Origin: a bacterium
GTDB lineage: Bacteria > Sumerlaeota > Sumerlaeia > SLMS01 > JAHLLQ01
Assembly (NCBI GenBank): GCA_020444065.1
Contig: JAHLLQ010000001.1
Coordinates: 992,001-1,056,000, forward strand
Direction: 5' to 3'
Length of the DNA: 64,000 nucleotides
The notes below the pieces were generated by a model, which did no database searches, had not been told where the DNA came from, and worked only from the letters and a program-made list of their open reading frames with translations. Position numbers and translations under genes: made by a program. Shown piece after piece: positions 1 through 64,000 of the stretch; positions within the stretch are counted from its first letter, which is position 1; each line of letters opens with the position of its first letter.

Positions 1-1
1 C

Positions 2-1111
2 ATCGCCAACGGCGAGAGCTTCGAAGAACTGGCCAATGAGTTCAGCGACGATCCGGCAAACATCCGCTTTGACGAGGGAACGACGGCAACGATGCGCGGC
101 GGTCTGCTGGCGACACGGGTTCGGACCAATCAGCCGGAAACCTGGGCAGCCATCTACGGACAGGCCTGGGTTGATGCCGTCACCACAACGCCCGCAGGCG
201 AGTTGACCGACGTGGTTGAAGGACCCGACCAGGAGTCCTTCCTGTTGGCGGAGGTTGAAGACGTGGCGGAGTCCACAAAGATTCCATTCGAGGAAGCACG
301 TCCTCGGATCGAACGTCAGTTGCGCCAGAGCAAGATCCGCGAGCAGCAGGAAGCTCGTTCAAAGGAAGCCGACGAAATCGAGCTGGAAATGCGTGAACTG
401 GTCGCGACGCGCACGACGCTGGAAGGCGTTGCTCGCGAACTGAATATGGACGTTCAGGAGACCAGCCCAACGATCTCCACCAGCACCTCGATTCGCGGTG
501 TAGGCAGCTTCCGTCAGAATGAGATGGCGCTGAGCCGTCTGGACCTCGGCGAGATGAGCCCTGCTCTGCGCTCTGACATGGATGCTGTTGTGGTCATGGA
601 AATCGCTAAGATCCTCCCGGAACGCCAGCAGACTCTGGACGAGGTTCGGGACCAGGTCACGCGCGCCCTGAAGCGGGAAGTTGCGGCGGAGCAGGCGACG
701 GAAATCGCGGAACAAATCCGCGAGCGTGTCGAATCGGGTCAGGACATGGAGAAGGTGGCCGAGCAGCTCGGTGCCGAATACGTTGCAGCAGGCGACGCGT
801 TCACGCGTGCGAATGCTCCGGGCGAACTTCGCGGTGCTTCCGAGTTCGCGAATGAATCGCTGCGCGCAAAGGTCGGCGAGCCACGGGTCGTAAAGAGTGG
901 CTCCGGCGACTTCGTCAACGCCGCGGTCGTCTTTGAACTGACCGAGAAGAACCCGCCGGACAAGAAGGTCTTCCTGCAGGATATGCGTCAGTTGGAATCC
1001 GGACTGCGCAGCATGAAGGAGCGCACGTTCGTGGATGAATTCCGCAAGGATGCGCTGAAGACCATGAAGCCGAAGTTCAACGAGGAGATGTTCACGAACG
1101 AGCAGATGTAA
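2..1111 (+). CDS. SurA/PpiD-like peptidyl-prolyl cis-trans isomerase, 5' truncated
   Basis: Open from the left edge with no start, so only the C-terminal part is present. The first residues (GESFEELANEFSDDP, then a Gly-Gly-Leu) match the core of a PpiC/parvulin rotamase domain. About 300 mostly helical, charged residues follow, including a second region with the pattern expected of a further degenerate parvulin module (residues about 150-240). Family knowledge: such proteins sit in the periplasm, often anchored by an N-terminal helix, and help outer-membrane proteins fold. The anchor, if any, lies outside the window. The gene ends just before a perfect hairpin terminator, so it closes its own transcription unit and converges with the HD/GrpB gene. 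PpiD and SurA cannot be told apart without the N-terminus. Confidence 0.85.
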   Translation: MANGESFEELANEFSDDPANIRFDEGTTATMRGGLLATRVRTNQPETWAAIYGQAWVDAVTTTPAGELTDVVEGPDQESFLLAEVEDVAESTKIPFEEARPRIERQLRQSKIREQQEARSKEADEIELEMRELVATRTTLEGVARELNMDVQETSPTISTSTSIRGVGSFRQNEMALSRLDLGEMSPALRSDMDAVVVMEIAKILPERQQTLDEVRDQVTRALKREVAAEQATEIAEQIRERVESGQDMEKVAEQLGAEYVAAGDAFTRANAPGELRGASEFANESLRAKVGEPRVVKSGSGDFVNAAVVFELTEKNPPDKKVFLQDMRQLESGLRSMKERTFVDEFRKDALKTMKPKFNEEMFTNEQM

Positions 1112-1143
1112 TCGCTCGGCAGAACATGACGATGCCAAACGAT

Positions 1144-1174
1144 TCGGGCCCGGTTCGCCGGGCCCGATTTCTTT
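1144..1174 (+). terminator. Rho-independent terminator with UUCG tetraloop
   Basis: Perfect 10-bp stem (TCGGGCCCGG and its complement) closed by a TTCG loop at 1154-1157, followed by TTTCTTT. It lies 32 bases after the foldase stop codon. The T-rich side is on the + strand, so it serves the foldase gene rather than the facing minus-strand gene. Confidence 0.9.
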
Positions 1175-1192
1175 GTGGCGATGAATATCTTG

Positions 1193-2410
1193 TTACTTGT
1201 CCGCGCGATTGGCGTTTCGGATCGCCTCGACCGCTGCCGCATCCATTCCGCTGTTCAGCAGGCAATCGGCAATGAAGTCCGACTTGGCCTCGCAGTAGTC
1301 GGAAATTCCAAGCGATTCCTCGTAAGCTAGCCTCCGTTTAAGCTCGGCGTACTCTTGAACCGAATCTGGGTTTGCAAGCAGGAAGCGCCTGAGTCGCAGG
1401 TGGTTTTCGAGCGCTTCGCTGTCATGCACGCAGACGTACAGATTGTGGCGAAAACCGATATCGGCCGGCTCGCGATAGGCGATCCGCCCCGGAATACCCA
1501 AGTCGCCGCGATGCTCGTAGCCAAGCCCTTCGAGTGCGTCGCGCACATCGGAAAGAACGCCTTCGGACTCGACGACAATATCGACATCAATCACTGGCTT
1601 TGCCGCCAGCCCGGGAATCGACGTGCTGCCGACATGCTCGATGGAGCGCACGCCCTCGGGCATTGCGGGCTGCAGCAGCGCTTTGAGATAGGCGAAGCGC
1701 AGCGGCCACTCCGGATCGTAGTCGACGATAAGGATTGGCATCGGGGCGCTGAGTTCGCGCGCAAGGTCTTCGAGGAATCGAATCAGCGACCGGGCTCGCC
1801 GCTGCGCTTCCTCGCGCCCTGCCTCGGTCTGCATCGTTGCGGGAAGTCGTAGGAGCTTCGTGAAGAAGTGGTCGATCGAGAACTGTTTGTCATCCCGCTC
1901 GCGACTGCGTGCCCAAGGATCCGCGCCATCAAAGAACTCCGTCCCCATTTTCACGCCGGTGGCAATACATCGCATGATGCCAATCGTCCCGAGCGCTTCC
2001 AGGCGGTCGGCATCCTGCAAGGCGCGCCCAAGAGGGGCTGAAGGAACTGCCCCACGGCTGAAGCTGTGGTCGCGCACGGCGTCGGCAATGCGCTCGACAG
2101 CGTCCTCGCTGAATCCGAATCGCGGCAGCAGGCGGCGAGTCTCGTCTGCGGAGAGTGTGCTGGCCTGGGCGCGCTGCGGCGAGTTCTTCGGCACTTGCAC
2201 GAGGTCATGGCAGAGCGCCGCCGCGACGGCCTCGCGTCGATCGATCTCTCCCCCGCCCAGGCGAATCGTCCAGACAGCAACGCGTTCCGCATGAGCCAGG
2301 TCGTGCCCGGCATCCCCCGCCAAGTGAGGGGCCACTTCCACGCGCAACGCGGCAAGTTGCTCATCGGCGGCAAGGAATTCCCGAAGGTCGCGACTGCTGA
2401 AGGGTGGCAT
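1193..2410 (-). CDS. HD-domain hydrolase fused to GrpB-type nucleotidyltransferase domain
   Basis: Two-domain protein of 405 aa. Residues 20-220 are an HD domain of the YedJ type, with metal ligands visible as H36/H40, H68-D69, H115 and D133, suggesting a metal-dependent phosphohydrolase. Residues 227-395 are a GrpB/UPF0157 domain: VDYDPEWP, then HVGSTSIPGL and an IDVDI acidic pair, the nucleotidyltransferase-superfamily signature. GrpB domains are often fused to dephospho-CoA kinase in other bacteria; fusion to an HD domain is less usual. The substrate is not known. The ATG at 2410 is 6 bases from the next upstream gene's stop, so it is probably cotranscribed with the two membrane paralogs. 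Domain assignment is firm, function is not. Confidence 0.85.
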   Translation of the reverse strand: MPPFSSRDLREFLAADEQLAALRVEVAPHLAGDAGHDLAHAERVAVWTIRLGGGEIDRREAVAAALCHDLVQVPKNSPQRAQASTLSADETRRLLPRFGFSEDAVERIADAVRDHSFSRGAVPSAPLGRALQDADRLEALGTIGIMRCIATGVKMGTEFFDGADPWARSRERDDKQFSIDHFFTKLLRLPATMQTEAGREEAQRRARSLIRFLEDLARELSAPMPILIVDYDPEWPLRFAYLKALLQPAMPEGVRSIEHVGSTSIPGLAAKPVIDVDIVVESEGVLSDVRDALEGLGYEHRGDLGIPGRIAYREPADIGFRHNLYVCVHDSEALENHLRLRRFLLANPDSVQEYAELKRRLAYEESLGISDYCEAKSDFIADCLLNSGMDAAAVEAIRNANRADK

Positions 2411-2416
2411 GGCTTC

Positions 2417-3526
2417 TTAGCTCTCCGTGGGCGCTTCTTTGTACGGCGCGCCGGTGGCGCAAATTCGTAGGTACTTTCCCGGTTCATACGCGATCGAAAG
2501 GGGTTGGTACGAACCCGAATCGTCATTCAGGCTCGCGTGCCCCTCTCCACGGCACGAACGCAGGGGCCAAGGGCAAATGTCAAATCGCAGGAGAGCATCA
2601 TCGCGAAACTCGAGTGCCTCTGGAATAGTAAGAAGCGTCTCGTTCACGAGCGCATCGCCAGCATAGTGCCGCAATGGAACGATCGCCGGCCACTTGCTTT
2701 CGATCCCGAGGTCACAGGCCGCTTCCTTCATGGCTTCCACTTGTCTCCGCCGAGAAGGATAGACGGACAGCCCTTTCCGCTCTACAACTTCTCTGTACTG
2801 ACGCCACCAGTCCTCCCACTCGCCCCGGCTTCTCTCTTCATCGATCCCCGACAGGTCGAGGAGCATTGTGTCCGCATCGCCCTCCGCCCCACCAGGCGGC
2901 GAAAGAAGACTGCGCCAGCGGTAGACTTCTGTAGGAAGCGACGAGGCATCGTGGAGCATGTTCTCTCGAACGAAGAAAACAGTCGGCAGCCCATTCGATG
3001 ATGGCCAGCAAATGTGCCTGATCGGATGTGTCTTCTCATACGCATCGTGAACGCGCTGCAGGAAGCCATGGAAGTCCACGGGTGTCGGCTGCTTCCACAG
3101 CCACTTCGTCAGCGCACTGTTCAAGCAGGTATCCCTGAGACAGGGAGCGATTGTGTTGAGCCAGATCTGAGTTGGGGAAGCGATGGGAACGTCATCATCC
3201 TCTCTCCCTTCCACCAATAGCTGGAACAAGCCATTGCCCTCTCCCTCTCCACGCGCGGCATGGCAAATGACATGACGAATGGTCGAGCGGAAGAGTCGCG
3301 CGCGAATCCAGAAGATGATTGGTATGCAGAACAACAGGCCGGCCACATAGCCGAGGATATCCCTATGCCGCGAGAAGGCCTCCGGGAACCGCAGTATGAT
3401 CATCCCAGCGGTTGTGAAAGCTGCGAAGAGGGACAATCCATGCAGGATTCGCCCCAACGATCGACGGCGCAATGCTCTCTCCAGGAGGGCATCATATTCC
3501 GGGTCAAAATGAGAAATCTCTGGCAC
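2417..3526 (-). CDS. Two-helix membrane protein, unknown family (paralog A)
   Basis: 369 aa with no recognised domain. Two hydrophobic segments lie near residues 28-48 and 58-74, followed by a long soluble region. The C-terminal third shares an ordered set of motifs with the next upstream protein (3588-4370): LDLSGIDEERSR, W..., IVPLRHYAGDALVN, LTIPEALEFRD and IAYEPGKYLR. The two are therefore tandem paralogs of one family. Both hydrophobic segments are N-terminal, so the shared domain probably lies on one side of the membrane, most likely the cytoplasm. No catalytic motif was recognised. Gene order on the minus strand is paralog B, paralog A, HD/GrpB. Confidence 0.75.
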   Translation of the reverse strand: MPEISHFDPEYDALLERALRRRSLGRILHGLSLFAAFTTAGMIILRFPEAFSRHRDILGYVAGLLFCIPIIFWIRARLFRSTIRHVICHAARGEGEGNGLFQLLVEGREDDDVPIASPTQIWLNTIAPCLRDTCLNSALTKWLWKQPTPVDFHGFLQRVHDAYEKTHPIRHICWPSSNGLPTVFFVRENMLHDASSLPTEVYRWRSLLSPPGGAEGDADTMLLDLSGIDEERSRGEWEDWWRQYREVVERKGLSVYPSRRRQVEAMKEAACDLGIESKWPAIVPLRHYAGDALVNETLLTIPEALEFRDDALLRFDICPWPLRSCRGEGHASLNDDSGSYQPLSIAYEPGKYLRICATGAPYKEAPTES

Positions 3527-3587
3527 TGATAACCTTCTGCGCTCGATGGGCGTTTCCAGGAATGGCCGCTATCCGCCACTTGAGACA

Positions 3588-4370
3588 CTACGGAAGAGCC
3601 GTCCCAATATTCTCAACCGGAGCGCTGGAAAGGGCATCCGTTGTCGTCTTTGCCCGCCATTCCTCGCCCGGTTCGTATTCGATGCGTGCGTTCCGGAGCC
3701 ACCTCGGGCCGCGGCGTGTCCAGACTGCGCACGAATTCCTGTCTGTGTTGTAGGAGACCCGTCTCGGGTCCATGAGTGACAGGGCCTCGGGGACAGTGAG
3801 GATTCTCTTGTTCACGAGTACCTCGCATGAATAGACGCGCAAAGGAACGATGTGTGGGAAGTGGCGCCAGAGCTTCTCCTTGGTCATCGCTTCAACAAAG
3901 GCACTATCCATGGTCTCTTGGTTCTTGTGGATTCCGGCGGCGATTCTAAACCACAGGGTCCCTGCCTTTTCGCGCCAGGTGTTCAACTGGAAGCGTTCCG
4001 CCTCCATTTCGATCCCGCGCAAGTCCAGGACAATCGAATCGGCGTTGAGCCGTTCCGGTTTGCAGTCGATCAGAATGTCGCGAACAGTCTTTCGATCTAT
4101 GGCAGCGAGTATTCTTCGCAATGCCCACGCGTCGGGATTGGCAAGGATCAGCAGCAGCATTCCAACACACAGAAGCCAGACGAGAATGAGGGTTTGGATG
4201 AAGAGAGAGAAACCGACGAAATTCCCATCATTCCCTGCGAGAATCGCGGCCAGCATCCTGGTTGCTTTCGGGGCGACCAGTAGAAAGACGAGTGCTCCCC
4301 ATCGCCTGCTGATGCTCAGAGCCCTGAGTCTCCGGAAGTAAGGATCCCGCCGCATCTGATAGAGATTCAT
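3588..4370 (-). CDS. Two-helix membrane protein, unknown family (paralog B)
   Basis: About 260 aa. The start at 4370 (MNLYQMRRD) is preferred because GGGGAG lies 7 bases upstream; a longer frame reaches 4424 without a ribosome site. Two hydrophobic segments (GALVFLLVAP and LFIQTLILVWLLCVGMLLLI regions) precede a soluble domain. The C-terminal half matches paralog A in motif order: LDLRGIEMEAER, IVPLRVYSCEVLVN, LTVPEALSLMD and IEYEPGEEWR. It is about 100 aa shorter than paralog A, mainly in the middle. Function unknown; the pair may form a heteromeric membrane complex (inference). Confidence 0.7.
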   Translation of the reverse strand: MNLYQMRRDPYFRRLRALSISRRWGALVFLLVAPKATRMLAAILAGNDGNFVGFSLFIQTLILVWLLCVGMLLLILANPDAWALRRILAAIDRKTVRDILIDCKPERLNADSIVLDLRGIEMEAERFQLNTWREKAGTLWFRIAAGIHKNQETMDSAFVEAMTKEKLWRHFPHIVPLRVYSCEVLVNKRILTVPEALSLMDPRRVSYNTDRNSCAVWTRRGPRWLRNARIEYEPGEEWRAKTTTDALSSAPVENIGTALP

Positions 4371-4455
4371 CTCAAGGCTCCCCGTATGAGAGGTAGCCTT
4401 CCACACGCGCTTCTGCCGGAGCAAGCATTTAGAAACCGGGTGTCAATGTGGGCGG

Positions 4456-5574
4456 CTACTGCGTCGCCAGCACGTCCAGAATGCGCGCGGATGCTTTGCC
4501 GTCGCCGTAGGGGCTGACGCCGCGGGCCATTTGGGTGTGAGCCTCGGGATCGCGCAGCAGGCGCGTGGCCTCGGCGAAAATGCTGTGGGGATCGTCTCCG
4601 ACCAGCTTAACAACGCCGGCATCGACGGCTTCCGGGCGTTCGGTGACGCGACGCGTCACGAGCACCGGTTTGCCGAGTGCCGGGGCTTCTTCTTGCACGC
4701 CGCCGGAATCGGTGATGATCAGGTGAGCGCGCTGCATGAACCACACGAAATCGGGATAGGCCAACGGCGAAAGCAGGCGGAAGTTCCCGACGCCGCCGAG
4801 AATGTCGTTCACAGGTCGCTGCACGTTTGGATTCAAGTGCACGGGATAAACGAAGAGCGTTTCGAGGTTCTCCTCGGCGAGGCGGCGGAAGGTCTCGCAG
4901 ATGCGGGCAAAGGGCGCGCCGAAGTTTTCTCGGCGATGCCCGGTGATGAGGACCATGCGCTCGTGCGCATCGATCGCGGGAGCAATTTCGGCAACAGGAC
5001 AAGCGGCGGTCTTGACGCGCTCGACCATCCACAACAACGCATCGATCACGGTGTTGCCGGTCACATGAATCGCAGAACCGGGATAGCCTTCGCGCAGGAG
5101 ATTCTGGCGCGCGCTGTCGGTCGGCGCGAAGTGCCAATGCGTGACGCAGGATGCCATCTTGCGGTTGGCTTCTTCGGGGAACGGCGCCGCCAGATCTCCG
5201 GTCCGCAGACCGGCTTCGACGTGGGCGACGGGCTTTCCGGCGTAGAACGCCGCGACGGCTCCGGCAAAGACGGTCGTGGTGTCGCCTTGCACGAGCACGA
5301 CGTCTGGATCGTATTCGGCCAGCACGCTCTCCATCGCTTCAAAGACGCGCGAGGTCACATGGAAGAGGGTCTGCCCCGGTGCCATGATGTTCAGGTCGCG
5401 ATCGGGGACGATGTCGAAGGCGCGCAGAACTTCGTCGAGCATTTCGCGATGCTGGGCCGTAACGACAATCGTGACATGAAATTCGGGGCGTTCTCGCGCG
5501 GCCAGAATGACCGGCGCCAGCTTGATGGCCTCGGGGCGCGTGCCGAAGAGAAACAGGAGCTTGCGCGGCGTCAT
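4456..5574 (-). CDS. wecB: UDP-N-acetylglucosamine 2-epimerase (non-hydrolysing)
   Basis: Interconverts UDP-GlcNAc and UDP-ManNAc in the cytoplasm, supplying ManNAc-type sugars for surface glycans. The 372-aa length is normal for WecB. The N-terminal FGTRPEAIKLAPVI, the QGDTTT stretch, HVEAGLRTGD, EEANRK, TGHRRENFG and the TDSGGVQEEAP segment are all classic. It overlaps the nucleotidyltransferase gene by 4 bases (ATGA), so translation is coupled. It is the last gene of a three-gene minus-strand set: legB-like, nucleotidyltransferase, wecB. The hydrolysing relatives NeuC/LegG are possible alternatives, but the sequence looks like the non-hydrolysing type. Confidence 0.93.
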   Translation of the reverse strand: MTPRKLLFLFGTRPEAIKLAPVILAARERPEFHVTIVVTAQHREMLDEVLRAFDIVPDRDLNIMAPGQTLFHVTSRVFEAMESVLAEYDPDVVLVQGDTTTVFAGAVAAFYAGKPVAHVEAGLRTGDLAAPFPEEANRKMASCVTHWHFAPTDSARQNLLREGYPGSAIHVTGNTVIDALLWMVERVKTAACPVAEIAPAIDAHERMVLITGHRRENFGAPFARICETFRRLAEENLETLFVYPVHLNPNVQRPVNDILGGVGNFRLLSPLAYPDFVWFMQRAHLIITDSGGVQEEAPALGKPVLVTRRVTERPEAVDAGVVKLVGDDPHSIFAEATRLLRDPEAHTQMARGVSPYGDGKASARILDVLATQ

Positions 5575-6278
5575 CGGAAGTGCTCTTCGTAGATTTTCCG
5601 CGCCTCATCGTAGTCTTCGACCACACCGATATCGACCCAATAGTCCTTCAGCAGGTAGCGCCCGACCTTCATGTCGTTTCGCAGCAGGCACTTGATCAGT
5701 TCATCGATGCCGAAGTACTCGCCATCGGGAATGAACTCGAAGATATCCGGCTTCAGCGCGTAGATGCCGGCCAGGATTTCCATGTCCAGGTCGGGCTTCT
5801 CTTCGACGTCGAGAATGTATCGCCCATCGGTGTGGATCTTTCCGAACCGGAATGGCGCGGTGACGATTTTTGTCACGACATGCAGCGGCGTGGATGGATC
5901 GTCGGTGGCGAATTGCAGAATCTCGCCGAGGTTCGCCGTCGTCAGGATGTCTCCGTTCATCAAGAGGAAGGGATCGGTCAGTTCCTCGCGCAGCAGACTG
6001 AGGGGACCGCATGTCCCGAGCGGCTGGTCCTCGACGCTGTAGCGCAGGTTGATTCCGTAGCGCTTTCCATCGCCGAGAAACGAAGAGATGTACTCGGACT
6101 TGTGCCCAAGCGCCAGGATGATCTCGCCGATGCCGTTTTGCTTCAGGTGCTCGATCTGAATCTCGAGGAGCGACTTCTCCCCCAGCGGAAGCAGCGGCTT
6201 GGGAATGACGTCGGTGAACGGCTTGAGCCGAACGCCCAAACCTCCGGCCAGAATGACAGCTTTCTTCGTCGCGCCCAT
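5571..6278 (-). CDS. Sugar-1-phosphate nucleotidyltransferase
   Basis: 235-aa single-domain enzyme of the mannose-1-phosphate guanylyltransferase / glucose-1-phosphate thymidylyltransferase superfamily. It forms a nucleotide sugar from a sugar-1-phosphate and an NTP. Seen: the LAGGLGVRLKPFT nucleotide loop, KPLLPLG with the phosphate-binding lysine, NGDI with the metal aspartate, and VEEKP. It has no C-terminal left-handed beta-helix or cupin domain. It lies between a LegB-like dehydratase and wecB, so a GDP- or UDP-hexosamine product is plausible (inference). Nucleotide and sugar specificity cannot be read from sequence alone. Confidence 0.88.
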   Translation of the reverse strand: MGATKKAVILAGGLGVRLKPFTDVIPKPLLPLGEKSLLEIQIEHLKQNGIGEIILALGHKSEYISSFLGDGKRYGINLRYSVEDQPLGTCGPLSLLREELTDPFLLMNGDILTTANLGEILQFATDDPSTPLHVVTKIVTAPFRFGKIHTDGRYILDVEEKPDLDMEILAGIYALKPDIFEFIPDGEYFGIDELIKCLLRNDMKVGRYLLKDYWVDIGVVEDYDEARKIYEEHFR

Positions 6279-6296
6279 CCCGTTACCGTCTCCCGT

Positions 6297-7301
6297 TCAT
6301 GTCCAATACCGCTTGGAATCAATCGTCTGTGCCCGCGGGCGAAGCCATTCGATGACGCGGCTCAGACCTTCGTCCAGTTCGACTTCCGGGCTCCATCCGC
6401 ACTGCTCGCGCAAACGAGTCGCGTCGCCGAGCAGGCGGCGGACTTCGCTGCCGGCGGGGCGAACGCGCTGGCCCTCGGTCTCGATAGCCAAATCGACGTC
6501 CAACAGCTTCATGATGCGCTCGGCCAGCTCGCCGATGGAGATGTCCTGGCCGGCCGCAATGTTGAGCACCTGGCCGACGGCTGCGTCGCTCTCCGCAACG
6601 GCCAGAAACCCGCGAACCGTGTCTTCCACGAACGTGAAATCCCGCCGCGGGTCGAGCGCGCCAAGGTGAATGGGCTGACCGGATTCCGCATTCGCCAGGC
6701 ACTGGAGAATAATCGTCGGAATGATCGCGCGCGGAGTCTGGCGAGGGCCGAAGGTGTTGAAAGGTCGCGCCACGGCGACGGGTAACTCAAAGGCATGATG
6801 GAAACTGAGCGCCATCATGTCGGCGCCGATCTTCGAGGCCGAGTACGGCGACTGCGGCTGTAGCGGATGCCTCTCGTCGATGGGGACAGTCCGGGCCGTT
6901 CCGTAGATTTCGCTGGTGGACGTATGCACAAACCGACGCGCGCCGGCCTCGAGCGCGCCCCGGGCGACATTCTGCGTCCCCTGGACATTCGTCTGAACGT
7001 AGGATTCGGAGGCCGTGTACGAGTAGGGAATCGAAATCAGCGATGCCAGGTGGAACACGGTCTGGGTGTCGCGGCAGCAGCGCCTCATCAGGTCGCCGTC
7101 CCTGACGTCGCCAAAGACGACTTCAACGCTATCGAAGACTTCCCGTGGCAGATCGCTCAGCCAGCCAAACTGGTTCCAGGAGTTGTAATAGACCAAGGCA
7201 CGGACACTGGCTCCGCGGCGAACGAGAGCCTCGGTCAAGTGGCTGCCAATGAAGCCATCGGCGCCTGTGATGAAGACACTCTCCTGGGACCAATCGACCA
7301 T
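6297..7301 (-). CDS. LegB-like NAD-dependent nucleotide-sugar 4,6-dehydratase
   Basis: Extended short-chain dehydrogenase. Seen: ITGADGFIGSHL (NAD-binding), the TSTSEIYGT active-site serine strand, YSASK catalytic Tyr-Lys, and RPFNTFGPRQ. The segment ALVYYNSWNQFGWLSDLP is characteristic of LegB (4,6-dehydratases of nucleotide-linked GlcNAc in the legionaminate pathway). The start at 7301 (MVDWSQ) is chosen because AAGG sits 7 bases upstream; the longer frame to 7391 has no such site. It would feed the DegT aminotransferase at 15.5-16.6 kb with a 4-keto-6-deoxy sugar. No nonulosonate synthase is in the window, so a bacillosamine-, perosamine- or QuiNAc-type product is equally possible. Confidence 0.85.
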   Translation of the reverse strand: MVDWSQESVFITGADGFIGSHLTEALVRRGASVRALVYYNSWNQFGWLSDLPREVFDSVEVVFGDVRDGDLMRRCCRDTQTVFHLASLISIPYSYTASESYVQTNVQGTQNVARGALEAGARRFVHTSTSEIYGTARTVPIDERHPLQPQSPYSASKIGADMMALSFHHAFELPVAVARPFNTFGPRQTPRAIIPTIILQCLANAESGQPIHLGALDPRRDFTFVEDTVRGFLAVAESDAAVGQVLNIAAGQDISIGELAERIMKLLDVDLAIETEGQRVRPAGSEVRRLLGDATRLREQCGWSPEVELDEGLSRVIEWLRPRAQTIDSKRYWT

Positions 7302-7585
7302 GATTCGCCTTCGACAGATGCAAAATCCGGAAGCCATTCGGGCTTTCCGCACGTGCAGCAAAGCATCCACACAAGCCCGAGGCGTCGTCAATCCTACTGA
7401 CCGCAGGCATCTGGAGATGCCCGAGGAAGGGAATTGCCAGTCGAAGTGCTCTCGACTTGGATGAGTAGCGACTGGCTTGGATCGCCCCCGTATTAGGCGG
7501 GCTGAGAGGAATCCGACTCACGGTTGACACGCCCTCACAGGGTACCAAAGGGTTGGGAATCTCGCCCCAGTGAAGGGTCGTCCCG
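7302..7585. promoter_or_regulatory. Divergent intergenic region between sugar-nucleotide and glycosyltransferase genes
   Basis: 284 bases separate two divergently transcribed sets, so it should hold promoters for both. A perfect -35 (TTGACA, 7524-7529) faces the + strand but has no convincing -10 at 16-18 bases. On the minus strand a TTGACG has only a GATGCT at 18 bases. No tRNA or ORF was seen. Confidence 0.4.
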
Positions 7586-8782
7586 GTGGTCCTGGAAAAC
7601 TCCAATATCCTTGCGCTTACAGACGACTACTGGGGAGGGATGCAGCGTGTCCGCCACCGCATGCCATCTTGTTGGGCGGAAGTTGGAAACCGTGTTTTGT
7701 GGCTCGAGCAGGCGCCCTACCCTGGGGACTTTCGTTCGGGGCGCGCGAGCCTGGCGGACTCACTCAGAGGCACCCTCCATCAACCTCGGGAACGCCTGTG
7801 GGTCGGGACGATGCCGCCGGCGTTTCCCCGCATGATGAAGGGTGGCCCAATGGGGAACTCGCTTCGCGCAGTTCATCGTCCGTTCGATCGCCGGAGGATC
7901 AGGAAGTACTTGGGAGCGTTGGGCTGGGAGCCGGATCTGGTAGTCCTGTTCCAATTGCCAGTGCGGCATGATCTGCTCGCGATGTTCCCGAAGGCAACAA
8001 CCGCGTACTACTGCAGCGATATCTACGGGTTCGGAGAAGCGACGCCTGGCGAACTCCAAGAGGAGGAGGCCTGCTGCCGAAAGGTCGATCTGATTTTCAC
8101 CACATCAGAGGTTCTGAAGAATCGCCTCGTCCGTTTCAACCCGAGGACATATCACATCCCTCATGCAGTAGATCGGGATTGGTGGGAGAGTGGTTCGGGA
8201 CAGTCACCACCTGAATTCAGCGGTATTCCGAAACCGCGCTGCGTATTCACCGGCGCGGTGTTCGAGCGCTTGGACTTCGACCTCCTGCTTAAGTGTGCTC
8301 AGTTGCGAAAGGACTGGCAGTTCGTTCTTGTTGGTCCGGTAATCCGAGACTCATCCGAGATCCAGCAGTTGAGGGGTGAGAAGAACGTATCTCTGCTCGG
8401 CCATCGAGCCTGGGAGGCCATCCCCGGCTATTTGAATGGCGCGGATGTTCTCATGGTCCCGTTTCGGAGAAACCCGGTGGCGGAGAATCTCGGGCTGCCA
8501 TTGAAGTTTTACGAATATGCGATGAGCGGAAAGCCAATCCTGAGTACTGACTTCGGTCCGTTCGAGTTCCCTGACCCATCGCTGGCTGTTCGATATCAGA
8601 CAGCCCAAGAATGGAGCGACTACCTCGAGTACATCGCATCGAGCCCATCGGAAGAGGCAAAGAAGGCAGAGCGCCGTCGATCAATTGCTCTCGAGAATAC
8701 GTACGAATCGCGTCTGGAACTCCAGCGTGCGGCATTCCGATCCTTGCAGGAAAGGGGGGGCGATCGTGAAGTCGTCCCGTGA
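7586..8782 (+). CDS. Glycosyltransferase, GT-B fold (GT1/GT4-like)
   Basis: 398 aa, GTG start with AAGGG 8 bases upstream. The C-terminal half carries the nucleotide-sugar-binding Rossmann domain: FVLVGPV, ISLLGHR-like VSLLGHRAWEAIPGYL, DVLMVPFRRN, and LPLKFYEYAMSGKPIL, the GT4 E-x7-E-like region. The N-terminal half (LALTDDYWGGMQRVRHR, then YYCSDIY) is a poorly conserved acceptor domain. It is cytoplasmic or membrane-peripheral and first gene of a rightward set (this gene, GT2, sulfotransferase, wzm, GT4). Its last 17 bases overlap the next gene. Sugar specificity unknown. Confidence 0.85.
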   Translation: MVLENSNILALTDDYWGGMQRVRHRMPSCWAEVGNRVLWLEQAPYPGDFRSGRASLADSLRGTLHQPRERLWVGTMPPAFPRMMKGGPMGNSLRAVHRPFDRRRIRKYLGALGWEPDLVVLFQLPVRHDLLAMFPKATTAYYCSDIYGFGEATPGELQEEEACCRKVDLIFTTSEVLKNRLVRFNPRTYHIPHAVDRDWWESGSGQSPPEFSGIPKPRCVFTGAVFERLDFDLLLKCAQLRKDWQFVLVGPVIRDSSEIQQLRGEKNVSLLGHRAWEAIPGYLNGADVLMVPFRRNPVAENLGLPLKFYEYAMSGKPILSTDFGPFEFPDPSLAVRYQTAQEWSDYLEYIASSPSEEAKKAERRRSIALENTYESRLELQRAAFRSLQERGGDREVVP

Positions 8783-9740
8783 CGAACGCCAACCGCTAGC
8801 TTCCGTTATTGTGCCGGCTTTCAACGCGGCGGCAACTATCGCTGAGACGATCGAGTCCGTGCAGGCACAGACCTACACGAACTGGGAAATGGTGATCACC
8901 GACGACGGTTCGTCGGATGAAACCCCTGCGATTGTCCGAGAATTCGCAGCCGCCGATGACCGTATCCGCCTGCTTCAATTTGAGGAGAACACTGGGCTTG
9001 CCGCGCGTGCCCGGAATAACTCCATGCAACATGCTCGCGGCGAGTTCTTCGCCTTCTTGGATGCGGACGACGTCTGGGTGCCAGAGAAGTTGGAGAAGCA
9101 GATCGCCTACCTCCTCGATCATCCGGATATCGATGCAATCACTTGTTGGTACTATGTCTTCGGCGATGCAGAGCGGGTTCGCCAGTACAATAATATGATG
9201 TGGCGCTTTAGCAGCGAGTCAGTAACTGTCGACCAGGTACTGCAGCAGTCACTGAATACCGACACGATTGTCATGCGACGACACTGCTTCGAGCAATTGG
9301 GAGGAATGATCGAATCCTCCTCACTTCGTTTTGGCGAGGACTACGAGTACTTCATCCGCCTCGTGGTGGGCTTTCATGTGGCGCGATTGACCGAAGAGCT
9401 TTGTGGCTATCGACTTGCACCACAGGGGGAGTCGCTTTCTACCAGCGAGGGGCAGTTGGATCAACGGAGGAGCATGGAGCTAACTATGCTCGACTATTTG
9501 CGGGAGGGAGGAGTGTTGAACCCCCGCCAGCTTCAGCGTCGCGCGGCGATTGTTCACTACAATCTCGCCAAGGACAACCTCTTCACCTATCATCTTCCTT
9601 TCCGGGGCGATTTGTGGAAATCCGTTCGAACGCTGCGAGCCCCGGCCAAAGCAAACGTGATGTTCCTGCTTAGCTTCCTTCCGGCATCACTGCTGCGGAG
9701 GGCATTGATCGCTTTGCTCACGATCAAGAATCGGTTCTGA
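8766..9740 (+). CDS. Glycosyltransferase family 2
   Basis: GT-A fold inverting transferase of about 324 aa. The N-terminus has ASVIVPAFNAAATI, DDGSSDET and FAFLDADDVWVPEKL, giving the nucleotide-diphosphate and metal-binding DAD motif. The GTG at 8766 is taken as start because a purine-rich AAAGGGGGG lies 5 bases upstream; a longer frame from 8685 lacks this site and runs deeper into the previous gene. It overlaps the previous gene by 17 bases. A C-terminal hydrophobic stretch (VMFLLSFLPASLLRRALIA region) may attach it to the membrane. Likely extends the repeat unit of the exported polysaccharide. Confidence 0.88.
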   Translation: MKSSRDERQPLASVIVPAFNAAATIAETIESVQAQTYTNWEMVITDDGSSDETPAIVREFAAADDRIRLLQFEENTGLAARARNNSMQHARGEFFAFLDADDVWVPEKLEKQIAYLLDHPDIDAITCWYYVFGDAERVRQYNNMMWRFSSESVTVDQVLQQSLNTDTIVMRRHCFEQLGGMIESSSLRFGEDYEYFIRLVVGFHVARLTEELCGYRLAPQGESLSTSEGQLDQRRSMELTMLDYLREGGVLNPRQLQRRAAIVHYNLAKDNLFTYHLPFRGDLWKSVRTLRAPAKANVMFLLSFLPASLLRRALIALLTIKNRF

Positions 9741-9916
9741 GAATGAACGAGAGAAGAGAATTGCAGATTGTCGGAATGCACACCCCGAACCCATTGGAAG
9801 TGCCAGCGGGCGATTCGACTTGCGCTGGTCACCGCGTCGACTTAGGTACCCGAAGGCAGAATAAGCGCACCGAAATGTCGAATCCTCACTGTTTCTTTTG
9901 TCTGGAAGATTGATCC

Positions 9917-10756
9917 ATGCCCAAACCCAACTTCCTTGTTATTGGCAGCCAGAAGTGCGGAACCACTTGGCTTGCCAATGTCCTGAGTCGACATCCGGAG
10001 GTCTACTCTCCTCCGAACCAGAAGGAGTTGCACTTCTTCGACGATCGCCCCACGTTCGAAAAGGGAATGGACTGGTTTCTTTCGCAGTTCGAAGACGGGA
10101 GTGGCAAGAAGAGGATCGGAGAGTATACGCCGAATACGATCTATCTGGGGAGAGGCCCCGAGGACGATCCGACATGGCGGGAGGAAACGCCAGAACGAGT
10201 CCGCGAGCTCGACCCACAGATGAAATTGATCGTGCTGCTGCGTGAGCCTGTCTCCCGTGCGGTATCCGCCCACTATCACAATATGGGGGTTGGACGCATC
10301 GCGCCAACGATGGACATTTTCGATGCAGATAGATCATTCCATACGATTCGAATGGGACTCTACGCCTTCCAGTTAAAGAGGTGGTTCGAGGTCTTTCCAC
10401 GAGAGCAGTTCCTGATCCTCTTCTTTGAGGAAGCGGTCCGTACCGATCAGCATTCGACTCTTCAAACTACCTTGGATTTCCTGGACCTCTCGCCGTTCCC
10501 TCAGGGTATGATGCCCGATCTGCAAAAGGCCCACAACAAGCGTGCGTCATTTCTGGCAATGCGACTCCGGCGGGGATATCCGAGGCTCTCTTGGGCGGTC
10601 GACCGCTTCCTTCCATCCGCAATCAAGAATCAGTCGCGCTTTCGCATCTCCTTGCCGAAAGATCGTCTGGCGGAGATGAGGGCGTTCTACAAAGAGCCCG
10701 ATGCGGAGCTGGCGGACCTTCTTGGGCGTCAGTTGCCCTGGGCTGGCGGTCGCTAA
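9917..10756 (+). CDS. PAPS-dependent sulfotransferase
   Basis: Transfers sulfate from 3'-phosphoadenosine-5'-phosphosulfate, here probably to a glycan. Residues 8-19 (VIGSQKCGTTWL) are the 5'-phosphosulfate-binding loop. LREPVSRAVSAHYHNMG is the 3'-phosphate-binding segment with the conserved Arg and Ser. 279 aa is typical for single-domain bacterial family members. It follows a 176-base gap containing no other gene and precedes the ABC permease, so sulfation most likely happens in the cytoplasm before export (inference). No PAPS biosynthesis gene is in the window. Confidence in family is high, acceptor unknown. Confidence 0.92.
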   Translation: MPKPNFLVIGSQKCGTTWLANVLSRHPEVYSPPNQKELHFFDDRPTFEKGMDWFLSQFEDGSGKKRIGEYTPNTIYLGRGPEDDPTWREETPERVRELDPQMKLIVLLREPVSRAVSAHYHNMGVGRIAPTMDIFDADRSFHTIRMGLYAFQLKRWFEVFPREQFLILFFEEAVRTDQHSTLQTTLDFLDLSPFPQGMMPDLQKAHNKRASFLAMRLRRGYPRLSWAVDRFLPSAIKNQSRFRISLPKDRLAEMRAFYKEPDAELADLLGRQLPWAGGR

Positions 10757-10876
10757 ACATCTCCAGCTTGGCGCCGGCATGGCAGGGATTCAGATGAGGG
10801 CGGAGGCTCCCCGGCCGAGACTTCACCGGAATCCCAGCTTGACAGCCCTCGCGCCGCTGGCAGACTTCTTCCCGCT

Positions 10877-11794
10877 ATGAGTCCCGAAGCCACCGAATCC
10901 ACCGAAGAACATACGTCGAAGAGCGAAGCCCTTGCGCCAGGCTCCGCCGGGCAGGCAAGCGCCAATGGTGGCGACCTGCCGGAGACCGTTATTAGCCCTG
11001 ACCCTCGTGTGCGCATCCTCCAGACAATCAAGGACGTGATCGAGTATCGCGAGCTGTTTCTCGCCTTCGTCCTACGCGATATCAAAGTCCGCTACAAGCA
11101 AACGGCCCTCGGGATTGTCTGGGTTGTCCTCCAGCCGATCATCACAGGTGGCGTGTTTGCCATCGTGATCTCGATTCTGCGGGGAGGTGGCGATGTCGAT
11201 CTGAGCGACTTGCTGTTCTACATGGTCGGTATGGTGCCATGGACATCGTTCGCAAGCAGCCTGCAAATGGCCTCCACCTCGATGGAGATGAACGCGAACC
11301 TTGTTAGCAAAGTGTACTTCCCGCGCATGGTCGTTCCCGGAGGACACGTTGTCGGCTCGTTGCTGGACTTCTCGATCGCCTTTACCGTGTTCCTTCTTCT
11401 ATCTGGAATAGCTGGAGCTTTCACGCCGCTGTATCTTGCAATGATGCCGCTCCTCCTTCTCATCCAGTTGCTGACCGCCTGGGGGCTCGGCCTCTTTCTG
11501 GCATCCCTTAATGCCCAGTATCGCGACGTGAAGTACGCGATCCCGTTTATCTTGCAGATCGGCATGTTCCTCGTCGTGCCGCTTTCTCTCTACCAGTGGC
11601 AGCCCTGGTGGCTTCAGGAATTGTTGACCTGGAACCCAATGTCGGCCGTCGTGGAAGGATACCGGAATCTCCTGGTTGGAAGAGGGATCGATTGGGCGTT
11701 GACCCTCAAGGGACTGATCGGTGGGTGGGTTCTTCTGGCCCTCGGGATAAAGTTCTTCACTAGCCGCGAGCGCATGATGGTGGACATACTTTGA
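10877..11794 (+). CDS. wzm: ABC-2 type polysaccharide export permease (Wzm-like)
   Basis: 305-aa inner-membrane permease of the O-antigen/teichoic-acid exporter family. An unusual 45-residue polar N-terminal extension rich in Glu, Ser and Ala precedes the typical ELFLAFVLRDIKVRYKQTALGIVWVVLQP opening, then six hydrophobic segments. The segment WNPMSAVVEGYRNLLVGRG is a hallmark of Wzm/TagG/RfbA-type permeases. The matching ATPase (wzt) lies on the opposite strand at 19902-21236 rather than next door. The stop codon overlaps the next gene's ATG by one base (TGATG). Confidence 0.92.
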   Translation: MSPEATESTEEHTSKSEALAPGSAGQASANGGDLPETVISPDPRVRILQTIKDVIEYRELFLAFVLRDIKVRYKQTALGIVWVVLQPIITGGVFAIVISILRGGGDVDLSDLLFYMVGMVPWTSFASSLQMASTSMEMNANLVSKVYFPRMVVPGGHVVGSLLDFSIAFTVFLLLSGIAGAFTPLYLAMMPLLLLIQLLTAWGLGLFLASLNAQYRDVKYAIPFILQIGMFLVVPLSLYQWQPWWLQELLTWNPMSAVVEGYRNLLVGRGIDWALTLKGLIGGWVLLALGIKFFTSRERMMVDIL

Positions 11795-12867
11795 TGGACT
11801 CTGGCCCCACTAATTCGCGAATCAAGTGCGTTCATCTTCCCAGCGTCAAGAACGTCTATATCGATCTGCTCCAGCAGGCACTCGAAGACGAGAATGTTGA
11901 AGTCGAGTTCCATCGTCAGATGCCGACGTTCGGGGAAATCATCCAACAACGCAAATCCCCGCCACTGTACCATTTCCATTGGCTCAACATCCTGTACCGA
12001 CAGACCGCACATACGTTTGCCTTTCACTTCCTGCACTTCTACATCAAGCTAGTGATGATGAAGAGGTGGGGGTTTCCAATCGTATGGACGATGCACAACG
12101 TCTGGCCGCATGATCCCCAGCGCAAGTACCTGGCAGTGTGGGCTCAGAGACTGATGGCCAGGGCCGCCAAGGGAATCACCGTCCACTGTGACTGCGGAAG
12201 GAAGCGGTTCGAGCAGACTTATGGCCAGCACCCGGGGCTTCGCGTAATACCTCCCGGCAACTACGCATCGATTCATGCTCTGCCACCCTCGAAGCAGGAG
12301 TGCCGCAAGCGCCTGGGCATCCCAGATGATTCCTTTGTCTTCCTTTCCTTTGGGTTTCTCAGGAAGTATAAGGGCATCCAGCAACTCCTCGACGTCTTTC
12401 CGACCTTGCCGGGAGAGGAGAACCTCCTGATCCTGGCAGGGAATGCATACGACAGGAGCATGCGGACTTACTTGGGGCGCAAGAAGGCACAGATCGCCAA
12501 CCTGCGCGTCGATCAGCGTTTCATACCGGAGGAAGAAGTCCCCTACTACTACGGCGCAGCGGACGTCGTTGTGGCTCCCTTCACGGCGATCTTGAATTCT
12601 GCGAGCGTCATGATGGCGATGACGATGGGCAAGCCCGTCATTGCACCGGCGATCGGGTGCATTCCAGAGCAGGTTCCTGCAGATGCGGGCTTTCTCTATG
12701 ATCCGGAGACTATGGATGGTCTGCAGAAAGCGATGCAGCAATCCATGGAGAGTGATTTGGAGATGCTGGGAACGAACGCCCGAGCCGCCGCAGAGAGGTT
12801 CCCTTGGTCCGAAGTCGGGCGCGCCCACAGAGCCCTCTATCAGGATATACTCAATCCCGGCGCTTGA
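11794..12867 (+). CDS. Glycosyltransferase family 4-like
   Basis: GT-B protein of 357 aa. Seen: YHFHWLNILYR and WTMHNVWPHD in the acceptor domain, then FLSFGFLRKYKGIQQLL, LILAGNA, FIPEEEVPYYYGAADVVVAPF and GKPVIAPAIGCIPE. The WTMHN and KYKG segments are common in GT4 glycan-chain enzymes. The ATG at 11794 overlaps the wzm stop by one base; a TTG three bases earlier is the only alternative. Last gene of the rightward set. Its 3' end overlaps the facing GT2 gene by 17 bases, so no terminator fits between them. Confidence 0.87.
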   Translation: MDSGPTNSRIKCVHLPSVKNVYIDLLQQALEDENVEVEFHRQMPTFGEIIQQRKSPPLYHFHWLNILYRQTAHTFAFHFLHFYIKLVMMKRWGFPIVWTMHNVWPHDPQRKYLAVWAQRLMARAAKGITVHCDCGRKRFEQTYGQHPGLRVIPPGNYASIHALPPSKQECRKRLGIPDDSFVFLSFGFLRKYKGIQQLLDVFPTLPGEENLLILAGNAYDRSMRTYLGRKKAQIANLRVDQRFIPEEEVPYYYGAADVVVAPFTAILNSASVMMAMTMGKPVIAPAIGCIPEQVPADAGFLYDPETMDGLQKAMQQSMESDLEMLGTNARAAAERFPWSEVGRAHRALYQDILNPGA

Positions 12868-13774
12868 GCCGATTGTAGGCCTGCAGCGCTTGGCGACCGC
12901 CAGGCAGCGACTCGATCACGCGGAAGATCCGGCTGGCTTCGAAGTAATCCTGATAGACCGATTCCACCAACTGGATCGCCTCTTCCCGATAGCCGTGCTC
13001 CATCAGAACCGCCGCGGATTCTCCGTGCATTCGTCCCCGCGAAGCCACGGTCTTGGCATCCTCCTGGTGGACCGTTGAAACAAGAACGTCGGGGAAAACC
13101 TCGGCACGGACTTCCGGGCGCTCGAACATGCGGATCCACATCTCGAAGTCCATGCAATAGTGCACGTCTTCACGCAAACCGCCAATGGCCTCGAACAGGT
13201 CGCGACGGAAATACGCCGCTGGCTGGCTGATGAACCTTTCGCGCCAATGCAAGACGTCTTCCAGCGTCACATTCTCCGGCCTATGGATCTTCTCTGATTT
13301 CGTTTCCGGAAAAACCCGCCGGGAAGCCCCAATGAAAATCGAAGCGTCCGACGCCGCCATGATTCGCTCAGCGAGTTTCCATAACGCACCAGGCATCAGG
13401 TAATCATCTGAGTTCAGCCAGTTCACGTGCGTTGCATCCTCGAACCGCGCCATTCCCTTGTTGATGGCATGACTCTGTCCGCGGTCCTTCTCGCTTACCC
13501 AGCCGGAGAGGAACTCCTCGTACCTCTTGATGACCTCCACAGACTCGTCGGTCGAGCCGCCATCCTCGATATAGTACTCAAGCTTCGGGTATCCCTGAAG
13601 CAGCACAGACCGAATCGTCGCCTCGATATACCGGCCCTGGTTGTAAGACGGTGTGATAATTCCAAGTGCAGGGAGGCGGTCAATGTCCGAGGCCCAATCA
13701 GGACGGGCCGCCGGGGCGCATCCTCTGTTCGGCCAGGCTTTTTCGTCAGAAATGGAGGAAGGAAGGCCCGTCAC
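12851..13774 (-). CDS. Glycosyltransferase family 2
   Basis: 307 aa, GTG start at 13774 with a strong GGAGG 7 bases upstream. GT-A motifs: GIITPSYNQGRYIEATIRSV, YIEDGGSTDES, VSEKDRGQSHAINKG and NWLNSDDY (DxD-like). The region ISQPAAYFRRDLFE is typical of transferases related to colanic-acid WcaA-like enzymes. It overlaps the upstream GT4 gene by 4 bases, making it the last gene of the long coupled minus-strand operon. It converges with, and overlaps by 17 bases, the rightward glycosyltransferase gene. Confidence 0.9.
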   Translation of the reverse strand: MTGLPSSISDEKAWPNRGCAPAARPDWASDIDRLPALGIITPSYNQGRYIEATIRSVLLQGYPKLEYYIEDGGSTDESVEVIKRYEEFLSGWVSEKDRGQSHAINKGMARFEDATHVNWLNSDDYLMPGALWKLAERIMAASDASIFIGASRRVFPETKSEKIHRPENVTLEDVLHWRERFISQPAAYFRRDLFEAIGGLREDVHYCMDFEMWIRMFERPEVRAEVFPDVLVSTVHQEDAKTVASRGRMHGESAAVLMEHGYREEAIQLVESVYQDYFEASRIFRVIESLPGGRQALQAYNRLKRRD

Positions 13775-15030
13775 AGTCTGGCCTCCTGGTCGATAAGCTC
13801 TCTGTCCTCGGCAGATAGTCCTCTGCCGGCTAGCAGCCTATACAGAGCCCGGAAATGCTTCGCTGTGCGATCCCAGGTGAATAGTTCGATGCGAGCCTTC
13901 CCCAGTTCGATGAGACGACCGCGCACTTCTTCGTTGGTCCAGATAGTAACAAGGCTGCGCGCCATGTCCTCGATGTCGTGGGGATCGAAGATGAGAGCCG
14001 CTTCGCCAGCTTGTCTTGGAAGAGAGGTCACATTCGAGCATGCCGCCGGCACGCCGGCCTCAAAAGCCTCCCACAAGGGAAAACTGGCAGCCTCATAGAG
14101 GGTAGGAATGACAACAGCGTGGGCAAGAAAATATAGTGATTTCATCTGGGCCTGCTCTACAAAACCCAGAAAGTGAACTTGTCCTTCCAACCCCAAGCTG
14201 CCCGTGAGTCCAAGTAACTCCGAATAGACGGGTTCATTCAATCTGCCCGAGAAAACCAAGTGAATACGGCTCTCGCACGCCTTTTGAGCTTCGGCAGTAG
14301 CTCGAATCAGATTCGCGTGGTTCTTGTGAAGCCAGAGCTGTGCTGGATAGAAGATGAACCTATTGGGAAGGTTTAGCGTCTTCTTGGTACTGCGTATTAC
14401 ATGCTCACTCGGCCTTTCCTCGAACTCTGTAACGGGTGCAAGGGGGACAGCTTTGACTCGCGATGGATCCAGCCCATATTGCCTCTCAACGTCTTGCTTG
14501 ATCCAAGTCGAACAGGTCGCCACAAGGGTTGCTTGATTGGCCATCAGTCTGTACATTCTCTCCCTCGTCTGAATAGTCGCGGGCTCAAACAGACTGGGCA
14601 AGTGAACGTGCTGCAAATCGTGAGGGTGATAGATGTTGGGAGTTCTCGTCCGAAATCCCCACTGCTTGAGGAAATGAAAGACATCGAACGCCTCGCTAAC
14701 AATGACTTTGGGCTCATGGGGGAGATGGCCAAAGCGACGTCTGTGGAGAATCTGAACTTGACGTTGAATCCGTTTGATAAACCCTCGAGGTCTCTCATTC
14801 ATAGATTCGAACGGTTGTACTTCAAGAACCCGACATGATCCACTGCAGTACTTCGATAGCCACTCCTTGTTTCCTGAGTATGTGCAGAATACATACTCCT
14901 CGTCGCCATCGCTTAATCTTGAGAGGGCACTTGCCATTCCCAGGACAACCTGCTCCACCCCCCCCCATCTTCCAGGAACAATACGCGCGTCCAGCCCGAT
15001 CCTGATCTTACCATCACGCTCATCGGACAT
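13771..15030 (-). CDS. Glycosyltransferase family 4
   Basis: 419-aa GT-B retaining transferase. N-terminal RIGLDARIVPGRWGGVEQ is the standard acceptor-side opening. C-terminal FIFYPAQLWLHKNHANLI, HLVFSGRLNE, FLGFVEQAQMKSLYFLAHAVVIPTLYEAASFPLWEAFEAG holds the donor site with the E-x7-E pattern. It overlaps the acetyltransferase gene by one base and the GT2 gene by four. The DNA here is clearly more AT-rich than in the haem or pilus regions, as in its neighbours to 18 kb. Confidence 0.9.
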   Translation of the reverse strand: MSDERDGKIRIGLDARIVPGRWGGVEQVVLGMASALSRLSDGDEEYVFCTYSGNKEWLSKYCSGSCRVLEVQPFESMNERPRGFIKRIQRQVQILHRRRFGHLPHEPKVIVSEAFDVFHFLKQWGFRTRTPNIYHPHDLQHVHLPSLFEPATIQTRERMYRLMANQATLVATCSTWIKQDVERQYGLDPSRVKAVPLAPVTEFEERPSEHVIRSTKKTLNLPNRFIFYPAQLWLHKNHANLIRATAEAQKACESRIHLVFSGRLNEPVYSELLGLTGSLGLEGQVHFLGFVEQAQMKSLYFLAHAVVIPTLYEAASFPLWEAFEAGVPAACSNVTSLPRQAGEAALIFDPHDIEDMARSLVTIWTNEEVRGRLIELGKARIELFTWDRTAKHFRALYRLLAGRGLSAEDRELIDQEARL

Positions 15031-15509
15031 CAGACTGCATGCCCTCTGATCTTGCAGTATCCCACTAGTTGGCCTTTCTCTCTCGAAACAAACTCGTAGC
15101 CAAGCTTCTCATACAATCTCTTTGCCAAAGTGTTGTCCTCATAAACCTTCAGGCGTATCTTCATAGCTCCAGCCTCGGCAGCCACGGCGTGCAAGTACAT
15201 CATCATGAGTGATGAATAGCCTCTTCCACGAAAAGCAGGGTGAACGATAATACCAAGCGAGGGGATGTCAAACCCCTCGTCCCATCCTCGCAGGAGCCCG
15301 TAGCATCGAATCTCATTCCGACTAATCAAGGCGAGGTACTGATCCTTGCCGGTATGCCCGCAAACCTGCCGTGCATGTGCTCCGGTAAAGGGATGTGGAT
15401 GGAAGTACTCGGCATCCCCAGATTCAACTATGGCCTGGAAGAGTGACCCAAGCAAGAGTTCATCATCCCGTTCCAACGAACGCAAGAGGAGCAGCGATTT
15501 CACGATCAT
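15030..15509 (-). CDS. GNAT N-acetyltransferase
   Basis: 159-aa single GNAT domain. The acetyl-CoA pyrophosphate loop is HPAFRGRGYSSLMM, preceded by the beta-4 strand IPSLGIIV and followed by KVYEDNTLAKRLYEKLGYEFV, the usual C-terminal signature. It sits directly after a DegT/DnrJ/EryC1 aminotransferase gene with a 4-base overlap. The most likely job is N-acetylation of the amino sugar made by that enzyme, as PglD- or LegH-type enzymes do, although those usually have a left-handed beta-helix fold (inference from context). Confidence 0.87.
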   Translation of the reverse strand: MIVKSLLLLRSLERDDELLLGSLFQAIVESGDAEYFHPHPFTGAHARQVCGHTGKDQYLALISRNEIRCYGLLRGWDEGFDIPSLGIIVHPAFRGRGYSSLMMMYLHAVAAEAGAMKIRLKVYEDNTLAKRLYEKLGYEFVSREKGQLVGYCKIRGHAV

Positions 15510-16636
15510 CCCTTTCGGCTTCTACGGATGATGCTCGAGATCCTGTCAACGTCCTCCTTGCGAAGGCCAACATAAGTAGGCAGGTTCATTCCCGTTTCAC
15601 TCAGGCGTTCTGTGATCGGCAAAGTTGTGCCTCTTGCGCGAGCCGCCGCTCGATACGGCGGTAACTTATGAATGCTCATGAAGAAGGGACGCGTTTCAAT
15701 GTTGTTCTCTTCGAGAATCACGCTCAATTCGTCTCTGGTGCGTCCATACTCGCGCTCATCCACAAGAATACTAAAGAGCCAGGGGGAGAGCGTGGCCCAT
15801 GAAGCGACCGGTTGCATCAAAATGCCCGGAATAGAGTCAAGAGCATCCTCGTACCAGCGGTATATATTTCTCCTCTTCTCAATGATCTCTTTCTTCCGAT
15901 CTAGCTGGGCGCACAACAGGGCACACGCAACATTGGTCAGCCGGTAGTTAAACCCGATTGTGGGGAAGTAGTAGCGTTGATCTGGATCCATCCCCTGTCC
16001 TCGGAGAATCCGAATTCTCCTTTCAAGCAGATGATCGGAGACTGTAAGGGCACCCCCTTCTCCTGAAGTAAAGAGCTTGTTGCCATAGAACGAAAAAGTG
16101 GCAACCCTCGAGAGTGTTCCTGCGAATCGCCCCTTGTAGGTTGCCATCGGGGCCTCTGCAGCATCCTCGATGACATCGATCCCATGCAGCGAAGCAAGAT
16201 TGTTGATTGCATCCATGTCGGCTGGATGCCCGTAGAGATGCACAGGAATAATGGCCTTTGTGCGCTGCGAAATGCACTCTTCAAGACGTCCAGGGTCAAT
16301 TGTCCAGGTCTCTCGATCCACTTCCGCAAAGACTGGGGACGCCCCAACATAGGAAACGGCATTTGCAGTCGAGATGTAGGTCAGACTGGGGACAACGACT
16401 TCGTCGCCCGGCCCAATATTGAGGGCCTCCAATGCCAGATGCAAAGCGACGGTGCCATTACAGACCGGAACTACCGACCGCCCTCCTGTAACCTCTGAGA
16501 AGAGTTGTTCGAATCGACTTACGAATTTCCCTGTCGAAGAGATCCATGTGCTCCGGACCGCTTCCGCAACGTACTCCTCCTCAAGGGTAGTAATGTGAGG
16601 CTTGGCAACTGGTATTCTGGGGTGTTGTTCACTCAT
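15506..16636 (-). CDS. DegT/DnrJ/EryC1 sugar aminotransferase
   Basis: PLP enzyme that aminates a 4-keto-6-deoxy nucleotide sugar. Start chosen at 16636 (MSEQHPRIPVAKPH) with AGGAAG 8 bases upstream; this gives 376 aa, the family norm. Seen: VCNGTVALHLALEAL, VVVPSLTYISTANAV, IPVHLYGHPADM, DAAEAPMATYKG, and the PLP-lysine segment FSFYGNKLFTSGEGG. Closest in look to GDP-perosamine synthase and LegC-type enzymes. It probably uses the product of the LegB-like dehydratase encoded 8 kb away. Coupled by 4-base overlaps to both neighbours. Confidence 0.92.
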   Translation of the reverse strand: MSEQHPRIPVAKPHITTLEEEYVAEAVRSTWISSTGKFVSRFEQLFSEVTGGRSVVPVCNGTVALHLALEALNIGPGDEVVVPSLTYISTANAVSYVGASPVFAEVDRETWTIDPGRLEECISQRTKAIIPVHLYGHPADMDAINNLASLHGIDVIEDAAEAPMATYKGRFAGTLSRVATFSFYGNKLFTSGEGGALTVSDHLLERRIRILRGQGMDPDQRYYFPTIGFNYRLTNVACALLCAQLDRKKEIIEKRRNIYRWYEDALDSIPGILMQPVASWATLSPWLFSILVDEREYGRTRDELSVILEENNIETRPFFMSIHKLPPYRAAARARGTTLPITERLSETGMNLPTYVGLRKEDVDRISSIIRRSRKG

Positions 16637-17559
16637 CCCGAGTCTTCCTGTCGAATGGGTTTTTTTAGGGCTAATCCGCAAACACCTTTCCCGGGCATTT
16701 GCGAAAGGGAGTCGTATCGCACCATTTGTCTCGCCATGTCTCTTGGATCGTAGACGGTTCGGGACAATCCTGCCTTGGTCCACTGACTCTCATACCGCTG
16801 GAACCAGCCGGGCACTCTCTCACCATAGAATTCGATTCTCGGGTCGACTGCATCGAGCGGTTCGAGGATCCTGCTGTTGATGGCTTCCTCGTCGTAGTAC
16901 CGCTGGAAGAAGTGTTGTCCTTTCTGATTCCGATGGGTGTTCAGCCCGTACTGATCAACAGGACGAAACTCCTCCTCGAATTGAGCAGAGACGGGAAACG
17001 TAAGCAGAAGCTGTCCTCCAGGTTTTAACATCTTCCACATCTGGCAGATGGCATCCCGATCGTCATACTCGCCATCGATATGCTCAATGACGGAGATCGC
17101 CCAAATGGCATCAAAAGACTCGTTTTGTGCAGAATCTTCGTAGCTTCTCACATCAATGCACTCAGCAGAGATTCGCTCCACTCTCAAAGCGGTGATCAAC
17201 TTCCGTACATTCTGGCAGTCCTTTACGTCCGGATTGATCATAAAAACCCGAAGCTCTTCACGATGGCTGACTTCGTAGAAACTGAATAACCAAGGAGAAG
17301 AAACGTCCAATGCCCGAATTGCTCCATCCTGCAAGTGCCTGTTGACAAAATCGAACTCGAAGTACCTGACACTTGATACAGGATTAAGTCTTAGTCGGCA
17401 AGATACTGCTGGATGACGAAAACCCAGCTTGCCGCCGAGAGAACGCCCATAGCGGTCGAATTCGAGCCCGGGCAGCCCCAGCCTGCGGCCTTCCCTAAGT
17501 GCCCATTGAGCTCGAGGGAAGAAGCGCAAATAGGTGAGCAGGCTGCGAAGTTGATTCAA
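16633..17559 (-). CDS. SAM-dependent methyltransferase, class I
   Basis: 308 aa. The expected glycine-rich motif I is weak here (ALDVSSPWLFSFYEV), but VFMINPDVKDCQNV, AECIDVRSYED, FDAIWAISVIEHIDGEYDDRDAICQMWKMLKPGGQLLLTFPV give motifs II, post-II and III of class I enzymes. The C-terminal part (residues 200-300) looks like a substrate-specific cap. It lies inside the glycan operon with 4-base overlaps at both ends, so sugar methylation is the likely role. Substrate unknown. Confidence 0.75.
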   Translation of the reverse strand: MNQLRSLLTYLRFFPRAQWALREGRRLGLPGLEFDRYGRSLGGKLGFRHPAVSCRLRLNPVSSVRYFEFDFVNRHLQDGAIRALDVSSPWLFSFYEVSHREELRVFMINPDVKDCQNVRKLITALRVERISAECIDVRSYEDSAQNESFDAIWAISVIEHIDGEYDDRDAICQMWKMLKPGGQLLLTFPVSAQFEEEFRPVDQYGLNTHRNQKGQHFFQRYYDEEAINSRILEPLDAVDPRIEFYGERVPGWFQRYESQWTKAGLSRTVYDPRDMARQMVRYDSLSQMPGKGVCGLALKKPIRQEDSG

Positions 17560-18464
17560 GGCCGAATTCTCCCTCTGATCTGCTTCAGCAGCCTCTGAAG
17601 GAAACTGCTGCGAGAAGCATATCCGTACTGCTCGCTCAATTGCTTGTAATATGATGGATCAATCTTGCCAGCAGGAGGCAACACATATTCCTTCTTCACT
17701 TGCATCCGCTCCGAGCGGGGCTTGTATCGGCGGGCCAAGCCAACACCGCAGTTTTCTCCAGAAGCATCCAGTCCCAGATTTAAGGAGAGTGTTTCATTTG
17801 GATAGAGGTTGAGCCCACCTTTCAGAAACTGAGTCAGGTGCCAGCAAATCGCCCAAACGTCACGGCCGCTCCTGCATTGGGCCACGTAGGTTGGAATGTC
17901 CTTTCCTACAGACTCTAAGTCCATCCCGGCTTCTTCTATTCCGTCCAGCAGTTCATCCAAATCCATCGTGAAGTCTCCCCAACGATCTTTCCACGTGGCC
18001 CAACCCCAACTGGATGATCGAGGCAGAAAGAAGCCGTCATACTCAGGGCACAAATTGCAATAATGTGGCATCGTATAGGAGCAAATCGAGTAGACTCGCC
18101 TTTCTGTCCTGTAGCGTTCCAGCGCTTGGGTCATGAAGCGGTAGAACCCGGGAAGCACCAGAATATCATCTTCCAACACGATTGCGTACCCGAAGCGCTC
18201 CATGGCTGCTGAGACACCAGTCGTTATAGACTCCGATAAGCCCCGATTCACCTCCTGGAGATGAACTTCCTTTTCGCACCAATCGATGCTGCCGACGAGT
18301 GCACGAACCTGCTCCACGAGCGCAACATGCTCCTCGCGCTTAGGTGCATCAGAGTAGACAATTAGATGGGGAATACGCTCGGCACGCAATCCATCAAGGA
18401 CACGAGCAGTGTGCTCGGGCCGAGCGTAGGTAAATAGCAAAACTGGGACGGCTTCAGTCTTCAT
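17556..18464 (-). CDS. GNT-I-like glycosyltransferase (GT2-related)
   Basis: 302 aa. Begins VPVLLFTYARPEHTARVLDGL with YSDAPK, then NRGLSESITTGVSAAMERFGYAIVLEDDILVLPGFYRFM, where EDD is the metal-binding motif. The segment SSWGWATWKDRWGDF is a recognisable signature of this bacterial family (annotated elsewhere as glycosyltransferase or HlpA-like). Probably acts in the cytoplasm on the lipid-linked glycan. Starts at an ATG 120 bases downstream of the preceding gene; that gap holds no further gene. Confidence 0.8.
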   Translation of the reverse strand: MKTEAVPVLLFTYARPEHTARVLDGLRAERIPHLIVYSDAPKREEHVALVEQVRALVGSIDWCEKEVHLQEVNRGLSESITTGVSAAMERFGYAIVLEDDILVLPGFYRFMTQALERYRTERRVYSICSYTMPHYCNLCPEYDGFFLPRSSSWGWATWKDRWGDFTMDLDELLDGIEEAGMDLESVGKDIPTYVAQCRSGRDVWAICWHLTQFLKGGLNLYPNETLSLNLGLDASGENCGVGLARRYKPRSERMQVKKEYVLPPAGKIDPSYYKQLSEQYGYASRSSFLQRLLKQIRGRIRP

Positions 18465-18584
18465 ACATTTTCCAGCGAGTCTTCGTGCAAATGACAGGAT
18501 CGATAATGACGGAGCATGGCAAAGACCCAGAAGCAGATGAACGTCCGGCCACTAGGCCTCCTGTGATTTGTTCTCCGTACTTAT

Positions 18585-19199
18585 TCAAGAGGCGTCACTC
18601 TCCCGGGGTACCAGAGCATCAACAATCAACGAAGTATATTTGTAGGGCGCATTTGGTGATGCGTTCCTTCTGTCGTGCTTGAGGGACCGCATTACGAAAC
18701 CATCCTCCGATGACCAATCATTCGCGACAAACGAGCCTTCCTTAGTATAGAATTCGAGAGGTTCTGGGATCAGCCCAGATTCGCGAATCAGATTGGACAG
18801 ACTGTCAATATCGAGAAGGAGTTTGTGGTCGTCGGCGCCGGGTCCAATTCCGCCAGGCCTGACATGAGCGATATATTCTGGGCTCGGGTGATAGCCGTCT
18901 GGGACGGCGATCCGGACTCTTCCTCCTTGAACCAACGCGAGCGAGCAGTTCTTGAGGGCCTGACGAATCTGTTCTTCAGTCAGATGTTCGAATACGTGCT
19001 CGGCCAGGAAGTGAGTAACTGCAGGCTTGGGCCAAGTCCTGAGGAACTGTTCTCTATCGATGACATCGAGCAGGGCCTTATTCGTTGGAAACCAACCAGG
19101 ATACGCTGTCTGACCCGCTCCGATTATGATCCTGCGGGACTTTCGCAGAGCACGCCATTTCCGGTACCTGTCCAGTCTGTAAGTGACTCTTCCCAACAT
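18585..19199 (-). CDS. Methyltransferase-fold protein, motif I degenerate (COG4627-like)
   Basis: 204 aa. Seen: IIIGAGQTAYPGWFPTNKALLDVID at the N-terminus, then THFLAEHVFEHLTEEQIRQALKNCSLALVQGGRVRIAVPDGYHPSPEYI, the pattern of predicted SAM-dependent methyltransferases found in glycan loci. The region that should bind SAM (E/DxGxGxG) is short and altered, so activity is uncertain. It abuts the next upstream gene, with one base between the stop and this ATG, so it is coupled. Likely decorates the polysaccharide or helps another enzyme. Confidence 0.65.
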   Translation of the reverse strand: MLGRVTYRLDRYRKWRALRKSRRIIIGAGQTAYPGWFPTNKALLDVIDREQFLRTWPKPAVTHFLAEHVFEHLTEEQIRQALKNCSLALVQGGRVRIAVPDGYHPSPEYIAHVRPGGIGPGADDHKLLLDIDSLSNLIRESGLIPEPLEFYTKEGSFVANDWSSEDGFVMRSLKHDRRNASPNAPYKYTSLIVDALVPRESDAS

Positions 19200-19200
19200 C

Positions 19201-19905
19201 TCAGCTCAATCTCCTCATAAACGTCGTCATGGTGAATATCTGAGCGTAGGGCGCAGGCCCGAATACATTCTCGACAGAGTAGTCTTTCTCATATTGACTG
19301 ATTGCGTCTCTGTACTTCTTCCTTTCGGTATTGTCGAAGACAATGACCCCTGCAGGTGCGATCTTCTCGTGAGCATAATCGAGACACTTCTCACGTGCGC
19401 GACCGTCGATAACGATGATGTCGAACTCGCCATCGAATTGAGTGATGCTGCGGCAGTAGGCTCTGAAACTCATGCCCCTGTAGCGATCGCTTGATGAAGA
19501 ATGTTCGTCTTTCCCATGAACTGGTGGCGCGCTCACGATACGCCAGTTTTGGACTCCTTTTTCCTTCTTCTCTTGAAGAAGAGAATGATACCATTCAGTA
19601 TCGTGTTCGACGGTGATCAATTCTTGTACTCTATCCACGAAGAAGAGGGAGGATCCTCCTCCTCCCCACTCGAAGACTCGATCGTTCTCAGTCAGAATCT
19701 GCTGAAGACGCCGAATCGCTGGGTACGATATCCATGGAATTGCGTCCGATATAGGGCCTCCTTCCGGCCTCAGAACGTACTTGCGCCAAGCCGGGAAGTG
19801 CCTCCACATCGCCAAGTAGTTGCTCAACGTTGGCCGCTGAGCTCTTGCGGGCCGATGGAAGTACCGACTGTGATACTCGAACAGCAGATCTTTCGTTGAT
19901 CTCAT
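19201..19905 (-). CDS. Putative methyltransferase-fold protein
   Basis: 234 aa. DRVFEWGGGGSSLFFVDRVQELITVEHDTEWY resembles the SAM-binding loop and acidic strand of class I methyltransferases, and FDIIVIDGRAREKCLDYAHEKIAPAGVIVFDNTERKKY gives the later strands. This arrangement is seen in small polysaccharide-locus methyltransferases of unknown target. It overlaps wzt by 4 bases (ATGA) and is followed directly by the COG4627-like gene. The two methyltransferase-like proteins may work together (inference). Confidence 0.65.
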   Translation of the reverse strand: MRSTKDLLFEYHSRYFHRPARAQRPTLSNYLAMWRHFPAWRKYVLRPEGGPISDAIPWISYPAIRRLQQILTENDRVFEWGGGGSSLFFVDRVQELITVEHDTEWYHSLLQEKKEKGVQNWRIVSAPPVHGKDEHSSSSDRYRGMSFRAYCRSITQFDGEFDIIVIDGRAREKCLDYAHEKIAPAGVIVFDNTERKKYRDAISQYEKDYSVENVFGPAPYAQIFTMTTFMRRLS

Positions 19906-21236
19906 GCGCTTGCCAGTCCAATCTCGTACTCGACGAAGACCGCTGCATGTCCCGAAGGCGGTAGTGCTCCAGTCCCGTAGTAGTCGCCCGCTTCCACGTC
20001 AAAAGCGGCTGCTTCTTTGACCCAATCCAATATCGCTCCGCGAGACTTGATCATTGTATTGAGCGAGTACTGCCCAGGCGCGAGGGGAAGTCGATCCATC
20101 GTGAGGGCGAGTACATTCTCGCCAGAATCCAAGGTGATGTCCTTGGCAAGCGTTCGATTGCTCATGTGGATCATTGGGATACCGTCGGACCGGAGAATAG
20201 CCAGATCGAATTCGATATCCTTTCTTGATGTGCAATCTACTGTGAGGCGGAACGTGGCTGACTCACCCGATCTGCATGCGCATACTTCGGAGCCCGATTT
20301 GTCAGCTATCGCAAACCTTGTTAGCCTTGCATCACCGGTCCCCGTTCGATCTGCTCGATCCAGCAGGCTCACAGGTCCTGTGGTTCTGTTAGAGCGTGAG
20401 TATTCATCAACTATCTCTTCGGTACTTCCGCAGCGGACCATTCGTCCCTGCTTGAGCAAGATGCCAGTCTTACACAAACCCTTCACCGCTGCCATATTGT
20501 GACTGACAAAAATCACCGTTCGTCCTTCTCCCGTGGCGACGTCCTGCATCTTTCCCAGGCATTTCTTCTGGAACTCAGCGTCCCCGACAGCGAGGACTTC
20601 ATCGACGACGAGGATGTCGGTGCGCAGATGGGCAGCGACGCTGAAGGCAAGGCGCACGTACATGCCGCTCGAGTAGAACTTCACCGGAGTGTCGAGGAAC
20701 TTCTCGATCCCGGCGAAATCGACGATGGCATCGAATTGCTGAGCAATCTCCGCGCGAGTCATGCCGAGGATGGCGCCATTCAGGTAGATGTTTTCGCGTC
20801 CGGTCAATTCGCGGTGGAAGCCGGTGCCGACTTCGAGCAGGCTTGCCAGACGACCACGATACCGGATGGTACCGGCGGTCGGCGCGGTGATCCGGCTGAG
20901 GAGTTTCAGCATGGTAGACTTGCCGGCACCATTGCGACCAATCACGCCAACGGTGTCGCCCCGCTGGATTTCCAGGTCGACATCGCGCAGTGCCCAGAAG
21001 GTCCCTTTCTCTTCGTCAACGCCGAAGTCCCGCCGGATCAGGCGTCCGATGCCTTTCATCAGATCTTCGCGCAGGTTGTCGTTCAAGGACTTGGGCCCGC
21101 CAAGTCGGTAGCGCTTGCCCACGCCTTCGAGTCGCACGGCCCATGGCGCGACAGCCTGAGTTCCGGGCGTCGTGTCGGCGTTCTGAATGATAGCGGGGGC
21201 GGCGGGCATAGGGGTTTGCGTGGTCTTCTCGATCAA
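19902..21236 (-). CDS. wzt: ABC transporter ATPase with glycan-binding C-domain (Wzt-like)
   Basis: 444 aa. Residues 33-270 form the ATPase: Walker A GRNGAGKST (100-108), the YSSGMYVRLAFSVA signature, Walker B DILVVDEVLAVGD and the H-loop FVSHN. Residues 300-444 match the Wzt C-terminal beta-sandwich that binds the non-reducing end of the finished chain. It pairs with wzm encoded on the other strand. The frame opens with TTG at 21236; an ATG at 21209 (MPAAP) is possible and neither has a good ribosome site. It heads the long coupled minus-strand operon, and a candidate promoter lies at 21261-21289. Confidence 0.92.
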   Translation of the reverse strand: MIEKTTQTPMPAAPAIIQNADTTPGTQAVAPWAVRLEGVGKRYRLGGPKSLNDNLREDLMKGIGRLIRRDFGVDEEKGTFWALRDVDLEIQRGDTVGVIGRNGAGKSTMLKLLSRITAPTAGTIRYRGRLASLLEVGTGFHRELTGRENIYLNGAILGMTRAEIAQQFDAIVDFAGIEKFLDTPVKFYSSGMYVRLAFSVAAHLRTDILVVDEVLAVGDAEFQKKCLGKMQDVATGEGRTVIFVSHNMAAVKGLCKTGILLKQGRMVRCGSTEEIVDEYSRSNRTTGPVSLLDRADRTGTGDARLTRFAIADKSGSEVCACRSGESATFRLTVDCTSRKDIEFDLAILRSDGIPMIHMSNRTLAKDITLDSGENVLALTMDRLPLAPGQYSLNTMIKSRGAILDWVKEAAAFDVEAGDYYGTGALPPSGHAAVFVEYEIGLASA

Positions 21237-21550
21237 GCTTAGATATTTGCCCCCAGTAGACTTATGCGACTATCTGGGACCAACGGCAAAGGGAATGGTG
21301 TGAGGGCCGAGTGGGGCTGTCAAGGGCGAACCCCCAAGGGGGCTCTCTTGGGTTCTGCGAGGACCGCCGGTAAGCGGGGGAACTCAATTACCAGCGGGGC
21401 CGAGTTGGCGCGCAAGGGATCGTAGTTTCTGTCAGGCAGCGATTTGTTTCATTCGATTCGGGTCAGGATTCGTGAGAGCAAGCCGGCAATCACTCTGGTT
21501 CCTTATCGAGGGTTGTCTTCAAGATCACATCCTACTGCGCTGTCGGCGGC
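21237..21550. other. Intergenic region upstream of the wzt operon
   Basis: 314 bases with no gene seen. It contains a candidate minus-strand promoter (separate entry) and a small G/C hairpin, CCCCC-AA-GGGGG at 21331-21342. No tRNA, repeat or terminator with a T-run was found for the GDP-fucose synthase-like gene to its right, which transcribes in the same direction and may read through. Confidence 0.5.
21261..21289 (-). promoter_or_regulatory. Candidate sigma-70 promoter for wzt operon
   Basis: On the minus strand TTGCCG (21289-21284) and CATAAG (21266-21261) are separated by exactly 17 bases, each matching 4 of 6 consensus positions. Transcription would begin near 21254, leaving a leader of about 18 bases to the TTG or 45 bases to the ATG. 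Confidence 0.4.
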
Positions 21551-23802
<2,252 letters not shown>

Positions 23803-23909
23803 TCTCGCTCGGCCTCAGTGCCCGCGGGGTGCGGAACTATCGCCGCGCAATCGCAACCGCCGCAACGGGGAAATCCCGCCGCACAAGTCCGAATTTATTG
23901 GAATTGCTT

Positions 23910-24407
23910 CTAGATCTTCGCCGTTGCTGCGGTCGGCTTTGCGCCGCCGCACGATCCGCCGCAGCACCGCGCACAGCCCTTGATCCGATCCGTGAAGACA
24001 TCCACGCGGATGCGGCCGATCAGTTCGACGCCTTCCGGTTCATAGGCCAGCGATTCTAGCACGCACTCGCTGCCGAGCCCTCCGGGCTCGATGCCGGTGT
24101 AGACCAGCAGCGCCGAACGAAGCGCAAAGAAATGCTTCAACGTCAGATACTCGACCGCTTCATCGGTCGACTGGAAATGATCCAGCAGCGCCTCGGGCGT
24201 GAGGTCGAGCATGTCGTCCGCTTTGCGGCCGATCAGCCAGCCAAGAATCAGCGATTGGTCGCCAACTCCCTGGCCGCAGGACTTCTTGATCAGGCTGTAG
24301 TGGGTCAGGCGGTCTTCCGAATCGAACGCGATGCGAACGATTTCCGTCACGTCGTGACAAGGCATAGGCAGGAGAGAACTCCAAGACATTTCGTTACGCG
24401 GGAACAC
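23910..24407 (-). CDS. Divergent NifU/IscU-like scaffold domain protein with Cys-rich tail
   Basis: 165 aa. Residues 20-105 follow the NifU/IscU pattern: a beta-strand pair ending KKSCGQGVGDQSLILGWLIGRKADDML (the GCGxxxASSSLVTEW equivalent), then LTLKHFFALRSAL where IscU has HCSxLAxxAI. Only one of the three scaffold cysteines (C44) is kept; the first is lost and the third is Phe. A new C-terminal cluster CARCCGGSC (C145, C148, C149, C153) could hold metal. The frame begins with GTG at 24407; ATG at 24389 is an alternative and neither has a clear ribosome site. Iron-sulfur assembly is possible but not shown. Confidence 0.6.
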   Translation of the reverse strand: MFPRNEMSWSSLLPMPCHDVTEIVRIAFDSEDRLTHYSLIKKSCGQGVGDQSLILGWLIGRKADDMLDLTPEALLDHFQSTDEAVEYLTLKHFFALRSALLVYTGIEPGGLGSECVLESLAYEPEGVELIGRIRVDVFTDRIKGCARCCGGSCGGAKPTAATAKI

Positions 24408-24588
24408 AGTGGGGGCTTTGTCCCTGCGGCAGGGTTCTCATGCCTCAGTTGTGCCCCCTCTGTCGAAGGAAACCTGCAATCCATGCCGGTGAGAAATGCG
24501 TTTCTGTGGTGTGAAGGACTGTTATGTTTCCCTTGCAACCATAGACACGCGTCGCTGGAGTGGCCCCACCATTCTCCGGAGACAGTTC

Positions 24589-25497
24589 ATGAGCGACGAA
24601 CAGAATAGCCCACAGCCAACAGCCCCCGAAGCTCCACAAAAGCCTGAGAAGATCAAGTACAGCCTCCACTGGGCAATCCTGCTGGCGGTGTTCCTCGGTT
24701 TCGCATTGGTGGTCATCTTAGAATCCGTGGCGAGCAAAGAGGGATCCACTGCGATCGCCAGTGCAGTCGGTCATGCGATGGGAGCTCTCATTTTCAGTCT
24801 CATCCTCTCTGGCATCGCATTCCTGTTGGCTCGTCGTTCACGCGTCGTGGCGAACATCATCTTCGCCCTCGTCGCGACACTCTTCATCGCCGAAGGCTCT
24901 GTGGTTGCCCTGGCGCAGATTGTGTCCCGGGAAAAGGCGGCATCATATGATGAAGTTTCGGAGTTGGCGATACAAGACTTCACGGCGGATATGCAGGGGC
25001 TTCGAGTCGCGCTTGAGGAATCTTCGCAACAATGGATGGATTCCGGCGGACTTAACATGTCGACAAATCCGTCCGTCGAAGAAATCGATCAACGGATAAC
25101 GTACGCAAAGGGCTATCAGAAGGGGCACGAGGATTCTCTGAAGGCAATGGAGGAACTGCCTTCCAAAGTTGAGAACCTGCTGAAGGAGAAAGGTGCGTGG
25201 AATTCGCAGAGCGAGAACAGGCTCCGCGAAGATTCGGCCACAGTTCGTGCGAAGGGCGCCGACCAACGGAAGCTCTTCCAGGCGCGGATCGAATTCGCAA
25301 AGACTTCCGTGAAGTACCTGGAAGCCCTGAAAGCGAGCCGGGACGACTGGGAATGCGATCCCGATGTCGGAGTTCCTGAATTCTCCGCAGACTTTCCCCA
25401 GGATGAGTTGGATCGAATCAATGGTCTCCTGATGAAAATCCAAGAACTGGCCGTGACCATCTCAGAATTGGAGCAACAAGTCTACGGTTCGCAGTAG
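24589..25497 (+). CDS. Three-helix membrane protein with long helical domain, unknown function
   Basis: 302 aa from ATG 24589, with CGGAGA about 7 bases upstream; the frame stays open back to 24496 but without such a site. A Pro/Gln-rich 25-residue N-terminus is followed by three hydrophobic helices (about 26-45, 57-80 and 86-110). Residues 115-302 are charged and strongly helical with heptad-like stretches (GHEDSLKAMEELPSKVENLL; LLMKIQELAVTISELEQQV), suggesting coiled coil. No family recognised. Its last 80 bases overlap the facing 611-aa gene, an unusually deep convergent overlap. Confidence 0.65.
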   Translation: MSDEQNSPQPTAPEAPQKPEKIKYSLHWAILLAVFLGFALVVILESVASKEGSTAIASAVGHAMGALIFSLILSGIAFLLARRSRVVANIIFALVATLFIAEGSVVALAQIVSREKAASYDEVSELAIQDFTADMQGLRVALEESSQQWMDSGGLNMSTNPSVEEIDQRITYAKGYQKGHEDSLKAMEELPSKVENLLKEKGAWNSQSENRLREDSATVRAKGADQRKLFQARIEFAKTSVKYLEALKASRDDWECDPDVGVPEFSADFPQDELDRINGLLMKIQELAVTISELEQQVYGSQ

Positions 25498-27253
25498 ATA
25501 AAGCAGTTCGCCAAACGTATTTCTCCCATCCGGCAATGATGACGAGGTGATCCCGATCGTCCTCGTTTCCCCGTCGGAAGCCTGGATCGAACTCTCGCTC
25601 GGGCAAGTCGCATCGGACGGTAAGCAATCGATCCGGGAACTCCGCCGTCCAGGTGAAGACACCGTGCTTGAATGGGATCTCTGGAATCGTTGCGTTCTCG
25701 GGCATCGGTTCGTTGCGCATCGCAGAGACTGCTGCGAGCCACTCGGCGGGAGTGACTTCAGTCAGCGGCCCATCGGCCTCTGAGGAAATGCTCAAGTGCA
25801 CGGACTCGACGAGAGGATGATCGGCCATACTCTCTGCAATGTAGGCGACATTGCGTGCGAGAATTGAATCTGGCCTCAAGAAACCGGACCGATGTTCATA
25901 GAAGCGCATAGTAAAGGTGAGCCGATTGCCTTCCCACTCCAGCGTGCCGTGGCGATCCAAGCCTGCCATCTCGCTGCCGTCGATGATTCCTGGGATTCTC
26001 AGCGCAAGTTCCGGCGTGGTCTCCTCAAACTGCAAGCGGTACTCCCCCACTGCACCAGTCGATCGCAGGGGATTCGGATGTTTCATCGCTTCCCAATCCG
26101 GCGTTGGTTGCAAGAGATCGGGGTCGAGTTGCGCGATGCTCTCAGGCCATTCACCATTCTCAAAGCGATACACCCGCGCCGCCCAGGCGATTTGTGTTGC
26201 CAGTGCGCGTGATTCAATCCTCCAAAGAATTCGTGAGTATCCCACATGGCGAGCGGCAACCAGCAAAGCGCGAATTTCCGTCGAAGCTCGCTCTTCAACA
26301 GTGAATCGGCTCGTTACCTCCTCGGGAAGCCACAATGACTCCATCAACCCAGGGTTTCTCGCTGAAACAGTGGCAAGGCGCTCCTTCAGAGCAATCTCAC
26401 GAGTCCAAGGCATCCGCTCAGCTGACTTCGTGTAGTCCCAACTGTGCTCCGTGAGGGAGTAGCGCTGCCCGAGAGAATCGATCCACCGCATGTCTGCGCG
26501 ATTGCTGATACGTGCTCGGGCGCTGTCGGAACGGACAAGGAGCCTGAGCGCTTCCGTGAGATCATCGTCCCTTTGTGAGAGTACTCGTGGCATGGGAGAA
26601 TCCCAGCGGAAGTAGCGCATCCGCCCCAGCTCGCTACTGAAGACGATGTCTGAAACCAGGTCTCTCTCATCGAATACGGGAGCGCAGTTTCTCACATCAG
26701 TCAGCGCCACGGCCATCTCCCTGCATTTTTCCACATCCGGAGTCTGACGTAGCATCTCCTCAAACACATCAATACTACGATTTCGAGCCGCGAATCGACG
26801 CCACGAGAGGGAGTCCTTCCTTTTCGCGCAGGCGGATTCCTTTGAGAGAGCTATACCGCTATCCCAATCCCCCTGATCAAAGATCTGCAGAGCATTCATG
26901 GTGGCAAGAACCGTTGAGTAGTAATTCTCGCCAGCGTCGACCAGCGGAAATTTCTGGAGCTGTTCACGGATCAAAGGAGCATTGGCTACTTTGAGTAGAT
27001 CGAAGAAGCCCAAGGGGGCCGAGGAATAGAGAGTATCGTAACCCAACTGTGCACGATCGGGTGGATGATCGAAATGGTAGTTGGGATCGTAATCGGTATT
27101 CTCCTCAGCCCACTCCGCCAATGCCTCCTGGTAACGCAGGTCAGGCCTGGGAATCAGAAGCCATGCGAAGATGAATGGCATTGGCACGGCGACGAGCAGA
27201 ATCACCCAAAGCCAACTCTTGCTCCAGATCGAAGGTCTTGCCGATGGGAACAT
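25418..27253 (-). CDS. Membrane-anchored 611-aa protein, fourth gene of YtrA-type ABC operon
   Basis: One N-terminal helix (residues 14-34) then a large extracytoplasmic region with no known catalytic site. Residues 349-395 contain ALATQIAWAARVYRFENGEWPESI, followed by a Pro-rich loop. This YR-x-x-G-x-x-P-x-x-L pattern is frequent in secreted proteins of planctomycete-like bacteria, where it follows a helix. It begins 12 bases after the ABC permease stop, so it is almost certainly cotranscribed with the regulator, ATPase and permease and may be a substrate-binding or accessory subunit (inference). The last 26 codons lie antisense to the neighbouring + gene. Confidence 0.7.
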   Translation of the reverse strand: MFPSARPSIWSKSWLWVILLVAVPMPFIFAWLLIPRPDLRYQEALAEWAEENTDYDPNYHFDHPPDRAQLGYDTLYSSAPLGFFDLLKVANAPLIREQLQKFPLVDAGENYYSTVLATMNALQIFDQGDWDSGIALSKESACAKRKDSLSWRRFAARNRSIDVFEEMLRQTPDVEKCREMAVALTDVRNCAPVFDERDLVSDIVFSSELGRMRYFRWDSPMPRVLSQRDDDLTEALRLLVRSDSARARISNRADMRWIDSLGQRYSLTEHSWDYTKSAERMPWTREIALKERLATVSARNPGLMESLWLPEEVTSRFTVEERASTEIRALLVAARHVGYSRILWRIESRALATQIAWAARVYRFENGEWPESIAQLDPDLLQPTPDWEAMKHPNPLRSTGAVGEYRLQFEETTPELALRIPGIIDGSEMAGLDRHGTLEWEGNRLTFTMRFYEHRSGFLRPDSILARNVAYIAESMADHPLVESVHLSISSEADGPLTEVTPAEWLAAVSAMRNEPMPENATIPEIPFKHGVFTWTAEFPDRLLTVRCDLPEREFDPGFRRGNEDDRDHLVIIAGWEKYVWRTALSTANRRLVAPILRWSRPVLGFSSGDH

Positions 27254-27265
27254 CGTCGCCTCCTC

Positions 27266-28951
27266 TTAGTACCGGATGATCGTCAGAATATCGATCGGCG
27301 AAACAGACAAGGCCATTCCGCCCCACGTGGTGAGCAGCAGCGCCAGCAGGATCGCAATGGCGGTGCGTCGCCGTTCGCTTTGTTCCAGCAATGGCGATCG
27401 GCATGTTGTAATCCAGATCGCAAGGATCGGCAGGCCGATCGCGACAATCGCCGGCCAAACGAGTGCACTGAGCCCGCCCAGGAGCCCCGCGAAGGGCCTG
27501 ACATCCGGCATGTACATCAACATCATCGCATCTCCGCTGACTTCGTAGATGACCCAATACCAGGCGATTGCCGGGAGCGCGGTCAGGATCGGGGAGATGA
27601 TGATCGAGCGGCAGTACAAGCGGAACAGGTATCCGAGAAGGATCGAAGCCGCTGCGATGAGGAAGAGAACTGCACCATCATAGAGAATGTACACCAACCC
27701 CCATGCGGCACTCGGAGCAGATGATAGCCATTCGATCAAACGATTCGACGCACGCAGGATAGCGTCGCTCCCGAGGAACAGCCCACTGCCGACCAGCGCC
27801 ACCGCGAGCACGAACGCCGCGATCAGGAGCCCAAGAATGCGCTGGGACTCATGCCGTCGACGCGAGACGGGCAGGGCGTTGATGAAGAACTCCGGACTGT
27901 AGCGTTCGATCGGCACACAAGCGATGGCACCGAGAAACATCGGGAAGACTACCGCGCAGCCTGTGTGGATGATCGGCGTCAGTTCCGCTCCAACAAATCT
28001 GACCAGTGCAATCGGAGCAATCAGGCCAGCGAGAATGCCGACCAGCAGCGTTGGAACGTGGAGGATTCGATAGCTGGCGGACGTCCTGAGCGAGAGACCT
28101 CCTCTCGCCGTGCCTGCCCGACCAAGCGCACGGAACCTGAAACTCGACTCGGCAGGTACGTCTTCGAATTTCGAAACGCGAATACCAAGAAGCAACAGGA
28201 GGAGGGGGATCCCGAGCGGGGCAACAAACGGCGCGGAGAGCAGCAATGTTCTCAGAGGACCAAATACCGTGTTGTCTGCATTCAACCCGCTGGCGCTGGC
28301 CCAATCATAAATCCATCGGCCCGGGAAGAACGCCATCGCGGCTTGGTAGAAGACCATCCACACAAGGCCGATCTCCACAAATCCTGCAAACGCGGCAATC
28401 ATCGTACGCCTGTGCCACGCGGCCGCAGTCATTCCGGCAACGAGCAGGAAGACGCTCAGGATGGACCCCAGGAAGAACAACTCGCCGAATGGAAACGCTC
28501 TCGTGGCATTGTGAGGTGCCTGATTAAGCCAAAGCCCAATCGGCAGAAAAACTACACTCCAAGACGCGATCAGAAGGAGGCCCGAGAGTAACTTGGCGAA
28601 GACGAGGCGGATTGCCGAAACGGGGAGACGATTCGCAAAGAGACGCGATTCGCTCTCTTCTTCCTCGCCGTACATGGCGAGACCAAGCGCATACGCGAAG
28701 ATGTTCAGGAACAGGACAAACCAGACCGGAGCCGGAGCCAGAATATTGCTGCCTGGATGCCAAAGGACAACAATCTTCTGCCCGATCAAAATCAGCGAAA
28801 ACGCCAGGCCTATCGCCACCCACAGCGAAGCAAACTGCACAATGTCTTTGCCCAGGAATCCCCGCCCGATCAACGCACGGCGCAGCGATCGCAGTCTTGG
28901 TCCGCGGGTCGTAGGGACTCCGGCGGCAACGGCTTGTTCGGTCGCAGACAT
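27266..28951 (-). CDS. ABC-2 type transporter permease, large
   Basis: 561 aa with roughly twelve hydrophobic segments spread over two halves separated by a hydrophilic linker near residues 265-295 (ESSFRFRALGRAGTARG). The motif AMYGEEEESESRLFANRLPVS followed by a helix resembles the permease of YtrC/YtrD-type and planctomycete ABC transporters, where a similar acidic stretch plus LPVS occurs; the second half repeats it as ERYSPEFFINALPVSRRR. This internal repeat suggests fusion of two permease modules. It starts 10 bases after the ATPase stop. Substrate unknown. Confidence 0.8.
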   Translation of the reverse strand: MSATEQAVAAGVPTTRGPRLRSLRRALIGRGFLGKDIVQFASLWVAIGLAFSLILIGQKIVVLWHPGSNILAPAPVWFVLFLNIFAYALGLAMYGEEEESESRLFANRLPVSAIRLVFAKLLSGLLLIASWSVVFLPIGLWLNQAPHNATRAFPFGELFFLGSILSVFLLVAGMTAAAWHRRTMIAAFAGFVEIGLVWMVFYQAAMAFFPGRWIYDWASASGLNADNTVFGPLRTLLLSAPFVAPLGIPLLLLLLGIRVSKFEDVPAESSFRFRALGRAGTARGGLSLRTSASYRILHVPTLLVGILAGLIAPIALVRFVGAELTPIIHTGCAVVFPMFLGAIACVPIERYSPEFFINALPVSRRRHESQRILGLLIAAFVLAVALVGSGLFLGSDAILRASNRLIEWLSSAPSAAWGLVYILYDGAVLFLIAAASILLGYLFRLYCRSIIISPILTALPAIAWYWVIYEVSGDAMMLMYMPDVRPFAGLLGGLSALVWPAIVAIGLPILAIWITTCRSPLLEQSERRRTAIAILLALLLTTWGGMALSVSPIDILTIIRY

Positions 28952-28961
28952 CTCGCCCTCC

Positions 28962-29882
28962 TTATCCCGCAGCGCTGGTCAGCTCGACGAACGCATCTTC
29001 CAAACTCAGGTCTTCCACAACGACATCTTGAGGATTGCAGGTGCGCACTTGCGCAATCGTCTTCTCCGAATCGAAGTGCTCGATCGTCAACCGCGCCTCG
29101 CGCCCGGCGACGCGTCTTTGCACGACGCCTTCGACGTTTGGGAACTCGGCGGGTGCATCGCCCTCGAACTGCAGGCGAATGCGCTTCACACGCGCGCGCA
29201 GATCCTCGGTGGATTCCTCCAGGATCAGATGCCCATCCACCAACATCCCGACACGATCGACGAGCCCCGCGATCTCGTTCACCAGGTGCGAACTGATCAC
29301 CACCGTGCGGCCGCTCTCCATGTACTCGGCGAGAAGGCTCTCCAGGAACTCGCGCCGCATGACTGGGTCGAGCCCGCCGAGCGGTTCGTCCAGCAACAAC
29401 ATCTCCGGATCGAATGCCAACGCCAGCAGCAGGCTGACCTTCGCCTGCTGGCCCTTGCTCATGGTCTTGATTCGCTGATCGAGCGGAATTTTGAACGAGC
29501 GTGCCAGCTCCGTCGCGCGCTCGTCGTTCCAGCGATCCTTGCGATAGCGCCGCACGAACGCGATCAACTCGGCCGCCGTCATCCAGTCGTAGAACTGCGG
29601 GCGTTCCGGCACGTACCCGACCAGGGACTTGATCGCCAATGCATCGTGCTGCGGATTTCGCCCGAGAACCGCCGCCCAACCGCGGTGCGCCCGCAAGGTA
29701 CCAAGCAACATGCGCAACGTCGTCGATTTGCCCGCCCCGTTCAGCCCGAGCAGTCCGTACGCCGCGCCACGAGGAACCGTCATTTCAAGGCCCTCCACGG
29801 CCCACAGCTTCCCGAACGATCTCCCCAGGTCCCAGGTCCTTACGGCCAGTTCGTCTAAACTGCCAACGGCGGCGGGAATCAT
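28962..29882 (-). CDS. ABC transporter ATP-binding protein (YtrB-type)
   Basis: 306 aa. Walker A GLNGAGKST at residues 46-54, Q-loop region VGYVPERPQFYDWMT, signature MSKGQQAKVSLLLAL, Walker B MLLLDEPLGGLDP and H-loop ISSHL. A 90-residue C-terminal extension (residues 215-306) follows, as in other ABC-2 exporters. The ATG at 29882 overlaps the regulator stop by 4 bases. The regulator-ATPase-permease order is that of ytr-like operons, which in Firmicutes respond to cell-wall-active compounds; export or membrane stress function here is inferred. Confidence 0.92.
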   Translation of the reverse strand: MIPAAVGSLDELAVRTWDLGRSFGKLWAVEGLEMTVPRGAAYGLLGLNGAGKSTTLRMLLGTLRAHRGWAAVLGRNPQHDALAIKSLVGYVPERPQFYDWMTAAELIAFVRRYRKDRWNDERATELARSFKIPLDQRIKTMSKGQQAKVSLLLALAFDPEMLLLDEPLGGLDPVMRREFLESLLAEYMESGRTVVISSHLVNEIAGLVDRVGMLVDGHLILEESTEDLRARVKRIRLQFEGDAPAEFPNVEGVVQRRVAGREARLTIEHFDSEKTIAQVRTCNPQDVVVEDLSLEDAFVELTSAAG

Positions 29883-30295
29883 GACTTGGCCTCCTTGCGC
29901 GGGCGCTTCGCCCGGCCCTTGTAGATGTCGCGAATTTGACCATCCAGAACGCGACGAATGTCCTGCTCGGAGAATCCGTAGAGCTTCGCCTGCGCGACCA
30001 GTTCCTCCGCGCGGCGAGCGATCTCCTCCTCGCGCACGTCCGCACGCAGATCCGACTCGCGGCCGCTGACGAAACACCCCTGTCCCGCGCGCGTATAGAC
30101 GAGCCCCTCGCGTTCCAGTTCGCTGTAAACGCGCGCGATCGTGTTGCGGTTCACGCGCAGCGCCACGGCGACCTCGCGGATGGATGGCAACCGGTCGTCC
30201 GGCTTCAACCGCCCACTCGCACAGGCCAGCTTCACTTGGTCGATGAGCTGCTGGTAAACCGGCTTGGAGTTCTGAAGATCGACTTCGAAGAACAT
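29879..30295 (-). CDS. GntR-family transcriptional regulator, YtrA subfamily
   Basis: 138 aa, the short YtrA-type length with no large effector domain. N-terminal winged helix: PVYQQLIDQVKLACASGRLKPDDRLPSIREVAVALRVNRNTIARVYSELEREGLVYTRAGQGCFV. A dimerising helical tail (residues 85-138) ends in a basic stretch. Family members repress their own operon and the adjacent ABC genes. A perfect palindrome 30 bases upstream of the ATG, next to a consensus -35 box, is the likely operator. The stop overlaps the ATPase start (ATGA), so regulator and transporter are made together. Confidence 0.93.
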   Translation of the reverse strand: MFFEVDLQNSKPVYQQLIDQVKLACASGRLKPDDRLPSIREVAVALRVNRNTIARVYSELEREGLVYTRAGQGCFVSGRESDLRADVREEEIARRAEELVAQAKLYGFSEQDIRRVLDGQIRDIYKGRAKRPRKEAKS

Positions 30296-30323
30296 GGTCG
30301 TGTCCGTTCTCAGCTCTGTCCTT

Positions 30324-30346
30324 CTGTCCTAGTCCAACTAGGACAG
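30324..30346 (-). promoter_or_regulatory. Palindromic operator at GntR-ABC operon promoter
   Basis: Perfect inverted repeat: CTGTCCTAGT (30324-30333), spacer CCA, ACTAGGACAG (30337-30346). A consensus -35 TTGACA lies just upstream on the minus strand (30363-30358), and the palindrome covers the position of the -10 box about 17 bases on. Binding by the encoded YtrA-type regulator would block RNA polymerase. Known YtrA-family sites are also short palindromes of this kind. Confidence 0.75.
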
Positions 30347-30387
30347 TTGTGCCCAACTGTCAAGCCATGAATTGGGGGAAGCCAAAG

Positions 30388-30425
30388 AAAAACGCCGGCA
30401 GGCAAGAACCTGTCCGGCGTTTTGC
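30388..30425 (-). terminator. Rho-independent terminator of the haem operon
   Basis: Stem AACGCCGG (30391-30398) with CCGGCGTT (30414-30421), extended inward by AGG/CCT, with T-runs on both sides (TTTTTCTTT on the minus strand, GTTTT on the plus strand). It lies 27 bases after hemL and may act in both directions, insulating the GntR promoter. Confidence 0.85.
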
Positions 30426-30451
30426 GCTTCTGGCAGTTTGTGCCGTGGCGG

Positions 30452-31744
30452 TCAGCCCAGCACCTTCCCCATCGCCGCGGTCATGGCTTCGGCGGTGCGG
30501 GTGATGTCGTCGTCGGTGTGGGCGGCGGAGAGGAAGAAGGCCTCGAACTGTGCCGGCGGCATGTGGATGCCTGCGGCGAGCATTTCGCCGAAGTACTGGC
30601 CGAACTGCTCGGTGTTGCACTGGCCCGACTCTTCCCAACTGCGCACGGCGCCATCGTAGAAGAACAACGTCGCCATCGACCCGACTCGCCCATAGGAGCA
30701 GGGATAGCCCTTGGACTTGATGCAGTCGGTGATCATTGATTCGAGCGCCGCACCGCGCCGTTCAAGCTCGCCGTAGATCTCGGGATGTTCCTGCAACTCG
30801 CGCAATGTTGCGATGCCCGCGGCCATGGCCAGCGGGTTGCCGGAAAGCGTGCCTGCCTGGTATACCGGCCCGGCGGGAGCAATGCGCTCCATCAGGTCGC
30901 GCCGTCCGCCGTATGCGCCGACGGGGAGGCCGCCGCCGATGACCTTGCCCATGGTGGTCAGATCCGGTGTCACACCGAAGCGTTCCTGTGCGCCGCCCGG
31001 CGCCACGCGGAAGCCGGTCATGACTTCGTCGAAGATCAATAGCGCGCCGTTCTTCGAGCATTCCGCGCGCAGCTTCTGCAGAAACTCGTCGGCCGGTGCC
31101 ACGCAACCCATGTTACCGACGACGGGTTCGACGATCACGCAGGAAATGCGTTCAGGATAAGCAGCGAACAAATCGGCTACGCTGGCGATGTCATTGTAAC
31201 GTGCGTTGAGCGTGCACTCGGCGGCGCCCTTCGGCACGCCAGGGCTGGTCGGAACGCCGAAGGTGGCGGCGCCACTGCCGGCCTTGGACAGGAACGAATC
31301 GCCATGGCCGTGATAGCAGCCTTCGAACTTCACGATCAAGTCGCGGCCGGTCGCGGCGCGGGCGAGGCGAATTGCGCTCATGGTCGCCTCCGTGCCGGAG
31401 TTGACCATGCGGACCATCTCGATCGATGGAACGATGTCGACGATCAATTCGGCCATCTCGACTTCTAGGGCCGACGGCGCGCCGTAGCTCATTCCGATCT
31501 CGGCCTGCTTGCGAACAGCTTCAACGACGCGCGGGTGCTCGTGACCCAGAATCATCGGGCCCCACGATCCGATGTAGTCGAGGTACTCTTTGCCTTCCTG
31601 GTCCCAAAGGCGGGCGCCCTTTGCGCGAGCGATGAACGGCGGATTGCCGCCAACGGCCTTGAACGCGCGAACGGGCGAATTCACGCCGCCGGGCAGGATT
31701 TGTTGGGCACGCGCAAACAGGTCTTTCGAAGTCTTGGCAGTCAT
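30452..31744 (-). CDS. hemL: Glutamate-1-semialdehyde 2,1-aminomutase
   Basis: Makes 5-aminolevulinate from glutamate-1-semialdehyde, second step of the C5 haem pathway. 430 aa, family length. PLP features: NSGTEATMSAIRLARAATG, FEGCYHGHGDSFL, FDEVMTGFR and the Schiff-base lysine K267 in TTMGKVIGGG. AAAGG lies 6 bases before the ATG. It is the last gene of the haem operon, 21 bases after hemB, and is followed by a strong terminator. Placement at the end with hemA upstream fits a full C5 pathway set. Confidence 0.97.
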   Translation of the reverse strand: MTAKTSKDLFARAQQILPGGVNSPVRAFKAVGGNPPFIARAKGARLWDQEGKEYLDYIGSWGPMILGHEHPRVVEAVRKQAEIGMSYGAPSALEVEMAELIVDIVPSIEMVRMVNSGTEATMSAIRLARAATGRDLIVKFEGCYHGHGDSFLSKAGSGAATFGVPTSPGVPKGAAECTLNARYNDIASVADLFAAYPERISCVIVEPVVGNMGCVAPADEFLQKLRAECSKNGALLIFDEVMTGFRVAPGGAQERFGVTPDLTTMGKVIGGGLPVGAYGGRRDLMERIAPAGPVYQAGTLSGNPLAMAAGIATLRELQEHPEIYGELERRGAALESMITDCIKSKGYPCSYGRVGSMATLFFYDGAVRSWEESGQCNTEQFGQYFGEMLAAGIHMPPAQFEAFFLSAAHTDDDITRTAEAMTAAMGKVLG

Positions 31745-31765
31745 GTCAGGCCTTTCGGTCGAATC

Positions 31766-32743
31766 TTATTGGCGAGCCAGGACGCGCGCGGCGTCCTTAG
31801 CGAAATAGGTCAAAATCATCGTCGCGCCGGCGCGGCGGATGCTGAGCAGGCTCTCCATCATCACCTTCTCGTAGTCCAGCCAACCCTTCTCCGCGGCGGC
31901 GTGCAGCATCGAGTACTCACCAGAAACGTTGTACGCAGCGATGGGGATGTTGAACTCGTCCTTTACGCGGCGAATGATATCCAGGTACGGCAACGCGGGT
32001 TTCACCATCACGATGTCGGCGCCCTCGTCGATATCGAAGGCAACTTCGCGCATGGCCTCGTCGGTATTTGCCGGATCCATCTGGTACGAACGCCGATCGC
32101 CGAACTGCGGGGCGCTCTCGGCGGCTTCGCGGAATGGGCCATAGAATGCGGAGGAGTACTTCGCGGCGTAGGAGACGATCGGGACGAAGCAGTAACCCGC
32201 CTCCTCCAACGTCTCGCGGATGCGGGCGACGCGGCCGTCCATCATGTCGCTTGGAGCAACGACATCAGCCCCCGCCTGCACGTAAGTCAGTGCGGCCTTT
32301 GCGAGCAGATCCAACGTGGGATCGTTCTCGACCATGCGATCGCTGACGATGCCGCAGTGACCGTGGCTGGTGTACTCGCACATGCAGACATCGGCCCAGA
32401 CCTGCAGATTCGGGAAGGCCTTCTTGATGGCGCGCGTTGCGACCGGAACGGGTCCCTCCGGATCGTAGGCTCCCGTACCGAACTCGTCCTTCTTGTCCGG
32501 AATGCCGAAGAGAATCACGGCCGGAATACCGAGGTCGTTGATCTCGCGACATTCTTCCACGATCTTATCGACGGACATCTGAAAGCAGCCGGGCATCGAA
32601 CTGATCGGATGCCGGACGTTCTCTCCAGTACATACGAACAGGGGATAAATCAACTGATCAACGGTCAGGCGCGTCTCGCGCACCATGGCGCGGATCTGCT
32701 CGTTTCGACGCATTCGGCGCAGTCTGATAGCAGGATAATGCAT
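31766..32743 (-). CDS. hemB: Porphobilinogen synthase (delta-aminolevulinic acid dehydratase)
   Basis: Condenses two 5-aminolevulinate molecules to porphobilinogen. Start placed at 32743 ([13 protein letters not shown]) with GGGAGGG upstream, giving 325 aa; the longer frame to 32788 adds a non-conserved stretch. Schiff-base lysines K195 ([15 protein letters not shown]) and K248 ([11 protein letters not shown]). The zinc cysteines C120, C122 and C130 ([14 protein letters not shown]) are present, so this is the zinc-type enzyme rather than the Mg-only type. A 77-base gap with a short hairpin separates it from hemC-hemD. Confidence 0.96.
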
Positions 32744-32820
32744 GTACGTAACCCTCCCGAGGGGTCGGTGGTCGTCTCTGGACGACAATCAAGAATGGTG
32801 CTTCGGCTACCGGCCAAGAG

Positions 32821-34584
32821 TCAACCGGAGCCGCGGGCGAAATGTTCGGCTAAGGCGTGCGCCAGACCTGAGAAGGTCCGCTCTTCGGGCTCGACGTCGA
32901 CGCCGGCACCGGCCCGTTCAATGGCCTGTGAGGTGACGGGGCCCATCGAACCGACCGCAACCCCGCCCAGCAGGCGTGCGAACTCCTCGCGGTCCAACAG
33001 TTCCGACAGGCTTTCGACGGCCGAGGCGCTGCAGAATAGAATGCCCTGAGCCCTTCGCGTGTCGAGCGCCTCGACGACCGGACCGGTCTGCTTCGCTGGT
33101 ACAGTGCGATAGGCGATCGGATCGCTGACTTCGGCGCCGAGTTCGCGCAGCCCTTCAACCAGGGTCGAGCGGGCGCGGTCAGCGCGCGGATAGAGGACCT
33201 TCGCGCCTTTGAGGTCCTGCTCGGATAAGAACGCCTCCAGCAGTCCTTCGGCTCGCGCGTCCTGTGCAATCAAGGCGACTTCTGCGCCGGCATCGGCGAC
33301 GGCGCGCGCGGTTCCTTTTCCAACGCAAGCGATGCGAGTCTTCACCGCCGAGAGACTCCGTCCCTCTTTTTCCAGTTCGGCTTCGACTGTCGCAACGCCA
33401 CGCGGGCTGGTCAGGACAAGCCAATCGAATTCATCTAGGGCGAGCAGGCCTTCATGCAAGGGGGCCGGATCTTCCGGCGGCAAGTGCTGCACGAGGGGCA
33501 GGCAAAGGGGATGCGCACCCAAGTCACGCAGCGCGGTGCTCAGCGGACCGTCCGTATCTTCGTCGCGTGTCACGATGATGGTCTTGTCGCCGAGTGGCAG
33601 CGCCCGCATGGCCTCTGCACGACGCACTGCATTCTCGTAGCCGGCTTCTGCGTCGAGTTGTTCGACCTCGGCAAGAATCTCCACAGCGCCGTCCGCCTTC
33701 AGCTTCTCGGCCAGTTCTTCCCCGAGTTGTTCGGCATCAGCGGGAGTACCGGAGACCTCGCCTTCACAAGAGCGCGTGCCGTCCTGTGAAATGACTCTTC
33801 CCCGCAACGACATCGTGCCGTCGCCGTTGATTTCAGCCAGCGAACCAAGCGGAATCTGGCAACCGCCGCCGAGCGCCTGCAGGAGCGCACGTTCGGCCGT
33901 CACGCAAGCCGCAGTTTCTTCATGGTGAATCGAGGAGAGAATCTCGCACGTCTCGTCGTCGCCTTCGCGAACCTGCAAGCCGATCGCGCCTTGACCCGGA
34001 GCGGGCAACATCTCGTCGAACGGCACCTCGGACATGAAGGGCGCCTGCTCGCCGAGGCGCTTGACGCCAGCCGCGGCGAGAAGAATCGCCGTGTACTGAC
34101 CATCCAGCATCTTGCGGATGCGCGTCGGCACGTTGCCGCGCAACTCGGCAATCTGCACACTTGGATTCAGCGCCAGGACCTGTGCACGCCGCCGCAGACT
34201 CGAGGTGCCGATCGTCTCTTCCGGACCGAGTTTCTTCCAATCGACGGGCTTCGCGGCGATCAGCAAGTCGCCGGGCGGTTCACGGCGAGAAATCGCACCA
34301 AGCGCCAGCCCTTCCGGCTGCAGCGTCGGCAAATCCTTCAAACTGTGCACAGCCACATCGACGCGGCCATCCAGCAAAGCACGTTCGATCTCTTTCGTAA
34401 ACAGACCTTTGCCACCAATTCGCGCCAATGAGGAGTCGAGAATCTTATCGCCGGTCGTTTCGATGATGATCGTCTCGACCTGAATGTCCGGGCGTCCGTT
34501 CCGAATCTGCTCGGCCACGAGGTTCGCCTGGGTCAGCGCCAGGCGACTGCCGCGTGTGCCAAGTTTGAGAGTCTTCTTGCTCAT
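32821..34584 (-). CDS. hemC-hemD: Fused hydroxymethylbilane synthase / uroporphyrinogen-III synthase
   Basis: 587-aa bifunctional protein. Residues 5-310 are HemC: LGTRGSRLALTQA, catalytic Asp84 in HSLKDLP, LRGNVPTR, and C242 (LGGGCQIPLG) that carries the dipyrromethane cofactor. Residues 335-585 are HemD: TIIVTRDEDTDGPLSTALRDLG, LVLTSPRGVATVE, IACVGKGTARAV and FCSASAVESL. The two steps, linear tetrapyrrole formation and ring closure with D-ring inversion, are thus on one chain, which limits loss of the unstable intermediate. The start overlaps hemA by 4 bases. The joined frame is continuous with no stop or frameshift. Confidence 0.96.
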   Translation of the reverse strand: MSKKTLKLGTRGSRLALTQANLVAEQIRNGRPDIQVETIIIETTGDKILDSSLARIGGKGLFTKEIERALLDGRVDVAVHSLKDLPTLQPEGLALGAISRREPPGDLLIAAKPVDWKKLGPEETIGTSSLRRRAQVLALNPSVQIAELRGNVPTRIRKMLDGQYTAILLAAAGVKRLGEQAPFMSEVPFDEMLPAPGQGAIGLQVREGDDETCEILSSIHHEETAACVTAERALLQALGGGCQIPLGSLAEINGDGTMSLRGRVISQDGTRSCEGEVSGTPADAEQLGEELAEKLKADGAVEILAEVEQLDAEAGYENAVRRAEAMRALPLGDKTIIVTRDEDTDGPLSTALRDLGAHPLCLPLVQHLPPEDPAPLHEGLLALDEFDWLVLTSPRGVATVEAELEKEGRSLSAVKTRIACVGKGTARAVADAGAEVALIAQDARAEGLLEAFLSEQDLKGAKVLYPRADRARSTLVEGLRELGAEVSDPIAYRTVPAKQTGPVVEALDTRRAQGILFCSASAVESLSELLDREEFARLLGGVAVGSMGPVTSQAIERAGAGVDVEPEERTFSGLAHALAEHFARGSG

Positions 34585-35858
34585 TCGTCTTCCTGTTCTT
34601 CGGACTGGAGGTTGAAGAGGCGTTGGATGAGTTCGAACTCCTTCATCCCTACCTCACTTTCCATGTCGATGGAGCGGATATTCTTCGTCAGGTCGTGCAG
34701 CACCGATCTCAACAAGCTGTCCGTGAACTTGTTGAGCCGCTCCATTTCCTCATCCTCCAAATGGCGGCCGTGCCGGTCCAGGTGTTCCTGGCGGATTTCT
34801 TCGACGCGCTTGCGCAACGCACCGGCCAGTCGCGCCGCATCCTGCTTACGCTGCCACAGCCGGAACCGCTCCGCCTCGTCCTCCAGTAATTCTTCGACGC
34901 GCTCGATCTCCGACTCTCGCCGAGACCGATTGCTGCGGGCGATATCCTCCAGATCTTCCATCCCGTAGCAGAATACCTGGTCCAGTTCGCCGATCTGCGG
35001 ATCGATGTTTCGCGGCATGGAGAGATCGAGGAACACGCGCGTCCTGCCGGGGTCTTTCTTGATCGCCGGCGAAACCAAGTCGATGGTCAGCAGGTACTCT
35101 TTCGAGCCGGTTGCGCAGACGATGATGTCCGCCCGGGCGATGGCCGACGCCAGTTCTGCGAACGGCACAACATCGCCGTTGAAGGACTCTGCGACTTCGA
35201 CGGCGCGCTCGTGCGTGCGATTCGCAACAAGCAGACCGCCAATCCCGCGAGCACGCAGATGCTGCACGGTCAGTCGCGCCGTCTCCCCCGCTCCGACGAC
35301 GAGAACCGTCTTGCGGCTCAGATCGGAGTACACCTTCGCCGCGATGTTCACACCAACGGAAGAGACCGATATGTTGCCGCGGCTGATGTTTGTCTCTTCA
35401 CGAACGCGACGACCGAAAGCGAGCGCCTTGGTAAAGAGGTAATTCAGATGCTGACCGACGATTCGTCCTTCATTGGCTTCATCGAACGCAGTGCGCAACT
35501 GCCCCAGAATCTCGCGTTCGCCGACGATCATCGATTCGATACCGCTCGCCACGCGGAAGATGTGTCGAACGGCAGTCTGTCCACGGTGGAGGTATGTCTG
35601 CGCCAGCAACTCGTCGTCGGTGCGCCCGCCTGCTTCGCGGACCAACTCCAGCAGCGCATCGTGCGCCGGCGCCAGTTCCTCGGCCACGAAGTAGAACTCG
35701 GTGCGATTGCAGGTGGAAAGCACGACGGCTTCGTGCAGCAACTCGTGCGTGCGCAGCAGCCGCAGGAGGGTTTCCTTCTCCTCGACGGCGAGTGCGAACG
35801 CCCCGAGTTGGGCCATCGAGGCGGTCCGGTGACTCATTCCAAAGCAGAAGACGCTCAT
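34581..35858 (-). CDS. hemA: Glutamyl-tRNA reductase
   Basis: Reduces glutamyl-tRNA(Glu) to glutamate-1-semialdehyde with NADPH, committing step of the C5 pathway. 425 aa. Catalytic C50 in LSTCNRTEFY; GIESMIVGEREILGQ is the family signature; VLVVGAGETARLTVQHLRARG is the NADPH-binding fold; the C-terminal helical dimerisation domain runs from about residue 310. It lies 25 bases after the CcsA-like gene and overlaps hemC-hemD by 4 bases. Confidence 0.97.
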   Translation of the reverse strand: MSVFCFGMSHRTASMAQLGAFALAVEEKETLLRLLRTHELLHEAVVLSTCNRTEFYFVAEELAPAHDALLELVREAGGRTDDELLAQTYLHRGQTAVRHIFRVASGIESMIVGEREILGQLRTAFDEANEGRIVGQHLNYLFTKALAFGRRVREETNISRGNISVSSVGVNIAAKVYSDLSRKTVLVVGAGETARLTVQHLRARGIGGLLVANRTHERAVEVAESFNGDVVPFAELASAIARADIIVCATGSKEYLLTIDLVSPAIKKDPGRTRVFLDLSMPRNIDPQIGELDQVFCYGMEDLEDIARSNRSRRESEIERVEELLEDEAERFRLWQRKQDAARLAGALRKRVEEIRQEHLDRHGRHLEDEEMERLNKFTDSLLRSVLHDLTKNIRSIDMESEVGMKEFELIQRLFNLQSEEQEDE

Positions 35859-35883
35859 GAAACTTGCAGGTCCTCTCCGTGGG

Positions 35884-36705
35884 TCACGCGAACTGGTGCT
35901 TTGTTTGCAGCAGCGCCATGAGAATTCCCATCGAAAGCAGGAACAGGACGAAGCAGATTAATGAAATCCGGGCCAACGTCCGTCCCGGCCATTGCATCTT
36001 CCGATGCCCAATCAGTAGCGCCAGGTAAACAACCCAGGCCACAAACGAATGCAGAGTTTTCGGATCCCAAAGCAGATCCATATCGAGGCGAATCGACATT
36101 CCAATCCCGAGCAGAATCGCCGGAGTCAGTGCGATCCACCCCACCAGTGCCGCGTCGATGTTCAGTTTTGCCAACAGATCCAGTGGCGGAAGATTTCGGA
36201 AGAACAACCCGAATCGCTTCGCTTTCAACTGCCGGAACATGACGAGATACAGAACGGCATACAATGCCGACAGAATGAATCCCGTGTACCCTGCAAGCGC
36301 CAGGAACACGTGAATGCCAAAGCCTGGGCTTTGGAACAGTTCCTTGATTTCGGGCTGTGCGTGAATCGCAGGATAAGCGACGATCTGCAGCAGCGTTGCG
36401 ATCCCCATGACGAAGACGCCGGTTCCCCCGACCTTCAGACGAAGCTCCTGAACCGTGTGGACGATTACCAACGTCAGTGCCAACAACGACAGAAAACTCG
36501 ATGCGCCGACCAGCGGCAGTTCCTTGTACTTGAAGCCGAGAAGGATGAGGAAGATGAGGTGAAAGATCTTGCCCGCCCCGCGGGGAATTCGCGCACGCGT
36601 CAGGAAGCGCTCATCTTCGCGCAAGAAGAAGCTCAGGTAAAAAATCGTCGTGGTGCCGTAAGCAAGCACCACGAGCAGATAGAAGATTGTCAGGGCGACG
36701 GTCAT
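35884..36705 (-). CDS. CcsA/HemX-like cytochrome c assembly membrane protein
   Basis: 273 aa with about eight hydrophobic helices. The tail WDPKTLHSFVAWVVYLALLIGHR resembles the CcsA/CcmC haem-handling motif (WDPKE) and its following helix. Proteins of this type next to hemA are known as HemX, which influences HemA level in Bacillus, while true CcsA carries haem to System II cytochrome c synthesis. The tryptophan-rich WWD motif expected of a CcsA active site is not obvious, so the HemX-like role is favoured. Only 7 bases separate it from the methyltransferase gene upstream. Confidence 0.82.
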   Translation of the reverse strand: MTVALTIFYLLVVLAYGTTTIFYLSFFLREDERFLTRARIPRGAGKIFHLIFLILLGFKYKELPLVGASSFLSLLALTLVIVHTVQELRLKVGGTGVFVMGIATLLQIVAYPAIHAQPEIKELFQSPGFGIHVFLALAGYTGFILSALYAVLYLVMFRQLKAKRFGLFFRNLPPLDLLAKLNIDAALVGWIALTPAILLGIGMSIRLDMDLLWDPKTLHSFVAWVVYLALLIGHRKMQWPGRTLARISLICFVLFLLSMGILMALLQTKHQFA

Positions 36706-36712
36706 AGCGGAA

Positions 36713-37459
36713 TCATGGCCGGCTGAGAGCCACCAGCCCCTTTTCCCCGGAAGCGCCGGTGTGGAAGTTCGCGAAGTGCACCGGAATCTCAGACCGCAAC
36801 TTCAGGACGGGCTCCATCACCGACGACAGATTCGCATCGTGCAGCAGACAGATGAAGGGGTGGTTGAAGTTCTTCAGCATCTGCAGGTCCTGGGTCACGC
36901 CTTCTTCGGTGTGATCGCCATCCAGGAAGATCAGGACTGGACGGACCCCCCAGAACACCGGGAAGAGCTTGTGCGAGTCGCCGACAATCGGAACGACGCG
37001 GCTCAGGGCCTTCTGGCTGCGGAACTGCTGCAACGCCTTGAAGTAGTTCTCGCCCGGGTACTCGTCGTCCCCCGCGGGGCCCTTGTACCCTTCCCTCAGA
37101 AGTTCAACAGTGAACAACTGAACTCGACGCTTCAGAGAATTCAGCACCTCGCACATCAGGCAGGTCGTGATGCCCTTGTACGTTCCGACCTCGAGGATCG
37201 GACCGGCCCAGCGCTGCACCGCGATCGACAGGATGAACATCTCCCGCGGGTCCAGCATCTTCGTGACAGCCGTGTACTTCTTCACCAGCTCTTTCCAGCG
37301 CTGGAGCTGCGCGACGAGCACCTCTTGGGTTGGCTCGTCCACATCCGCCGGATCACGCGACGGCCACAGGCCCTTCTCGTTGAAGTCGTCCTTTCGGACG
37401 CCTTCCAGAACCTGGAAGCAGTAGGCTGTATGTCGAACAAACGGATCGCCGACATTCAT
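36713..37459 (-). CDS. Class I SAM-dependent methyltransferase (Methyltransf_24-like)
   Basis: 248 aa. SAM-binding ILEVGTYKGITTCLM, acidic strand TVELLREG, GDSHKLFP, and the strand-4 motif LIFLDGDHTEEGVTQDLQMLK are typical of the family that includes CmcI-like and TylF-like O-methyltransferases. First gene of the haem operon, 7 bases before the CcsA-like gene, with GAGAGG 10 bases upstream of the ATG. No link to haem synthesis is known for this family; it may be a passenger or act on a quinone or haem side chain (speculation). Confidence 0.75.
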   Translation of the reverse strand: MNVGDPFVRHTAYCFQVLEGVRKDDFNEKGLWPSRDPADVDEPTQEVLVAQLQRWKELVKKYTAVTKMLDPREMFILSIAVQRWAGPILEVGTYKGITTCLMCEVLNSLKRRVQLFTVELLREGYKGPAGDDEYPGENYFKALQQFRSQKALSRVVPIVGDSHKLFPVFWGVRPVLIFLDGDHTEEGVTQDLQMLKNFNHPFICLLHDANLSSVMEPVLKLRSEIPVHFANFHTGASGEKGLVALSRP

Positions 37460-37573
37460 GGAAATATCACCTCTCCCGAGGGGGAGTGCACATTGACTCC
37501 ACCGTCTCTATGGCCCCGGACGGGATCAAGAGAAAGTCCCCCACCGGAAGGCCTCTTTCCGCCCCGGCGAGCC

Positions 37574-37617
37574 TTGACGAGCGCCGTCCGATTCCGGATG
37601 CTGTCCAGGTCTGGACA
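37574..37617 (+). promoter_or_regulatory. Candidate promoter with adjacent palindrome upstream of NAD-kinase-like gene
   Basis: TTGACG (37574-37579), 17-base spacer, GATGCT (37597-37602, weak -10). It is followed at once by a perfect 7-bp inverted repeat TGTCCAG-GT-CTGGACA (37602-37617), centred where a repressor could block initiation. The -10 match is only 3 of 6, so the palindrome is the stronger signal. Confidence 0.35.
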
Positions 37618-37646
37618 AAACCAGGGGGAAACAAGGACCGAATCCT

Positions 37647-38426
37647 ATGCGGGTGATGCTCGTAGGCCAGCAGTCCGAGGAAGTCGAAAACTGCATCCGC
37701 GACGCCAAGTTGGAAGTCGTCGAGAACCCGGCAGATGCCGAAGCCTGCATCTGCTACGGCGGCGACGGAACCATGCTGGGTGCCGAACGCGATTTTCCCG
37801 GTCTGCCGAAAGTCCCCATCCGGAAACCGCGGCCGGATACCGGCGACCCCGAAGCCCTCCGCTTGCGCAACTGCGAAGTCCTGCGCCGCGTTGCCACGCG
37901 CCAGGTCCAGATCACGCGGCTCCCGAAGCTGGAGGCCCGCGCCCACGGCCACTGCCTGCTGGCCCTGAACGACATTTTCGTCCACAACGCCAATGTCACC
38001 AGCGCTGTGCGCTTCACCGTTGAGATCGACGAGACATACCATTTTGGGGAGATCGTCGGCGACGGCCTGATCGTGGCCACGCCCTTCGGGTCCTCCGCCT
38101 ACTATCGATCGATCACGAACTCGGTAATCCATGTCGGGATCGGGCTGGCGTTCAACAACTCCACGGAGCCCATCAACCACCTCGTCCTGACCCCTGACTC
38201 GCGAATCGTCGTGTGCATCACGCGCGGACCGGCGCTGCTGGGTGCGGACAACGATCCTCAGCAGATCGAGTTGCAGGAAGGCGACGAGGTGGAAATCCTG
38301 CAAGGCAGCGCCACGGCAACAATCTGGGAGATCGAGAATCTCCTGCGACTCGAAGGCGACGACGAGAAGAGTCATCGCCGTCTACGCTGGTTGCATCCTC
38401 GCCGAAATCAAGTGTCTACGCCCTGA
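37647..38426 (+). CDS. NAD kinase-like protein with altered motifs
   Basis: 259 aa. GGDG at residues 38-41 and the segment VGDGLIVATPFGSSAY (138-152) match the ATP-NAD kinase fold. The usual Asn-Glu dyad is Asn-Asp (ALNDIFVHN, residues 106-114), and the GINxGxLGFL strand that normally follows GGDGT is replaced by a Pro/Lys-rich stretch (FPGLPKVPIRKPRPDTG). Family role: phosphorylate NAD to NADP in the cytoplasm. With these changes it may be a divergent kinase or a relative with another substrate. AAGGA precedes the ATG. It lies 121 bases before gmk on the same strand. Confidence 0.7.
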   Translation: MRVMLVGQQSEEVENCIRDAKLEVVENPADAEACICYGGDGTMLGAERDFPGLPKVPIRKPRPDTGDPEALRLRNCEVLRRVATRQVQITRLPKLEARAHGHCLLALNDIFVHNANVTSAVRFTVEIDETYHFGEIVGDGLIVATPFGSSAYYRSITNSVIHVGIGLAFNNSTEPINHLVLTPDSRIVVCITRGPALLGADNDPQQIELQEGDEVEILQGSATATIWEIENLLRLEGDDEKSHRRLRWLHPRRNQVSTP

Positions 38427-38547
38427 ATCGCGGCCTCAAAACGCCCTGCAGAAGCGCGCTGAACCTGCCTTGACACTGGGCTCGGGGCTGGGCACGATTC
38501 CCTCAATCCAGCAGCGGGGCCCGGCTGCCCCGCCCGGGTGGCGCTCC

Positions 38548-39195
38548 GTGATCGAGTTTCAACTGAACCGCGAAGGTATTCTGTTCGTCATTTCTGCCCC
38601 GAGCGGCGGCGGCAAATCTACCGTCCTGCGGGCCGTTCTCAAGGCCGATTCCACGCTCTCCTATTCCGTCTCCGCCACAACCCGCGCCCCCCGAACGGGC
38701 GAGGTCGACGGCGAAGATTACTACTTCCACACCGAAGAAGAATTCGAGCGCCTGATCGCCGAGGATGCGTTTATCGAGTACGCCAAGGTCCACGGGCACT
38801 ATTACGGTACGCTGCGCGAAGAAGTCGCCCGCAAACTGGCCGATCGCAAGGATGTGATTCTCGATATCGACGTCCAGGGCAGCCTGGAACTGAAGGAAGA
38901 GCGCCCTGACACGGTGACGATCTTCATCCTGCCGCCCAGCATCGCGACGCTCGAAAAGCGCCTCCGCTCCCGCGGTCTCGACAACGAAGAAACGATGCGG
39001 CTGCGTCTTGAGAACGCACGCAACGAAATCCGTTTCGCCCAGCGCTACGACTACGTGATGGTCAACGAAGATCTCGGCCGAACGATCGAAACGATCCGCA
39101 ACATCATCGAAGCCGAGCGATGCCGCACCCACCGTATCGCCGTCAACGACGCCCTCGGCGAAGTCGAATTCCTCCCGGCCATCGGACGCGCGTAG
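38548..39195 (+). CDS. gmk: Guanylate kinase
   Basis: Converts GMP to GDP with ATP. Start taken at GTG 38548 (VIEFQLNREGILFVISAPSG), giving 215 aa, the normal length; upstream codons in the same frame lack family similarity and overlap the preceding gene. P-loop APSGGGKST at residues 17-25, GMP-binding SVSATTRAPRTGEVDGEDYYF, then VHGHYYGT, DIDVQGSLELK and the lid region RLRSRGLDNEETMRLRLENA. The ribosome site is weak (GGGTGG, 6 bases away). Confidence 0.95.
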   Translation: MIEFQLNREGILFVISAPSGGGKSTVLRAVLKADSTLSYSVSATTRAPRTGEVDGEDYYFHTEEEFERLIAEDAFIEYAKVHGHYYGTLREEVARKLADRKDVILDIDVQGSLELKEERPDTVTIFILPPSIATLEKRLRSRGLDNEETMRLRLENARNEIRFAQRYDYVMVNEDLGRTIETIRNIIEAERCRTHRIAVNDALGEVEFLPAIGRA

Positions 39196-39257
39196 GTACC
39201 CTGCCACTAACAGATCAACCAGTGCGTCAGGCGTTCCTGGTGCAAGCAGCGGCCGCA

Positions 39258-39305
39258 ACTCGCCACTAGCTACTCGTCACTAGCCACTTCACCTCACTTC
39301 ACCTC
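39258..39305. repeat. Short tandem repeats between convergent genes
   Basis: Two 14-base units (ACTCGCCACTAGCT and ACTCGTCACTAGCC, 39258-39285) followed by two identical 10-base units ACTTCACCTC (39286-39305). The first part can also be read as four heptamers of the form NYACTNG. The array runs through the stop codon of the amidase-like gene (39299). Confidence 0.8.
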
Positions 39306-40930
39306 ACGGCTTCGCGTTTTGGGCGCATCCAACTGTGGCGGAAGTCTTCCATGGTTCCCCATGTGGCGGCGCCGGCGGATTCGCGTGGATCGAGGAAACC
39401 GACGAAGTCGAGTTGCTGCTTTGGATCGCCCCATTCGAGATCGAATTTCTTGACCAGGTCGTTCGGGGGAAGGAGCGGTCTGCCCAGCGTCTCGGACAGC
39501 GGGAAGTTCACACCGGAGAATTCTTCCGTCGGCTGGTAGCTCTTGAAGACGAGTTCGCTGCAGACCAGCGTCTCGTCCGTGACGAAATCGAAGTTGTAGT
39601 CGTACGGTTTGCCGTAATGCGAGAACGCGCGATCGATGGCGCGCGCAACGTCAAGTTTGCTCAGTCGCGGACGAACGACTCCGACGGCATCGGCGTGGAA
39701 AGCGTCTTCGAGCGGGCGAAACACGACGCCTTCTGCGATGGCTTCGAGCACGGCATTTTCGCCTTGGTCCGAGGCCGTTGTGTAAGCCTTCCAGGCTCCT
39801 GGGTGGCGCGTTTCAAGGAGCGTCGCGAAGTCTGCCGCGTTGTGTTCCTCACACCAAGCAATCACATCCGGATCGTCGGCGAACTCCGCCAGATCCGCGG
39901 GATGGCCGATGTAGAGAATCGCGTGCGGCCAGAATCCTGGAATGCCGGCGTTCGAGAGATACCAGTTCCGGCGCGTCACGCCGATGTCGCCAGACTGCAG
40001 TTTATCGTGGAATTGCTGGATCTGATCGTTGGAGATCAGCGCTGTCTCGCCCCGCTTCAGGCGGATGTTCCCCATCGTGTCGGCCACGTTGTGCTGCACA
40101 GGAAACCAGGCCTGGAAGGCAAGCCCGCTGGAATAATCCTTCGTCTGGTCGATGGCGAGATCGACGCCGCGCGCCTGCAGTCGATCGACGACATCGTCCT
40201 CCAACGCCACGACGCGCACCTGTAGCCACGCGCCTTCCGGTTCGGAGATCACATCGTCGTACTCATCGAACTTGCCGAGAACGCGTCGGTATTTGCGAGC
40301 AGCGTACTGGCGGGCAGTCCGCTCTGGATTCAGAATCTGGTTCTTGAGGTCAGTGAATGTCCCTTCGGGCAGTGCAAACTCCTCCTGCGGTTCGTTCAGA
40401 ATACGCTCGAAGCGATCGTTTCCCGCCAGCGACTCCGCGATCTGCAGCGCCGCGTCGTGCACCATCATGTCTGCCACTTCGCAAAGCAGGAACCCGCGAA
40501 TGTGATCGCCTCGTCGTTCCTTCTCGACCCACACAACGAAGTCGCGATGCAAGTCGGCCCGGGCGTGAATATCGCGCGCCAGCTCATAAATCTGCGCCCA
40601 GTAGGCACGCGCAAGATCCTTCTTCTCCGGAGAGAGAGGCTGGGTGATGTCGTCCGGGGCGTCCGCTGCCAGTTCCTGCAACCCTGCGACGGCATCGCTC
40701 AGTTGTGTATCCGAGAACCGAAGCGCTTCGACGTCTTCACGGTAAATTTGCAGCCATTCGTCACGCGGAAAGTCGCGGGCCTTTGCACGCGAAATCACCG
40801 TCACGAAGATGCCGTAGATGAGCGCGGCCAGGAGCAGCACGATGAACGCGACGCCATAAATGGGGACTCGAAAGCGCTTCTTGCGGAACCAGCGGCGCTG
40901 ATCCGGTGCCTGTGGTGCGGGCTCTGTCAT
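39299..40930 (-). CDS. YiiX/YaeF-type permuted papain-like amidase, membrane anchored
   Basis: 543 aa. One transmembrane helix at residues 22-46, a helical linker domain to about 290, then a NlpC/P60-superfamily permuted catalytic domain: SGDIGVTRRNW, H336 in FWPHAILYIG, and C457 in TDETLVCSELVFKSY, the His-before-Cys order diagnostic of the permuted group. Family members hydrolyse amide bonds in peptidoglycan or lipid substrates. The catalytic domain is twice the length of simple YiiX because of the long N-terminal extension. It starts 9 bases after the LacI-type regulator gene, suggesting regulated coexpression. Confidence 0.85.
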   Translation of the reverse strand: MTEPAPQAPDQRRWFRKKRFRVPIYGVAFIVLLLAALIYGIFVTVISRAKARDFPRDEWLQIYREDVEALRFSDTQLSDAVAGLQELAADAPDDITQPLSPEKKDLARAYWAQIYELARDIHARADLHRDFVVWVEKERRGDHIRGFLLCEVADMMVHDAALQIAESLAGNDRFERILNEPQEEFALPEGTFTDLKNQILNPERTARQYAARKYRRVLGKFDEYDDVISEPEGAWLQVRVVALEDDVVDRLQARGVDLAIDQTKDYSSGLAFQAWFPVQHNVADTMGNIRLKRGETALISNDQIQQFHDKLQSGDIGVTRRNWYLSNAGIPGFWPHAILYIGHPADLAEFADDPDVIAWCEEHNAADFATLLETRHPGAWKAYTTASDQGENAVLEAIAEGVVFRPLEDAFHADAVGVVRPRLSKLDVARAIDRAFSHYGKPYDYNFDFVTDETLVCSELVFKSYQPTEEFSGVNFPLSETLGRPLLPPNDLVKKFDLEWGDPKQQLDFVGFLDPRESAGAATWGTMEDFRHSWMRPKREAVR

Positions 40931-40939
40931 GGCGGCCTC

Positions 40940-42037
40940 TTAGAAGAGGAAGGAGGCTTCCGAACTCTTGCGCGCGATCATCTTCGGCGTCATCAGCACC
41001 GGTTCGGGAGTCTTCCCCGACTTGATGCGTTCGAGAAGAATCTCCGCGGCCTTGCGGCACATCTCTTCAATTGGATAGCGGATTCCCGTGATGGGTGGAC
41101 TGTGCAACTGGTACATCGGGTTCTCGTCAAAGCCGACGACCTTCACGTCATCCGGTACAAGCAACCCCTCGGACTCCAAGGCCTGCATAACGGCAAACGG
41201 CAAGACTCCACCGAGCGTCAAGACGCCGTCCGGCTTACCCCACTTGCCGATGTGGCTGATCAGTTTCGACTTCGCCACATCCATATCGTACGGTAACTGC
41301 ACGACATCAAATCCCAGCGCCGGATCGCTGAAAGTTTTCACGGCGATCTTCACGCCTTCCAGGCGATCCTGGATGGCGGTTTCGTGGACCAGCGCCTCGG
41401 GCACGGCAACGATCACGCGCCGCGAACCGGCAACGATCAAGTGACCCATCGCCATGCGGCCGGCCGTGAACTCGTCCACACGGACAGAGCAGAAATTGTC
41501 GCCCTCCACCGGAGCCGGTCCAACGATCGCCACCGGGATTTCCGCGGAGACGACCTTCTTCATAATCTTTTTATCAGCCTCAGGCTGAACGTAGATGATC
41601 CCGTCCACGGTTTCCTGTGCCTGCGTCAGCAACTGCTCGAGCGTGCGTTCCCCGCCGCGCATCATCAGCACAAGGTCGTAGCGCGCCGAATTGGCCGCGC
41701 GCGCCACACCGTGGACCTGCAGCATGTGGTCGAACTGGCCGAAGACAGTGGAAATCTGAGAGGTATCGATCGCCGTGTCGCCAATCCCGTGGCCGGGATA
41801 GCAGAAGGCGATCGCCTGGGTCTTGCCTGTGGCGAGACGAACGGCGGCGCGGCTGGCGACGTAATTCAGCTTCTTGACCGCCGCGTAAACGCGCTGTTTG
41901 GTCTCCTCGCGAGCCGAGAAACCTTCGTAGCTATTGTTAAGGATACGCGAGACCGCAGCGATGCTTACACCCGCCTCCTTGGCAACGTCCATGATGGTGA
42001 CGCGCCGCTTCCCGGACTTTGTCTTCTGGCCTGCCAT
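40940..42037 (-). CDS. LacI-family transcriptional regulator
   Basis: 365 aa. N-terminal helix-turn-helix VTIMDVAKEAGVSIAAVSRILNN, hinge helix AVRLATGKT (RLATG in place of the usual RSLATG-like), then a periplasmic-binding-protein-like effector domain (IIYVQPEADKKIMKKV, VDEFTAGRMAMGHLI, DDVKVVGFDENPMYQLHSPPITGIRYPIEEM). Binds a sugar or nucleoside ligand, not predictable here. AAAGG lies 7 bases before the ATG. Three TTATAA-centred sites lie upstream and could be operators. Confidence 0.93.
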   Translation of the reverse strand: MAGQKTKSGKRRVTIMDVAKEAGVSIAAVSRILNNSYEGFSAREETKQRVYAAVKKLNYVASRAAVRLATGKTQAIAFCYPGHGIGDTAIDTSQISTVFGQFDHMLQVHGVARAANSARYDLVLMMRGGERTLEQLLTQAQETVDGIIYVQPEADKKIMKKVVSAEIPVAIVGPAPVEGDNFCSVRVDEFTAGRMAMGHLIVAGSRRVIVAVPEALVHETAIQDRLEGVKIAVKTFSDPALGFDVVQLPYDMDVAKSKLISHIGKWGKPDGVLTLGGVLPFAVMQALESEGLLVPDDVKVVGFDENPMYQLHSPPITGIRYPIEEMCRKAAEILLERIKSGKTPEPVLMTPKMIARKSSEASFLF

Positions 42038-42055
42038 GGCCGCCTTTCGCTACGG

Positions 42056-42156
42056 TCTTATAAAATACCCGGGGTAGCTTCCGGTGGGTTTATAAAATGC
42101 TTAACCTCTGGGGTTCGCAAGGTCAATGGTGAGGATGCCTACGGCTTTTTTTATAA
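42056..42156 (-). promoter_or_regulatory. Three TTATAA-centred sites upstream of lacI-type gene
   Basis: TTATAAAAT at 42058-42066 and again at 42090-42098, spaced 32 bases (about three helical turns), and a third TTATAA at 42151-42156. They stand out in otherwise GC-rich DNA and straddle the regulator's promoter region. Candidate operators for autoregulation, or -10-like elements. Confidence 0.4.
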
Positions 42157-42242
42157 GGGGAGCAAGCGAAAGAATCACGTCCCCGCAAGACCGGTCCCTC
42201 CGACTGGCCGGCGGAATCTCTCATGCCCGTTCAGGCATACCC

Positions 42243-43901
42243 TCAGATCCCCCAAAGACGCTTCATTTCCTCGGTTGTTTCGCCCACCAGGATGATCTGC
42301 GGCTCCGTCGGCGCGCCTTCCGTTGGGCCATAAACCACGAACTGAACGGCCTCCAGGTCATTCCGCGGCCGCACGTAGTACCACGGTGCCCAGAGTTCGC
42401 GGCCCGGCGTCTCCTCCACGGTGGGGCGCAGGTACGGAACCGCCGCACGATTCACGTCGTCAGGGCCGATCCAGCCTTCAAGCGGCTTCGGCCCCCAGCA
42501 GTAAAGCAGGATGAACGAGACATCGCGCTCCTCCAGATACCGCGCCAAGTCGATCCCCATCAGTCGATAGGTGGCCACGTGGCGATCCATAAGCCCCAAC
42601 ATATCAACAATGTGCGTTTCGGGCGGAACGTAAAACCCCAGCATTCCCATCTGGTCCGCCGCCAGTAAGGCTCCGGGGTGCTCGGGGACTAGTTCATCCC
42701 GCACCCAGCGGCCGGCTTCAGCATTTAGCAGGATGGGGTCGTGGAAGAACCACTCCCATCGCGTGCCCAGATCCCAGGTTGTGAGGAATCGAGCAACTCG
42801 GGACGGCAGGCGCGCTCCGGGCCCCTCGCCGCGCAAGCCAACTATGTAGGCACTGCCCTCCAGGTAGGGCATCCAAAGCGAGAGTGCGAGAAGTGTCCCG
42901 GCTGCGATCTTGAGCACTGCCGGCCTCACGCACGATCCAACCTCCCTGAGCAGCAGCCACACACCGATCAGGCTGGGTACGACGATCGGAGCGCTGTAGC
43001 GAAATCCGGCTGACAGCACGTCGCCGATCTTCAGTTGGAAAGCAGCCGCCGCCGCGATCAATAGCCCGGTCCCAAGCGCCAGCAAGTCTTTGCGATCCCG
43101 GCGAAACGCAAGGGCCGCTCCGGCAAATCCCAGCACCGGCATCCCCCACCAGGAAAGCACGAGCCGCAACAGCTCGCGCCATCCGGCTGCGCCGCCGGCC
43201 TTTGCTGTCACCGTGTTGGGAACCCAGTTGTCGAAGTAGACTCGGCGCCCCAGTTCGATCATCAGCCAGAATAGCAGCGGCCCTGCCACGAATGCAGCAG
43301 GTCGCCACCAGGAACGCTGCGAGCGCGTTCGCCAGATCTCCCATGCGGCCGCCGGCCAGAGGGCAATGACGAATGCGAGCCCCTCGGGACGACTGATAGA
43401 TACGAAACACCCAGCGACAGCCGCAAGAATCCAAGCCCGCATCCCGAAGACCAGAAGCATCCCGGCCATCAGCGCCGCGTAGGAGACAGTCTCCAGGCCG
43501 CGATCGCGGTGGTAGTTCAGAATCGGGGTCAAGGCGATCGCCAGCGGCAGCCACCAAGCAAGCCAACGGTTCTTCTCCCCTACCAGGCGCTGCGCCGCCA
43601 GCCACGAGGTACAGACAAGCCCCGCCAGAAACGCCACGGTCAGCAAGCGCGCGGCCACGTGCAGCTTCAGCCCGGCCCAAGCCGCCGGCGTCAGCACCAG
43701 CAACCAGAAAGGATTCGAGAATCCCTCCACGATCTCGCCACGATTGTAGACCAGGCCATGCCCGCCGGCAAACTGCTCCACGTACCGATAGGTGATAAAC
43801 GCGTCCTCGCCCAGGTGATTATATGTCACCAGCGCCAGCGGAAAGAGCCCGAGGCAGAGCACTGCAATGGCGATGCGCGAGCGAAGCGTCGTCGATTCCA
43901 T
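42243..43901 (-). CDS. GT-C fold membrane glycosyltransferase (AftB/arabinofuranosyl- or mannosyltransferase-like)
   Basis: 552 aa from ATG 43901 (MESTTLRSRI); the frame is open to 43940. About eleven hydrophobic helices. The first loop GEDAFITYRYVEQFAGGHGLVYNRGEIVEGFSNPFW holds the acidic pair (residues 32-33) typical of polyprenyl-phosphate-dependent GT-C enzymes; the GLV-N-GE-VEG-NP-W string is that of the AftB/LPG-type group. Transfers a sugar outside the membrane from a lipid-phosphate donor. A large soluble C-terminal domain follows (residue 385 on). Acceptor unknown. Confidence 0.8.
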   Translation of the reverse strand: MESTTLRSRIAIAVLCLGLFPLALVTYNHLGEDAFITYRYVEQFAGGHGLVYNRGEIVEGFSNPFWLLVLTPAAWAGLKLHVAARLLTVAFLAGLVCTSWLAAQRLVGEKNRWLAWWLPLAIALTPILNYHRDRGLETVSYAALMAGMLLVFGMRAWILAAVAGCFVSISRPEGLAFVIALWPAAAWEIWRTRSQRSWWRPAAFVAGPLLFWLMIELGRRVYFDNWVPNTVTAKAGGAAGWRELLRLVLSWWGMPVLGFAGAALAFRRDRKDLLALGTGLLIAAAAAFQLKIGDVLSAGFRYSAPIVVPSLIGVWLLLREVGSCVRPAVLKIAAGTLLALSLWMPYLEGSAYIVGLRGEGPGARLPSRVARFLTTWDLGTRWEWFFHDPILLNAEAGRWVRDELVPEHPGALLAADQMGMLGFYVPPETHIVDMLGLMDRHVATYRLMGIDLARYLEERDVSFILLYCWGPKPLEGWIGPDDVNRAAVPYLRPTVEETPGRELWAPWYYVRPRNDLEAVQFVVYGPTEGAPTEPQIILVGETTEEMKRLWGI

Positions 43902-44126
43902 AGCGCCCCGTGTTTCCCCCGCCCGATGGAACAGACGCAAGCGGGACTGCGTGGCCCTGTTACTTCAAGGCGATGGTTTCATTGGGATTACGGAGAGCAC
44001 AGGAACCCAGCAGAGGTTTCTCGTGTCAGATATGGGGAAGGCGGCTGGCCCTGCCAATTCTCGCTTGTCGGCCCGGGTTTGGCTATGTCAGCACCTAGCA
44101 CACTTGAATATGAGGGAGTTTCCCAT
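43902..44126. promoter_or_regulatory. Divergent intergenic region
   Basis: 225 bases between the GT-C gene and the repeat lipoprotein. No good -35/-10 pair was recognised on either strand; GGGAG 8 bases before the ATG at 44127 fixes the lipoprotein start. Confidence 0.4.
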
Positions 44127-45104
44127 ATGGCTAACGAATGGATCCGAACAACTCTCCTGACCGCGGTGCTGAGCACCACGCTGGTCGGAGTGTCGTCCTG
44201 CAATGATGAGCAAGTCCTGTACGAGCAGGAGGGGACCAAGGAGGTCCAGGTGGCGCAGGCGTCGCAGCCGGCGAGTCAACCTGCCGCAGAGATGCCCGCG
44301 GGTCATCCCTCGATGGGAGAGATGATGGGTGGAAGCTCTGGGATGCCGTCTGGCCATCCGTCGATGGATCAGATGATGGACGGCAGTGCAGAGCTGCCTG
44401 CCGGACACCCGCAGATCAACCAGGGAGAAGGGGGCCAGATGATGATGCGTTTTGCCGAACCTCCGGCCGATCGGGAAACTCTGCCTGCGGACGTAGCCAG
44501 GACCAAGGCGACTCTGTTTGGCATTTCCTTCGATGTGCCCGCCTCCTGGAAGGAAGTTCCCAAGGGCGAGCTCGGCATGATGCGCGCCGCCCAGTGGCAG
44601 GTTCCGGCTCCTGATGGCACCGACCGAGGCGCCGAACTGGTCGCCTACTACTTCGGACGCGATCAGGGCGGTTCGGCCGTGGCAAACGTCAGTCGCTGGC
44701 TGGGTCAGCTTGATTTGAGCGACGAGGTGAAGCCCCAGATCTACCAGCAGAAGGTGGACTCGCTCAACGTAACGGAAACCTACGGCGTCGGTACCCTGAA
44801 GGCCTCCATGATGGGCGGAAGCGGCGAAGCGCTGGAGAACTCCGGTCTGTACGGAATCATCATCGAGGGCGGCCCCGAAGGCTCCGTCTTCCTGAAAATG
44901 ACGGGCAGCCAGGCAGCCGTCGACGCAGCGACACCGGCGCTTGTCACGCTCGTGAACTCGCTCGAAACAAGTGGCGCATCAGAATCGTCGTCCGAAGAAT
45001 CGAAGCCCGACGATGTCCAGGATTGGTCCCAGGGAAGAATGAAGCGTCCGGAACTCAAGAAGCTCCAACCGGTCGAGGATCGCAAGCTCGAGGTCAGCGA
45101 ATAG
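44127..45104 (+). CDS. Lipoprotein with Gly-His-Pro-Ser-Met repeats
   Basis: 325 aa from ATG 44127. Residues 1-25 are a signal peptide ending TTLVGVSSC, a lipobox with Cys25. Residues 50-95 hold three repeats of the form P(A/S)GHPSMxxMM: MPAGHPSMGEMM, MPSGHPSMDQMM and LPAGHPQINQ. Clustered His and Met suggest metal, perhaps copper, binding (inference). Residues 125-275 form a beta-rich globular domain (FGISFDVPASWKEVPKGELGMMRAAQWQVP). That pattern is like unnamed lipoprotein domains of planctomycete-type bacteria. The gene has its own strong terminator. Confidence 0.75.
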   Translation: MANEWIRTTLLTAVLSTTLVGVSSCNDEQVLYEQEGTKEVQVAQASQPASQPAAEMPAGHPSMGEMMGGSSGMPSGHPSMDQMMDGSAELPAGHPQINQGEGGQMMMRFAEPPADRETLPADVARTKATLFGISFDVPASWKEVPKGELGMMRAAQWQVPAPDGTDRGAELVAYYFGRDQGGSAVANVSRWLGQLDLSDEVKPQIYQQKVDSLNVTETYGVGTLKASMMGGSGEALENSGLYGIIIEGGPEGSVFLKMTGSQAAVDAATPALVTLVNSLETSGASESSSEESKPDDVQDWSQGRMKRPELKKLQPVEDRKLEVSE

Positions 45105-45140
45105 GACGCGAAGTTCGTCAAACTTCACCATGCAACTTCT

Positions 45141-45185
45141 TCGCGCTGGGAGGACAAGATTGTCCCCCAGCGCGATCTTCTTTTA
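45141..45185 (+). terminator. Rho-independent terminator after the repeat lipoprotein
   Basis: Long stem TCGCGCTGGG(A)GGACAA / TTGTCCCCCAGCGCGA with one bulged A, a 2-base loop, and a TCTTCTTTT run. It lies 36 bases after the stop codon on the + strand. Confidence 0.9.
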
Positions 45186-45427
45186 GGCCATCTTTCATGC
45201 ATTTTCTGTGCTTTTTTTCACAGTTGACCAGTATTTGAAGTGCGCCTATCTTGCATGTCAGCCCCTCGATACCTGCAAGGAAACGACATCCGCATTTCGA
45301 TCGCCCTCACGTTGAAGAGCTGTGCTCACGATATCCTGCCACGGCATGACGATTCGTCCCCGGGCACGGTATATGCCCTGAGTATTGCCAATATCCGATA
45401 CCTTGACTTTTTGCTACAGGAGCATTC
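45186..45427 (+). other. Leader region of the metalloprotease gene
   Basis: About 240 bases with no gene seen. A sigma-70-like promoter lies at its left end, leaving a leader of about 165 bases. CAGGAG sits 7 bases before the ATG at 45428. No clear riboswitch fold was recognised. Confidence 0.5.
45224..45252 (+). promoter_or_regulatory. Sigma-70-type promoter of the metalloprotease gene
   Basis: TTGACC (45224-45229), 17-base spacer, TATCTT (45247-45252): 5 of 6 and 4 of 6 matches. AT-rich sequence (TTTTTTTCACAG) lies just upstream as a possible UP element. Placed between the preceding terminator and the large secreted-protein gene. Confidence 0.65.
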
Positions 45428-48400
45428 ATGCGTTCTCTAAGCGTTCTCCGTCCTGCCATTCTGGCGACGTTGACATTGCTGGTGCTAACATTCACGGCAA
45501 CTGAGGGGAGGGCGCAGTTTGCACAGATTCTGATCCAGGAAGATAACGGCCTGGCCGGTATGGACCTCTACAATAACGGGTTATACTGCTGGCAGAATAA
45601 CAAGACTTCCTGCGGAGATCCAGGCGACGATCGCCTGTTGTGGAAGGCCTACCGCTTCGATCCGTCATCGCCGAACTACACGCGGCTCTCAGACTGCCTC
45701 GGCATCGAAGATGGAACGAACATCGTTCGAAACGACGCACACTTCTTCTACGTGCGCGACTCGCGCGTGATCGATCGCCGCTATGCGACAGCGAACGCCG
45801 GCGGCAACGATCTTGTCACGAACAGCGCACTAACCGGCTATGCCGTGACATCGCTCGCCTACCACGATGGCGACGTGTATTATGGGATGCGTTCAACCTC
45901 GACCAACGCGTTCCGCATCTATCGCGCAAACGAAGATAGCGTCGGCGCGGCGGCCGGTGTCTTGGTCGCAACTGGCACGGGACCAAACGCGAGCAACAAT
46001 TGGGTCAAGAAGATCAAGATCGAACCTTACGGATCGAGCGGCACGATGGGGATCTTCTACATGGTCGGGCCGGAGCCCGTTGCGCCAGGCGACAGCGGCT
46101 TGAATACTCTTTATCTGAAGAACGTCGGCTCAAACAGCACGACGCCGGGAACGGTTCTCACGGACTTTGTTCAGGATTATGCCATCTACACATCGGCGTT
46201 CCCCAGTTCCACGGTGATCTTCGCCACGCGATTCGTTCCGCTTGTCCGCTCGACTGGGCGCGGCCTCAACAACGTCGGCGGCTATCTGGTTCATATCTCC
46301 CCCGCCAGCGGCGTCGTCACGGAACGCTATTATAGCATCGGCGCTTCAGTCTACAACGTCGCAGTCGATTCCGATAACTACTACTTCGTCCAGAACGTCT
46401 CTGGCACCTATTCGATACAACGAAACGTCATCAGCGGTACCGGCGCCGGAACATCAATCCAAGCCCTGTCGTCAAACGTCGGCAGCCTGACGTCCGACGG
46501 CGATTGGCTCTATTACATCGAACCGCGAAGCCCCGAGGGCCACTACGTCAAGCGTCTCGCGACGAGTTCCGCAGCGGTGACGCTGGATGTTCGAGAGCAA
46601 GGTTTGGAGGCCATTCAGACGACTCAGACCCTGGAGGACTCTGCTGGTCTTCGCATTCCGCTGATCGCGGGCAAGGACACTGTCGTTCGCGGATACGGCG
46701 ATCTCGCCATGAACACAACGGGCGAAACAAGCTGGCCCGTCGACGGGTGGCTGCGGGTCTACGACGATGGCGTTCTCGTCGAGGAATTCCAGCCGCGGTG
46801 GCTGGCTCGACTGGATGGAACGAGCGGACCGGCAAATACGCGGGATAACTTCGACAATCGAAATCCCCGCACGTTCTTCTGGATTGTTCCGGGACGATAC
46901 ATCACCCCCGGAACGATGGAGTTCCGCATGACTTTGAATGAATCCGATCTGGCCCCGGAAACCGAGACGCGCTCAAACAACACGGTCTCGGTGAGCTACG
47001 AGACGCGGAAGTCGGGTATCCAGGTTCACGCAGAACCGATCGATCCAGAGACTCCGTCCCTCATTTTCAGGCCAATGAAGGTCAAGGACCAGCCCATTAT
47101 TCGTCTGCGCAACGTGATGTCACTTCCACGGATGATCGAACGCGCAAAGGCGTTCGTGCCATTCTCAGACCTCACGGTCGAAGAGGTCGACAGCGTACTG
47201 CAGAAGAATATCCTGGGGATCGACCTCGGTCCGTGGACAATGCCGAACGAACAGAATTGGGCATTGCTCAATCTTTCAGTTTCAACCTTGTCAAGCAACT
47301 ATCTCTACGGAAATCTGCAGGTCGCGATGGTTCCGCCGGGCGTACCCAACTTCAACGGCGTCGCCTTCCCAGTCACGGGAGCCCTGGTTCGTATGGAGGG
47401 CGGCATCTCGGATCTGAATAGTTTCAACCAGCCGCGCGGCGCGCTTTCGATCGCTCACGAGTGGGGGCACGTCGCCGGAATCCTGCACATTCACAATACA
47501 GGATGCGGGGAAGAACCTGACGGGCCTTACGAAAGCGGCTACCCTTGGAATGAATGTAACATGGGGCCGTCGGGCAGCAATGTGCGCTACATGGGATTCG
47601 ATCGAATGACGCGTACGGTCGTTCGGCCGACCGAGGCCGGCGACTTGATGTCGTATCGGTTGCCGCGATGGATTTCCGGACAGTACTACCGCGACGATCG
47701 CTGGCGCCGACCGACAAGCATCAACACGGGATTGCGCTCCGACGCGCGCACGAAAATCCAAGGCGATCCCCTCAACGATCAGCTTGTGATTGGTGCGCTA
47801 TACGAGCCAGTCTCGGGCGGATACCAGATCGCCAATCTTTTCGCCTGGCCGGCAGGCCTGGCGCAACAACCCGATTTCCCGGCTGTCGGGAATGCCGGGT
47901 TCTTCAAGCAAACGTTGATTCTTCGCGATGTCTCGGGAACATCTCTGCATTCGCAGGAAGTCGATCCGTTCCCGGTCGGAGACGGCGATGCAGCGCTGGG
48001 AATGATCTACTCATGGCTGCCCTATAACAACGATGTTCATTCGCTCGAATTCGAGGTCGACGGCGCCACGGCGTATGTGGTGACTCGCACCGCGAATGCA
48101 CCGGACGTTCGAGTCGCCGCGCCGGAAGTGGATGCGGGCGCCGGGCTTGTCAGGCTGCGCTGGAATGCCTGGGACGCGGATGGCGATGCGATTCAGACGA
48201 TGGTTCTCTACAGCAACGACGACGGCACGACGTGGCGCAATTGGGGCGCGCAGAATCCCTACAACGGAGTGGACTTGCCACTGGATCGACTACCCGGCGG
48301 AGCGTCCTGCCGCTTCAAGCTCCTGTTCTCCGACGGGATGAATACGGTGGTTCACGATCTCGGTCCAATCACGATCGACAATCACCCGCCGTTGATACTG

Positions 48401-49639
48401 CTCGATGGCGTGGAAGAAGGTGAGACGATTCCGTACGGAGACATGATTACGCTGTGCGCACTGGCACTCGATGCGGACGAGGGCAGCCTGCCGGCGGATT
48501 CCCTCGTGTGGTCGCTCACTGGACCGGAAGCTCGAGCCCCCGTCGGCTCGATGGTTCAGTACGACGATCTCCTCCCCGGAGAATACACACTGACCATCTC
48601 GGCGATGGACAGCGAAGGCGCCTCCGGCAGCACAACGCGTCACTTCGAAATCGCTCCCGTCACAATTCCGACAGTTGGCGGTTCGGCCATCGCGATCGAT
48701 GGTCGATGCGATGACGTGTACGAAGATGGAAGCCTGATTCGCGTTCCCTACGATGACGGGTCCTACTACGAGGTCCGCATGTTGCACCGCGACGGGAAAC
48801 TCTACGCGTGCTTCAGCGGTCTGCAGTTCACGACCACCGATCCGTACGGCCGACTCATCGCGATTCTTCTCGATCTGGACAACAGCGGCGGACCGGAGGT
48901 CACCGGCTCCGACATCGCCTTTGGAGTCAGCGATGACTCGGAGACTGTGACGCTGGTTCCCAACGGCAGTGGAGCCTTCACGTTCGACTTCGAATCTCGG
49001 CCCGGCTTCCAGGTGGCAGCAATACGGGATGGCGAAAGTTGGGGAGCGGAACTTTGCATCGACGATGCGAACCTGGGTGGCTGGAATCACGAAGTCGGCA
49101 TCCAGATCGGCCAGTACTTCTACGGGCTCGACTATCTGTGGCCTGGTGCCTCGGATGCCGGGATTCCGGATAGTTGGACCAAGGCATGGTTCGGTGAACC
49201 TTCGTCCATGCCTCAACCGCCTCCCCTGCCGCCCGTGGCAAGCGCTGGCGAGGACCAGCGGATCAACGTCGGATCGACGCAGGTCGTTTACCTGAATGGG
49301 ACCAGTTCCTATGATCCGATCGGCGAGGATCTGACGTACGCCTGGACCCAAACCAGCGGCGACTCAGTGGATTTGAAGGACGCCGATACGGCGACGCCTC
49401 ATTTTGAGGTCTCCCCGAGCCCTACGGAGCAAGTCTTCGAGTTTGAACTGGTGGTCAAGAGCCTCGAGGAGCTGACCGCAAGCGACTCCGTCAGCATCAC
49501 GATTACACCGAATCCCGCCCCGTACGTCTACAGCCTGGAGGTCATTCTGAACCACATTCTGGGCATCCAGATGCGGCCGGCGGACTTGAACGGTGATGGC
49601 CAGGTCGATTCGGGAGATCTGGTCGAATTCACCGGCTAG
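45428..49639 (+). CDS. Secreted multidomain metzincin-type metalloprotease with dockerin-like C-terminus
   Basis: 1403 aa. Signal peptide 1-30. Residues 30-390 look like a WD/beta-propeller-type repeat region (repeated YYF/DWLYYIEP strands). Residues 395-530 are CARDB-like. The protease core has HEWGHVAGILH at 677-687 (zinc ligands H677, H681, H687; E678 catalytic) and a DLMSY Met-turn at M741, the metzincin pattern. Then Ig/Fn-like modules, a CBM9/DOMON-like beta sandwich (about 1078-1260), a PKD/K319L-like domain (about 1267-1350) and a single dockerin-like calcium loop DLNGDGQVDSGDL near 1386-1398. Own promoter and leader. Probably digests proteins or glycoproteins outside the cell; the dockerin loop may bind a surface partner. 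Confidence 0.85.
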   Translation: MRSLSVLRPAILATLTLLVLTFTATEGRAQFAQILIQEDNGLAGMDLYNNGLYCWQNNKTSCGDPGDDRLLWKAYRFDPSSPNYTRLSDCLGIEDGTNIVRNDAHFFYVRDSRVIDRRYATANAGGNDLVTNSALTGYAVTSLAYHDGDVYYGMRSTSTNAFRIYRANEDSVGAAAGVLVATGTGPNASNNWVKKIKIEPYGSSGTMGIFYMVGPEPVAPGDSGLNTLYLKNVGSNSTTPGTVLTDFVQDYAIYTSAFPSSTVIFATRFVPLVRSTGRGLNNVGGYLVHISPASGVVTERYYSIGASVYNVAVDSDNYYFVQNVSGTYSIQRNVISGTGAGTSIQALSSNVGSLTSDGDWLYYIEPRSPEGHYVKRLATSSAAVTLDVREQGLEAIQTTQTLEDSAGLRIPLIAGKDTVVRGYGDLAMNTTGETSWPVDGWLRVYDDGVLVEEFQPRWLARLDGTSGPANTRDNFDNRNPRTFFWIVPGRYITPGTMEFRMTLNESDLAPETETRSNNTVSVSYETRKSGIQVHAEPIDPETPSLIFRPMKVKDQPIIRLRNVMSLPRMIERAKAFVPFSDLTVEEVDSVLQKNILGIDLGPWTMPNEQNWALLNLSVSTLSSNYLYGNLQVAMVPPGVPNFNGVAFPVTGALVRMEGGISDLNSFNQPRGALSIAHEWGHVAGILHIHNTGCGEEPDGPYESGYPWNECNMGPSGSNVRYMGFDRMTRTVVRPTEAGDLMSYRLPRWISGQYYRDDRWRRPTSINTGLRSDARTKIQGDPLNDQLVIGALYEPVSGGYQIANLFAWPAGLAQQPDFPAVGNAGFFKQTLILRDVSGTSLHSQEVDPFPVGDGDAALGMIYSWLPYNNDVHSLEFEVDGATAYVVTRTANAPDVRVAAPEVDAGAGLVRLRWNAWDADGDAIQTMVLYSNDDGTTWRNWGAQNPYNGVDLPLDRLPGGASCRFKLLFSDGMNTVVHDLGPITIDNHPPLILLDGVEEGETIPYGDMITLCALALDADEGSLPADSLVWSLTGPEARAPVGSMVQYDDLLPGEYTLTISAMDSEGASGSTTRHFEIAPVTIPTVGGSAIAIDGRCDDVYEDGSLIRVPYDDGSYYEVRMLHRDGKLYACFSGLQFTTTDPYGRLIAILLDLDNSGGPEVTGSDIAFGVSDDSETVTLVPNGSGAFTFDFESRPGFQVAAIRDGESWGAELCIDDANLGGWNHEVGIQIGQYFYGLDYLWPGASDAGIPDSWTKAWFGEPSSMPQPPPLPPVASAGEDQRINVGSTQVVYLNGTSSYDPIGEDLTYAWTQTSGDSVDLKDADTATPHFEVSPSPTEQVFEFELVVKSLEELTASDSVSITITPNPAPYVYSLEVILNHILGIQMRPADLNGDGQVDSGDLVEFTG

Positions 49640-49688
49640 GGAAAGCGAACTTCCGCAATCCTGGCCTTGACACCCCGGGGGCCTGCGA

Positions 49689-49730
49689 CCAAGGGTCAAC
49701 GGCCCTTGGACAGGCCCTGTGTGCCTGTCC
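49689..49730 (+). other. Paired hairpins between protease and secG
   Basis: Two perfect inverted repeats sharing two bases: CCAAGGG/CCCTTGG (49689-49709, 7-base loop) and GGACAGGC/GCCTGTCC (49708-49730, 7-base loop). No T-run follows, so a classic terminator is doubtful; they could be an RNA leader structure of secG or a weak terminator. Confidence 0.7.
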
Positions 49731-49774
49731 GTGGAGGGTTAATTCCCCGAACCGGATAGAATAGGGTACGGAAA

Positions 49775-50173
49775 ATGACAGTATTGATGGTTATTCTGGG
49801 CCTCGCATACGTGGTCCTTTGCACGTGGTTGGTCCTGATCGTCCTCATCCAGCCGAGCAAGGGTGGCGGCATGGGCAGCCTCGGAGGCGGAAGCGCCTCG
49901 GCTGCGATCAGCGAAACCCTCGGCGCCTCGCAGGCCGAGAAGAGCCTTTCGAAATGGACAGCCTGGTCCACGGCCGCATTCTTCGTGATTGCAATTCTCC
50001 TGACCATGCTCGGCACGTGGCATGAACGCGAAAGAAACGATCTGGACCTCGGTTCCGGCGAAGCGGCGGCTGTCACGCCGGCCGAACCGGTCGCCACCGA
50101 GGAGCCGGGCGCGACACCGCCGGCCTCGGAAGAGACGCCACCGGTCGAAGGTCCAGCACCGGCCTCCGAATGA
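49775..50173 (+). CDS. secG: Preprotein translocase subunit SecG
   Basis: 132 aa. Two helices (residues 3-25 and 62-82) flanking the signature VLIVLIQPSKGGGMGSLGGGS. Works with SecYE and SecA in protein export across the inner membrane. A Glu/Pro/Ala-rich tail of 45 residues after the second helix is longer than usual. First gene of secG-aroB-methyltransferase; aroB follows after 112 bases. Confidence 0.95.
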   Translation: MTVLMVILGLAYVVLCTWLVLIVLIQPSKGGGMGSLGGGSASAAISETLGASQAEKSLSKWTAWSTAAFFVIAILLTMLGTWHERERNDLDLGSGEAAAVTPAEPVATEEPGATPPASEETPPVEGPAPASE

Positions 50174-50285
50174 GTTCTGTTGCGCGCCCCAGCCGGGGCG
50201 CGTACCTTTTTCCAGCCTTGATTTCCAACCCCTCCCCCGCGGCCATTTCGCCCGGGGGAGCAAAGTATCCGGAAAGGACAATCAC

Positions 50286-51413
50286 ATGGAACCGGCATCT
50301 TCCGACTCCGCTGCGCGCGTACGTGTCGAACTGGGCAAACGCTCCTACGAGATTATCATCGGCCGCAGATTGTTCGATACGGCTGGGAGTTTCCTTCGCG
50401 AAGTTGTTGAGGGAGACCAGGTCCTGGTTGTTTGCGACGAGGCGGTCGAGTCGCCCTGGAGCAAGCTGCTGACGAAGACACTCGCAACCAGCGGATTCGA
50501 TGTCGGCATCATCTCGATGCCTTCCGGTGAGAAGACCAAGAGCGTTGAGTGCATCGGGCAACTCTGGGAGATGCTGGCGGATGGAGCCTTCGCGCGCGAT
50601 TCCGCAATGGTGGCTCTCGGTGGCGGCGTGGCGGGTGACCTGACGGGGTTTGCTGCCGCCACGTACCTGCGCGGGATCGCGTTTGTGCAAGTTCCGACGA
50701 CGCTGCTGGCCATGGTGGATTCGAGCGTTGGCGGCAAGACCGGCGTGAACCTCGAACAAGGCAAGAACCTCGTCGGCTCCTTCTGGCAGCCGGCAATGGT
50801 TCTGGCCGATCTGGATTGCTTGAAGACACTGCCTGTCGAGGAACGTATCTCCGGCATGGCCGAAGTCATCAAATACGGCGTCATTCGCGATGCCGAATTC
50901 TTCGATTTCCTCGAGGAGAATCTGGATACGATCTTCCAGCCCGGGTACGATGAGCAACTGGTTCACGCAGTGAAGCGCTCCGTCGAAATCAAGGCCGACG
51001 TCGTTGCGGAGGACGAACGCGAATCCGGCCTGCGCGCGATTCTGAATTTCGGGCACACGGTTGGGCATGCAATCGAGGCGGAAACGAAATACGGCAAGTT
51101 GCGCCACGGCGAAGCGATCTCAATCGGCATGGTCGTGGCCTCGATGATCTCGCTGAATCGCGATACTTACGAGGAGTGGACGCAGACTGAGCACGATCGC
51201 CTGGTGAAACTGTTGGAACGCACCGGTCTCCCGACGCGTGTTCCGGAAGGCTTGAGTGCGGAGACGCTGATCGAACGCACACAGATGGACAAGAAGGTGC
51301 GCAAGGGGCGCATCCGCTACGTCCTGCCAGTGCGAATGGGCGAGGTGGAACTGGTGCGCGACGTCGAGGCCGAAGAAGTTGCCATTGTCCTGAAGGAGCT
51401 CGGTGCGAGCTGA
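50286..51413 (+). CDS. aroB: 3-dehydroquinate synthase
   Basis: Second step of the shikimate pathway, cyclising DAHP to 3-dehydroquinate with NAD and zinc. 375 aa from ATG 50286 with GGAAAGGA upstream; the open frame extends to 50022 but overlaps secG. Seen: PSGEKTKSVECIGQLWEML, ALGGGVAGDLTGFAAATYLRGI, PTTLLAMVDSSVGGKTGVN, metal-ligand EVIKYGVI and NFGHTVGHAIE. Its stop overlaps the methyltransferase ATG (TGATG). Confidence 0.97.
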   Translation: MEPASSDSAARVRVELGKRSYEIIIGRRLFDTAGSFLREVVEGDQVLVVCDEAVESPWSKLLTKTLATSGFDVGIISMPSGEKTKSVECIGQLWEMLADGAFARDSAMVALGGGVAGDLTGFAAATYLRGIAFVQVPTTLLAMVDSSVGGKTGVNLEQGKNLVGSFWQPAMVLADLDCLKTLPVEERISGMAEVIKYGVIRDAEFFDFLEENLDTIFQPGYDEQLVHAVKRSVEIKADVVAEDERESGLRAILNFGHTVGHAIEAETKYGKLRHGEAISIGMVVASMISLNRDTYEEWTQTEHDRLVKLLERTGLPTRVPEGLSAETLIERTQMDKKVRKGRIRYVLPVRMGEVELVRDVEAEEVAIVLKELGAS

Positions 51414-52159
51414 TGAGCAAACCGGCGAGTTCCTGGTGGCAGGACTACTTCAGTCCGCTGTACCTCGAAGTTTACGAAGGCCCCTTAGCCAACCCACGCG
51501 AGACGCGACGCGAAGCATCGTTCCTGGAGAAGGCGCTGCGGCCGGTCCGCCCAGGTCCAATTCTGGATATCGGTTGTGGGTTTGGCCGCCATGTTCGGGC
51601 CATGCGCCACCGCGGCTTCGACGTCACCGGGACAGATCGTTTCGCCCACCTGCTGAAGCGCCATCCTACTCGTGGCCGACGCGCCGTCTGCAGCGATATG
51701 CGCAGCCTGGGATTCGCCGACGGAGCCTTTCGCGGTGCCTACTGCATTTTCAACACGTTCGGCTACTTCTCGCGCGAGGAGAATCGGGCGATACTGGCGG
51801 AGATCCGGCGCGTCCTCTCCTCCGGTGGACTATTCGTACTTCAAATCCCGAATGGTCCCGTGATGGCCGAGATTGCGGAGGAGTTCGAGCCCTCCCACAC
51901 CGTCGGCCCAAAGCTGACCATGACCGAAGAGTACGCGTTCGATCCCGCAAAGAACACGCTGCGCGGCGCGGGGGTCTGGCGAATTGGCAAGGAACAGCAG
52001 GAGTGGTCGCTGGAACTGCAGCTCTACAGCAAGGCCGAGATCGTGGCCGAACTGGATTTTAGTAACCTTCAGGTCACCGCGATGTACGGGGATTACGAAG
52101 GCGAAGAGTTCGATGCGGACGAAAGCTCTGAGATCGTTCTCGTGGCTCGCGCCGTTTAG
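51413..52159 (+). CDS. SAM-dependent methyltransferase, class I
   Basis: 248 aa. ILDIGCGFGRHVRAMRHRGFDVTGTDRF holds motif I and the acidic residue after it; CSDMRSLGFADGAFRGAYCIFNTFGYFSREENRAILAEIRRVLSSGGLFVLQIPN gives the later motifs. Starts on the aroB stop (ATG at 51413) so translation is coupled. The 3' end overlaps the facing miaB gene by 4 bases. Substrate unknown; proximity to aroB may be fortuitous. Confidence 0.88.
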   Translation: MSKPASSWWQDYFSPLYLEVYEGPLANPRETRREASFLEKALRPVRPGPILDIGCGFGRHVRAMRHRGFDVTGTDRFAHLLKRHPTRGRRAVCSDMRSLGFADGAFRGAYCIFNTFGYFSREENRAILAEIRRVLSSGGLFVLQIPNGPVMAEIAEEFEPSHTVGPKLTMTEEYAFDPAKNTLRGAGVWRIGKEQQEWSLELQLYSKAEIVAELDFSNLQVTAMYGDYEGEEFDADESSEIVLVARAV

Positions 52160-53493
52160 GCATCCATCGCCATGGCGGGCTTGTCGGCCAGCAATTCACC
52201 CTTCAACGTGTGTGAGTGCCCGTCAGTGATACGGACCTGGACCAGCTTACCGACAAGGCTCTCATCGCCAGGCAGAATCACGGTCTTGTCTGTGCGCGTA
52301 CGTCCCATCATATCGTTGTAGCGCCTCGCGGGACCTTCCACCAGAACCTCGTGTACGCGGCCAACCTCGGCGGCATTGACCTCTGCGCTGATCGACTCCT
52401 GCAGTTGGATCAACCGCTCAAGGCGCTCCTTCTTCACGCGCATCGGCACGTCGTTCCGCATCGTGTCCGCCGCGACCGTGCCGGCCCGCGGGGAGTACAT
52501 GAACATAAATGCGCTGTCGTAGCGCATCTCCTCCACAAGCTTGATCGTCTCTTCGAACTCCTCGTCGGTTTCCGTCGGGAATCCGACGATGATGTCGGTA
52601 GTCAGCCCGCTGTCCGGACAAAGATCGCGGTACATGTCAACGAGGTAGCGATAGCGCTCGATATTGTAGGCACGTTTCATTTCGCGCAGAATCCGATTGT
52701 TGCCGGACTGCACGGGAAGGTGGAGGCTTTCCATGACCTTCTCGCACTCTGCGATCGCGGACAGGTGCCGGTCGCGCGCGCTCTTCGGATTCGAGGTCGT
52801 GTAGCGAATTCGCCAGATCCCATCGATCTCGTTCAGCGCATGCAGCAGGTCGCTAAAGTCGTTCCGCTTCTCGTCCAGATAAGAATTCACATTCTGGCCC
52901 AGCAGACAGATCTCGCGGAAGCCCGCCTCGGCGAGAGTCTTCACCTCCGCGACGATCTCTTCCAGTGTGCGGCTGTACTCGACGCCGCGTGTCTTCGGAA
53001 CAATGCAGAAGGTGCAACGATTGTTGCAGCCGAACATTATGTTTACGAAGGCCTTCAGGCTCGACTTGCGCATCGGGACAGTCGGGAGACTAAGCGGCTT
53101 ATCCAGATCCTCAACGGCGACGATGCGCTGGCCGGTGCGGCGAACCTCGTCGACGAGTTGGTCGATCTTCACGTAATCGCGTGTGCCGATGATCAGGTCG
53201 ACGTGCTGGAAGCGCTCCAGCAGCGCCTGGCCCTTGTCCTGGGCCGCGCAGCCGCAGATTGCGATGACCTGCTCGGGGTTCTCGCGCTTGGAGGTCGAAA
53301 GGCTGTCGATGCGGCCGTAAGCTCTGGATTCCGCGCCGTCCCTGACCGTGCACGTGTTGAACACGATCACATCGGCGGTGCGTTCGTCGTCCGAACGCTC
53401 CATCCCACGAGCCCTCAGGAGACCCTCCATGATCTCCGAGTCGTGCTCGTTCATCTGGCACCCATAGGTGATTACGCTGTAAGTCCCGGCCAT
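52156..53493 (-). CDS. miaB: tRNA-2-methylthio-N6-dimethylallyladenosine synthase
   Basis: Radical SAM methylthiotransferase acting on A37 of tRNAs that read UNN codons. 445 aa from ATG 53493 (MAGTYSVITYGCQMNEHDSE); the frame continues open to 53760 with unrelated Arg-rich sequence. UPF0004 domain cysteines in TYGCQMN, VFNTCTVRD and ICGCAAQ; radical SAM cluster GCNNRCTFCIVP; LLGQNVNSY; C-terminal TRAM domain HEVLVEGPARRYNDMMGRTRTDK. Converges with the methyltransferase gene. Confidence 0.96.
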   Translation of the reverse strand: MAGTYSVITYGCQMNEHDSEIMEGLLRARGMERSDDERTADVIVFNTCTVRDGAESRAYGRIDSLSTSKRENPEQVIAICGCAAQDKGQALLERFQHVDLIIGTRDYVKIDQLVDEVRRTGQRIVAVEDLDKPLSLPTVPMRKSSLKAFVNIMFGCNNRCTFCIVPKTRGVEYSRTLEEIVAEVKTLAEAGFREICLLGQNVNSYLDEKRNDFSDLLHALNEIDGIWRIRYTTSNPKSARDRHLSAIAECEKVMESLHLPVQSGNNRILREMKRAYNIERYRYLVDMYRDLCPDSGLTTDIIVGFPTETDEEFEETIKLVEEMRYDSAFMFMYSPRAGTVAADTMRNDVPMRVKKERLERLIQLQESISAEVNAAEVGRVHEVLVEGPARRYNDMMGRTRTDKTVILPGDESLVGKLVQVRITDGHSHTLKGELLADKPAMAMDA

Positions 53494-53579
53494 TGCTCGT
53501 CCATCCGCGGCGAATTGCCTCCCTCGCCTCGTGCGGCCGGAGACTCCCAGCGAGACGGCGGCCTTGTCAAGGCGCAGGC

Positions 53580-54617
53580 TTACCTGGAAGTCAGTGCCCG
53601 GCGGAGATCGGACAGTACTTCGGGGCTGTCGCGATAGTAAATGTGCCCCCACATCTGCGTGGTGACGTCGCTGACGTCGACGATTCGAGCTTGGGGATCC
53701 AACCAGCCGGCAACCTCGCCCCCACGCGGCTCGTTTCCGTGCAGAACCCGCGATAGCCAAAGCGAAACGTCATCGGTCGACGCGTAGATTGTCGTCTCCT
53801 TGATGCCCGTGAAGAGGGTCGTGCGCTCTGCCAGAACGCCTGCATCGACGTCCGGCGCGAAAAAGATCGCCTGGTCGGCCACCGTCTCCGCAGGATTGTG
53901 ACGCTCCGCCAGGGCGCGCGAAAGAATCTCTGCCCCCGTGCTGTGAGCCGCAACGCCGTACGCGCCGAATCGACCGGCGGCGCGTTCTGTGGCAAGGTCT
54001 TCGAGGAAAGTCTGAAGAGTCGGAACAGAATCCGCCGCCACGCGATGATCGCGCGCATATCGCGTGAAACTCCCGTGCGAGGGCCAACTGAAGAGCACAG
54101 GCGGCTCCGCATCGATGTCGTCTGCCATCTGAGCCAGACGGCAGGCAGCGGACTCGAAAGTCAGTCCATAACCCGGCACAAAGAGCAGTCGTGGTGAGTC
54201 GGGATTGTTGCTCCAGGAATCGTCCAGGCGCGCCAGGAAGCCCTCTCGGCTGAGAGGCTCGATGGAGATCAGGGCAACGTGTCGTTCGGCCTTCAGGGGC
54301 GCCGCAGGGACGGGGCGGGGGTACTCGCCGGTTTCCCGGTCCGGCGGCAAAGTCACCCACGCGACGCCGTAGCTAAGGCTCTCGGCGCGGTCCGGGCCGA
54401 ACTGCCCGTCGTTGGTCGCCGCCCGATCGGTGACGAACAGGACGGGAACGATGTCCGTGTTGCCCGGGACCTTTTCCCAACCGATCGGCGCGTGAGAGCA
54501 ACCGCTCAGAGCCAGCAGTGCGGAGGAGACGCCAGCGATCGCCAGCAGAATGAGCGCGACAACGATGGTCCGACGGCGTCGCCTCCTGGGGGTGTTTTTT
54601 GATCTTCTGAACAGCAT
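53580..54617 (-). CDS. DUF900-type alpha/beta hydrolase, predicted lipoprotein
   Basis: 345 aa from ATG 54617, with GGAGAG 6 bases upstream. A run of seven arginines and lysines precedes a hydrophobic helix ending ALLALSGCSH, a lipobox after an unusually basic n-region. The hydrolase domain has PVLFVTDRAATND, LLFVPGYGLTFESAACRLAQMADDI, PVLFSWPSHG, YGVAAHSTGAEIL (nucleophile Ser in AHSTG) and a late His in the HIYYRD region, as in DUF900 proteins of unknown substrate. Likely periplasmic and membrane-bound. Confidence 0.82.
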   Translation of the reverse strand: MLFRRSKNTPRRRRRRTIVVALILLAIAGVSSALLALSGCSHAPIGWEKVPGNTDIVPVLFVTDRAATNDGQFGPDRAESLSYGVAWVTLPPDRETGEYPRPVPAAPLKAERHVALISIEPLSREGFLARLDDSWSNNPDSPRLLFVPGYGLTFESAACRLAQMADDIDAEPPVLFSWPSHGSFTRYARDHRVAADSVPTLQTFLEDLATERAAGRFGAYGVAAHSTGAEILSRALAERHNPAETVADQAIFFAPDVDAGVLAERTTLFTGIKETTIYASTDDVSLWLSRVLHGNEPRGGEVAGWLDPQARIVDVSDVTTQMWGHIYYRDSPEVLSDLRRALTSR

Positions 54618-54710
54618 GTACGCTCTCCATAACCATTTATAAACAAACACTTACTTATGAGGCGTCGTGAGTCAAGGGGATTGTTGGCGGATTTTGGGAA
54701 GACCGTGAGA

Positions 54711-55571
54711 TTATCGAAAGAACTGCAGGACGGCCACGACTGCCGAGATGATAACCAGGAAGGTGATGAGTTGAGTCGCCGACTTCCTGTCCATTTGGAG
54801 GCGGGAGACCTGGGAGATCCAGAAGACCCCGCAGATGTAAGGCAAAGCGGGGGTGCCCACGCCTGTCAGGCCGGCGAATGCGATGGCGATCAAGAGTCCA
54901 AGGACCGCCGCGATCGCCGTCCGGCGGAGGGGTAGGCTGAATCGCACGGCCAACCCGAGCAGCAGCGCCATCACGAGCGCGTCGGGAAAACCGAAGAAGG
55001 GCTGGACGCCGAATGGGCGATCGGGATTGGAAGAGGGCAAGGTCACCATGACGTATTCGGCGGCCTTGGCTCCGCGATCGCTCTCCATCATGGCTTTCGT
55101 TGGGCCAAGGAAGACGCTGTAAACGTCGATGAAGATCAGGATCACAAGGACCGGGATAATCCATTCGCGCTGCTGGAAACTGCGCGCCAGTCCGAACCCC
55201 AGCGCGATTCCGAAGAGCATCAGCAGCGGGCCCTGGACAAGGAGACGCCACTGGGTGGGCAAGAAGATGCCGCAACCCAGCAGGGCCGCGAAGGAAACGA
55301 CGCCGAGCACAATCAGTGTATTGCGCGAAGGCGCCTGGAGCGCCAGGAGCGCCATGAGCGCAAGCGAGACGGTCAGTGTAATGACCAGTGGAAGGAACTG
55401 CGCAACGACGTACAGCCAATAGGGCAGCGGGTTTATCCACATCGGCCCCAGTGGCGGCCCCCAGACGAGTCCGGTGAAGAACCAGGCCGCAAACCACAAC
55501 GCAATCGCGCTGCCCAAAGACAACGGGATCCTGCGCTCCTTGACGATCTCCTGTTCAGTCATGGGTTTCAT
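54711..55571 (-). CDS. Presenilin/SPP-like intramembrane aspartyl protease candidate
   Basis: 286 aa with about nine hydrophobic helices. Three motifs of family A22 occur in the right order and spacing: an Asp in a helix (D149 in IFIDVYSVFLG, where presenilin/SPP have YD), a second Asp at the start of the next helix (D197 in FFGFPDALV, where they have GxGD), and PALP at residues 241-244 in a later helix (PAL motif). A hydrophilic loop of about 35 residues lies between the aspartates, as in the family. The Tyr and middle Gly of the motifs are changed, so activity must be tested. It starts 21 bases past the hairpin that follows pilQ. Confidence 0.6.
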   Translation of the reverse strand: MKPMTEQEIVKERRIPLSLGSAIALWFAAWFFTGLVWGPPLGPMWINPLPYWLYVVAQFLPLVITLTVSLALMALLALQAPSRNTLIVLGVVSFAALLGCGIFLPTQWRLLVQGPLLMLFGIALGFGLARSFQQREWIIPVLVILIFIDVYSVFLGPTKAMMESDRGAKAAEYVMVTLPSSNPDRPFGVQPFFGFPDALVMALLLGLAVRFSLPLRRTAIAAVLGLLIAIAFAGLTGVGTPALPYICGVFWISQVSRLQMDRKSATQLITFLVIISAVVAVLQFFR

Positions 55572-55591
55572 CGCACGGTGGCTTCATAGAA

Positions 55592-55621
55592 CGCCGCCTC
55601 CCTGTTTCGAGGGAGGCGGCG
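55592..55621 (-). terminator. Hairpin after pilQ, probable terminator
   Basis: Perfect 12-bp stem (CGCCGCCTCCCT and its complement) with loop GTTTCG. It is 26 bases past the pilQ stop on the minus strand but has no U-run, so termination may be partial and the presenilin-like gene may receive read-through. Confidence 0.55.
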
Positions 55622-55646
55622 GAATCAGCATTTATGGCCTGGGCCA

Positions 55647-57680
55647 TCAGTACTTGATTTTCGGGTCGATCTGCTCTTTCGGTCCCTTGCGGGCGCGAAT
55701 TTCATCGTAGTAGTAATCCGGCAGATCCCAGTTGTAATCGATCTTCTCGTATACGCCCATCTCGTAGACCTCGGGCTGCGGGTCCTTGACGATGTGCGGC
55801 GTCACGAACAGGAAGAGCTCGACGCGGTTCTGTGTGGAGGACTGGCTCTTGAACAGCCAACTGATGACTGGCGCACGAAGCAGCCAGGGAACGCCCGTTT
55901 CGTTCAGAGTCGTATCGAACTGGCGCAGACCGCCGAGGGCGACCGTCTGCTCGTCCTTCACGATCACAGATGTCTCGGCAAAGCGCTCGTCGATGATCGG
56001 GACATTTGTGGCAGCGTCGGTACCGACGAGGATCTTCTGCTCCGGCTGGATCTCCATCTGGACGTAGCCGTGGTTGGTGATGCGCGGGGTCAGTGTGATC
56101 TTGGTGCCAAGGTCCGCGAAACGGATCGAGGCCACGGAGCCCTGCGTCGAGTTGACGGCGTCGCGGTACGGGACCTGACGCTTGATCTCGATGCTGGCTT
56201 CAGTGTTGTTCAGCGAGAGAATCGTCGGGTTGGCCAGCGTCACGGCCTCGCCACGGTTCTCTTCCGCCTCGAGACGCATCTGCAGGATGTAGTCGTTTCC
56301 GAAGATCGAAACATTGTCGGCGATGTGATCGATGAAGAAGGAATCGACGCCGGCAGAGGAGCCGAATCCGCCGAAGGTCTTCGCCAGATCGACCGCGGTG
56401 CCGAGTTCGCCTTCTTCCACCGGGACGAGGGTCGTGAAGTCCTGCTTCGTCCATGTCGTGCGCAGACCCAGATTGCGGGAGGCGCTCTCGGACATATCAA
56501 CCAGGCGGACTTCCATCTTCACCTGCTTCTCCGGAACGTCGAGGCGGGTGATCAGGTCCTGCAGCGTCGCGATGCGATCGGGCACGTCCTTGATGATGAT
56601 TACGTTGGCCTTCTCGGACGACTGAACTTCGCCGGAGTCGCTCATGAACGGATCGAGCGCGTCCATGATCTCATCCGCATCCACCCAGTTCAGCGAAACG
56701 GACTGAATGATTGTTTCCTTCTCTTCCGGCTGAACCAGCTTGCGATCGACGATGCGGACGATGCCGCCATTCTCGATCTTGTAGGCCAGGTTGCGGGACT
56801 TCAGGAGCGCGTCGAGCGCGTCGCCAACCTGCACATTACTGAGGCTGAGCGTCACGCGTCCGTTCACCTGGTCCGGCGTCAGGATGATGTTCAGCCCAAG
56901 CTTCGAGGCAATCAGACGGATGACGTTCTGGAGTTCGGCATCCTTGAAATCCAGATCGACGGTGCGATTCAGGATGTCCATGGTGGTCAGCATACCCAGG
57001 TCCTGGGTGCCCATCTGCTGCGCCTTCTCTTCCGGGGTCAGATCCGGCGGGACGTAGAAGGGAGCGAAGGCATCGGACTGGGCATCTGCCTGACCGGCAC
57101 CGGTCGCGGGCGTGTTGCTGGAGCCGAACTGGTCGGCATCGAGCGCTTCGAGGTCGGCGTTGCTGAGCTTGATGACCTTCCGCGTGGAAGGAGCATCGCT
57201 CACGGACGCGTTGTGGACCTCGATGCTGCCCGGCCGCTCGTAGGACAGCGTCAGCCATCCAGCGCCGGCGACGGCGTGGACATCACGCCATTCGCGCAAG
57301 TCGAATGTCACCTGCACGGCTTCGCGCCCGTCTGCCAAGTTGATTGACTGCGCCTTGGCGGACTGAAGAAGCGTGCTGGCGGACGTGTCGAGGGGAGCCA
57401 GATCGGAGGTCATGAAGGCCTCCGGAATGGTCACGACGACCTGTCGGGCCGCGGGGAACTCGTTGATCTCGATGGGCGCCGGTTCCGTCCACCGGATTCG
57501 CACCCGCTCCTGGTTCTGCGTTTGCTGCAGGTTCCAGGCATGAAGCTGGGGCCCGGCCCACAGCCCGGCCGCCAAGAGCAGCGTGCCAAGGCCTCCGGCG
57601 AGGCTGGGTAATGGAGAAACCAATCGCATCGGGAAAAGGGCTCCTTTTGAATTCTCGCCTGCGCTACGGGAATGGTTCAT
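55647..57680 (-). CDS. pilQ: Type IV pilus secretin PilQ
   Basis: 677 aa. Signal segment near residues 20-47, AMIN-like domain (WNLQQTQNQERVRIRWTE..., 49-150), STN/N0 domain (VDLDFKDAELQNVIRLIASKLGLNIILT, about 240-310), secretin N1 (SLNWVDADEIMDALDPFM... about 330-395) and the secretin core to residue 640 (AVTLANPTILSLNN, VALGGLRQFDTTLNETGVPWLLRAPVISWLFK, ELFLFVTPHIV). Forms the outer-membrane pore through which pili pass. GGAAGGA lies 7 bases before the ATG. Last gene of pilMNOPQ order. Confidence 0.95.
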   Translation of the reverse strand: MNHSRSAGENSKGALFPMRLVSPLPSLAGGLGTLLLAAGLWAGPQLHAWNLQQTQNQERVRIRWTEPAPIEINEFPAARQVVVTIPEAFMTSDLAPLDTSASTLLQSAKAQSINLADGREAVQVTFDLREWRDVHAVAGAGWLTLSYERPGSIEVHNASVSDAPSTRKVIKLSNADLEALDADQFGSSNTPATGAGQADAQSDAFAPFYVPPDLTPEEKAQQMGTQDLGMLTTMDILNRTVDLDFKDAELQNVIRLIASKLGLNIILTPDQVNGRVTLSLSNVQVGDALDALLKSRNLAYKIENGGIVRIVDRKLVQPEEKETIIQSVSLNWVDADEIMDALDPFMSDSGEVQSSEKANVIIIKDVPDRIATLQDLITRLDVPEKQVKMEVRLVDMSESASRNLGLRTTWTKQDFTTLVPVEEGELGTAVDLAKTFGGFGSSAGVDSFFIDHIADNVSIFGNDYILQMRLEAEENRGEAVTLANPTILSLNNTEASIEIKRQVPYRDAVNSTQGSVASIRFADLGTKITLTPRITNHGYVQMEIQPEQKILVGTDAATNVPIIDERFAETSVIVKDEQTVALGGLRQFDTTLNETGVPWLLRAPVISWLFKSQSSTQNRVELFLFVTPHIVKDPQPEVYEMGVYEKIDYNWDLPDYYYDEIRARKGPKEQIDPKIKY

Positions 57681-57684
57681 TGGA

Positions 57685-58596
57685 TTATCCTTCCTCGCTC
57701 TTCACACGAACCAGGAACTCATTGTCCTGGTAAGTGAAGATGACTTCACCGGGCAGAATATCCTGGATGACGACCTGCGGGAAACGGGGAACTTTGTCGC
57801 CCCGGCGCAGGATGTCATCGCCGATCAAGACGTAGGAATCTTCCGGCTGAACTTTATCGACAATCACACCACGGGTATTTTCAATAACCCAGCGCGGAGG
57901 CGGATTGATATCCGGCGTGGGGGTCGCGTGCGGCTGGTTGACGCGCTCGGGGTCCGTCTGCGTTAGGATCTGAATCTGACGAAGAATCTGTGACCGAAGG
58001 CGATTGGCTTCCGGCGCCTGTTGGGTGTCCTTATACTTCGTGGTGATTTCTTCGGTGATCTCCTGCGCCCTGCGAAGGCTTGGCAGATCGCCGAGAGCCA
58101 TCAATTCGCGTACATCGTCGAGCAGTTCGTTGACGACGATCTGATTGCGAACCCAGGGAATGATCATCGGATCGATGCCCTGGGGGAAGTAGACGAACTT
58201 GGGCTTCGTCCCCAGCAGGGCTTCCCGAACTTCCTTGGTCTCAAACAGGTTCCGCGGGGATCGGGGGTCCTCATCGGCCTCGCGTCCGAGCTGAGCGGCG
58301 CGCGGCAGGCTGATGAGCATCTCGATCTCCTCGACCGTCGCCTCGATCTGAGTATCGTCACCATTGGCTGCATCATTGCCTTCGTCGAACTCGAAGACGG
58401 CCTCATCCTCGGCGGGCAACTGAGAGGCGAGATCCGGCTCGGCCTCCTCAGTAGTGCCTTCGTCCAAGCCGGCGTTTTCGACGTCCGATGCGGCAACCAA
58501 CTCCGCAGACCGCTGTGCCTGGATCCCTCTGGGGGCCAGAAGGGAAAGCAACGCCAGCACAACAACGGGCAGCAAGGGCGTTGGGCGAATTCTCAT
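57685..58596 (-). CDS. pilP: PilP-position periplasmic protein
   Basis: About 303 aa from ATG 58596, preceded by AAAGGA 7 bases upstream. Signal peptide (LLPVVVLALLSLLAPRGIQA), a long acidic middle, a helical segment (residues 160-220), then a C-terminal beta domain RWVIENTRGVIVDKVQPEDSYVLIGDDILRRGDKVPRFPQVVIQDILPGEVIFTYQD. That tail resembles the HR domain of PilP/GspC, which docks on the secretin. Gene order (pilM-N-O-this-pilQ) supports the assignment. It is nearly twice the length of a usual PilP, and no lipobox Cys was seen. Confidence 0.7.
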   Translation of the reverse strand: MRIRPTPLLPVVVLALLSLLAPRGIQAQRSAELVAASDVENAGLDEGTTEEAEPDLASQLPAEDEAVFEFDEGNDAANGDDTQIEATVEEIEMLISLPRAAQLGREADEDPRSPRNLFETKEVREALLGTKPKFVYFPQGIDPMIIPWVRNQIVVNELLDDVRELMALGDLPSLRRAQEITEEITTKYKDTQQAPEANRLRSQILRQIQILTQTDPERVNQPHATPTPDINPPPRWVIENTRGVIVDKVQPEDSYVLIGDDILRRGDKVPRFPQVVIQDILPGEVIFTYQDNEFLVRVKSEEG

Positions 58597-58637
58597 CTTG
58601 CGATCCTTTCCGTGCCTCTTCCTCTCGGAGGCGGGTC

Positions 58638-59192
58638 TCATCGAGACCGGAACATGAATGTCGAAATCCCAACTTCCATCGGGTGAATACTCGGGCGATT
58701 CGGGTCATTCGAGAGCGAGAACCCGTTCACACGCATGAAGCGGTCGGGGTTGCATTCGATCAGGTTCAGGAACTGACCGAATTCATGGTAACGTGCCGAT
58801 CCCTTGACACTGTAGGGGATCTCTTCATACAGCGCGCGGCGCTTGGGAGCTTCCGGAGCCACGCGAGTCTGCACAACGCCCGTCTTTGTCAGGCTGTCGC
58901 GCAGCAGGGTCAGGAATTCGATGGCGCGCCGATCTTCGGGCAACCGCTCCTTCGCCCGCCGAACCACTTCTGCCATCTGTTCCCGCTCGGCAGTGTTCTC
59001 AATCAGAGCGCGCATGCGATTAATCTCGGCCTGATCCTTCTTGATCTGCGCATTCAGGGTACCGCGTTCCTTCTGGGTCTTTGCGATGACCGGCTTGCTC
59101 AGCCAGTAATAATAGCCCACCAGGAACCCTAGGAACGCAGCCATGATCAGCCCGATCAATAGCGCCTGCTTGTTTTTTTCGGTAAAGACCAT
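58638..59192 (-). CDS. pilO: Type IV pilus assembly protein PilO
   Basis: 184 aa from ATG 59192 with GGAGGA 9 bases upstream (a TTG nine bases earlier is less likely). One N-terminal helix (LLIGLIMAAFLGFLVGYYYWL), a coiled-coil stretch (residues 35-75), then a ferredoxin-like fold of about 100 residues. Pairs with PilN in the periplasm to form the alignment complex linking PilM and PilQ. Family identity rests mainly on topology and gene order. Confidence 0.88.
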   Translation of the reverse strand: MVFTEKNKQALLIGLIMAAFLGFLVGYYYWLSKPVIAKTQKERGTLNAQIKKDQAEINRMRALIENTAEREQMAEVVRRAKERLPEDRRAIEFLTLLRDSLTKTGVVQTRVAPEAPKRRALYEEIPYSVKGSARYHEFGQFLNLIECNPDRFMRVNGFSLSNDPNRPSIHPMEVGISTFMFRSR

Positions 59193-59280
59193 CGTGATCA
59201 ATCCTCCGGCTGGTCGTCCGTTTCGTAGGTTTCGTCAAACTACCCCGGCTGCGGCTCACGCCACGGTCCGGATGGCTGCA

Positions 59281-60051
59281 TCAACCGCCTGCGCTATCCT
59301 CGGATGTCAGCGGTTGGCTGATGAGAGTGAACTTGAACTTCGAGCACTGCCGATTGCTGATCTTCGCCGCTTCAAAGGGCGAGAACGCGATGTTCGGCTC
59401 AAAGTGCTCCATGAAGCCGACCTGTTCGCCAGAGAATGGTACTTCGACCTTGTTGTTCTCCAGCGAACGATAGAAGTCGATGATCAACTGCAGTCGCTGG
59501 TCGCTGGTTCCGTTCTCCACGTAGGAGACGCCTTCCATATCCAGCTTCTGTTTGATCACGGGCTTCATAACGCGCGATGGGGCCGGGCCCTTCTTCTTCT
59601 TTGCCCACGCCGCATAGCGTGCACGCGACTCTGCCGTTTCAACTTCCTTCACATCTTCTACCACGCGGATGTTGGTCAGGAAAACGCCTTCCGGAACCAA
59701 CATCGGCAGGATGTTCAGCTTACGTGCCCAGAAGAGGCGATTCTCGGGATCGAGGGCCTTAAGGACGGCGATCTGGTTGCGCAGAGCCGTCATCGAATCC
59801 TGGACCTCTGCGTACTGGGTCTTCATGTCCTTCAGTTCATCCGCCACCTTCTTGGCTTCGGCCTTGACTCTGGCGGTCCTCTTCAATTCGCTGCTGCGAT
59901 AGTTATAGATCCAGCCGCCGCCACCAAGGACCACCGCGAAGGCGATGATCAGGATCAGGGCGACCACCATCGTACCGCTGGTTTCGGACGTCTTGGCGGC
60001 ACCGCGAACGTCCGCCGCCGTCTCTTGGGGAAGTAGGTTAATCCGAATCAT
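59281..60051 (-). CDS. pilN: Type IV pilus assembly protein PilN
   Basis: 256 aa. Cytoplasmic N-terminus MIRINLLPQE is the conserved PilM-binding peptide. One transmembrane helix (MVVALILIIAFAVVLGGGGWI), a long coiled coil (about 55-100) and a C-terminal ferredoxin-like domain. It is longer than the usual 200 aa, owing to a lysine-rich insert AAWAKKKKGPAPSRVMK. Starts 3 bases after pilM ends, so it is cotranscribed. Confidence 0.92.
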   Translation of the reverse strand: MIRINLLPQETAADVRGAAKTSETSGTMVVALILIIAFAVVLGGGGWIYNYRSSELKRTARVKAEAKKVADELKDMKTQYAEVQDSMTALRNQIAVLKALDPENRLFWARKLNILPMLVPEGVFLTNIRVVEDVKEVETAESRARYAAWAKKKKGPAPSRVMKPVIKQKLDMEGVSYVENGTSDQRLQLIIDFYRSLENNKVEVPFSGEQVGFMEHFEPNIAFSPFEAAKISNRQCSKFKFTLISQPLTSEDSAGG

Positions 60052-60054
60052 AGC

Positions 60055-61200
60055 CTATCCCACCACCTTTCGCAGGGCGAGCCCGATCGCCACCCCAAGG
60101 TGTTCCTTGGACGCCGAGAGCAAGTCGGTGTTCACGCCGCTGGCGACCTGGAAGTTGCGCAGCGGGTCGAACAACTCGACCTCCATTTCCAACTCGGAGG
60201 ACAGGAACTGGGGCAAGTGAGGCATCCGGGATGTGCCACCGCCGAGGATGAGCCGCGAGACGGTGTGTCCGCCCGCCTGGTTTTCAAAGAACTGAACCGA
60301 GCGGCGAATCTCGCCCACCAGGTTCATCAGAACATTGCGAGTTGCTTTGTTGACCGATGCTTCGAGCGTCTCGTCACCCAGGTCGGAGCCGGTAATGCGC
60401 TCCACGGTGCCGCGGATCGAGCTGATCAGCGAGGACTCTTCTTCTTCGGTCGCTTCGGCGTTCTCCGGCATCGGCGCCCCGATGGCCTGCTTCATTTCTT
60501 CGGCACGCTTGTAGGGAACGCTGGTCTTCTGCACGATCGATTGGGTGACCGCGTTGCCGGCGATGCTGATGTCGCGAGAGAATCGCGACGTCCCGCCGAG
60601 GTAGATATTAATATTGGTGATCTCCGCTCCGATGTTCACCAGAGCCACGCAGTCCGAAGCCTGAGGCTCGTAGGCGATTTCGTAGCTGTTCAGGAAGGCG
60701 AAGGAATCCACATCGACAATCACGGGCGTCAGGCCGACGCCGCGCACCAGGCCGACGTGCTCGCTCACCAGGTCCTTCTTGGCGGAAACGAGCAGAACAT
60801 CGACCTTGCCCGCCGTGGCCGAAGGGCCAAGGACGACCGAGTCGATATTCACTTCGTCGATATGGAAGGGGATATACTCTTCCGCCTCCCACCGCAGCGC
60901 GTTCTTCAACTCGGCCTCTGGCATTTGAGGAAGTTGAATATACCGCACGATGATGGATTCGCCGCTGACAGCACTGACGCAGTACTTGGCGGTGATGCGG
61001 GCGTCATCAATCGCCCGCCGGATGGCTTGGGTCTTCAATTCGCGAGGATCTGCCGGCGGCGAACTCTTGTCGCCGTTCGGGTAGACATCGGCGATCCCGA
61101 ACTTCTCGACCTCGAGCCGGTTTCCACGCTTCTTGAGTTGGATCGCTTTGACTTTATCCGATCCAATATCCAAACCGATGACGGTTTTGGAGCCAAACAT
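60055..61200 (-). CDS. pilM: Type IV pilus assembly protein PilM
   Basis: 381-aa actin-like ATPase with IGLDIGSDKVKAIQL (phosphate 1), VALVNIGAEITNINIYLGG and LILGGGTSRMPHLPQFLSSEL (phosphate 2 and adenosine motifs). It binds the PilN N-terminal peptide on the cytoplasmic face. Start at ATG 61200 with AGAGGGA 8 bases upstream; a TTG two codons earlier is the only alternative. First gene of the pilus operon. PilB, PilT, PilC and pilins are not in the window. Confidence 0.94.
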   Translation of the reverse strand: MFGSKTVIGLDIGSDKVKAIQLKKRGNRLEVEKFGIADVYPNGDKSSPPADPRELKTQAIRRAIDDARITAKYCVSAVSGESIIVRYIQLPQMPEAELKNALRWEAEEYIPFHIDEVNIDSVVLGPSATAGKVDVLLVSAKKDLVSEHVGLVRGVGLTPVIVDVDSFAFLNSYEIAYEPQASDCVALVNIGAEITNINIYLGGTSRFSRDISIAGNAVTQSIVQKTSVPYKRAEEMKQAIGAPMPENAEATEEEESSLISSIRGTVERITGSDLGDETLEASVNKATRNVLMNLVGEIRRSVQFFENQAGGHTVSRLILGGGTSRMPHLPQFLSSELEMEVELFDPLRNFQVASGVNTDLLSASKEHLGVAIGLALRKVVG

Positions 61201-61579
61201 GGGCAATCCCTCTAGTCGTTAGGTCTCGGTGCCCTGCTCTCTGCCTGGACCTTTCTGGATCTCGTCTCATAGGAGTCGAAGGCCAGATTGCCCTACCTAG
61301 AAAAGTGGGCGCAATACTAGATGCACTCGTTCTCCCTTTCAGTTGATCGGGATCCGACGCACCCGGGACCAATTGCTATCGCAAAATGGCAGTTTGATCC
61401 GGATTTTGCTCTCTCTCGCCAAGTTTCGATTCTTCTGGTGTAAGTCATGATTGAGCCGAACACACCGCCGCAAGGGAAATCAGCACCGCCAGACTGGCCC
61501 CACCGGGCTTGCGCCCCCATCTCATCCCTTGTAACCGTTTGAGTTGGCCGTGTAAACAGCCCTTTTCCCGGAGTCTCCG
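61201..61579. other. Divergent intergenic region, pil operon / GT-C gene
   Basis: 379 bases without a recognised gene. It holds a candidate minus-strand promoter (61314-61342). For the rightward gene no good -35/-10 pair was found near 61580, although TGTAAAC occurs 30 bases upstream. No sigma-54 site was recognised. Several C/T-rich stretches are present. Confidence 0.4.
61314..61342 (-). promoter_or_regulatory. Candidate promoter of pilMNOPQ operon
   Basis: CTGAAA (61342-61337) and TAGTAT (61319-61314) on the minus strand with a 17-base spacer, 4 of 6 matches each. The leader would be about 105 bases. Confidence 0.35.
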
Positions 61580-63160
61580 ATGCGCCGCCTCGAACAAGGC
61601 CTGAAAGGCCCCAATATTCTCATCCGAATCGGCCCGGCTGTTCTCATGCTGGTTATTTTAGCCGCGGGCGCTGCCGGGAGGGCAATAGCCGTTTACGATG
61701 AAGGGCATTTTCTTCTGGCGGCCCACACGATTGCCGAGGGAATTCGCGGCATTTTCTCGGGAAATTCGATCGCCGAGATCCGAGATGCCATCCACCAGGG
61801 CGGCGGGACCCTCTATTTTGCAGCCAAACCTGGGTACATATTCATTTTAGCATTTCTGGATCTGTTGACTGGCGGTTTGACCAGCGGCCGAGCGCTTGCC
61901 CTCTCCGTCCTCTGCGGCGTTGGAGTCGTAGCACTCACGCAATCCATTGCGGAAAAGCGATTCGGATGGCGTACAGGACTTTATGCAGGACTCCTGGTCG
62001 CACTGAATCCACTCGTGCTGCAGTTTGGCCGAATGGCGCTCGGTGTAGAACCCGCTGTCTTTCTCGCACTCCTCGCCTTCTGGATTATGGAACATGCAGA
62101 TGGCAAAGCATGGCGCGCTGCGCTCGCGGGTGCCGTCGCGTTCGCAGCGTTCACATGCCATTATAACGTTGCTCCTTTGATGCTCGCACTGGGCATCGGA
62201 GCCTGGCCGCTTTGGAGTCGTCGCACACGCATCGCCCTGATAGCAGGGGGCATTGTGTCAGCCGGCCTATTCGAAGGCGCTTTGCTCGGTGTCGACTTCG
62301 TTCTGCGAAATGCCTATCCGGACTTCCGCAGTTTCTTTGGCGAGTTGTACTACAACTTCGCCGTTCACCAGGTCGCCGGCGGCGAAGAAGCCGTGATCGC
62401 AGCAGGCGCAGCGGAATCAACCGATGGCGTTCGCGGCTACGGAGCGGCGGCATGGTTCTACCTGATCGGAACACTCGCGGCGGGAATGCACTGGCTTCTG
62501 ATTGTCGGCGTGGTCGGACTCATTTGGATGAAGCGCGAGCCGATCATCGAAGGGTCGGATCAGCGACTCCTTCTCTGGTGGACGCTCTTCCCGTTGGTCG
62601 TCTGGAGCCTCTATCCATGGAAGGTCGAGCGGTCGTTCTTGAACGTCGTCCCGGGAATCGCCGTCCTGGCAGCCGTCGTCCTCGATCGGTTCCAGGAGCG
62701 CTGGAATCGAGCGGGACAGGAGGGGGAGGCGAACGCCGTTTGGAAGGCCCTCGGCTGGTTTCCGATCGCAATGGTGCTGCTGACGGCCGTGCTTCTTTCG
62801 ATCCCACAACTCTCCCCCGATCCGTCCGGACAGAGGCGCCTGGTCATGAACAATCGTGACTGGATTGCATCGCTTCCGCGCGGATCGTTCACGGCCACAT
62901 CGTTCAATTGGCGCTCGGCTCCGATCTGGAAGTGGTATCTGGGCCCGGAATTGCATCGGATGGACATCGAAACGCCGGGGATCGACTTCTCCAGCTTCGA
63001 CCTGCCGCTCTATGCAGCCCAGGACCCCCAAAGTGCCCTCCCAGACCCGGGATATGCGGCCCAGGAGCCGGAGTTCGAAGGCGCCCAGCCGGTGCTGGAA
63101 CTCCGTGACGATCCCGCGTTTGCCTTCCTGAGACGCCCTCAGAATCCTAGACCCCAGTAG
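61580..63160 (+). CDS. GT39-like membrane glycosyltransferase (GT-C fold)
   Basis: 526 aa with about ten hydrophobic helices. The first periplasmic loop AVYDEGHFLLAAHTI carries the Asp-Glu pair (D40-E41) expected of PMT/ArnT-type enzymes. Uses a polyprenyl-phosphate sugar to modify proteins or lipids on the outer face of the inner membrane. A soluble C-terminal domain (residues 415-526) follows. The ATG at 61580 is the only start near the first helix; its ribosome site is weak (GGAG 7-8 bases upstream). Acceptor unknown. Confidence 0.85.
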   Translation: MRRLEQGLKGPNILIRIGPAVLMLVILAAGAAGRAIAVYDEGHFLLAAHTIAEGIRGIFSGNSIAEIRDAIHQGGGTLYFAAKPGYIFILAFLDLLTGGLTSGRALALSVLCGVGVVALTQSIAEKRFGWRTGLYAGLLVALNPLVLQFGRMALGVEPAVFLALLAFWIMEHADGKAWRAALAGAVAFAAFTCHYNVAPLMLALGIGAWPLWSRRTRIALIAGGIVSAGLFEGALLGVDFVLRNAYPDFRSFFGELYYNFAVHQVAGGEEAVIAAGAAESTDGVRGYGAAAWFYLIGTLAAGMHWLLIVGVVGLIWMKREPIIEGSDQRLLLWWTLFPLVVWSLYPWKVERSFLNVVPGIAVLAAVVLDRFQERWNRAGQEGEANAVWKALGWFPIAMVLLTAVLLSIPQLSPDPSGQRRLVMNNRDWIASLPRGSFTATSFNWRSAPIWKWYLGPELHRMDIETPGIDFSSFDLPLYAAQDPQSALPDPGYAAQEPEFEGAQPVLELRDDPAFAFLRRPQNPRPQ

Positions 63161-63228
63161 AAACCCTCCGAACAGGCACGAAATCCGCACTACCTATCGG
63201 CCGAGATCGTTTGGGATGGGTTCTGTAC

Positions 63229-64000
63229 ATGTTGAGTGTCTGGAGGATCTTGGCCCCGCTGGCAGCGGGCTTGTTCCCTTTCACATCTTTCGCCACGCAA
63301 ATGCTCGAGGAGTTCGGGGGCGGTGAATTGCCTTTGGCGCCTCACACGAACTGCATTTCAGACGCGGAGCGAGAGGCCGCGATGGCGAAGGTCGAAGCCT
63401 TCCGCGCAGCCAATCCGGAGGCTGCACGCGCCGAAGGACCAACGCACTATCCGTTCTATCCGCAAGCTGGCAGAATCTGGGATGACATCTTCCCCGGCAG
63501 TTTCTTCGATGTCGATCCGAGCCCGGGCATCAGCGACTACGAATGCACTGGCTACACGTACGATTCACACCAGGGTATCGACACAAGCATCGCGACGTGG
63601 GTACGGAAAGACATCGGCGTCCCCGTCTATGCGGCACTGCCAGGGATCGTTGCCGCAGTCGCGGATGGAAACTTCGATGAGCAGACGGATTGGAACCCGA
63701 ACAACAAAGCCAACTACGTGATCATCGATCACGGCAACACGCACCAGACGTGGTACTGGCACCTGAAGAACGGCAGCGTTGCGGTGGAAGTTGGAGAGAC
63801 CGTGCGAGCCGGCCAGCAGATTGCCATGACTGCAAGCAGCGGTATGAGCACCGGCCCGCATCTGCACTTCGAGTCCCGATTCGATGGTTCTCCCTACGAT
63901 CCCTTTGTAGGCACTTGCCATCCAGGCGAGAGCGGTTTCGAAAGCCAGCCGTCATTTCGCCGCGACCTATTCCTGCGCGAATTCATCGTCACCAAGGAAG
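63229..64000 (+). CDS. M23/LytM-type zinc endopeptidase, 3' truncated
   Basis: 257 codons are visible and the frame leaves the window. N-terminal hydrophobic segment (RILAPLAAGLFPFTSFA) is a signal peptide. Zinc ligands: H114 and D118 in SHQGIDTS, and H213 in the GPHLHFE motif; the M23 fold also has GQQIAMTASSG. The domain has an insertion (DGNFDEQTDWNPNNKANY) between the first strand pair. Members cut peptidoglycan cross-links. Cys residues at 48, 106 and near 239 suggest disulfides. Positioned just after the GT39-like gene, 68 bases downstream. Confidence 0.88.
   Translation, partial: MLSVWRILAPLAAGLFPFTSFATQMLEEFGGGELPLAPHTNCISDAEREAAMAKVEAFRAANPEAARAEGPTHYPFYPQAGRIWDDIFPGSFFDVDPSPGISDYECTGYTYDSHQGIDTSIATWVRKDIGVPVYAALPGIVAAVADGNFDEQTDWNPNNKANYVIIDHGNTHQTWYWHLKNGSVAVEVGETVRAGQQIAMTASSGMSTGPHLHFESRFDGSPYDPFVGTCHPGESGFESQPSFRRDLFLREFIVTKE

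Follow-up and report, generated by a model that had tools for sequence, protein, structure and literature searches.

Proteases of the presenilin/signal peptide peptidase (SPP) type, the A22 proteases, are characterized by a YD motif and a GxGD motif, which hold the two aspartates on the sixth and seventh membrane helices, and by a PAL motif. To our knowledge, enzymes of this type are usually thought to be missing from bacteria. SPP cleaves type II substrates. The membrane topology of SPP is reversed with respect to that of presenilin (PMC7768045), and the archaeal homolog PSH carries PPL instead of PAL (PMC2947513). The gene described here lies in a bacterial window (the whole stretch of 64,000 nucleotides that was analyzed). 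The gene probably belongs to a bacterial family, so far without a description, that is homologous to A22 proteases, and within this family it evolves fast. Asp149 (D149) and Asp197 (D197) would perform cleavage within the membrane.

The gene occupies positions 54711..55571 of the minus strand. Its open reading frame starts with ATG at 55571 and encodes a membrane protein of 286 amino acids with nine predicted helices, which we annotate as a presenilin/SPP-like, putative intramembrane aspartyl protease according to its homologs and its fold and profile matches. The plus strand has no open frame at 54711..55571. The first putative catalytic aspartate, D149 (codon at 55125..55127, minus strand), is found in FIDVYSVF, where it is preceded by Ile148. 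The second, D197 (codon at 54981..54983, minus strand), is found in FGFPDAL, and codons 241 to 244 (54840..54851, minus strand) encode PALP, corresponding to the PAL motif. The preliminary description of a 286-residue membrane protein with these three motif positions is thus borne out by translation and alignment.

The window protein alone showed no meaningful match in Pfam, NCBIfam or the PDB sequences, and a search of genome contigs with it returned zero matches, while a profile built from an alignment of four sequences recovered three loci in genome contigs. The curated A22 models (PF01080, PF04258 and PF06550) did not match the window protein. Comparison with PF06550 and PF04258 had been suggested in the preliminary description. 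No curated family claims the protein. PF06550 detected nothing above cut-off in the window's own genome and one relative, nor across 386 bacterial genomes. None of the 50 family members passes any curated A22 cut-off; the only A22 family touched is Pfam Presenilin (PF01080), weakly and by five of the 50 (best E-value 0.0026). A search of viral contigs and plasmids with PSH uncovered a single haloarchaeal plasmid gene, which was too divergent to help. We found no description of such a bacterial family in a search of the open-access literature. The term “bacterial presenilin” appears in one paper, as a passing mention in a review of lipid binding that describes no bacterial family.

Four distant homologs were identified in the window's own class by a search of 61 genomes. 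All of them carry G-[FMI]-G-D and the three complete ones carry PALP, the fourth ending at a contig edge. The relatives include two records named Candidatus Sumerlaeota, and UBP4. When 386 bacterial genomes were searched with an alignment profile, 17 proved to carry the gene; 12 of the 17 are among the about 350 genomes that do not belong to the window's class (Candidatus Sumerlaeota). By profile search, the gene was also present in six of the ten genomes of one phylum, and it occurs in 106 of 113 genomes (46 of 47 genera) of another class, nearly always as a single copy. Within the class of the window, 5 of 39 genomes carry the gene, a patchy distribution, and the four other genomes of the window's taxonomic family lack it. 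Bacterial examples had been described earlier as rare. The present family is not: it extends through many bacterial lineages, is widely encoded in that other class and has simply gone unlabelled. Two copies from the class that has the gene as a core component (L076 and G466:C1:92205-93080) contain one in-frame stop each, TAA and TAG, inside the matched stretch; either the match overruns the end of the gene or the gene is broken.

The 50 homologs are 16-26% identical to the window protein. Among 17 members, the invariant columns were D149, G156, P179, G194 and D197; among all 50, only D149, G194 and D197. Pro241 is kept in all 49 members that reach this column, Ala242 in 45 of the 49 and Leu243 in 43. 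The first aspartate is followed by D-x-[FWY]-[SL]-V, and then by G-P-[TS] in most members. Both putative catalytic aspartates and the PAL motif are therefore the fixed core of the family. A Tyr precedes the first aspartate in nine of the 50 members, the window protein having Ile at this place. The motif around the second aspartate is G-x-A-D in 32 members and G-x-G-D in 15, since position 196 is Ala in 32, Gly in 15, and Thr, Ser or Pro in one member each, the Pro belonging to the window protein (G-F-P-D). In the aligned sequences the absent second Gly of GxGD is thus a family trait, and it is only by its Pro that the window protein stands apart. Accordingly, GFPD does not mark a diverged subfamily, as had been considered at first.

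Similarity to A22 proteases was evident when profiles of the family were compared. Searching the PDB sequences with the 17-member profile gave the C-terminal fragment of presenilin-1 (PSEN1; 2kr6) as the top match (E-value 0.01), with GLGD and PALP in register. The 50-member profile gave a weaker match (E-value 0.44) with PSEN1 still first, probably because the GxAD-rich class dominates the larger profile. GABA-receptor matches of the 17-member profile (E-value about 0.09) reflected helix composition and disappeared with the larger profile. By hhalign, the family profile aligned with human SPPL2a 406-486 (91%, score 42), the PSEN1 C-terminus (83%, score 37) and an SPP fragment (61%, score 33), and all three matches span the region from GxGD to PAL. 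None of the local shuffles (N = 60) reached these scores, the shuffle maxima being 18-21. Whole PSEN1 scored 41, which was attained by none of 200 shuffles. Archaeal PSH scored 24.8 with both aspartates in register; none of 200 shuffles was as high, by a thin margin (best shuffle 23.7). As decoys, 25 membrane ORFs scored 17.5 or less against the profile. The PSH, PSEN1 and SPPL2a fragment sequences used for comparison were checked against the PDB, and the SPP fragment was checked solely through its match to SPPL2a.

AlphaFold2 models were obtained with 17 homologs (pLDDT 81, pTM 0.81) and with 50 homologs (pLDDT 86, pTM 0.87), the latter containing nine membrane helices. Helix 135-155 contains D149 toward its outer end, and helix 195-210 contains D197 close to where it begins, so that the two aspartates are on adjacent helices as in A22 proteases. 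The PAL motif is at the start of helix 243-253. In Foldseek searches of the PDB with both models, only SPPL2a and PSEN1 appeared among the top 11-13 matches (probability up to 1.00), and the next, unrelated match had a probability of 0.09. The same matches showed TM-scores of 0.33-0.45, large rmsd and E-values above 0.001, that is, a poor whole-chain superposition. This is likely due to a shifted topology, as four helices precede the helix of the first aspartate, versus five in A22, and the PAL helix is followed by one more, so that the aspartates are in the fifth and sixth helices.

No transporter family was matched; a clear match of that kind is what the preliminary description had named as speaking against its reading. 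The conserved aspartates and PAL, the alignment with SPPL2a, SPP and PSEN1 and a model nearest to SPPL2a/PSEN1 folds favor the diverged A22 relative over the look-alike, the two options that had been left side by side. We consider it highly likely, from these comparisons, that the family is homologous to presenilin/SPP proteases. Since the window protein lacks YD and GxGD, has its aspartates in other helices than A22 proteases and stays below the HMM cut-offs, we do not classify it as an A22 member. We assign it instead to a related family of bacteria whose mode of action is probably that of A22.

The charge distribution of the loops suggests the orientation in the membrane. Averaged over the 50 members, the number of Lys plus Arg is 1.9 in the N-terminus and 2.0, 1.7, 2.8 and 3.1 in loops 2, 4, 6 and 8, compared with 0.4, 1.1 and 0.3 in loops 1, 3 and 7; loop 5, which is long, has a net acidic composition. 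This bias places the N-terminus inside, makes the helix of the first aspartate run from inside to outside, and brings both aspartates and PAL close to the outer face. The family is thus predicted to have an SPP-like orientation, opposite to that of presenilin. The two aspartates, which the model puts on neighboring helices close to the periplasmic side and next to PAL, would bind and activate a water molecule and cleave single membrane helices inside the bilayer. Given the predicted SPP-like topology, N-in membrane helices would be the likeliest class of substrates, for example remnants of signal peptides or proteins with an N-terminal anchor; leader peptides would be compatible with this orientation as well.

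Catalysis is likely in the family, judging from the conserved residues. For the window copy itself, we lean slightly toward an active enzyme, and it may be slow or altered, with Pro in place of the second Gly of GxGD. Its place in the tree of 50 members is unsettled, as long branches meet, and its end branch (3.22) is the second longest. Pro196 and this very long branch make the activity of the window copy uncertain. It could be homologous to A22 and yet a pseudoprotease or a nearly inactive enzyme, which has kept the fold and both aspartates, lost the flexible Gly and evolved fast. The restriction of Pro196 to this protein, the branch length and the absence of the gene from the four other genomes of the window's family agree with such a loss. 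However, relaxed selection would not favor the retention of both aspartates, Gly194 and PALP in so divergent a sequence, and most family members do without that Gly. We therefore regard the loss of activity as unlikely, although it is the strongest competitor of the active fast-evolving protease.

Some members of the family may have signaling roles. A fused copy in genome G167 (L041 4303-7701, minus strand; 1,132 amino acids) combines a presenilin-like domain with an extracytoplasmic region, a HAMP domain and a guanylate/adenylate cyclase. In genome G053, a gene for a GAF-GGDEF diguanylate cyclase starts a few bases after the presenilin-like gene (L036 6858-8102, plus strand), and a near-identical genome of the same genus shows the same GAF-GGDEF arrangement (L037 5222-6466, minus strand). 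The HAMP-cyclase fusion and the GAF-GGDEF neighbor suggest that some members may be sensors, and the family as a whole could be regarded as an integral-membrane sensor or ligand-binding module that uses the A22 fold to feed signaling enzymes without cutting. However, stand-alone copies with unrelated neighbors are the majority, the two invariant intramembrane aspartates with PAL point to catalysis, and the fused copy is divergent (its second motif being GVSD, with both aspartates kept). A non-cutting module thus seems distinctly improbable as an explanation of the family, for which proteolysis is the preferred reading.

The gene is flanked by the two neighbors previously noted, both on the minus strand. 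Upstream is the PilQ secretin gene (PF00263; 55647..57680), the last gene of pilMNOPQ, which we do not count as part of the system. Downstream is a gene for a DUF900 alpha/beta hydrolase (PF05990; 53580..54650) with a lipobox-like N-terminus. Between the pilQ stop and the gene start, a stable, perfect 12-bp GC-rich hairpin without a strong T tract (55592..55621, minus strand; z = -3.4) is probably the pilQ terminator or a processing site, judging from the sequence. None of the relatives examined showed the association with the DUF900 hydrolase. A single relative also has pilQ close to the gene (G014, about 1.2 kb apart), and no shared operon was found around 16 relatives. Others adjoin truA, dapF, Lnt, Pta and so on, all but Lnt being named by eye from the sequence. 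The genome has a separate prepilin peptidase PilD on contig G000:C3 and matches to SppA-type peptidases at three loci. The prepilin peptidase ORF (L099; G000:C3:231500-233500) encodes 514 amino acids with a long C-terminal extension, which by eye resembles the N-terminal domain of GspE/MshE, an unusual fusion. With the weak pilQ linkage, the hairpin between the genes, and the separate PilD and SppA-type loci, a specific pilus role is unsupported, and the earlier suggestion, drawn from the location next to pilQ, of a role in clearing pilin-like remnants is not upheld.

The same evidence bears on the idea of a type IV prepilin peptidase (A24, likewise of the GxGD type) that has diverged and serves the adjacent pilus operon. 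Proximity to pilMNOPQ here and to pilQ in G014 is what speaks for it. However, PF01478 does not match the window protein, the profile scores only 13, a decoy level, against the PilD of the genome, the hairpin separates the gene from pilQ, and other relatives are located away from pilus genes. We also know of no PAL motif in A24 enzymes. We therefore give this idea very little credence. Equally improbable is a chance look-alike, an unrelated permease with coincidental Asp, Asp and PAL, which would fit the lack of database matches for the single protein and the modest TM-scores, but not the family-wide invariance of just these residues or profile and fold matches to A22 only. The family of putative A22-like proteases is probably a general membrane-protein clearance or signaling protease and not a pilus enzyme.

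A broader proposition, which we advance only tentatively, is that intramembrane aspartyl proteases of the presenilin/SPP type might have a bacterial branch that is ancient and widespread but has escaped labelling. This branch would be core in at least one class, have G-x-A-D as the usual motif and lie nearer in profile scores to eukaryotic SPPL/presenilin than to archaeal PSH. If true, this proposition would alter the accepted distribution of A22 among the domains (eukaryotes and archaea) and hence the question of presenilin origin, as eukaryotic presenilins or SPPs might have bacterial, not archaeal, roots. Bacterial relatives would be simple, single-chain and genetically tractable models of intramembrane aspartyl proteolysis, and would reveal whether catalysis truly needs the second Gly of GxGD. 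In the class where the gene is nearly universal, its physiological role would be directly testable by knockout.

Among the known systems, PilD (A24, PF01478) resembles the bacterial family as a membrane aspartyl protease with a GxGD motif and in the pilus genes nearby, but has no profile similarity to it and is encoded separately in the genome. Archaeal PSH (MCMJR1, PDB 4hyc, PF06550) is likewise a prokaryotic single chain, with D-x-x-S-V after the first aspartate, G-M-G-D, and both aspartates in register. However, its score is weaker than that of PSEN1, PF06550 misses the bacterial family, and PSH lacks the conserved G-P that the family has after the first aspartate. Presenilin (A22A, PF01080) shares GxGD-F-I-F and ALPALP in register, and presenilin-1 also shares the D-x-x-x-V-L-x-P-x-G-P spacing after the first aspartate with L073-like members from the class of G043 (YDMFLVLTPVGP versus YDLVAVLCPKGP). 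Unlike presenilin, the bacterial family has the opposite predicted orientation and only sub-threshold HMM scores, and lacks the large acidic loop with the autoproteolysis site, and no gamma-secretase partners were seen. SPP/SPPL2a (A22B, PF04258) differs in its five helices before the first aspartate, where the bacterial protein has four and an additional one after the PAL helix, in its YD, in its second Gly, a position that most members of the bacterial family fill with Ala and the window protein with Pro, and in being recognized by Pfam. SPP/SPPL2a is nevertheless the best Foldseek and hhalign match of the bacterial family, with which it shares two aspartates on adjacent helices, G-x-x-D, PAL, an RF dipeptide after the helix of the second aspartate, and a loop between the two aspartates that is predicted to lie outside.
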